DNA from: a virus
Length of the DNA stretch: 24,648 nt
Direction: 5' to 3' (one strand)
Virus record (IMG/VR): IMGVR_UViG_3300032296_000305
Span: 1-24,648 of that record
Below are positions 1 to 24,648 of this stretch, in pieces. The first letter of the stretch is position 1; every line of letters starts with the position of its first letter. The notes beneath the pieces were generated by a model. The model saw only the letters and a list, made by a program, of their open reading frames with translations, did not search any database and was not told the DNA's origin. The translations under genes and the position numbers were made by a program.

Positions 1-86
1 ACTTGCCTTTGTAGTTCTTTCTTGAACTTAGGTGAGTAGGTTTTTATTGCGTTTAAGTATAGTTTCCTATAATCTTGCCAAATCAT
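1..86 (-). CDS. Partial gene after portal (head region), N-terminus only
   Basis: An ATG at 86-84 overlaps the portal stop codon as TAATG and opens a frame that stays open to the left edge, giving 28 residues beginning MIWQDYRKLYLNAIK and rich in Lys, Tyr and Gln. The coupling to the portal gene and the position directly downstream suggest a head-morphogenesis gene (in many siphophages the next gene is a minor head protein or a maturation protease), but too little is visible to name it. The gene is cut by the window edge. Confidence 0.7.
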   Translation of the reverse strand, partial: MIWQDYRKLYLNAIKTYSPKFKKELQRQ

Positions 87-1465
87 TATTCAGGTAGTGT
101 TAATGGTTGGAACTCATCTGGACTTTGTAAACTTGATGGGATGTATAGTTTCTCCATTTCAGCTTGGTCAACGTAATCAGGAATCTCTAATCCCATAATA
201 TCCATCTTTTGCTTAGGTGCAATCCACCACGCCTTATCTAACCATTCTACTTGCTCCGATTTGTTAGCTTCTAATTCTCCATAAACAGTTGGGTCAAAGT
301 CAACATAAATATCCGTATTTCTATAACCCCAATCAGAATGTAATTTTCTATTCAAGTTATCTCTAATACCTACTAACAAAGGAATAGCGCAACGTACTGT
401 CAATGCTTTCTCGCCTTCTCTTTGGTTGTTGTAAGTCTTATTGTCCGCATCATTTAATAATTGAGAAGGTACTCCGTAAATATTGCAAAGTGCTTTCATA
501 TCCCACTTTTCACTCTCAATAATATCTAATTCAACAGGACTTAATCCAATTTGTTTCCAATCAACTTTGTAACCACTAACCGCAATAGAATTAAAGTTAG
601 CTGATCCACCTTTCTCGCTTACTGCTCTCTTAAGTGCTTGTGCTTGTTGCGTTCCGCTAATTGGGTCAAAGCGTTCATCATTCATAAATAGAACTCCAGC
701 TGGACCACCATTTTGGAAAGATGCAACCGCCGCAGTCTTGGCTTCGTTCGAACGAGTCAAGTTTCTCGCAGCAGCCATCAAAGGAGATTGACCATATAGT
801 TGATTCCCAGTTGTATTCCATTGTAAGTTTATGTATTTATCTTGTAATACTTCTTGCTTAGTAAAGTTCCAAAGTGGACCATAGTTTAATTGGTAACCGC
901 TAATAGTTGGAGGAAAGTTTTGTATGTCCGCTAACACGTACATATATTGAGAAGGAAGCACGTACAACTCATAAGGCTTTCCTGCATTAATAGATTCCCC
1001 TTCTATCATCTTTGCATAGATAAATGAATTACCTGTAACTAACTTAAAAGTACACCAAGCCTCTACGAAATCGCCAAAGGTATCTTCTTGGTTAGGATAT
1101 TTTAATAACTCGTTTAATCTTGCATCACCTGTATATAGTTCAAACGCTTTCTTATGTAGCTTCTCAACATCCTTCCAGTTCTCAATCTTATCTGGTTGGC
1201 TCATTAACGCTTTGTATTTCTTTGCTGAAGTTTCATCTAACACTCTGTAAACGTGGAATGGAGCAAGTTTTGCTTTGTCCGCAATTAATTTAACGATAGA
1301 ATAAACTATATCATTTGCTGAATAACCATCATTAACGAAACTAATGTTATCGCCACCCTGCCAAGTTATTATCCCTTGTTGTATCGCAACTTGTCCGTTA
1401 AAAGGAATTTGAGGTAGTACAGTAGATAGTTTTTGTCTTTTACCAAAAAAGTCAAGTAATCCCAT
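86..1465 (-). CDS. Phage portal protein (HK97-type)
   Basis: This 459-aa protein should form the dodecameric ring at the capsid vertex through which DNA is packaged and to which the tail joins. It has the usual length and layout of HK97-type portals: an N-terminal clip-entry segment starting MGLLDFFGK, a central region with QLYGQSPLMAAARNL and NGGPAGVLFMND, and a later segment YGVPSQLLNDADNKTYNN followed by a long helix with KLHSDWG. YGVP-LL-NNQR is a typical portal pattern. It follows the large terminase by 35 bp, the classic TerS-TerL-portal order. The start at 1465 is preceded by an A/T-rich stretch and a TAACTTTG promoter-like box. Its TAA overlaps the ATG of the next gene. Family assignment is from motif recognition and context, not a search. 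Confidence 0.92.
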   Translation of the reverse strand: MGLLDFFGKRQKLSTVLPQIPFNGQVAIQQGIITWQGGDNISFVNDGYSANDIVYSIVKLIADKAKLAPFHVYRVLDETSAKKYKALMSQPDKIENWKDVEKLHKKAFELYTGDARLNELLKYPNQEDTFGDFVEAWCTFKLVTGNSFIYAKMIEGESINAGKPYELYVLPSQYMYVLADIQNFPPTISGYQLNYGPLWNFTKQEVLQDKYINLQWNTTGNQLYGQSPLMAAARNLTRSNEAKTAAVASFQNGGPAGVLFMNDERFDPISGTQQAQALKRAVSEKGGSANFNSIAVSGYKVDWKQIGLSPVELDIIESEKWDMKALCNIYGVPSQLLNDADNKTYNNQREGEKALTVRCAIPLLVGIRDNLNRKLHSDWGYRNTDIYVDFDPTVYGELEANKSEQVEWLDKAWWIAPKQKMDIMGLEIPDYVDQAEMEKLYIPSSLQSPDEFQPLTLPE

Positions 1466-1481
1466 TATATATGAATTTTAA

Positions 1482-1489
1482 CAAAGTTA
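1482..1489 (-). promoter_or_regulatory. TAACTTTG box upstream of portal
   Basis: The minus strand reads TAACTTTG, which fits the Bacteroidetes -7 element TAnnTTTG, in the short gap between terminase stop and portal start, 17 nt before the ATG. No TTG is seen at the usual -33 distance, so it may be a weak secondary promoter or chance. Confidence 0.4.
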
Positions 1490-1500
1490 GACAATTTATC

Positions 1501-2667
1501 CTAAAATACCGACACCTCAAATTTTAGCTTGGTAAGATGCGTAAACACGGCATACCTACAAGCATCCATCAAGTCATCATTTGCCTTTACAGGTTCTTCT
1601 ATTACGTTATCGTTTTTATCCTTTTTCCATTTGTAAGACATAAACTCCCTTCTTAGGTTTTTGCTATTGTAGTGCAAGTTTATAGGATAAGACTTCATCT
1701 TTACAATACCTGCCCATACATCCTTTTGCGCTGGTTTAATGTTAAACCCTTGTCGGTAAAGTTCCTCAATAGACTTAGGCTCGGCAGCATCCGCATAGAT
1801 TGTTGCTCTTTCTGGTAGCTTCTCTTTAATCAATCTTGATAGATCACTAAGAGTAAGTCCGCTTTGATATACTATTTCCTCAAAGTAGTTCTGTCCTTCG
1901 TGATGCGTAACCTTTATAAGTGCAGCTGGGTGAACGTAACCAAAGTCCAATCCATAGAACACATCGCCATCAGGCGCTTCATCATATTGTTTCCATTGAG
2001 TATAAATAATTTCCTTTGCAGAGCCTCGTTCTCCTAAGCCGTAAACTTTCCACATAAAGTCATCAGGCAAATCTTTGTACTGCTCAATGTTTCTTATTTG
2101 GCTATCGCTTAGGTTAGTGATGTTGTTTAGGTAGGTTGAATGGATGCGCTTGTTATTTGGGTTATCGGCTACTTCATACACCCAAGAAATAAAGTCAGCA
2201 GGATTCCAATCTAAGAATGATTGTCCTGTTGTACGAATCAATAGCTGGTCAAATAAAGCCTTACTAATAAGGTTTGCCTCGTTTACGAATAGTATATCCC
2301 TTGCTGGTCCTTTTGCTTTGTCAGGGTCTTCTAATCCAAATAACTCAATATATGATCCGTTCTTAAACGTATAAATGAAATCCGTGTACCTAAAATCCTT
2401 TTCATCCCAGATGTTCCATTGCTCAAGTATACTTTTAAAATCCCTATAAACTCCACGTTTGATATGTGGGAGTGAGTGCGATACCATTGAAATCCTTGTA
2501 TTAGGATTGCTTATTGCTATGTGTATTAGTAACTGAACAACAGAATAGCTTTTACTTGATCTTGACCCACCTTCATTGCATATTATAGGATAACCTTCTT
2601 CGTATGCCTTTTTATTGGCATAAAAGACAGGTGTAGCCTTAATCTTTAATTGGTTGACAATCTGCAT
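1501..2667 (-). CDS. terL: Terminase large subunit (packaging ATPase-nuclease)
   Basis: This 388-aa protein is the motor that translocates phage DNA through the portal and cuts it. The ATPase domain shows a Walker A GGSRSSKS at residues 33-40, a Walker B DILFVNE at 124-130 with the catalytic Glu, and a coupling-type segment FLDWNPAD at 151-158. The nuclease domain shows the acidic residues of the RNase H-like fold: FYGLDFGY (Asp241), IYADAAE (Asp293) and NDDLMDA (Asp365/Asp368). This layout matches the PBSX/terminase_3 group, and the length is slightly short for it. The start at 2667 overlaps the end of the small-subunit gene by 29 bp, so translation is probably coupled. All key residues are present. 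Confidence 0.96.
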   Translation of the reverse strand: MQIVNQLKIKATPVFYANKKAYEEGYPIICNEGGSRSSKSYSVVQLLIHIAISNPNTRISMVSHSLPHIKRGVYRDFKSILEQWNIWDEKDFRYTDFIYTFKNGSYIELFGLEDPDKAKGPARDILFVNEANLISKALFDQLLIRTTGQSFLDWNPADFISWVYEVADNPNNKRIHSTYLNNITNLSDSQIRNIEQYKDLPDDFMWKVYGLGERGSAKEIIYTQWKQYDEAPDGDVFYGLDFGYVHPAALIKVTHHEGQNYFEEIVYQSGLTLSDLSRLIKEKLPERATIYADAAEPKSIEELYRQGFNIKPAQKDVWAGIVKMKSYPINLHYNSKNLRREFMSYKWKKDKNDNVIEEPVKANDDLMDACRYAVFTHLTKLKFEVSVF

Positions 2668-2986
2668 CTGGTTCTATTGTGATTTGCACATTACCCTTTA
2701 TGTCAGCGGTTATGTCGGTTGTTTGTTTTGGTCTGCCCTCTAATCTGTCCAAAAGGATTTCATAAGCCTTTAAATCGCCTTTCCTCGCCTTTGCTATGAT
2801 TTGCATATCTAACTGCTCCGCTATTGTAAACTCCTCATCTTCTCCTGTTACTGGGTTGCGTACCTTAGTAACCAACTCCAATAAACGCAAAAGTCTTGTC
2901 TTGCTATTAGGAACGCCTTTAGGTCTGCCGTTCGGGTTTCCGCTTACCCCTTTTTCAAATTGTGTATCTACATTTGGAAATGCCAT
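2639..2986 (-). CDS. terS: Terminase small subunit-like protein
   Basis: This 115-aa protein sits directly before terL and overlaps it by 29 bp. Its N-terminus carries GVSGNPNGRPKGVPNSKTR, the Gly-Asn-Pro-x-Gly-Arg-Pro-x-Gly pattern of the DUF5681-type proteins often found at the terminase locus. A helical segment follows (residues 30-85, IAEQLDMQIIAKARKGDLKA), then a short beta-rich acidic tail. It would recognise the packaging start on the phage DNA and deliver it to the large subunit. The role is inferred from the position and the motif, since small subunits are poorly conserved. A well-formed promoter lies just upstream, inside the end of the methyltransferase gene. Confidence 0.75.
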   Translation of the reverse strand: MAFPNVDTQFEKGVSGNPNGRPKGVPNSKTRLLRLLELVTKVRNPVTGEDEEFTIAEQLDMQIIAKARKGDLKAYEILLDRLEGRPKQTTDITADIKGNVQITIEPDADCQPIKD

Positions 2987-2989
2987 AAG

Positions 2990-3008
2990 TTACCTGTTTT
3001 TTACCTGT
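2990..3008 (-). repeat. Tandem ACAGGTAA repeat in the terminase leader
   Basis: The 8-mer TTACCTGT (minus strand ACAGGTAA) occurs at 2990-2997 and 3001-3008, exactly 11 bp apart, one helical turn. Both copies lie between the promoter -7 box and the terS ATG. This could be a pair of operator half-sites or RNA-binding sites; it is also short enough to be chance. Confidence 0.45.
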
Positions 3009-3009
3009 A

Positions 3010-4191
3010 TTACAAAATTACCCCATTCTTCTTGATAACCAATGAAGGGTCAAGTTTTTTCATCCTGTCTATAATCACTTGGCAGTATTTAGGGTCAAGT
3101 TCCATACCATAGCATTTGCGTTTAAGTTGATGTGAAGCAACCATTGTTGTTCCACCACCTAAATATAAATCAGCAATTAAATCATTATCCTTACCCCATT
3201 TATTAAAGAACCAATTAGCTAACTCAATAGGTTTTTGTGTTGGGTGTACTCTGCCTTTAGTATCTTGGGATGGCATACCAAAGATTCCTGCCCATTTAAC
3301 CCTTGCAATATCTCTCTTATGTTTATTTTTTGACCAACATAATTCAAATGTACTTCCATACATCTTATCTGAACTTTTATCCTCAGTAATATCATCATTG
3401 CCATTTGCTCTTTTATCCCATACTACCCAACTGCCATCATTTTTATTAGGAAGCAACTCTGCAAAATAATCTGCACCCCAAATAAATATTTCCTTGCAAT
3501 CATTAAAACAAGCAAATATTGTATTAATTAATTCTTCTGTAAAATCCTCGTGATCCCCTTTTACATTATCATATTTCTTACCACCTATGCCACCTTTAAA
3601 TATTTCACTCTTCATTCCACTATAATCAGCATCTAACTTCATTCCATAAGGCGGGTCGGTAAATACCATATCAGCCTTTTGTCCGTTCATTAACTTTGCC
3701 ACTTGGTCGCTATCTGTACTATCCCCACAAAGTAATCTGTGTTCGCCTATCTCAAATAAATCTCCTAATACTATGTCCGTTTCGCTTCCTCCATCAGGAA
3801 CGGCAAAGTTATCTTCTTCTGCTTCTAATACGTTTGCATCAAAGTTTGGTATATCTAATCCCCATTCGGTAAGTAATTGCTCATCCCAATTATTAGCTAA
3901 GTCATCCCAATCCCATTCTCCATATCCTACGTTATCCTTAACTATAAATTCTTTCTTTTGTTCTTCGGTTAGTTCTTTTGCTTGTTTTACAGGTACATCC
4001 GTAAGTCCAGCTTCAATACAAGCCTTTAGCCTCATATTGCCACCTAATACGATATTGTTCTCATCTATTACAATAGGTCTAAGTTCAAGCATCTGTGGGA
4101 AGTCTTGGATTGACTTAACCAGCTTCTTAAATTTGTCATCCTTGATAATTCTTGGATTGTTTGGGTTAGGTTTGATTTCGTTGATGTTCAT
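3010..4191 (-). CDS. ParB-like nuclease domain / DNA methyltransferase fusion
   Basis: This 393-aa protein joins a ParB/sulfiredoxin-like N-terminal domain (residues 1 to about 115) to an N6-adenine/N4-cytosine DNA methyltransferase. The N-terminal part has NPNNPRIIKDDK, LRPIVIDENNIVLGGNMR and the LKACIEAGLTDVPV segment typical of ParB-N domains. The methylase part has the catalytic DPPY at 179-182 inside MVFTDPPYGM and the SAM-binding DLYLGGGTT at 341-349 followed by GMELDPKYCQVIIDR. DPPY before the SAM motif is the beta-class order. VHPTQKPIELANWF before the SAM motif is also typical. It probably modifies phage DNA against host restriction or marks it before packaging. It starts on a TAATG overlap with the zinc-ribbon gene and ends 23 bp before terS. 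Confidence 0.93.
   Translation of the reverse strand: MNINEIKPNPNNPRIIKDDKFKKLVKSIQDFPQMLELRPIVIDENNIVLGGNMRLKACIEAGLTDVPVKQAKELTEEQKKEFIVKDNVGYGEWDWDDLANNWDEQLLTEWGLDIPNFDANVLEAEEDNFAVPDGGSETDIVLGDLFEIGEHRLLCGDSTDSDQVAKLMNGQKADMVFTDPPYGMKLDADYSGMKSEIFKGGIGGKKYDNVKGDHEDFTEELINTIFACFNDCKEIFIWGADYFAELLPNKNDGSWVVWDKRANGNDDITEDKSSDKMYGSTFELCWSKNKHKRDIARVKWAGIFGMPSQDTKGRVHPTQKPIELANWFFNKWGKDNDLIADLYLGGGTTMVASHQLKRKCYGMELDPKYCQVIIDRMKKLDPSLVIKKNGVIL
3013..3042 (-). promoter_or_regulatory. Consensus Bacteroidetes promoter for terS-terL-portal
   Basis: On the minus strand TTG (3042-3040) is followed after 19 nt by TAATTTTG (3020-3013), which matches the -33 TTG / -7 TAnnTTTG layout of Bacteroidetes sigma-A promoters. 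It lies inside the last codons of the methyltransferase gene, and its last base adjoins that gene's stop codon. Transcription would start near 3007, about 20 nt before the terS start codon. It is the best-spaced promoter in the window. Confidence 0.65.
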
Positions 4192-4382
4192 TATCGGTTT
4201 TTTGTTGGAGTTCGTATTGAAATAATACTATCTACTTTTTTCTCTAAATTGTCATATCCTACCCATTTGCCACATTTCGTACATTCAAATTGGGTTTCTT
4301 TAATCTTACCGAACCATACATATCCTTCGGTTATTGTACCACACTTGCAGGTATATAGTTTCTTTCCGTAGGTATCTTTCAT
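4191..4382 (-). CDS. Small zinc-ribbon protein
   Basis: This 63-aa protein has two knuckles, YTCKCGTITEG near residues 10-20 and FECTKCGKWVGYDN near 33-46, four to five Cys that could bind one zinc ion in a rubredoxin-like ribbon. A basic tail ends RTPTKNR. Start and stop are both TAATG overlaps, with the 39-aa gene before and the methyltransferase after, so it belongs to a tightly coupled set. Such ribbons in phages often bind nucleic acid or RNA polymerase. Function is unknown here. Confidence 0.8.
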   Translation of the reverse strand: MKDTYGKKLYTCKCGTITEGYVWFGKIKETQFECTKCGKWVGYDNLEKKVDSIISIRTPTKNR

Positions 4383-4501
4383 TATCTGCCTTGTTGTTTA
4401 TAAGGTTTAACTGGCTTATCCTTTGGACCAGATGTCTTTTTGTACTTTCCTGTTTTTCTTTTACCAAAGGTTACTTTGTTTCCGTTACTAACTTTCGCCA
4501 T
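4382..4501 (-). CDS. 39-aa very basic protein
   Basis: An ATG at 4501 opens a 39-codon frame ending in TAA at 4384-4382, which overlaps the next ATG as TAATG. The peptide begins MAKVSNGNKVTFGKRK and is dominated by Lys, Gly, Thr and Pro with almost no hydrophobic residues. It is probably disordered and nucleic-acid binding. The overlap with both neighbours (14 bp with the previous frame, TAATG with the next) supports it being translated. No family recognised. Confidence 0.7.
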   Translation of the reverse strand: MAKVSNGNKVTFGKRKTGKYKKTSGPKDKPVKPYKQQGR

Positions 4502-4655
4502 ATTTATTTATTAAATCTGCTAAATAATCAAATGCTTGTTCTTGTGTTTCTCCAAATACATAGTGAGTACATCCATCAATGACAAAAGAATAACAAGAAT
4601 ATCCTGCTATTTGTTCCTCTTTGCACGTTGCGAATATGTTACTTGTATCTATCAA
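4488..4655 (-). CDS. 55-aa protein with a TTG start
   Basis: After the NinG stop an open frame reads NIFATCKEEQIAGYSCYSF, then VIDGCTHYVFGETQEQAFDY, then LADLINKYGES and TAG at 4490-4488. It looks like a real small alpha/beta protein rather than random sequence. There is no ATG. The first plausible start is TTG at 4655-4653, directly after an in-frame TAA and 14 bp inside the end of ninG, so translation could be coupled. ATA or ATT starts nearer the NinG stop cannot be excluded. It overlaps the 39-aa gene by 14 bp. Function unknown. Confidence 0.6.
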   Translation of the reverse strand: MIDTSNIFATCKEEQIAGYSCYSFVIDGCTHYVFGETQEQAFDYLADLINKYGES

Positions 4656-4998
4656 TTAATTCGTTTAATTCTGTTCTTTGCCATTTCTTTACTCTATTGT
4701 TAACCGCCTCAAACTCCAACTCTTTGACCGCCTTTTCACCTATCCTTTCAACAAGTCCTATTCGGTACATTGCTTGGTTTCCGTGTTTATAGCAGTTACA
4801 AGCGGAACATTGCAACCAAATATTCCATTCGTTAAACCTTAAAGCGGAATAACCCTTAACAGGGAAATAATGTCCTGCTTGATTACCATTGTAGCTTCCG
4901 CAACTAATACAAGGTAACCCTTCATCTCTTTTCCTTATATACGCATTAACTACCTTTTGGGTCTTTTCTAACAACTTGGGTAAAGGTATCAATGGCAT
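4639..4998 (-). CDS. ninG: NinG-like recombination protein (HNH-type)
   Basis: This 119-aa protein resembles lambda NinG (Rap), a structure-specific endonuclease that acts on Holliday-type and D-loop branches during Red-mediated recombination. The visible signature is CISCGSYNGNQAGHYFP (residues 30-46), ALRFNEWNIWLQCSACNCYK (52-71) and GNQAMYRIGL (73-82): two Cys pairs that hold a zinc, the GHY segment and a following helix. The N-terminal helix LLEKTQKVVNAYIRKRDEG is also typical. A Redbeta-type annealase is encoded in the same phage, so the two probably act together. The start at 4998 is 15 bp after the previous stop. Confidence 0.85.
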   Translation of the reverse strand: MPLIPLPKLLEKTQKVVNAYIRKRDEGLPCISCGSYNGNQAGHYFPVKGYSALRFNEWNIWLQCSACNCYKHGNQAMYRIGLVERIGEKAVKELEFEAVNNRVKKWQRTELNELIDRYK

Positions 4999-5013
4999 TA
5001 TGCAAAATTAGGG

Positions 5014-5211
5014 TTACTTTTTCAATCTAACAACACATAATCTTTCATTATGCTTGTATCGTTTTTTGTTTATTGGGTTCATATAAATCATAATCGTTTT
5101 ATAGTCAGTACCTAAAAACCTTATTGCCTTTGCTATTGATCTAAACCAAATCTCCTCTTTTGTATCTAAATAAATCAATTTAACCTCAATGTTGTTGTCT
5201 ATTCCTGTCAT
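5014..5211 (-). CDS. 65-aa protein, NUMOD1-like helix motif
   Basis: The protein starts MTGIDNNIEVKLIYLDTKEE, followed by WFRSIAKAIRFLGTDYKTI, which resembles the NUMOD1-type DNA-binding helix-turn-helix (F-x-SI-x-xA-x-xFLG, then a short linker and TI) seen in homing endonucleases. The C-terminus KHNERLCVVRLKK is basic. It may be a free-standing DNA-binding remnant or a small regulator. It overlaps the preceding 46-aa membrane-protein gene by 26 bp, so it is part of the same coupled run. The motif match is from memory and weak. Confidence 0.6.
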   Translation of the reverse strand: MTGIDNNIEVKLIYLDTKEEIWFRSIAKAIRFLGTDYKTIMIYMNPINKKRYKHNERLCVVRLKK

Positions 5212-5326
5212 TAATCAATCGTTTTAATTCAAAGTATAAATGTGCCGTTAAATAAATAATACAAGCAAGTGGAACACTAATGAGCGTAAACTTTAGTAGT
5301 TCGTAAATAAATGTTAATTGTTTCAT
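5186..5326 (-). CDS. 46-aa single-pass membrane protein
   Basis: An ATG at 5326 opens 46 codons: MKQLTFIYELLKFTLISVPL, then ACIIYLTAHLYFELKRLIND and a basic tail ending RNRQQH, with TGA at 5188-5186. There is one clear transmembrane segment (about residues 12-32) and a positively charged C-terminus, so the C-terminus is probably cytoplasmic. It lies just after a hairpin terminator and overlaps the next gene by 26 bp. Function unknown; small one-pass proteins of this kind are common in phage early/middle operons. Confidence 0.6.
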   Translation of the reverse strand: MKQLTFIYELLKFTLISVPLACIIYLTAHLYFELKRLINDRNRQQH

Positions 5327-5332
5327 AAGTTT

Positions 5333-5394
5333 AAAAAGCCACCCCAAGTTTCACTAATTACTATCAGGTTATTAATATTTTAAATGAGGTGGCT
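5333..5394 (-). terminator. Hairpin terminator with large loop (element A)
   Basis: On the minus strand AGCCACC (5394-5388) pairs with GGTGGCT (5343-5337) over a 44-nt loop, followed by five T. It overlaps the stop codon of the 244-aa gene and ends 7 nt before the ATG at 5326. The long loop makes it weaker than elements C and D. The 3' arm carries the 8-mer CCACCCCA (plus strand), shared with elements B and C. Confidence 0.55.
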
Positions 5395-6127
5395 ATAATT
5401 GGTTTTGTAAATATAGGTACAAAGAATATCTTTTGCACTCATTTTTAATTAAAGTTTCATCCATTAATCTTTCTAATTCTTTCTCGGATTTAGCATTAAC
5501 CTTGTAGTAAGCTATAACCTTAGCTTTTATCTTTTCAGCTTTATCCTTAGATAGATTGGTAGTGTTTAAATCTTTTCGCTTCCATAGTATATCAAAAGCC
5601 ATCGTATTGAGTAGTTTCCAGTCCTTTTTTGCAGACTTCTCCCAATTTTTGTACAATGCCTCAATTACTTCATCATCATTGATTTTTGGTATATCTAGTG
5701 GCGGCGGCTCAGTATGTGTCTTGTTTCTTACTTGAACTGCTATTGGTTTATATGCTGCCATCACATCCCCAAAGAATTTAGGGTTAAATGTAATTGCCTT
5801 GTCAACCGAAAGTTTACCCATTGCGTATAGTTCAAAAGCTACTCCTAATTCTTTTAGTTTGTAGTTACAATAGTTCTTTATTACAAATTCGCATAAAAAG
5901 TGAAACAACTCTATCGTAGGCGTTTGACATCCACTTAAAGCAATACAGGTCTTTAAATGTTCTTTTACCTCAATAGCCGAACATCTACCTACACTCATTG
6001 TTTCTAAAGCACTATAAACTTTTAATTCATCAGGCTCAAGTCTATTATAAATTTCTAAGTGCAATAGCTTCTCGCTCTGTGTAAGAGAGTTTATTGCTTG
6101 GGGTATTATTTCGGTTAATGATTTCAT
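5393..6127 (-). CDS. Probable replication-associated protein, 244 aa
   Basis: A mostly helical 244-aa protein with no motif I can name. The N-terminal half (MKSLTEIIPQAINSLTQSEK, then GRCSAIEVKEHLKTCIAL and FLCEFVIKNYCNYKLKELG) looks like a helical domain. A Pro-rich linker near residue 140 (TEPPPLDIPKINDDEV) leads to a second helical region with many Lys and Glu. This two-part, linker-joined shape is common in phage helicase loaders and replisome organisers, and its partner upstream is a replication-type protein, so such a role is inferred. It overlaps that gene by 83 bp; the next in-frame Met (near 5998) would remove the overlap but cut a well-formed helical N-terminus. Confidence 0.7.
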   Translation of the reverse strand: MKSLTEIIPQAINSLTQSEKLLHLEIYNRLEPDELKVYSALETMSVGRCSAIEVKEHLKTCIALSGCQTPTIELFHFLCEFVIKNYCNYKLKELGVAFELYAMGKLSVDKAITFNPKFFGDVMAAYKPIAVQVRNKTHTEPPPLDIPKINDDEVIEALYKNWEKSAKKDWKLLNTMAFDILWKRKDLNTTNLSKDKAEKIKAKVIAYYKVNAKSEKELERLMDETLIKNECKRYSLYLYLQNQL

Positions 6128-6695
6128 CGTTCCAAGATTTGTTGTTTAAAAAGGTTTCAGGGTTTTTACGAAATTGTTTGTCTTGTACTGATTGCTTGTA
6201 AAGATCAAGATAATTCATGGCATTTTGCCTTTCTTCATCAGTTAATTTATTCCACTTCTTTTTTAGCTTTTGCTTATCACCTACCTTTTTATCATAATCA
6301 TTCCAAAACCATTCAAAATCTATATTTATATTTTCATTTATAGTTATAGTTCTATTTTCAGTTTCAGTTTCCATATGCTGAGCATATGCTTCGCTAGTGC
6401 TTTCTTTTTTAGGTGATTTAGCGTTATTTCTTCTACTTTCACTAAATTTTTGCCTCCTTATGGTTTCATTAAACATTCTTTCGTTGTAGTATAAACCATC
6501 TTCAACTTTAAATTTATCCCAAATCTCATTGTCATATGCTTTACATATGCTTAGCATATCCTTTTCACTTAATTTGCCTTTTTGATGTTGTAAGCACAAA
6601 AGTCTAATGTATTTACCAACCTGTTCATTATCCATTGTGAAAGTGCCACTAAGAAAATCGCTTGTATAAAATAATACTGCTGGGTCTTTAGCCAT
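6045..6695 (-). CDS. DUF1376-like replication initiation protein
   Basis: This 216-aa protein begins MAKDPAVLFYTSDFLSGTF and continues QVGKYIRLLCLQHQKGKLSE, the pattern of DUF1376 winged-helix domains found in phage replisome organisers. A charged linker (about residues 95-125) follows. The C-terminal domain has FEWFWNDYDKKVGDKQKLKK, a W-KLTDEER helix, and FRKNPETFLNNKSWNDEI, a small helical module often found at the end of phage replication initiators and thought to contact partner proteins. I place the start at 6695. The longer frame to 6722 would translate through the T-run and stem of the leader hairpin, and the family normally begins with the DPAVLFY segment. Confidence 0.8.
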   Translation of the reverse strand: MAKDPAVLFYTSDFLSGTFTMDNEQVGKYIRLLCLQHQKGKLSEKDMLSICKAYDNEIWDKFKVEDGLYYNERMFNETIRRQKFSESRRNNAKSPKKESTSEAYAQHMETETENRTITINENINIDFEWFWNDYDKKVGDKQKLKKKWNKLTDEERQNAMNYLDLYKQSVQDKQFRKNPETFLNNKSWNDEIINRNNTPSNKLSYTEREAIALRNL

Positions 6696-6700
6696 AAAAT

Positions 6701-6753
6701 AAAAAAGGCTCTCGGCATCCACCCCAGTAGGATTAGGGTTTCAGCTTTGAGCC
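6701..6753 (-). promoter_or_regulatory. Leader hairpin / attenuator-like element B
   Basis: On the minus strand GGCTC (6753-6749) pairs with GAGCC (6711-6707), enclosing a second short stem ACCC/GGGT (6739-6736 with 6724-6721), and is followed by six T, with the ATG of the replication gene 5 nt later. The transcript from the promoter at 6790-6797 must cross it, so it is placed as an attenuator or start-site-masking structure. It contains the 8-mer CCACCCCA (plus strand) at 6719-6726. Confidence 0.55.
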
Positions 6754-6766
6754 AATAAGTTTTAGT

Positions 6767-6797
6767 TAGGATATCCTACATCCTTTGTACAAAGTTA
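6767..6797 (-). promoter_or_regulatory. Promoter box with two 12-bp palindromes (operator candidate)
   Basis: Two perfect 12-bp palindromes, TAGGATATCCTA (6767-6778) and CTTTGTACAAAG (6783-6794), lie with centres 16 bp apart. The second overlaps a -7 box TAACTTTG (6797-6790, minus strand), which begins 3 nt after the stop of the HTH gene; the first would lie just past the transcription start. This is the arrangement expected of a repressor-controlled promoter. No good -33 TTG is seen. The HTH protein next door is an obvious candidate regulator, which is inference only. Confidence 0.6.
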
Positions 6798-6799
6798 AA

Positions 6800-6994
6800 C
6801 TAATTAACCGAATATTGTGCTATTTGCTTCTTATTTTTTAACTTAATAATGGTAGTTTTAATGTTCATACCATCGTTTCTAAGGTCTGCTATTCGTGCTG
6901 CTAATCTAAAGCATCCGAACTTGTTTAAAGCGTCAATAGGGGTTAATTTTCTACCTTTATTTAGGTAGTTTGCGATTTGTGTTGTTTGGCTCAT
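6800..6994 (-). CDS. Small winged helix-turn-helix protein
   Basis: This 64-aa protein contains TQIANYLNKGRKLTPIDALN (residues 5-24), KFGCFRLAARIADLRNDGM (25-43) and a short beta wing NIKTTIIKLKNKKQIAQYSV. This matches a common phage HTH type (HTH_39-like): LT-x-x-A-L-x-x-FG-x-x-RLAARI-x-DLR-x-x-G. The domain fills the protein. It is usually annotated as DNA binding with unknown target. It is the last gene of the early operon and its stop is 3 nt from a promoter box with palindromes, so local regulation is possible. Confidence 0.8.
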   Translation of the reverse strand: MSQTTQIANYLNKGRKLTPIDALNKFGCFRLAARIADLRNDGMNIKTTIIKLKNKKQIAQYSVN

Positions 6995-7045
6995 AGTTGT
7001 AGGTTTTAAATTTGCGCTTTACGTTATCGCCCAACGTGGGGGTTG

Positions 7046-7336
7046 TTAATAAGGGATGTCATCTTCGGAATGTGCTTCAAATTCTTGTTGATTTATGGCA
7101 AACTCTTTTTTACCTGTTGCGTTTGCTCCATTAAAAGCAACTTCTTTACCTCTACCACAATAGTTTTTCTTTGCCTTTTCGGCTCTTTCTTCTTTAGATT
7201 GGTTGTTCCATACTGTGTGGGTATTACTATTTTCATCCACCTCTTTTAAGTAATCGGTAGCTATGTTTGCGTAGCTTTTGCCGTTCTTAGCTTCTTTCCA
7301 GTTAATGTCCTCTTTGCAAATGTTTAATACAATCAT
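7046..7336 (-). CDS. SSB-like protein with acidic DDIPY tip
   Basis: This 96-aa protein starts MIVLNICKEDINWKEAKNGK and ends FEAHSEDDIPY. The acidic end closely resembles the DDIPF tip with which bacterial single-stranded DNA-binding protein recruits partners. The middle (SYANIATDYLKEVDENSNTH and a VWNNQSKEERAEKAKK segment) could be a short beta-rich fold. No full OB-fold is evident to me and the length is below usual SSB (150-180 aa), so it is either a compact phage SSB or a protein that mimics the SSB tail. It sits in the operon with the annealase. The assignment rests mainly on the tip and the context. Confidence 0.6.
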   Translation of the reverse strand: MIVLNICKEDINWKEAKNGKSYANIATDYLKEVDENSNTHTVWNNQSKEERAEKAKKNYCGRGKEVAFNGANATGKKEFAINQQEFEAHSEDDIPY

Positions 7337-7346
7337 TGTTTTTAGT

Positions 7347-7514
7347 TTAATGTTTATTTAATTGTTGTTGTTCTAATGCTATTTCATTTTGTCTATCTTG
7401 TTCTAATTCTTCCTCATCTTCTTCTTTTTCCCAATCGCAATGTTCCATACAATCAGGGCAAATGTCGATTTCCTCCATTGTGGTATGCGCTCCGCAGCAA
7501 GTTGAATATGGCAT
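7347..7514 (-). CDS. 55-aa Cys-rich, acidic zinc-binding protein
   Basis: An ATG at 7514 opens 55 codons: MPYSTCCGAHTTMEEIDICP, then DCMEHCDWEKEEDEEELEQD and a Gln-rich end QLNKH, with TAA at 7349-7347. The Cys pattern CC-GA with ICPDC-EHC suggests one zinc-binding knuckle, followed by a very acidic helix. It starts 2 bp after the previous stop. Small Cys-x2-Cys plus acidic-tail proteins are frequent in Bacteroidetes phages; the function is unknown to me. Confidence 0.75.
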   Translation of the reverse strand: MPYSTCCGAHTTMEEIDICPDCMEHCDWEKEEDEEELEQDRQNEIALEQQQLNKH

Positions 7515-7516
7515 AA

Positions 7517-7762
7517 TTAATCGTTTAAATAGTTTTCAAATACTTCAAATTTATCTGCCAACATTTGATAAGGAATGTAATCCCTTTTAGGTTGATCTAA
7601 TAACTCTGGGAAGTGTTTTTGTTTATGTAGTTTAAGTCTATACTTAGCTGCATTTAATTGATGAATCATTTCCGATGCGTTTTGTGGGTAGCTTGTATCT
7701 ACTTTGTAATTCCAAAATTTAACTGCTTCTCTTAATTCCCATAGTCTTTTTAATGGTGTCAT
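7517..7762 (-). CDS. 81-aa helical protein, function unknown
   Basis: The protein begins MTPLKRLWELREAVKFWNYK and continues with helical, Lys- and Gln-rich sequence (MIHQLNAAKYRLKLHKQKHF, then PYQMLADKFEVFENYLND). It overlaps the end of the annealase gene by 4 bp (ATGA), so it is translationally coupled to it. Genes in this position often encode recombination accessory proteins, but nothing in the sequence shows that. No nuclease motif is visible, so it is not an obvious exonuclease partner. Confidence 0.7.
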   Translation of the reverse strand: MTPLKRLWELREAVKFWNYKVDTSYPQNASEMIHQLNAAKYRLKLHKQKHFPELLDQPKRDYIPYQMLADKFEVFENYLND

Positions 7763-8478
7763 AAAGATTCTTTTTTCTTGGTAAATAATTTAGTTACATC
7801 TTTAGTTGCAAGTTCGCTATTTAGTGCGTAAAGTTGGCTTAATTCAGTAGTATTTATGCACAAATCAATAGCTAACTCTAAGTCCTCTACGTTATCGTGT
7901 GTCTTAATGTAGGTTGGAGTTTCTTCTGTTGATTGAGCCATCTCATCTCCAGTATAAAGTCCGCTCAAATCTAACGGGTAGCTTTTTCGGAGCGCCAGAG
8001 CTTCCGCCACCTTGCTCAACATCGTGTGGGGCATCTTCGCCCATAAACCCATAGGTTTACCATCGTTTGTCTTTTGGCAATATTCATCCCAGTATGCAAC
8101 TCCAACGGCTGCCTCATACCTTGTATCGCCATTAAACCTAAATACTGATACCTTACAAGATATTAACTTACCATCTTGTTCTACAAAGATAGGTTCGCTT
8201 TGCCCTCCGTAATTTCCGCTTCTTTCAGCGATTACTCGGAAGCCATCAATACTTGTTTGGATTGTCATTTTTTTACTCCATCCGTTTTGTGTTTTTACGT
8301 TCCTGTGGATGCAATAAATTTGTCTTGATAATGCATCAAGTCCTGTCCTTTGGGCTTGATAAAGAAATAGTTTTAGTTCGTCAACTGTTGCCTCTGGAGC
8401 AATCTGTGATTTTACTAACTCTACTTGATCTTTCGTGTACGAAAGTTGTGGCTTTTTAGCCAGTTGTTGTTCGCTCAT
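7759..8478 (-). CDS. bet: Single-strand annealing protein, Redbeta/RecT family
   Basis: This 239-aa protein matches the lambda Bet branch of RecT-like annealases, which bind single-stranded DNA and pair complementary strands during phage recombination and replication. Visible signature: ELKLFLYQAQRTGLDALSRQ (residues 34-53), IYCIHR, MTIQTSIDGFRVIAERSGNY (71-90), then VAYWDEYCQ and WAKMPHTMLSKVAEALALRK in the C-terminal half of the core. Length is close to lambda Bet (261 aa). The last 45 residues are an acidic/helical tail, likely the partner-binding part. NinG is also present. No partner 5'-3' exonuclease is evident in the window. Symbol by similarity. Confidence 0.9.
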   Translation of the reverse strand: MSEQQLAKKPQLSYTKDQVELVKSQIAPEATVDELKLFLYQAQRTGLDALSRQIYCIHRNVKTQNGWSKKMTIQTSIDGFRVIAERSGNYGGQSEPIFVEQDGKLISCKVSVFRFNGDTRYEAAVGVAYWDEYCQKTNDGKPMGLWAKMPHTMLSKVAEALALRKSYPLDLSGLYTGDEMAQSTEETPTYIKTHDNVEDLELAIDLCINTTELSQLYALNSELATKDVTKLFTKKKESL

Positions 8479-8529
8479 ATTGGTTGGTTTTAGAGTTTAA
8501 AATTAGGTACTTTAGTGTTAATAACCAAA

Positions 8530-8967
8530 TTAAAGTAGCACATTTAAGTTGAAAATGTCGTTTTTTATGGTATCGTCAAACTTATTTGATAGCTGACCCC
8601 TGATCTTAGAGATTGAGTGTAAAACTGTGGTTCTATCCCTATTGAACAATTTTGCTATTTCCTCGCCATTTAACGCGGTCTTTTCCTTAGTGAAATACAT
8701 AGTCATTTGCCTTGCCAAAGTAACCTCCTCACCCCTGTATTTAGACATCATTTGTCCGTACTTAATTTGGTAGTAATTGCATATCTTTTCAGCCATTTGG
8801 ATTGCATACTCCTTTTGTTGTTCTTTGTCCATTCGTATTGTTTTTATGTTTAAATGTTTGTCTAATAAATCCTTTAATTGATTTATCTCTTGCTTTAGTT
8901 TTTTGTTCTTATCTCGCAAAACTTCTATTTCAAGTTCTGCCATATATGTTTTGTGTACTTCTCTCAT
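8530..8967 (-). CDS. DnaA domain IV-like DNA-binding protein
   Basis: This 145-aa protein has an N-terminal coiled coil (LEIEVLRDKNKKLKQEINQL, residues 12-31) and a C-terminal domain resembling the DnaA box-binding domain IV: KYRGEEVTLARQMTMYFTKE (76-95), GEEIAKLFNR (101-110) and DRTTVLHSISKI (111-122). The last segment mirrors the DnaA signature in which an Arg-Asp-His-Thr-Thr-Val helix reads the box; here the His is Arg112. There is no AAA+ ATPase part. It probably recognises a phage origin or operator, or competes with host DnaA, and could dimerise through the coil. It starts on a TAATG overlap with the previous gene. Confidence 0.85.
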   Translation of the reverse strand: MREVHKTYMAELEIEVLRDKNKKLKQEINQLKDLLDKHLNIKTIRMDKEQQKEYAIQMAEKICNYYQIKYGQMMSKYRGEEVTLARQMTMYFTKEKTALNGEEIAKLFNRDRTTVLHSISKIRGQLSNKFDDTIKNDIFNLNVLL

Positions 8968-9263
8968 TAGAAATGTAAAAGGTTAATTGGTAACATAAAG
9001 TCCTCTGTTAAGGTATAAAGGTCTAAGATTAGATAATGGTAGCTTTTAAGGATTCTTCTCTGGATGTCATTCATCCTTGCAATCTTAATAAGTAAGTCCT
9101 CCTCGCTAATCATTGTCCTTGTAGTGTCCAATCCTCGCCTCCATTCTGCAAGGTCAGCCTCAAATAGATTTTGCCTTCCTTGTGCTTGTTTTAGTAGTTC
9201 CAGTAACATTGTTGCTCTTTTGTGCAACTTTAGTTGTTTCTCCTGATAGATTAGATTGCTCAT
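8967..9263 (-). CDS. 98-aa helical protein, function unknown
   Basis: The protein is almost all helical: MSNLIYQEKQLKLHKRATML, LLELLKQAQGRQNLFEADLA, then EEDLLIKIARMNDIQRRIL and a hydrophobic end DFMLPINLLHF. No family recognised. The first 104 bp overlap the ribbon-helix-helix gene in another frame. Starting at the inner Met (9209) would cut that overlap to 50 bp. The TAA overlaps the ATG of the DnaA-like gene as TAATG, which supports the frame being expressed. Confidence 0.65.
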   Translation of the reverse strand: MSNLIYQEKQLKLHKRATMLLELLKQAQGRQNLFEADLAEWRRGLDTTRTMISEEDLLIKIARMNDIQRRILKSYHYLILDLYTLTEDFMLPINLLHF

Positions 9264-9387
9264 ATTGTTTTAGGATTTTGTAAACCAACTTACTTAAAGT
9301 GATACCTTTAGTGTCGGCTTCGGTTTGTAAATTAGTCTTGATCTGTTGGCTGACTAGCGTTGTAATAAGTGTTTTCATAGATTTCAT
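9160..9387 (-). CDS. Ribbon-helix-helix (CopG/Arc-type) protein
   Basis: The first 45 of 75 residues fit a ribbon-helix-helix fold: MKTLITTLVSQQIKTNLQTE (a beta strand then helix A, counted from Met4), ADTKGITLSKLVYKILKQYE (the turn and helix B). Such proteins dimerise and insert the strand pair into the DNA major groove as repressors. The remaining 30 residues are a Ser/Thr/Lys-rich tail of low complexity. The gene is overlapped by its upstream neighbour for 56 bp and by its downstream neighbour for 104 bp, so only 68 bp are unique to it. Start could be Met1 (9387) or Met4 (9378). It is a good candidate autoregulator of this operon. Confidence 0.65.
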   Translation of the reverse strand: MKSMKTLITTLVSQQIKTNLQTEADTKGITLSKLVYKILKQYEQSNLSGETTKVAQKSNNVTGTTKTSTRKAKSI

Positions 9388-9502
9388 TAATGCCTTTTGC
9401 TAAGTCTAAACAGGCTTGTACTGTTTCTTTTACATAGCCATCATTTGGCATAGTTAATATTTTAGTTTCCAAAGTGTTGATGTAAAGTTGAATTGGTGTC
9501 AT
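9332..9502 (-). CDS. 56-aa helical protein, function unknown
   Basis: An ATG at 9502, one base after the previous TAG, opens 56 codons: MTPIQLYINTLETKILTMPN, then DGYVKETVQACLDLAKGINE and IYENTYYNASQPTDQD, with TAA at 9334-9332. It is a coherent amphipathic helical peptide with an acidic end. Its last 56 bp overlap the start of the ribbon-helix-helix gene. No family recognised. Confidence 0.65.
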   Translation of the reverse strand: MTPIQLYINTLETKILTMPNDGYVKETVQACLDLAKGINEIYENTYYNASQPTDQD

Positions 9503-9503
9503 A

Positions 9504-9632
9504 CTAAATGTTTTGAAGGATTGCGGTAATTAAAAATGCCACGCATACAATAATAAATGCGTAAAGTGGTTTGATGCTTTCTTGAGCGTAGCGTTCGTTT
9601 GCCTTTTCTTGTTGGGTTTTTAGCCTGTTCAT
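9504..9632 (-). CDS. 42-aa membrane protein, first gene of early operon
   Basis: An ATG at 9632 gives MNRLKTQQEKANERYAQESI, then KPLYAFIIVCVAFLITAILQ and NI with TAG at 9506-9504. A charged N-terminal helix is followed by one transmembrane segment (about residues 22-40). It lies 24 nt below a TATCTTTG promoter box and one base before the next ATG, so it is the leading gene of the replication operon. A longer frame covering the same DNA in another phase (9693-9499) has unlikely composition and is taken as a shadow. Function unknown; leading small membrane proteins can be involved in superinfection exclusion, which is only speculation here. Confidence 0.65.
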   Translation of the reverse strand: MNRLKTQQEKANERYAQESIKPLYAFIIVCVAFLITAILQNI

Positions 9633-9656
9633 ATTGGTTGTTTTGGTTTATGAAAT

Positions 9657-9690
9657 CAAAGATAGGGCATAAACTTATAACTTTATCAAA
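9657..9690 (-). promoter_or_regulatory. Promoter of the early/replication operon
   Basis: The minus strand has TTTG (9690-9687), then 22 nt, then TATCTTTG (9664-9657), in agreement with the Bacteroidetes -33/-7 layout, though the spacing is at the long end. Transcription would start near 9651, about 19 nt before the first ATG at 9632. A 13-bp palindrome TTATTTTAAATAA lies just upstream at 9699-9711. Confidence 0.6.
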
Positions 9691-9698
9691 CAAAGCAA

Positions 9699-9771
9699 TT
9701 ATTTTAAATAAATGTGATGAACGGCAAATAATAAGGATAAATAGTTTAATTTGACTTGTAAGGGATAAATA
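9699..9771. repeat. Palindrome and direct repeats upstream of early promoter
   Basis: TTATTT-T-AAATAA at 9699-9711 is a perfect palindrome around one central base. GGATAAATA occurs twice (9735-9743 and 9763-9771), 28 bp apart. The stretch is very AT-rich and has no convincing gene. The arrangement could be an operator set or the binding region of the DnaA-like protein encoded in the operon below. Both readings are inference. Confidence 0.45.
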
Positions 9772-9800
9772 TGTGTCAAAAAGTGGGTTTTATGATACAT

Positions 9801-9832
9801 AAAAAACCACCCCAATAAGACTAAAGGGGTGG
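9801..9832 (-). terminator. Strong hairpin terminator (element C)
   Basis: On the minus strand CCACCCC (9832-9826) pairs perfectly with GGGGTGG (9813-9807) across a 12-nt loop, followed at once by six T (9806-9801). This is a textbook intrinsic terminator for leftward transcription. It lies about 50 nt below the -7 box at 9861-9868. It contains the shared 8-mer CCACCCCA on the plus strand (9807-9814). Confidence 0.8.
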
Positions 9833-9860
9833 CTAAACCTAAGTTCTCCAATATGAAATG

Positions 9861-9868
9861 CAAATATA
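9861..9868 (-). promoter_or_regulatory. TATATTTG promoter box between two terminators
   Basis: The minus strand reads TATATTTG, a match to TAnnTTTG, directly after terminator D and 28 nt before terminator C. No TTG is visible at -33, where the terminator stem lies. If active it would make an RNA of about 50 nt ending at element C, or a leader that reads through to the early operon. Confidence 0.45.
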
Positions 9869-9871
9869 TAT

Positions 9872-9900
9872 AAAAAACCCCACCTTTTTAGGGATGGGGA
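9872..9900 (-). terminator. Hairpin terminator (element D) after the HExxH gene
   Basis: On the minus strand CCCCA (9899-9895) pairs with TGGGG (9882-9878), extended by two C-G pairs beyond a one-base bulge, loop about 7 nt, followed by six T (9877-9872). It lies 16 nt after the stop of the gene ending at 9916 and closes the lysis/phosphoesterase transcription unit. Confidence 0.8.
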
Positions 9901-9915
9901 ACTATGAACCAACAA

Positions 9916-10185
9916 CTATTTAGAACCATCTTGCAATGGCGTATCATTAGAATTGTCTACCATTCGGTATCCTTGCTGCCAAAGAACCTTACATAAAGTT
10001 ACGCTTTTCTCAATAATGGCTTCTTCTTCATCCATTGGATTGAGGATATGTAAGCACTCGTGCAACAGGATTTCAAGATGCTTTTTGCCTTTTAGTCGTG
10101 AGTCAATATAAACAACACCATCACTTTCAGCAATGCCGTGAGCCTGTTCCCTTCCTAATTTCCTATGTATTACTTTAATCTTCAT
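9916..10185 (-). CDS. Small HExxH putative metallopeptidase-like protein
   Basis: This 89-aa protein has HLEILLHECLHILNPMDEEE at residues 36-55: an HExxH zinc motif (His42, Glu43, His46) with Glu55 or Glu60 downstream as possible third ligand. VVYIDSRLKGKKH before it resembles the strand and helix that lead to the active-site helix in small phage metallopeptidases (SprT/ImmA-like). It is about half the usual size of those families, so it may be a minimal peptidase or a zinc-binding protein without activity. The start overlaps the previous gene by 11 bp, and terminator D follows the stop. Confidence 0.7.
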   Translation of the reverse strand: MKIKVIHRKLGREQAHGIAESDGVVYIDSRLKGKKHLEILLHECLHILNPMDEEEAIIEKSVTLCKVLWQQGYRMVDNSNDTPLQDGSK

Positions 10186-10366
10186 CTTTCATTAGTGCTA
10201 AATCAGGTCTGTCAATCTCTTTAAATATAAGTTTCTCTCCACCTCTTATCTTGCCTAAGGTTAATTTAATCTCTTGTTCTAAGTTATGGAGTTCAATTAG
10301 TTTAGCAACTAACCATTGCTCCTGTTGTATTGATGTCAATTTTGCGAAGTTTTTAGGGTATCTCAT
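10175..10366 (-). CDS. 63-aa helical protein, function unknown
   Basis: The protein reads MRYPKNFAKLTSIQQEQWLV, then AKLIELHNLEQEIKLTLGKI and a charged tail ending KDED. The frame is open further upstream (to 10426), but I choose the ATG at 10366. It lies one base after the stop of the phosphoesterase gene (TAATATG), like other coupled starts here, whereas the longer form would overlap that gene by 59 bp with a Lys/Thr-rich, less protein-like segment. Length and helix content fit a small structural or DNA-binding accessory protein. No family recognised. Confidence 0.65.
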   Translation of the reverse strand: MRYPKNFAKLTSIQQEQWLVAKLIELHNLEQEIKLTLGKIRGGEKLIFKEIDRPDLALMKDED

Positions 10367-10367
10367 A

Positions 10368-11408
10368 TTAGAATATTTTGTTTTTATAGATTCTTTTGTT
10401 TTGAACCGAATAGTAACCTTCAACATCTTTTTCTAATATCGCAAAGCCTTGTGAGTAATTATCAACGTGCTTGCAATATTCTACGTTTGGATGCATGAGG
10501 TGTCCTGTGGTCCAGCAAGTAAAGACTTCCTCATCAAATTGATTCTTAGTTGTATAAGATTGTACCTGATGAACGTGCGAAGCTATTGCAGACTGCTTAA
10601 CCCTATCGTAAAGCGTTTTAGCTGGGTTTACACCGCTTCCCCTCCTGAATGTAGTATCTCCGTGAATAATAGGCAATTTGCCAAACTTAACGTGGTCTAT
10701 ATTCTTAATCGGGATAATGTTAAAAGTATTTAGCATTAGTATTTCCTCAATATCAAATTTGCCGTTTAACCCTAATAATTCAGGCGCTTTAGTTCGCATA
10801 TACCTTTCATAACGAAACTCGTGATTTGCGTCTAAGTTGTAGTAAATAGGAATTAAAGGAAAAGTTGCTCTTATAAACCCAAGCATCTCAATTATAGCCT
10901 CATATTCCTCATCAAACTTTCTTACTCTTGGATCTTTCTGGAAATCGCTTAACTGATAGAAATCAACTAAATCGCCATTAATAAATAATGAATCAATCTT
11001 TTGGTCAACTAAATATTTAAAGCAAACATCAATAGCTTTAGGGTCGTGAAATGGAACTTGTAAATCAGAAATAAATCCCATCTTCTTAATTCCTATCGGC
11101 AAACAATATATTACCTTCTCCTCTACCCAAGTAGGCGGTTGAACAAAGTTTGAAGCAGTACGCTTAAAGTCTTCTATAAATTGTTTATTAGTGTTTCTTG
11201 TACTTTTTCCTTCGCCAGTCTTTCCTCTGTAATAACGTACCAAATAACGTACATTTTCTTGATTGTCAAAGTGTGCGCTTTGCTCCTTCATAATCAAAGA
11301 GGCTAAAGTGTTAGATGGCATCCATTGAGGATATTTGGCTAAGTAGTCCAAGACTATTTGACCACTCATTTTTGTTTTGCTTCCGCCTCGTTTTTTTGTT
11401 GTTGTCAT
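10368..11408 (-). CDS. Calcineurin-like metallophosphoesterase with N-terminal extension
   Basis: The 346-aa protein has the two-metal phosphoesterase motifs in order: MGFISDLQVPFHD (Asp115, His121), FINGDLVDF (Gly-Asp at 145-146), LDANHEFR (Asn-His-Glu at 195-197), PIIHGDTTFR and then ASHVHQVQS and WTTGHL for the last ligands. The first motif has D-x5-H instead of the usual D-x-H, seen in several phage members. The first 75 residues, rich in Lys/Arg/Ser with a helical LVRYYRG segment, look like a DNA-binding or partner domain. Substrate is unknown; relatives act on nucleic acids or nucleotides. It starts 10 bp after the lysozyme gene, so it is probably co-transcribed with lysis genes. Confidence 0.85.
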   Translation of the reverse strand: MTTTKKRGGSKTKMSGQIVLDYLAKYPQWMPSNTLASLIMKEQSAHFDNQENVRYLVRYYRGKTGEGKSTRNTNKQFIEDFKRTASNFVQPPTWVEEKVIYCLPIGIKKMGFISDLQVPFHDPKAIDVCFKYLVDQKIDSLFINGDLVDFYQLSDFQKDPRVRKFDEEYEAIIEMLGFIRATFPLIPIYYNLDANHEFRYERYMRTKAPELLGLNGKFDIEEILMLNTFNIIPIKNIDHVKFGKLPIIHGDTTFRRGSGVNPAKTLYDRVKQSAIASHVHQVQSYTTKNQFDEEVFTCWTTGHLMHPNVEYCKHVDNYSQGFAILEKDVEGYYSVQNKRIYKNKIF

Positions 11409-11418
11409 AGGTTTATTT

Positions 11419-12012
11419 TTAGGTTAGTGAGTTTAGTATCAAATCTGCTTCTTCTTCTCTACGCTTGACCAAACCATCTAATCCATTTTCCCAGAGTCTT
11501 TTGCTTCTTTCTATTTGGTCAGCTATCCCTTCGTAGTCTTTTTTAGCCACAAGGTCAACTATGGCTCTCATTTCAGTTCTTGTATCTCCGTCTAATTTAT
11601 TTCCTCTATCGTAAACCATTGAAACCAACGCACCCCTTGTGTCCTCGTTTAAACTATCTATCTCTGGATAAATATCCTTTGTTAATTTATAGTATTTAGG
11701 TATTGACTTATTAACGAATACATCGTAGGCAAAATTGTATGGAATCCTAACTTGTAATATTTCCCCCCTAAGCATCGTTTTAACCGCCTCTCCTTTAATG
11801 CCGACTACTTTCCTTAATGCGTGTAGAAAGTTCAAATTTAAGCCATCCCAATCGCTAAAGAATTGATTATCTCTAACGTCACTTAAATTGTACCCTATTC
11901 CGATAACAACTCCGCTTTCCGTTAAAATAGGCTTTTGGTATCTACGTTCGTAAACGGCTCTACCTCCAACCTCGTGTTTAATAATTAGTTCTATGGCTTT
12001 GCGACTTATCAT
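11419..12012 (-). CDS. Lysozyme-like muralytic enzyme (GH24/pesticin-type)
   Basis: This 197-aa protein looks like a T4-lysozyme-type muramidase. The N-terminus has AIELIIKHEVGGRAVYERRY with Glu14 in the place of the catalytic Glu, then LTESGVVIGIGYNL, which corresponds to the D/T-x-x-G-x-x-T-IGYG strand region. Later come EDTRGALVSMVYDRGNKLDG (the helix after the active-site cleft) and GLVKRREEEADLIL, the typical final R-R-x-x-E helix. There is no signal peptide, so it would need a holin. It lies 3 bp after the homing-endonuclease gene and is separated by that gene from the M15 peptidase. The family is inferred from motif order; GH24 and pesticin-like relatives are hard to tell apart here. 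Confidence 0.75.
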   Translation of the reverse strand: MISRKAIELIIKHEVGGRAVYERRYQKPILTESGVVIGIGYNLSDVRDNQFFSDWDGLNLNFLHALRKVVGIKGEAVKTMLRGEILQVRIPYNFAYDVFVNKSIPKYYKLTKDIYPEIDSLNEDTRGALVSMVYDRGNKLDGDTRTEMRAIVDLVAKKDYEGIADQIERSKRLWENGLDGLVKRREEEADLILNSLT

Positions 12013-12015
12013 TGT

Positions 12016-12510
12016 TTAAATATGTGTCCAACTTCTGCCTTTCCTTATATCGCATATAGTAGGATGGCTTATATTGAATTTTTTAGCTAATATACTTCCA
12101 TTTTCTTTTGAGTTTCTAATATATAAAACATCTTGTTCAGTTAATTTACATTGTGAGTTTTTAACTCCTTTTGTACTTCTTAATCCAATATCAATAGAAT
12201 GTTTTTGATTTTCACTTCTTGTACACCATTCTAAATTTTCTAACCTATTATCAGTTTTATCGCCGTTTATATGATTTACTTGAGGTTTGTTTTCAGGGTT
12301 AGGCAGATAAGCCAAAGCTACTAATCTATGAACAGTAAACTTTTTAATACCCCCATCTTTACATAAATCAAGATACATATATCCAGTTTTTGGGTGGCGC
12401 AAAGCCTTTATTAACCTTGTTCCTTTCCTTGTTTTTTTAGGCAAACTCCATACTTGCCCTAATTCATCCACTTGGTAATTTTCAAATCCTTGTATTTTTC
12501 TCATAGTCAT
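12016..12510 (-). CDS. HNH homing endonuclease with NUMOD4
   Basis: This 164-aa protein begins with a NUMOD4 module (KIQGFENYQVDELGQVWSLP, residues 5-24), then an HNH_3-type nuclease with VHRLVALAYLPNPENK and VNHINGDKTDNRLENLEW (78-95), where His80, Asn88/Asn92 and the His61 neighbourhood form the beta-beta-alpha metal fold. The C-terminus (LTEQDVLYIRNSKENGS, then LAKKFNISHPTICDIRKGRS) is a helix-turn-helix for target binding. Such free-standing enzymes cut phage DNA lacking the gene and spread it by repair. It is inserted between two lysis enzyme genes, and has its own TATCTTTG promoter box 12 nt upstream of the start codon. Confidence 0.92.
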   Translation of the reverse strand: MTMRKIQGFENYQVDELGQVWSLPKKTRKGTRLIKALRHPKTGYMYLDLCKDGGIKKFTVHRLVALAYLPNPENKPQVNHINGDKTDNRLENLEWCTRSENQKHSIDIGLRSTKGVKNSQCKLTEQDVLYIRNSKENGSILAKKFNISHPTICDIRKGRSWTHI

Positions 12511-12521
12511 TTATTTGACCA

Positions 12522-12529
12522 CAAAGATA
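12522..12529 (-). promoter_or_regulatory. TATCTTTG box upstream of HNH endonuclease
   Basis: The minus strand reads TATCTTTG in the 25-bp gap between the peptidase stop and the HNH start, ending 12 nt before the ATG, with CAAATAA just before the start codon. The same box at the same distance precedes the GIY-YIG endonuclease. No -33 TTG is evident. Confidence 0.5.
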
Positions 12530-12535
12530 CGGAAT

Positions 12536-13024
12536 TTATTTTACTAATTTTTCATTTCCTTTATATGGCAAATAATGTGGTTTACCATCCTTTCTTACAC
12601 ATATCAATATTTCATTTTTTAAATTAGCTTCATCATAGCTTATATGAACCCAAGATAACTCCCCATTTGTAGGATATTCTGCAATTACTTGTTTAAATTT
12701 AAGATTCTTAATAACCCAATGAAATATGTCATTATTTGAAACATTGCTATTATGTCCATCCATATCAATATCAATCGCACGACCAAAACAATGGTCAGAT
12801 GTTTTTGATGCGCCAACTGTGATTTGGTTAAGTTCTTTTGACCTGTAACCGCTTGATATGTAAATAGGCACTCCAAAGTGTAATCTAACTGGCTCAAATA
12901 CCTTTTCTGCTAATAACTTAAAGTTCTCAATGTGTTGAGCAATAGGCATATTGCTGATTCCGTTTCTCTTTGCTGATTCGCTACGAATAACTTCGCTTAA
13001 ATCAAGGTGTGCTGATAGTTTCAT
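12536..13024 (-). CDS. M15-family peptidase endolysin
   Basis: This 162-aa protein has the features of an M15A-type zinc peptidase that cuts peptidoglycan cross-links: FGVPIYISSGYRS (residues 50-62), SKTSDHCFGRAIDID (73-87) with zinc ligands His78 and Asp85, and ELSWVHISY (122-130) with His127. These are the conserved SGYRS, H-x6-D and W-x-H positions, and the length is usual for phage endolysins. No signal peptide is present, so release depends on a holin. It starts inside the 31-aa membrane ORF, overlapping it by 23 bp, and is followed by the homing endonuclease insert and then the lysozyme. Confidence 0.9.
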   Translation of the reverse strand: MKLSAHLDLSEVIRSESAKRNGISNMPIAQHIENFKLLAEKVFEPVRLHFGVPIYISSGYRSKELNQITVGASKTSDHCFGRAIDIDMDGHNSNVSNNDIFHWVIKNLKFKQVIAEYPTNGELSWVHISYDEANLKNEILICVRKDGKPHYLPYKGNEKLVK

Positions 13025-13097
13025 AAATAAAATAAATTAAAGCTAATACCCATAAGGTAAAGCCTATTAATAATGCTCGTTTCTCGTTATTCGGCAT
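13002..13097 (-). CDS. 31-aa nested single-pass membrane protein
   Basis: An ATG at 13097 gives MPNNEKRALLIGFTLWVLAL then IYFIYETISTP and TGA at 13004-13002. It is a very small protein made of a short polar N-terminus and one transmembrane segment (about residues 8-26). It overlaps the end of the holin-like gene by 11 bp and the start of the peptidase by 23 bp. Filling the gap between those two genes with a membrane segment is unlikely to be chance in a random frame, and the position suggests a holin accessory or antiholin-type peptide. This is inference. Confidence 0.6.
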   Translation of the reverse strand: MPNNEKRALLIGFTLWVLALIYFIYETISTP

Positions 13098-13317
13098 CTT
13101 TTTTTGTTGAAAATTTGTCTATTGTACTTGTACCCATTGCTGCAATACAAATAGCCATAACGCAATCAACCAGCTTATCGCTTGGTGCAACCTCGACATG
13201 ACTAAAAGAATTTGCTAACAAAGTAATACATAAAAACAAAGCACTCATCAAAGCTATTACTCTTTTAGTGCTTATTGACCCTCTTTCATCCGATAATAAA
13301 TTTGCTATCCATTTCAT
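13087..13317 (-). CDS. Holin-like membrane protein
   Basis: This 76-aa protein has a basic start MKWIANLLSDERGSISTKR, a first transmembrane segment VIALMSALFLCITLLANSF (residues 20-38), a short loop HVEVAPSDKLVD and a second segment CVMAICIAAMGTSTIDKF (52-69) and a charged tail. Two segments, small size and position just before a muralytic enzyme fit a class II holin, which forms lesions in the inner membrane to release endolysins. The SDERGSIS-tKR start is familiar from Bacteroidetes phage holin-type proteins. It starts 2 bp after the previous gene. Confidence 0.7.
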   Translation of the reverse strand: MKWIANLLSDERGSISTKRVIALMSALFLCITLLANSFSHVEVAPSDKLVDCVMAICIAAMGTSTIDKFSTKKDAE

Positions 13318-13319
13318 TT

Positions 13320-13706
13320 TTATTCTGTTTTAATTAGTACTAATGCCATAAATAAAGCTAAAGTCCATATTCTATTTATCCCTTTTTCTTTCTCAAAGGC
13401 TTCTTTGAACTCTTTGTCGATTCCTGTGGCTGGTTTAATATTATTGATATGATATCTGTAAAGGTTGATTGTATCTTGCTTTTTACTAATTTGATTAATT
13501 GCTGAATCATAATATCTTGTTTTAATTTTTAATGAATCTATTGTTTTGTTATAACCCAAATACAAAGCGTTTATTTCTTTGCCTTGCTCTATGGTCATTA
13601 TAACAACCGAATCTTGTTTAATTTTCCTTATTTGTGGGTATTGCGAATAGCTTGAAACTGACACCAGTATCATTGCTAACACTATCCAAACTTGCTTTGA
13701 CTTCAC
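13320..13706 (-). CDS. 128-aa exported protein with C-terminal membrane anchor
   Basis: The N-terminus MKSKQVWIVLAMILVSVSSY is a typical signal peptide (basic n-region, hydrophobic core, likely cleavage after SYS). The middle region is helical and polar, with DSVVIMTIEQGKEINALYLG and DSLKIKTRYYDSAINQISKK, and a final segment RIWTLALFMALVLIKTE is a transmembrane stretch, so the mature protein would be periplasmic with a C-terminal membrane anchor. It overlaps the lipoprotein-like gene by 89 bp in another frame and precedes the holin by 2 bp. It is a candidate inner-membrane lysis partner of that lipoprotein, i.e. a spanin-like pair; function is inferred. Confidence 0.65.
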   Translation of the reverse strand: MKSKQVWIVLAMILVSVSSYSQYPQIRKIKQDSVVIMTIEQGKEINALYLGYNKTIDSLKIKTRYYDSAINQISKKQDTINLYRYHINNIKPATGIDKEFKEAFEKEKGINRIWTLALFMALVLIKTE

Positions 13707-13944
13707 TTAATTCCGATTTTAATGTTGTTACTTCTGTTTTTAATTCCTTTATTGTTTCTACTGCCTTTTGTACTAACTCAGCTTCTTTTTTACTCGCCTT
13801 AGCCTGTACTTGAACTGACAAATCGTTTGTTTGCGATACCTTATTCATTAACTTTTGGAACTCTATGTCCTCTTTTGTTTCCTCGCTTTGGTTTTGAGCA
13901 GAAGCAGTACACCCCATTAAAAATATAAATAATAAGTATTTCAT
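13618..13944 (-). CDS. 108-aa lipoprotein-like coiled-coil protein
   Basis: The N-terminus MKYLLFIFLMGCTASAQNQS has a short hydrophobic core ending LMGC, which fits a lipobox (Cys12), or alternatively a signal peptidase I site after ASA. The rest is charged and helical, with a coiled-coil stretch AELVQKAVETIKELKTEVTT and LKSELSEVKASLDSV (about residues 55-89). Lipoprotein plus coiled coil fits an outer-membrane spanin subunit. It starts on a TAATG overlap and its last 89 bp are shared with the next gene, a nested arrangement recalling Rz/Rz1, though reversed in detail. Confidence 0.65.
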   Translation of the reverse strand: MKYLLFIFLMGCTASAQNQSEETKEDIEFQKLMNKVSQTNDLSVQVQAKASKKEAELVQKAVETIKELKTEVTTLKSELSEVKASLDSVSNDTGVSFKLFAIPTNKEN

Positions 13945-14213
13945 TATTTAATAGATTGTATTTTACCTAAACTTTCTAATGTGCTTAATTTAGCCGTTGC
14001 AGATGCCAAAGATGAATCACATCTTCTTAAAGCCACTTGCATAATATCAACCTTCTCATCTAACTTTTCTACCTTAATACCTTGACTTGTGATCTGATCT
14101 TTAAATGTAGAACGCACGTCAATATACAATGCTGATATGCCACAAAGAACAATAAATAAAGTTGCAACCACAGGATTTTTTGCGAAGTCTTTAAATGATA
14201 CAGGTAAAGCCAT
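13944..14213 (-). CDS. 89-aa membrane-anchored coiled-coil protein
   Basis: MALPVSFKDFAKNPVVATLF is followed by a transmembrane segment (about residues 14-31, VVATLFIVLCGISALYID) and a long helical region IKVEKLDEKVDIMQVALRRC and SSLASATAKLSTLESLGK. One N-terminal membrane span plus a coiled coil is the layout of inner-membrane spanins (Rz-like) or of tail-anchored lysis accessory proteins. It begins one base after the previous stop and ends in a TAATG overlap with the lipoprotein-like gene. No specific family recognised. Confidence 0.65.
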   Translation of the reverse strand: MALPVSFKDFAKNPVVATLFIVLCGISALYIDVRSTFKDQITSQGIKVEKLDEKVDIMQVALRRCDSSLASATAKLSTLESLGKIQSIK

Positions 14214-14214
14214 T

Positions 14215-14763
14215 TTAGAATAATTTTATATAATAACCCAATGAATAATGATTTGTTGTTGCGTTTATTGTAAATAAGCCGTTTTTAGCCGTTTTATACC
14301 CTAAACCAAGTCCCAAGCCGACTTTATTGTCAAATGCCCTTAAATCGCCTAAAACACCCAAATAAACCTCTTTCTTAGGCTTTGGACTGATAGTCTTAGT
14401 AACATAGATAGTTTTTTCGCTTATTTCAGCCTTAAAACCCCTTCCTTGTATCTTGTTATGTGAGATAGTATCTTGGATGTATGCGTATCCTAATGAATCT
14501 ATGCGCATAGTATCAGAATAAACCTTTACTTGGTTGTAGTCTTTTACGATAGTAATTGTATCGTGAACCTCATCTATATTGTAAATTGTGTCTAAAACGA
14601 CAAAAGGGATAGATTTCCCTTTGATAAACTTAGTAAAAGTTTTCTGTTGGTAAACTGTGTCAGTATCTACAATGACTGCTGGTTGACCTATGTATTCGGA
14701 CTTGTCCTTTATAAAAAGAAATACAATAATAACCAATATCGCTATTACTATATTCTTGTACAT
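14215..14763 (-). CDS. 182-aa protein: inner-membrane anchor plus beta-rich C-terminus
   Basis: The N-terminus MYKNIVIAILVIIVFLFIKD is an uncleaved membrane anchor. The middle is rich in Asp-Thr-Ile/Val pairs (VIVDTDTVYQQ, VVLDTIYNIDEVHDTI, YIQDTISHNK), a pattern of extended periplasmic linkers in Bacteroidetes. From about residue 133 the sequence alternates like outer-membrane beta strands: VYLGVLGDLRAF, KVGLGLGLGYKTA, LFTINATTNHYSLG and final YYIKLF ending in Phe. An inner-membrane anchor, a long linker and a possible outer-membrane hairpin would bridge the cell envelope, like a unimolecular spanin. It is coupled to both neighbours. Function is inference. Confidence 0.65.
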   Translation of the reverse strand: MYKNIVIAILVIIVFLFIKDKSEYIGQPAVIVDTDTVYQQKTFTKFIKGKSIPFVVLDTIYNIDEVHDTITIVKDYNQVKVYSDTMRIDSLGYAYIQDTISHNKIQGRGFKAEISEKTIYVTKTISPKPKKEVYLGVLGDLRAFDNKVGLGLGLGYKTAKNGLFTINATTNHYSLGYYIKLF

Positions 14764-14936
14764 TACTTAAATCTTTTAGTCGCCTTAATGTAATACCTTG
14801 CAGCTAAAAGACCTGAAATAATAGCAATCAAACTCGCTATAAGTGAAACTATGGGTTGCACGTTCGCAACACTAATAAATGCGGATGTTCCGCTAACAAT
14901 AGTTAATAAGTCCGATTGATTGCTATTATGTACCAT
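14763..14936 (-). CDS. 57-aa small membrane protein (holin candidate)
   Basis: An ATG at 14936 gives MVHNSNQSDLLTIVSGTSAF, then ISVANVQPIVSLIASLIAII and SGLLAARYYIKATKRFK. One strong transmembrane segment (about residues 29-46), perhaps preceded by a weaker one (12-25), and a basic C-terminus. It starts and ends on TAATG overlaps. Size and position at the head of the lysis block fit a small holin or pinholin, competing for that role with the two-span protein at 13087-13317. Confidence 0.6.
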   Translation of the reverse strand: MVHNSNQSDLLTIVSGTSAFISVANVQPIVSLIASLIAIISGLLAARYYIKATKRFK

Positions 14937-15088
14937 TAGTCTTCTGTTTGTAGTTCTTGTACTTGTGGTGGATTTTGCTCTTGTGCAATCTTACCTAAAA
15001 ACTGCAATAATGGTAAACCATAAGCAGTTGGGATAGTGTTGATAAACGCTTCTAATTCCTTGATTTGATCTTGATTAATTGTTATCAT
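14936..15088 (-). CDS. 50-aa soluble protein, first gene of lysis block
   Basis: An ATG at 15088 gives MITINQDQIKELEAFINTIP, then TAYGLPLLQFLGKIAQEQNP and a Gln/Glu-rich end PQVQELQTED, with TAA at 14938-14936 overlapping the next ATG. It is acidic with a helical core. It lies 18 nt below a TATATTTG promoter box and so starts the lysis operon. In Bacteroidetes phages a short acidic ORF often sits here; function unknown. Confidence 0.6.
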   Translation of the reverse strand: MITINQDQIKELEAFINTIPTAYGLPLLQFLGKIAQEQNPPQVQELQTED

Positions 15089-15105
15089 AGTTTTTATTTT
15101 ATATA

Positions 15106-15113
15106 CAAATATA
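15106..15113 (-). promoter_or_regulatory. TATATTTG box, promoter candidate for lysis block
   Basis: The minus strand reads TATATTTG in the 44-bp gap after the 109-aa gene, ending 18 nt before the ATG at 15088. It matches the Bacteroidetes -7 element. A matching -33 TTG is not evident. Confidence 0.45.
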
Positions 15114-15132
15114 GTTAAATACTTTATATTTC

Positions 15133-15462
15133 CTAAGGGTTAGAAAAAGGTAGCGGAAGTACGATTATCGGCGGGTTAACTTGATTCTCTATTTGAGCAT
15201 CTAAATTAAGGTCTAAAGCCTCTGTGTCTATTGTTGAATCTAACCAGCCACAAACGATGTCATAGGTTAAATCCTCGTAAGGGATAAAGTTACTTACGTC
15301 ATCCTTTGAGAAGGAAGCAGTACCATAGACATTTGCTTGGTATTCTACTTCGTTGATTGTTTCTTTTGCAAAGCGCGACCAATGGGCAACAAGTACAAAG
15401 TCTTGATATTGTCCGTCAGTTGGCAAACAGTCTAATTGGTTTATTACCCAAAACTTACTCAT
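15133..15462 (-). CDS. 109-aa conserved-type phage protein, function unknown
   Basis: The protein starts MSKFWVINQLDCLPTDGQYQ and includes FVLVAHWSRFAKE, YQANVYGTASFSKDDVSNFI, and a C-terminal Pro-rich end PPIIVLPLPFSNP. Its sequence type is a small beta-rich domain. Similar proteins often lie next to tail fibre genes in Bacteroidetes phages, and a structural or fibre-associated role is plausible but unproved. The start context AATATTATGAGT is the same as that of the fibre gene, suggesting both followed each other before the GIY-YIG gene was inserted. Confidence 0.7.
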   Translation of the reverse strand: MSKFWVINQLDCLPTDGQYQDFVLVAHWSRFAKETINEVEYQANVYGTASFSKDDVSNFIPYEDLTYDIVCGWLDSTIDTEALDLNLDAQIENQVNPPIIVLPLPFSNP

Positions 15463-15477
15463 AATATTTATTTTTAT

Positions 15478-16065
15478 TTATTTTCTAATTGTTCTTGGTT
15501 TCCTACCCATTCTTTCTGGGTATTTGTATTTCCATATAAATCCATAGGCTTGTTTAAACTTACCTTGACAACATCTTATAATATTTGTTGAATGTTTACC
15601 AATTTCTTTAATAGCATCAACAACCCCATCCCATTCTTTTATAAAGTTACCTTGTAAATCGTATTGTAAAATAGGTAGTTTTTGATTATCACCCATTTTC
15701 TTTTTTGCAGATTCAGACATTTTTTTACCAATGGCAGCTTTAGATAACTTCATTCTTAATTCAGAATTTAAACTCATATTTAGTACCCCATCTCCGCCAT
15801 CTGTTAAATTAACTAAACATCCGCTTTTTAAGTCAACTCTGCCATATAAGGCAATAAACTCTTTCTCTTTTTCTTTTGCTTGTTCTATTGTTAAATTATC
15901 AATTAATATTTCAACATCATATTTAGTAGACTTAACAATATTAGTCCAATGTTTATTTCTACAAGACCTTTTATAGGCTCTTTTATAATCATCATCTACA
16001 TTACTAATACCTATGTAAAATGGTTGATTTTTATCTAATCTGATATGTCTGTATAAATATGCCAT
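15478..16065 (-). CDS. GIY-YIG homing endonuclease with NUMOD modules
   Basis: This 195-aa protein has a GIY-YIG-type nuclease domain at residues 1-95: MAYLYRHIRLDKNQPFYIGI (a variant YLYRH...FYIGI of the GIY/YIG pair), a basic helix YKRSCRNKHW and EKEFIALYGRVDLK with the catalytic Glu near residue 69, and the Asn-Leu-Thr-Asp-Gly-Gly segment. A NUMOD3-like repeat follows (LRMKLSKAAIGKKMSESAKK) and a NUMOD1-like module at the end (ILQYDLQGNFIKEWDGVVDA, then YGFIWKYKYP). It sits directly after the fibre gene, its ATG overlapping the fibre stop as TAATG, and has its own TATCTTTG box. Confidence 0.9.
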   Translation of the reverse strand: MAYLYRHIRLDKNQPFYIGISNVDDDYKRAYKRSCRNKHWTNIVKSTKYDVEILIDNLTIEQAKEKEKEFIALYGRVDLKSGCLVNLTDGGDGVLNMSLNSELRMKLSKAAIGKKMSESAKKKMGDNQKLPILQYDLQGNFIKEWDGVVDAIKEIGKHSTNIIRCCQGKFKQAYGFIWKYKYPERMGRKPRTIRK

Positions 16066-19000
16066 TATTTGCTTTCCAAAGATACGATTCTCGCTTCTAA
16101 ATCTTTAATAATTTGAGTTTGTTCTTGGATAGCTTTTACTAACATAGGTACTAATACACTTGTTTTAATAGCTTTTTTACCAGATTTACCATCTAAGTCA
16201 ACCATTGATGGAAACACTTCCTCAAATTCTTGCGCAATAAAACCAATTTGTTTTGTATCATCTCCTATTAAATTAAAGTTTCTAACTTTTAATTTTAATA
16301 TATCAGCAAGTTTTGATGAAGCATCTTTAATATTTTCTTTTAATGAAATATCGGATAATGTTCCATAGCTACCATTTGTATTTACAATATTACCATTTCC
16401 ATATACATACATTTTGTCTGCTCCTCCTGTAGCTGCTATTAAATGATAACTACTTATATTATTACAATTTGAGCCTAAGCTTGTTACTAATACACCATTT
16501 CCACTTGTATTGTTTGAGTTTTCAAATCTTGCCATTTGGAAAGTATTTGCATTGGAAATAACTTCTAATTTTACCGAAGGCGATGTAGTGCCTATACCAA
16601 CATTACCCCCCGATGTGATTCTAGCACGTTCGACATCGCCTGTAGTAAAAACCATTGGCTTTGTACTATCTATTGCGTCAATTCTTGCAACATTACCATC
16701 ACCTGAAAAATTTAAACCAGCAGTACCAGCTGAATTTCTAACTGCAATAACACCACTATTTGAAGGACTTGAAACTGTAAATGTTGTATAACCTGCATAA
16801 GATACAGGACTACTCGTTCCGATTCCAACGTTGCCACCGCTAGTTATGCGCATACGTTCACTTCCGCCAAATGGAGTAGTCGCACCAGTGTTAAATATTA
16901 TATCTCTATTTTCAACTGAAAATTCTAATCCATTTCCAGTACCCTTATTTACACCAATCCATGCTTGGTCACCACCTGCTCCGCCACTTGTTATTTGTAT
17001 TGCAGTTCCAACTCCACTTGACCCTGCAAGAGTAGTTTGTAAATGTAATAATTCAAGAGGCGCGGTCGTTCCAATTCCAACATTTCCATCTCCTCTAACT
17101 CTTAAATAAGTACTACCTAAAGAAGAAGCAACGGCTAAAGCATAATCACTTGAGTTTGTTCCTGCTTCAATAGATACTCCAGGTACAACTCCAGCCGTTC
17201 CGCTATTGTTATAAAAATACGCTATCCCTAAAGAATTTTCACCAGCTACTTGTAATTTAGCATTTGGACTATTTGTATTGATTCCAACATTTCCAGATGA
17301 ATTAATACGCAAGCGTTCAGCAGGAAAACCACTTGTTAGAGCAGTAGTATTAAAAATTAAATTTCCACTTGTGCTATCAAGTTGTATAACTACTGCACCA
17401 AAACTATTATTATCTCTTACCCAAGTTGTACCATCATAATAAAGATTAGATGATAATTGATTTTGTGTAACGCCACTTCTACCATATAATCTAATATTAG
17501 CAGTTAAACCAGCTATTTCAAATCTTTCTTTTGGGCTACTTGTTCCAATACCAAAATTTCCACTTGAACCAATCATTACCATTTTATCCTGTGCACCTGA
17601 TTGAAACTTAATATTTGGAGTATCTGCTCCTGTTGCATCCGCACAAAGTATCAAAGGCACATTTGTAACAGAAGATACTAAAAATGAGTTTCGTAAACTT
17701 GCAGTAACATAGTTTGAAGGAACCCATAATACTTGACCCTTTCTTACATTTGAAGAATCTGATAGACCTAAACCTGTTAAGGCTTGTGTTCCTGTATTAT
17801 TGTTTCTTAATTGAACATTAAATGCAAAATTATTATCATTAGTTATAACTGATAAAGGATTTGTAAAAACGGCATCTGTTGAGTTTATTCTAAATCTTTC
17901 AGTACCTCCAAATTTAGTACTTGCATCAGTATTAAATATTATACTATTATTTTGTACTGAAAATGTTAATCCATTTCCTGTACCTTTATTAACTCCAACC
18001 CAACCTTGATTTGCACCTGTACCTGCACTCTGTATTTGAATTGCAGTACCTACTCCATTTGCAGTTGCACTTGTTGTATATAAGTCTAATGTTTCAGCTG
18101 GATTAATTGTTCCTATTCCTACGTTTGTATCTTTTGCAGTTAATACATCTTGATATATTTCGTTACCTGTAACAGTTGCTAAACTTATTCTTGCAGAGTT
18201 ATAAGAATTAGTATCAAATCTTGAATAAATCCTACCACTTGAATAAGTATCATTTGTAGCATCTCCAGAATTAGAATAAAATGCAATAAATCCTGATGCA
18301 GTATTACCAGCCGTAATTGGTCTATTTTCTATCTTTAAAGCTAAATAATCTCCGTTATCAACTCTATTAACTACTATTGAATTATTAGATGTTATTCTAC
18401 TAAAAAAAGTTGCTGCTCCAGTAGAGGCAGCTATTCTTAATATATACATTGCGGCTGCCGAACTATATAATCCTAAGTTCTTATCATCTACTGCATCTGT
18501 ATCTACAATTAAACCCCATTCTTGATTTGCATTTCTATTTTGCATACTAATAGCATATCCACTAGCTGCACCTTGATTAAAGTTTCCTCTTTGAGCCGTT
18601 AAACTACCTGTAAAACTTGCAGTTGTTCCATTTAAAGCACCTGTTAAAGTTCCACCTGTTAAAGGCAAATAACCACTTAAATCAGTTGTATAATTAGGAA
18701 TATTTAAAGTTGCACCAACTAAAGTAGCTGCTCCGCTTGTACCTGTTGTTGTTAATGTAATAGCGTTTTGCTTGTTATTAAACGTACTCCAATCAGTTAA
18801 ACTTAACTTGCCAGTATTTGCAGCCGAAGCCACAGGTAGGTTAAAAGTATGTGTAGCCGTAACACTTGATATGTTAAAGTCCGTTCCACTTGTTCCTGTA
18901 CCAAAGAATTGTACTTGTCTTGTAAGGTTATTTAAAGAAATTAATCCTTTTGAGAAAGTAGTTACCACTTGACACAAATGATTATTCTCTGTGTGTAAAG

Positions 19001-19595
19001 TAACTGTTCTACCATCTACGTTTACATAGATTCTAATCGCTATTCTATCTGTTACAGTTAATACACTTTGAGCAACTGGTACTGCAAAGTAGTAAGGATT
19101 AATAACAGTTCCTTGATTAATATATTCTGGAACTCCAACGCTTGTACCTATTAAAGTAAAAGTTGTGCCGTCATATTTATAAACCTCTGCATAAGTAAAA
19201 GGATTACCTGTGTTGTTATTTACGCTAAAATAGAACTCACAATTAAAGTTACCAGCAGGTACTTCTAATAAAGCTGGGTCATTAGCATCAGTTATATAAC
19301 TTGCTATGTAACCATTAGCCGAAATAGTAATATCAGTTCCAGCACCACTTATAGGTGTTTTGCCTAATTGTCTATAAGCAACCCCTCCTATCGTACCTTG
19401 ACTTACACTTGAGTTAAGATAATAAGAAACCGAACTACCTCCACCTGTTGATGTTGGAAAGTCAGCTAAAGTACCATCCCCTCGTACATATTGAGAAGCA
19501 TCTCCATCTAAAGCAGTTACTACACCACTATTAGCCACTACTGGACCTTGTATATCCCTTATTTTTGCTTCTCCCGTTACTTGTAATTGACTCAT
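16065..19595 (-). CDS. Tail fibre with C-terminal S74 self-cleaving chaperone
   Basis: This 1176-aa protein is a long trimeric fibre, the likely receptor-binding protein. The N-terminal region carries repeats of Bacteroidetes fibre type (KLSLTDWSTFNNKQNAI and LPLTGGTLTGALNGTTASF, about residues 270-330). The shaft has six Gly-rich units of NVGIGTxxP type near residues 488, 682, 771, 839, 925 and 1001. The last 100 residues are an S74 intramolecular chaperone: GTLSDISLKENIKD with the nucleophilic Ser near 1080, then KQIGFIAQEFEEVFP and VPMLVKAIQEQTQIIKDLEA, a final coiled coil. This domain aids trimer folding and then cuts itself off. A block near 506-571 is repeated near 852-917. Confidence 0.92.
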   Translation of the reverse strand: MSQLQVTGEAKIRDIQGPVVANSGVVTALDGDASQYVRGDGTLADFPTSTGGGSSVSYYLNSSVSQGTIGGVAYRQLGKTPISGAGTDITISANGYIASYITDANDPALLEVPAGNFNCEFYFSVNNNTGNPFTYAEVYKYDGTTFTLIGTSVGVPEYINQGTVINPYYFAVPVAQSVLTVTDRIAIRIYVNVDGRTVTLHTENNHLCQVVTTFSKGLISLNNLTRQVQFFGTGTSGTDFNISSVTATHTFNLPVASAANTGKLSLTDWSTFNNKQNAITLTTTGTSGAATLVGATLNIPNYTTDLSGYLPLTGGTLTGALNGTTASFTGSLTAQRGNFNQGAASGYAISMQNRNANQEWGLIVDTDAVDDKNLGLYSSAAAMYILRIAASTGAATFFSRITSNNSIVVNRVDNGDYLALKIENRPITAGNTASGFIAFYSNSGDATNDTYSSGRIYSRFDTNSYNSARISLATVTGNEIYQDVLTAKDTNVGIGTINPAETLDLYTTSATANGVGTAIQIQSAGTGANQGWVGVNKGTGNGLTFSVQNNSIIFNTDASTKFGGTERFRINSTDAVFTNPLSVITNDNNFAFNVQLRNNNTGTQALTGLGLSDSSNVRKGQVLWVPSNYVTASLRNSFLVSSVTNVPLILCADATGADTPNIKFQSGAQDKMVMIGSSGNFGIGTSSPKERFEIAGLTANIRLYGRSGVTQNQLSSNLYYDGTTWVRDNNSFGAVVIQLDSTSGNLIFNTTALTSGFPAERLRINSSGNVGINTNSPNAKLQVAGENSLGIAYFYNNSGTAGVVPGVSIEAGTNSSDYALAVASSLGSTYLRVRGDGNVGIGTTAPLELLHLQTTLAGSSGVGTAIQITSGGAGGDQAWIGVNKGTGNGLEFSVENRDIIFNTGATTPFGGSERMRITSGGNVGIGTSSPVSYAGYTTFTVSSPSNSGVIAVRNSAGTAGLNFSGDGNVARIDAIDSTKPMVFTTGDVERARITSGGNVGIGTTSPSVKLEVISNANTFQMARFENSNNTSGNGVLVTSLGSNCNNISSYHLIAATGGADKMYVYGNGNIVNTNGSYGTLSDISLKENIKDASSKLADILKLKVRNFNLIGDDTKQIGFIAQEFEEVFPSMVDLDGKSGKKAIKTSVLVPMLVKAIQEQTQIIKDLEARIVSLESK
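16077..16084 (-). promoter_or_regulatory. TATCTTTG box upstream of GIY-YIG endonuclease
   Basis: The minus strand reads TATCTTTG within the last codons of the fibre gene, ending 12 nt before the ATG at 16065, with CAAATA just before the start. The same box and distance are found for the HNH endonuclease gene. Since it overlaps coding sequence, chance is possible. Confidence 0.4.
16843..18078 (-). repeat. Internal duplication in the fibre gene
   Basis: Two segments of the fibre are clearly homologous: residues about 506-571 (nt 18078-17881) with GTAIQIQ, WVGVNKGTGNGLTFSV and FGGTERFRINS, and residues about 852-917 (nt 17040-16843) with GTAIQIT, WIGVNKGTGNGLEFSV and FGGSERMRITS. About 345 residues separate them. 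They look like duplicated shaft units that have diverged. Confidence 0.85.
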
Positions 19596-19601
19596 AATAT
19601 T

Positions 19602-20294
19602 TTATTGAAATAATCCTCTAATATATTCCCCTGCTGCTAATGCTCTACCAAATGTAAGAACCCCTGTCGCACTCACAAACTTAACATCATCCCCAGTTGG
19701 AACTCCTGTTGTTAAAATGTTTTGCGCATCCACACCACCTCTTGAAACGTACAAACAAGCATATCCAATCGTGTCCGCAAATGTAATAGATGTTTCGCCA
19801 CCACTTGCCGTGTAACCTTTAGTCTTAACAGGGTTTGAACCTACGATAATTACACCTGCTGGGTCAACCTCTGTTCCTGTTGTATTGTACGCTCCAGTAC
19901 CTTGTAAAGTAATGTTGTAAGTAGCCACATCCTTATAAGGTGCGTTTATTGATAAACTTGTTATATTACAAATTCCGTTAATAATAGTTAAACCATCAAC
20001 GCCATTATCCACCACAAATTTAATCTCTATAGGTTCTCTTGTTAATTGCTTATCTAACATAAACAAATAAGAAAAGCCACTTAAAGTAATCAACCCATCA
20101 CAGGTTACATTCCAAGTAGCTACATCGTTTTTATATTCTCTAAACCAAGCACTTGATTGACTTGTTACCTCTTTTTGATCTACGCTTACATTAAAAGCAC
20201 AATTTGTACTACACGCAAAAGCGACATCCACCTCTGGGTCTACATCGGTTCTATGCCAATATAACATTACGTTCTTTCCAATTACTGCTGCCAT
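19602..20294 (-). CDS. Tail tube-like protein with C-terminal extra domain
   Basis: This 230-aa protein looks like a TP901-1-type major tail protein: MAAVIGKNVMLYWHRTDVD, FNVSVDQKEVTSQSS, WNVTCDGLITLSGF and a later IIINGICNITSL-like beta pattern (GLTIINGICNITSLSIN, YKDVATYNITLQGTGAYN) across residues 1-137. The last 90 residues (VIIVGSNPVKTKGYTASGGE and GVPTGDDVKFVSATGVLTFG) form a separate, fibre-like beta domain. The position, after the tape measure and hub genes, is unusual for a tube protein, which normally lies before the tail chaperones. It may be a second tube-like protein at the tail tip or a tail protein decorated for attachment. Confidence 0.75.
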   Translation of the reverse strand: MAAVIGKNVMLYWHRTDVDPEVDVAFACSTNCAFNVSVDQKEVTSQSSAWFREYKNDVATWNVTCDGLITLSGFSYLFMLDKQLTREPIEIKFVVDNGVDGLTIINGICNITSLSINAPYKDVATYNITLQGTGAYNTTGTEVDPAGVIIVGSNPVKTKGYTASGGETSITFADTIGYACLYVSRGGVDAQNILTTGVPTGDDVKFVSATGVLTFGRALAAGEYIRGLFQ

Positions 20295-20310
20295 ATTACA
20301 AATTTAACCA

Positions 20311-22278
20311 TTAATTATAATTAATTCCATCTACTGTGTAAATAGTTGTTATTGTACTCTCTATTGCCACATTAGATATGTCTAAAACTGTTGATTGTAT
20401 TTCCCCCTTAACTATGTCAATAGTCATATTTCCAGTCATATAATACTTTTCAGATACGTTTATTTGAGCAGGGTCAGTATCGTCAAACTTAATTATCGAC
20501 CCACCTGAAAATGTACCTTCCTCATTTTCCACACCAAATATATTAGAATCAATGTTTACTAAGTTTCTTCTATAAGCATTTATGTACTCTTTCATGATTA
20601 ATTGTGATAAACCTTGAAATATACCAACACGATTAAATTTATACCAACCTGATGCAACCGCAAATACACTATTAGATAATACCAAAATATTGCCTATTGC
20701 TAAATTATTAACATTTCTATCAATGCCATCTCCTGAATAAACAGGATAACCAAAAGGTAAATCTAATTCTAATGTATATTGATTATCAGCAGTTAATATA
20801 GATGTTGTTCTAATACTTGATATTGGAGAGTTAAAAGTTAAAATAAAATCCCCCACAGTTATAGAACTAGAACAACTTGGACTATCAAATAATTCTATTG
20901 ATAAAGATAATGTTCCACCAATAGGCAATGGGGGAGTAGTGATTGTAAATTTATTAGTAACATTTTCATCAACTTCATCAATTAAATAATGATTGTCAAA
21001 TGGAGCAACAGTAGCGTCTTGCCAAATTTTGTTTACGTTAAGATAGTAACTTGGCGCAAACATTCCCGCACCTGTTATTTGTATCTTAAATCTACCTCTT
21101 TTTTTAGCTACTTCTTGATTAAAGAAAGTAACTGAAAAATCAATAGTATCATTTTCAAGACCTGACATACTAACTGCAGCTAAATTAGTGTAACCTGATG
21201 CTCCGCCACCATTATTCCCAGTTGTTATTTGGAATTGATTACTTGACTCGTTTGCTCTTACTATTAAAATAACACTACCTCCACTTACCTGTGTGAAATA
21301 AGTCCAACCAACAGGGAAGCCAGAAGATAATACTTTTAAATTGCTATTAACAATGTAATTCGCAGCATATTCTAATCTATAATCTTGTACGAAATTATTG
21401 TACCCCTTTTTAAATATCTTTAGTTGGGAGTTATCTACGAAATATAAACCAGTTGTATTGCCATTAAACGCTTCAACTGTTGTAACTATTGATGCAAGTC
21501 CAGCAGTTGAGTAAGTACCATTTGCTAAATACTCTGTATAATAATAACTATCGGAAGCCATCTCATTGATAGCTACAATATTCCACTTATTATTGGCTTG
21601 ATATATTCTACAACCAAAAGACTTAATTATCTTAGTTAATACCTCTAAACAAGTTTCATAAGTACCATCATTATTTAAAAAATAATTATGTCTTAAGAAA
21701 CCTTGATTAAATGGATCATTTGCAATATTTGCAGTTCTATTGCTCATATTTGATGAGTAGTAAGAACAAGCCGTGTATATGTTTAAACCTGTTTCAAATC
21801 CTATTTGATTAAGAGCAGTAACAAAGAAATCTAATATCTTAGTAGGAGTAAAATTAGAAACTATATTAGTTTCAACAAATGGATAAGGAAAATAATCTAA
21901 TATCCCTAAACCATCAATGGCATCAAAAGATAATTCCTTTCTGCCTGTTGAAAAAGAGTATTGAACATTATCACTTAAAGCCCATCCAGTCCACTTTACT
22001 ACTCCGTCAATCTTTAATTTTACTAAATACTTTCTATCGTTTAGACTTACAAAGTTTGGTAAATTATTTTGGTCATCCGTTACATCCATAACAACAGATA
22101 ATTGACTCGCATAAATTGGCTCGTAAATATCATCTGATCTTGGGATATATTGCAACTGAACACTTACTCCATCATAATCTATTACACTAGCAACCGCTTC
22201 ATCAATATACATTTCAACTACTGATGTAGTATCACTTAGAGTTGCGCTTGTTATTCTATATTTTAAATTATATGCCAT
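20311..22278 (-). CDS. Large tail protein (hub/distal tail candidate)
   Basis: This 655-aa protein starts MAYNLKYRITSATLSDTTSV and is beta-rich throughout, with KYLVKLKIDGVVKWTGWALS (about residues 85-105) and KELSFDAIDGLGILDYFPYP (132-151), features of the baseplate hub and distal tail proteins of Bacteroidetes phages. A middle part has FKKGYNNFVQDYRLEYAAN and a beta sandwich-like region with GGTLSLSIELFD, and the end has SEKYYMTGNMTIDIVKGEI. It follows the tape measure by 2 bp, the place of the distal-tail/hub gene in siphophages. No enzyme motif recognised. Role by position and fold type only. Confidence 0.7.
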   Translation of the reverse strand: MAYNLKYRITSATLSDTTSVVEMYIDEAVASVIDYDGVSVQLQYIPRSDDIYEPIYASQLSVVMDVTDDQNNLPNFVSLNDRKYLVKLKIDGVVKWTGWALSDNVQYSFSTGRKELSFDAIDGLGILDYFPYPFVETNIVSNFTPTKILDFFVTALNQIGFETGLNIYTACSYYSSNMSNRTANIANDPFNQGFLRHNYFLNNDGTYETCLEVLTKIIKSFGCRIYQANNKWNIVAINEMASDSYYYTEYLANGTYSTAGLASIVTTVEAFNGNTTGLYFVDNSQLKIFKKGYNNFVQDYRLEYAANYIVNSNLKVLSSGFPVGWTYFTQVSGGSVILIVRANESSNQFQITTGNNGGGASGYTNLAAVSMSGLENDTIDFSVTFFNQEVAKKRGRFKIQITGAGMFAPSYYLNVNKIWQDATVAPFDNHYLIDEVDENVTNKFTITTPPLPIGGTLSLSIELFDSPSCSSSITVGDFILTFNSPISSIRTTSILTADNQYTLELDLPFGYPVYSGDGIDRNVNNLAIGNILVLSNSVFAVASGWYKFNRVGIFQGLSQLIMKEYINAYRRNLVNIDSNIFGVENEEGTFSGGSIIKFDDTDPAQINVSEKYYMTGNMTIDIVKGEIQSTVLDISNVAIESTITTIYTVDGINYN

Positions 22279-22280
22279 AG

Positions 22281-23981
22281 TTATACACCTCTCCTTAGAT
22301 TTAAAGCAGAATTTGAACGCTGCATTGCTAATACTAAATCATTTCCTCGTAATACAAATTGACCATTTTGACCTCCACTTGTGCCATTCATTGAACCAGC
22401 ATTAAATGAAGATTGCATTATATTCCCAAGTTTGCTTAATGGTAACACCGCCTCGCTTTCACTTCCTTCTCCAATCATTGCTAATGTTGGACCAGTTGCA
22501 ATTCCCCCATCTGCCAACCCAAGTAAATTTTTAAATATCCCAAAAAATCCTTTGCCACCACTAGCAGTAGAACCGCCCGGCAATAAAGACATAATACCAG
22601 CAAATATTGCAGCTTGAACAACCATAGCTGCCATTTGTTGCAATAACCTGTTAAACATATCTCCTAATGCTTGTGTAGAACTTTCCCCTTGCTGCATTGC
22701 ATTAAACATATCGTACAAAGCACTTGTTACAGTTGATGATATTGTATGAGCAAATTGTTCATAATCTTTTGATAAATCTTTTAAATCCTTTTTTTCTTTA
22801 GCTATGTTTTTTTGCGCTAAATTTTCTTTATATTTTGTCCATCCTGTTAGCCATGTAAGATAATCTTGATGTTGCTTTTCTAAATCTTTTATTGCAGTAT
22901 CTCCACCAATAACTTCTTCTAATGGAGTTAATAAATTATTTGTATTATTTATTTGACGAATTAAATCCTGAGCTTGTTTTAATGATAATGTTTTATCTGT
23001 TTTACCTGCTTTAGGTGCATTATATTCGTTTGGTACTTTTACATTCTTTGATAATTCAACTATATCTTGAAATATCTTTTTTCTTCTATCTAATAATCCA
23101 TTTAATTCAGTTTCTTCAGTTCTTTGTTTGATAGTTTCAGTTAATCCTTGTTGTCTTAATTCAACATCTGTTTTTCTTGTATTTGCACTATCTTTTAAAA
23201 CTTTACCTGTTGCAGCAATATCTTTAGCTTCTTGAGTTAAAGTTAAACCTTGCTTTTTAAGTATTTCTTCAGTTACTTGCTCTAATTCCTTTTGCTTAAT
23301 TTTAAGAGTTATTAAAGAACTTAAATTAGCAATATATGTATCATACGCTAAATTTAATCCTTCTACCGCTCCTTTTTCAAGTATTAAACCATTAAATATC
23401 TCTGGGTTTATTTTCTTTAACGCCTCTAATGCTTTTACTTTTCTATTTCTTGTTTCATTCTCATTTTGCAATACTGCAACTAAACTAGAAACTTGTGTTA
23501 CCTCTTGTGCAGTTGATGAATATATTTGGTCAAGAGCATCTTTTTGCTCTTTAATTCTATCAGTATTTTCTTTTGTTTTTTCTGCTGCTGCTTTTTGCGC
23601 TGCACTTGATTGGAATAACTTATCTCCAAATGTTACTAATAAAGAAGATGCAACACCTAAAGCAAGACCAATACCTGCTGGACCAATTAAACCTTGTGCC
23701 ATTTGTTTCAATGCAGCACCAGAACTTCCAGCACTAACTTGTAATCTTTGGAACGATTCTAATAATGGGTTTAAGTTATTCGCAATACCTATAAATCCAT
23801 AAGGAGCATCTTGGGCAACTCTTGATAAGTTTGATAAAGCATTTGTAGTTTGTCCGCTAACATTACCAAAATTTTGCATTTCTGTTTTTAAGCCCTTAGA
23901 AGTCTTAATAAAGTTTTGCAAATTTGCTGCTGCTTCAGCAGTATCAGCGGTTATAGTCAGTTTTAACGTTTCTTGTGCCAT
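22281..23981 (-). CDS. Tape measure protein (short)
   Basis: The 566-aa protein has the typical tape-measure layout: a helical N-terminal part (KLTITADTAEAAANLQNFIK, then TTNALSNLSRVAQDAPYGF), a hydrophobic segment LIGPAGIGLALGVASSLLVT (about residues 92-113), a long Lys/Glu/Gln-rich helical middle, a second hydrophobic stretch MVVQAAIFAGIMSLLPGG (about 450-470), and the C-terminal GGIATGPTLAMIGEGSESEA-type motif that is common in tape measures. It lies just after the tail chaperones (4 bp). By the rule of about 0.15 nm per residue the tail would be near 85 nm, which is short for a siphovirus. Confidence 0.9.
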   Translation of the reverse strand: MAQETLKLTITADTAEAAANLQNFIKTSKGLKTEMQNFGNVSGQTTNALSNLSRVAQDAPYGFIGIANNLNPLLESFQRLQVSAGSSGAALKQMAQGLIGPAGIGLALGVASSLLVTFGDKLFQSSAAQKAAAEKTKENTDRIKEQKDALDQIYSSTAQEVTQVSSLVAVLQNENETRNRKVKALEALKKINPEIFNGLILEKGAVEGLNLAYDTYIANLSSLITLKIKQKELEQVTEEILKKQGLTLTQEAKDIAATGKVLKDSANTRKTDVELRQQGLTETIKQRTEETELNGLLDRRKKIFQDIVELSKNVKVPNEYNAPKAGKTDKTLSLKQAQDLIRQINNTNNLLTPLEEVIGGDTAIKDLEKQHQDYLTWLTGWTKYKENLAQKNIAKEKKDLKDLSKDYEQFAHTISSTVTSALYDMFNAMQQGESSTQALGDMFNRLLQQMAAMVVQAAIFAGIMSLLPGGSTASGGKGFFGIFKNLLGLADGGIATGPTLAMIGEGSESEAVLPLSKLGNIMQSSFNAGSMNGTSGGQNGQFVLRGNDLVLAMQRSNSALNLRRGV

Positions 23982-23985
23982 TTTA

Positions 23986-24321
23986 TTAGTTTACTCCATA
24001 TAACTTTAATGTTCTTTCCAACTGCTCATTGGTTATATATTTCTTTTCTTCTCGTTGTTCATTCACATTATCAAGTTCTGGTATACTCCAAAATGATTTT
24101 ATACTTTTTGGACTTTTCTCGGTTGTGTTACTTAAGTATATAATATAGGCGAGGTTTCTTGTCCTCGCCCATTCATTTAACTCGTTTCTTTCCTTTCCCA
24201 TCACAATAATGGAAAAATCCTTCCAAGTCATATCCCAAAATTCATTTGGTCTTATACCACATTCAGCAGCCTTAACTAATACATCATCCCAATTTAGCTT
24301 TATTAGGCTTTTTTTTTTCAT
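23986..24321 (-). CDS. Downstream tail assembly chaperone ORF (T-like)
   Basis: This 111-aa ORF lies between the upstream chaperone-like ORF and the tape measure, in the classic position of the lambda T (second) part. It contains VLVKAAECGIRPNEFWDMTW and IIVMGKERNELNEWARTRNL, which resemble the Phage_TAC-type helices (a G-x-x-P-x-E-FW-DMT pattern). It overlaps the upstream ORF by 38 bp in another frame. It has its own ATG (24321) immediately before ten A, so it may be made alone, or as a fusion by slippage at the A-run, as in G-GT of lambda. Confidence 0.75.
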   Translation of the reverse strand: MKKKSLIKLNWDDVLVKAAECGIRPNEFWDMTWKDFSIIVMGKERNELNEWARTRNLAYIIYLSNTTEKSPKSIKSFWSIPELDNVNEQREEKKYITNEQLERTLKLYGVN

Positions 24322-24648
24322 CTTCTTTAGGCTTTCCTTGCACTGAAATTACTGTTGTTTGTACAACATATTTCATATAATCTACAAGTTGACCTTCAGT
24401 ATTGAATATTGATCCTAATTCATCAATCCAATCGCAAGCATCTGCCTCGCTATAAATTATTTCATCCTTATTTGAAACACAAGCAGATTTATAACCTATA
24501 TATACCAACTTAATGATATTGTCTAAATCAAATTGCGATTCACCTAATAAAGTGAAATATTTATCTATGGTTATATCTTTAGCATTGCAAAATTCTCGCA
24601 TTGCCCAAGTTCCCCATTTTAATTGAATTGTTTTGTTGTTGGTTTTTA
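24284..24648 (-). CDS. Upstream tail assembly chaperone ORF (G-like), 5' end outside window
   Basis: The frame is open through the right edge: before the internal Met at 24601 the codons read KTNNKTIQLKWGTWA, clearly protein-like and continuous with MREFCNAKDITIDKYFTLLG. The real start therefore lies beyond 24648 and the annotated Met is internal. At least 120 residues are seen, helical and acidic (IIYSEADACDWIDELGSIFN), with a charged Lys-rich end GKPKEDEKKKPNKAKLG. It fits the G-like tail assembly chaperone that precedes the T-like ORF and the tape measure. Confidence 0.75.
   Translation of the reverse strand, partial: KTNNKTIQLKWGTWAMREFCNAKDITIDKYFTLLGESQFDLDNIIKLVYIGYKSACVSNKDEIIYSEADACDWIDELGSIFNTEGQLVDYMKYVVQTTVISVQGKPKEDEKKKPNKAKLG
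24309..24318 (-). other. A10 run at the tail chaperone overlap (slippage site candidate)
   Basis: Ten consecutive A on the minus strand (24318-24309) lie inside the 38-bp overlap of the two chaperone ORFs, right after the ATG of the downstream ORF. To move from the upstream frame into the downstream one needs +1 (or -2). Such runs allow ribosomal or transcriptional slippage. A transcript with nine A would join the two ORFs in frame. Confidence 0.55.

Follow-up and report, generated by a model that had tools for sequence, protein, structure and literature searches.

Known Phage Antisense RNAs and Comparison with the Locus

Several short RNAs encoded by phages are known to pair with mRNAs. The C4 antisense RNA of phages P1 and P7 is encoded upstream of its target on the same strand, and acts through two short blocks, one over the ribosome-binding region and one upstream that gives specificity; small changes give separate specificities (PMC5320573). 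C4 is about 77 nt, has three stem-loops, pairs with two loops, and is cut from a longer transcript by RNase P. P22 sar RNA, lambda OOP RNA, and lambda aQ RNA are reported as antisense RNAs to single genes of the same phage, which lower their expression (PMC12197685). Trans-encoded phage sRNAs act on mRNAs encoded elsewhere; VpdS of phage VP882 is an Hfq-binding sRNA that affects host and phage RNAs, and PreS of lambda acts on host dnaN (PMC12197685).

Here, a locus that is likely to encode an antisense small RNA of about 55 nt was analyzed in an uncultured phage, probably of Bacteroidetes. Like C4, the predicted RNA is encoded on the same strand as its predicted targets and has two short pairing blocks. 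It differs from C4 in that it has one terminator hairpin, is predicted to pair by its open 5' leader, has a predicted start box of its own, and has several predicted early targets. No match to the Rfam C4 model was found at gathering threshold in the window or in six relatives. It is not a cis-encoded antisense RNA of the sar/OOP type, which is encoded on the strand opposite its target with long complementarity; the locus is on the same strand as the early genes, away from its predicted targets, with short imperfect pairing (blocks of 6-10 nt) to several start regions. Compared with VpdS and PreS, the predicted targets are the phage's own early start codons, in a group where translation is not driven by Shine-Dalgarno pairing. 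No Rfam family corresponds to the RNA; sub-threshold hits, such as anti-hemB (E 0.09), were judged to be chance. No paper describing such an RNA in phages of Bacteroidetes was found in the literature that could be searched, which did not include subscription papers.

Organization of the Locus

The window, the whole stretch of DNA analyzed, is a complete IMG/VR virus record of 24,648 bases. All its main genes lie on the minus strand: tail, lysis, and phosphoesterase genes (about 24,600 to 9,916), then a gap, then small ORFs, a DnaA C-terminal domain protein, RecT, a replication protein, NinG/Rap, a ParB-N/methyltransferase fusion, small (probable) and large terminase, and portal. The first block is designated as late and the second as early, as inferred from gene content. 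The DnaA-related protein (8530-8967, minus strand) is 145 aa long and includes the DNA-binding C-terminal domain of DnaA (Bac_DnaA_C, E 8e-19) without the ATPase part. A ParB-N-like domain is joined to a DNA methyltransferase domain in one protein (3010-4191, minus strand). The conserved 89-aa protein upstream of the gap (9916-10185, minus strand) has an HExxH-like motif (LLHECLH) and no PHROGs or Pfam match; hundreds of relatives occur in IMG/VR.

The original prediction placed a promoter box between two same-strand terminators in this gap, and its coordinates were confirmed. The features of the gap and the predicted targets are as follows.

9872-9899, minus strand: terminator D, the end of the late transcription unit (stem 9899-9878, T-tract 9877-9872)
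9861-9868, minus strand: predicted TAnnTTTG (-7 type) promoter box TATATTTG of the predicted small RNA
9801-9856, minus strand: predicted small RNA of about 55 nt (start inferred from the spacing of the box, end in the T-tract of terminator C)
9848-9857, minus strand: seed 1, TTCATATTGG
9834-9839, minus strand: seed 2, GGTTTA
9801-9833, minus strand: terminator C, GCCACCCC (9833-9826) / GGGGTGG (9813-9807) with six T (9806-9801)
9657-9690, minus strand: early promoter TTTG-N22-TATCTTTG, with a predicted start near 9652
9628-9652, minus strand: predicted target 1, the 5' UTR and start codon of the 42-aa first early gene (9504-9632), with TAAACC (9650-9645) and CCAATATGAA (9637-9628)
8470-8502, minus strand: predicted target 2, the start region of recT (7759-8478), with CCAATATGA at 8483-8475
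9255-9287, minus strand: predicted weaker target 3, the start of the 98-aa gene (8967-9263), CAATATGA
8959-8991, minus strand: predicted weaker target 4, the start of the DnaA-C-domain gene (8530-8967)

Terminator D was found by a terminator scan and folds at -11.1 kcal/mol (z -1.3). Terminator C was missed by the simple scan because its loop is 12-13 nt, but it folds at -17.8 kcal/mol (z -3.3), with 0 of 200 shuffles as good. TAnnTTTG alone is not rare (45 in the window against 39 expected), and the sigma-70 promoter scan is not informative for Bacteroidetes-type promoters. The significance of the box comes from relatives. In Flavobacterium psychrophilum, TAnnTTTG lies at -12 to -5 (PMC9723704). 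With this spacing, the RNA would start at about 9856, one base into an invariant stretch, and would be about 55 nt long, rather than the roughly 50 nt originally proposed.

No ORF with an ATG start lies between the box and terminator C. A leader peptide was rejected, because the leader has no ATG and the TTG frame closes in relatives with other stems. The 28-nt region between box and terminator, noted in the original prediction only as having no gene, is the most informative part of the block.

Conservation among Related Phages

Searches with RecT, the phosphoesterase, and the 89-aa protein gave some 300 loci, several per contig. No cultured phage is close; in the phage collection, the 89-aa gene has no relative and the phosphoesterase has only distant ones. 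One relative lies on a contig binned with a Chitinophagaceae genome, which fits a Bacteroidetes host, as do the TAnnTTTG promoters.

In 117 of 147 distinct sequences downstream of the 89-aa gene, the same block recurs: terminator D, TAnnTTTG, a leader of 16-40 nt, a hairpin, and a T-run, predicting RNAs of about 50-70 nt. The leaders were grouped into families of unlike sequence, and the window belongs to family I. Among 28 distinct 79-nt sequences of family I, variation is seen in the D stem, in the second n of TAnnTTTG, in the three bases after the box, and in few other places, while TTCATATTGG and TTAGGTTT do not vary. Scans of IMG/VR by leader sequence alone gave 85 copies in the fetched loci. 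All 85 have TAnnTTTG exactly 3 nt upstream, 84 of 84 readable copies have a T-run downstream, and 84 of 85 have terminator D upstream.

The stem of terminator C changes in a compensatory way, with 25 double-change cells against 8.6 +/- 2.2 in shuffles, and 3 or fewer when the partner is slid. The conserved loop TTTAGTCTTATT of terminator C is not considered the functional part, because several relatives replace stem and loop entirely while the leader stays. In two loci (L023 and L035), an HNH-endonuclease-like ORF is inserted in the loop of terminator C, just before AGTCTTATT, with a replacement hairpin and T-run in front of it, so the small RNA would still be terminated.

The promoter is the main doubt. 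The TTG/TTTG element that is probably usual around -33 in a Bacteroidetes sigma-A promoter is absent: none of 117 copies has TTG 17-23 nt upstream of the box. In nearly all, TAAAAA in the loop of terminator D (TAAAAAG in the window) sits at that place, so the promoter may be weak or may need another factor. The RNA could therefore be late-specific, but this is a guess. A TTTG-N17-24-TAnnTTTG promoter is found downstream of terminator C in 84 of 117. In four loci (L182, L183, L184, and L212), a further leader family keeps TTCATAGC...AATGGTT and terminator C, with complementarity to early starts, but has no TAnnTTTG directly upstream; the promoter may differ. In locus L042 (4040-4200; also L131, L277, and L307; IMGVR 3300011337_000119), a second box-RNA-terminator unit (TATATTTG-CATCGTAGAGTTTTGGAGATAG...GCAACCATAAAAAGTTGCTTTTTTT) is inserted between terminator D and the usual small RNA, so that two small RNA genes stand in tandem. 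The second RNA of L042, considered as another early antisense RNA, scored z -4.5, but its best sites scatter over internal ATGs, and its targets are unclear.

Complementarity between the Leader and Early-Gene Starts

The start of the leader, TTCATATTGG, is the reverse complement of CCAATATGAA, which spans the start codon of the first early gene; at the RNA level, UUCAUAUUGG pairs with CCAAUAUGAA. The end of the leader, GGTTTA, is the reverse complement of TAAACC at the predicted 5' end of the same mRNA, whose 5' UTR would be only about 20 nt. recT has a similar site. CCAATATGA occurs three times in the window, against 0.27 expected: at the starts of the first early gene and of recT, and, reversed, in the small RNA. 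The duplex energies are -16.0 kcal/mol for the first early gene, -15.7 for recT, -13.0 for the DnaA-C gene, and -11.4 for the 98-aa gene, while terminase and portal starts are not matched. In a two-strand fold with the first early gene or recT, the terminator hairpin stays intact.

A whole-genome scan for the best duplex sites was too noisy to be useful in the window itself, where the best sites were not at starts, and start-restricted tests with shuffles were used instead. Against dinucleotide shuffles of the leader, the mean z for the three best early starts is -3.8 to -4.3 in each of five leader families. For upstream (late) genes it ranges from -1.4 to +1.3, and is near zero or positive except -1.4 in family I and -0.9 in family IV. 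When each leader family was tested against the early starts of each family, leaders of four of the five families paired best with cognate starts; the cognate set is the best in the rows of I, II, IIb, III, and V, while family IV, with three members, does not separate from III. Against random segments of the same phages, the leaders rank in the top 0.5% when pooled (50 of 10,400). In the window itself the effect is weaker than in most relatives (rank 6 of 400 same-phage segments).

Sites of -15 kcal/mol or better are present at 13.1% of early starts, 1.9% of internal ATGs, 0.8% of other places, and 0.6% of the opposite strand. At -13, the comparison of starts with internal ATGs gives an odds ratio of 4.5 (P about 1e-17), although the loci are related and the P value is nominal. 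CAATATGA averages 3.87 per early region on the sense strand against 0.09 on the other strand in family I.

The orthologous recT genes (about 62% identical proteins) were compared between families I and III; in families II, V, and VI the start could not be placed by the weak alignment. The start region is aaccaaccaatATGA in family I and taaaccattagttATGA in family III, and the leaders differ to match: the cognate energies are -16.2 and -15.4, and the crossed energies are -10.8 and -7.6. The RNA and its target sites have changed together across at least five phage lineages. The families share ancestry, and the independent events number about five or six, not hundreds.

Possible Function of the Small RNA

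The conservation of the block, the covariation of terminator C, and above all the complementarity between the leader and early-gene start codons strongly support one of the two originally proposed functions, a very short regulatory RNA. The other, a terminator that an antitermination factor must overcome, has no positive evidence. It is likely that the segment is a phage-encoded antisense small-RNA gene, although this rests on sequence alone, and transcription of the RNA by itself, its action in trans, and repression are inferred. RNA polymerase would start at the TAnnTTTG box and stop at terminator C, giving a single-stranded 5' leader and a terminator hairpin. The leader is complementary in two blocks to the start regions of early-gene mRNAs, with UUCAU... 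over the start codon and a second block over the leader just upstream. Bacteroidetes ribosomes do not recognize Shine-Dalgarno sequences, and initiation is tuned by secondary structure and by bases just upstream of the start codon (PMC9976891 and PMC6847099). Thus, masking this region should block initiation and shut down the first early gene, recT, and others. The position directly behind the late block suggests an early-to-late switch or a brake on early expression.

Other explanations are considered unlikely. The leader might work in cis: when late transcription reads through, it could fold onto the start region of the first early gene and keep early genes silent on late transcripts, as C4 is made from the same transcript as its target. 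Leader and target do lie on the same strand, about 200 nt apart in the window. However, terminator C directly after the leader cuts such a transcript, a TAnnTTTG box precedes the leader in every copy found by leader sequence, and recT, 1.3 kb away, and other starts match too. It is similarly improbable, but cannot be excluded without functional data or a search of host mRNAs from the unknown host, that the RNA activates or stabilizes early mRNAs, or that its main targets are host mRNAs. Pairing covers the start codon itself, which normally represses, and the leader tracks the phage's own start sites.

Slightly less likely are plain tandem terminators that insulate the late from the early operon, with the box incidental or a weak spurious start. 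Both hairpins sit at the boundary between late and early genes, TAnnTTTG is frequent by chance, and the -33 TTG is absent, but an insulator does not need an invariant 24-nt stretch between its hairpins, nor one that is complementary to early start codons and changes with them. DNA sites for one DNA-binding regulator in opposite orientation are very unlikely; the matched words are short (9-10 bases) and recur at several early genes, but the matches sit on start codons inside an operon and not at promoters, are almost absent from the opposite strand, come in two blocks with variable spacing, and are joined to a structured RNA terminator that covaries.

A broader role can be proposed only tentatively. 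One small RNA may control a whole set of early genes that share a start-region tag (TAAACC...CCAATATGA in family I), as a phage-wide post-transcriptional timing switch. In family I relatives (e.g., loci L080, L012, and L015), small-ORF cassettes between the early promoter and the 42-aa gene are each preceded by TAAACCAAAACAACCAATATG and often followed by AGGGGTGCGNCTANTCAACGCACAATTTT, and the start tag seems to travel with the cassettes. Under this hypothesis, newly acquired early gene cassettes carry the tag and join the regulon on arrival, and RNA and tag co-evolve, giving each phage lineage its own private code.

Little is known about gene timing in uncultured phages of this kind. If the antisense function is true, early shut-off works through an RNA that masks start codons, which suits hosts that do not use Shine-Dalgarno signals, and the co-changing RNA/target pairs offer a ready natural test of how such pairing evolves. 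It also gives a simple signature for finding such RNAs in other phages: a start box wedged between two terminators at the late/early boundary, with a leader complementary to early starts.
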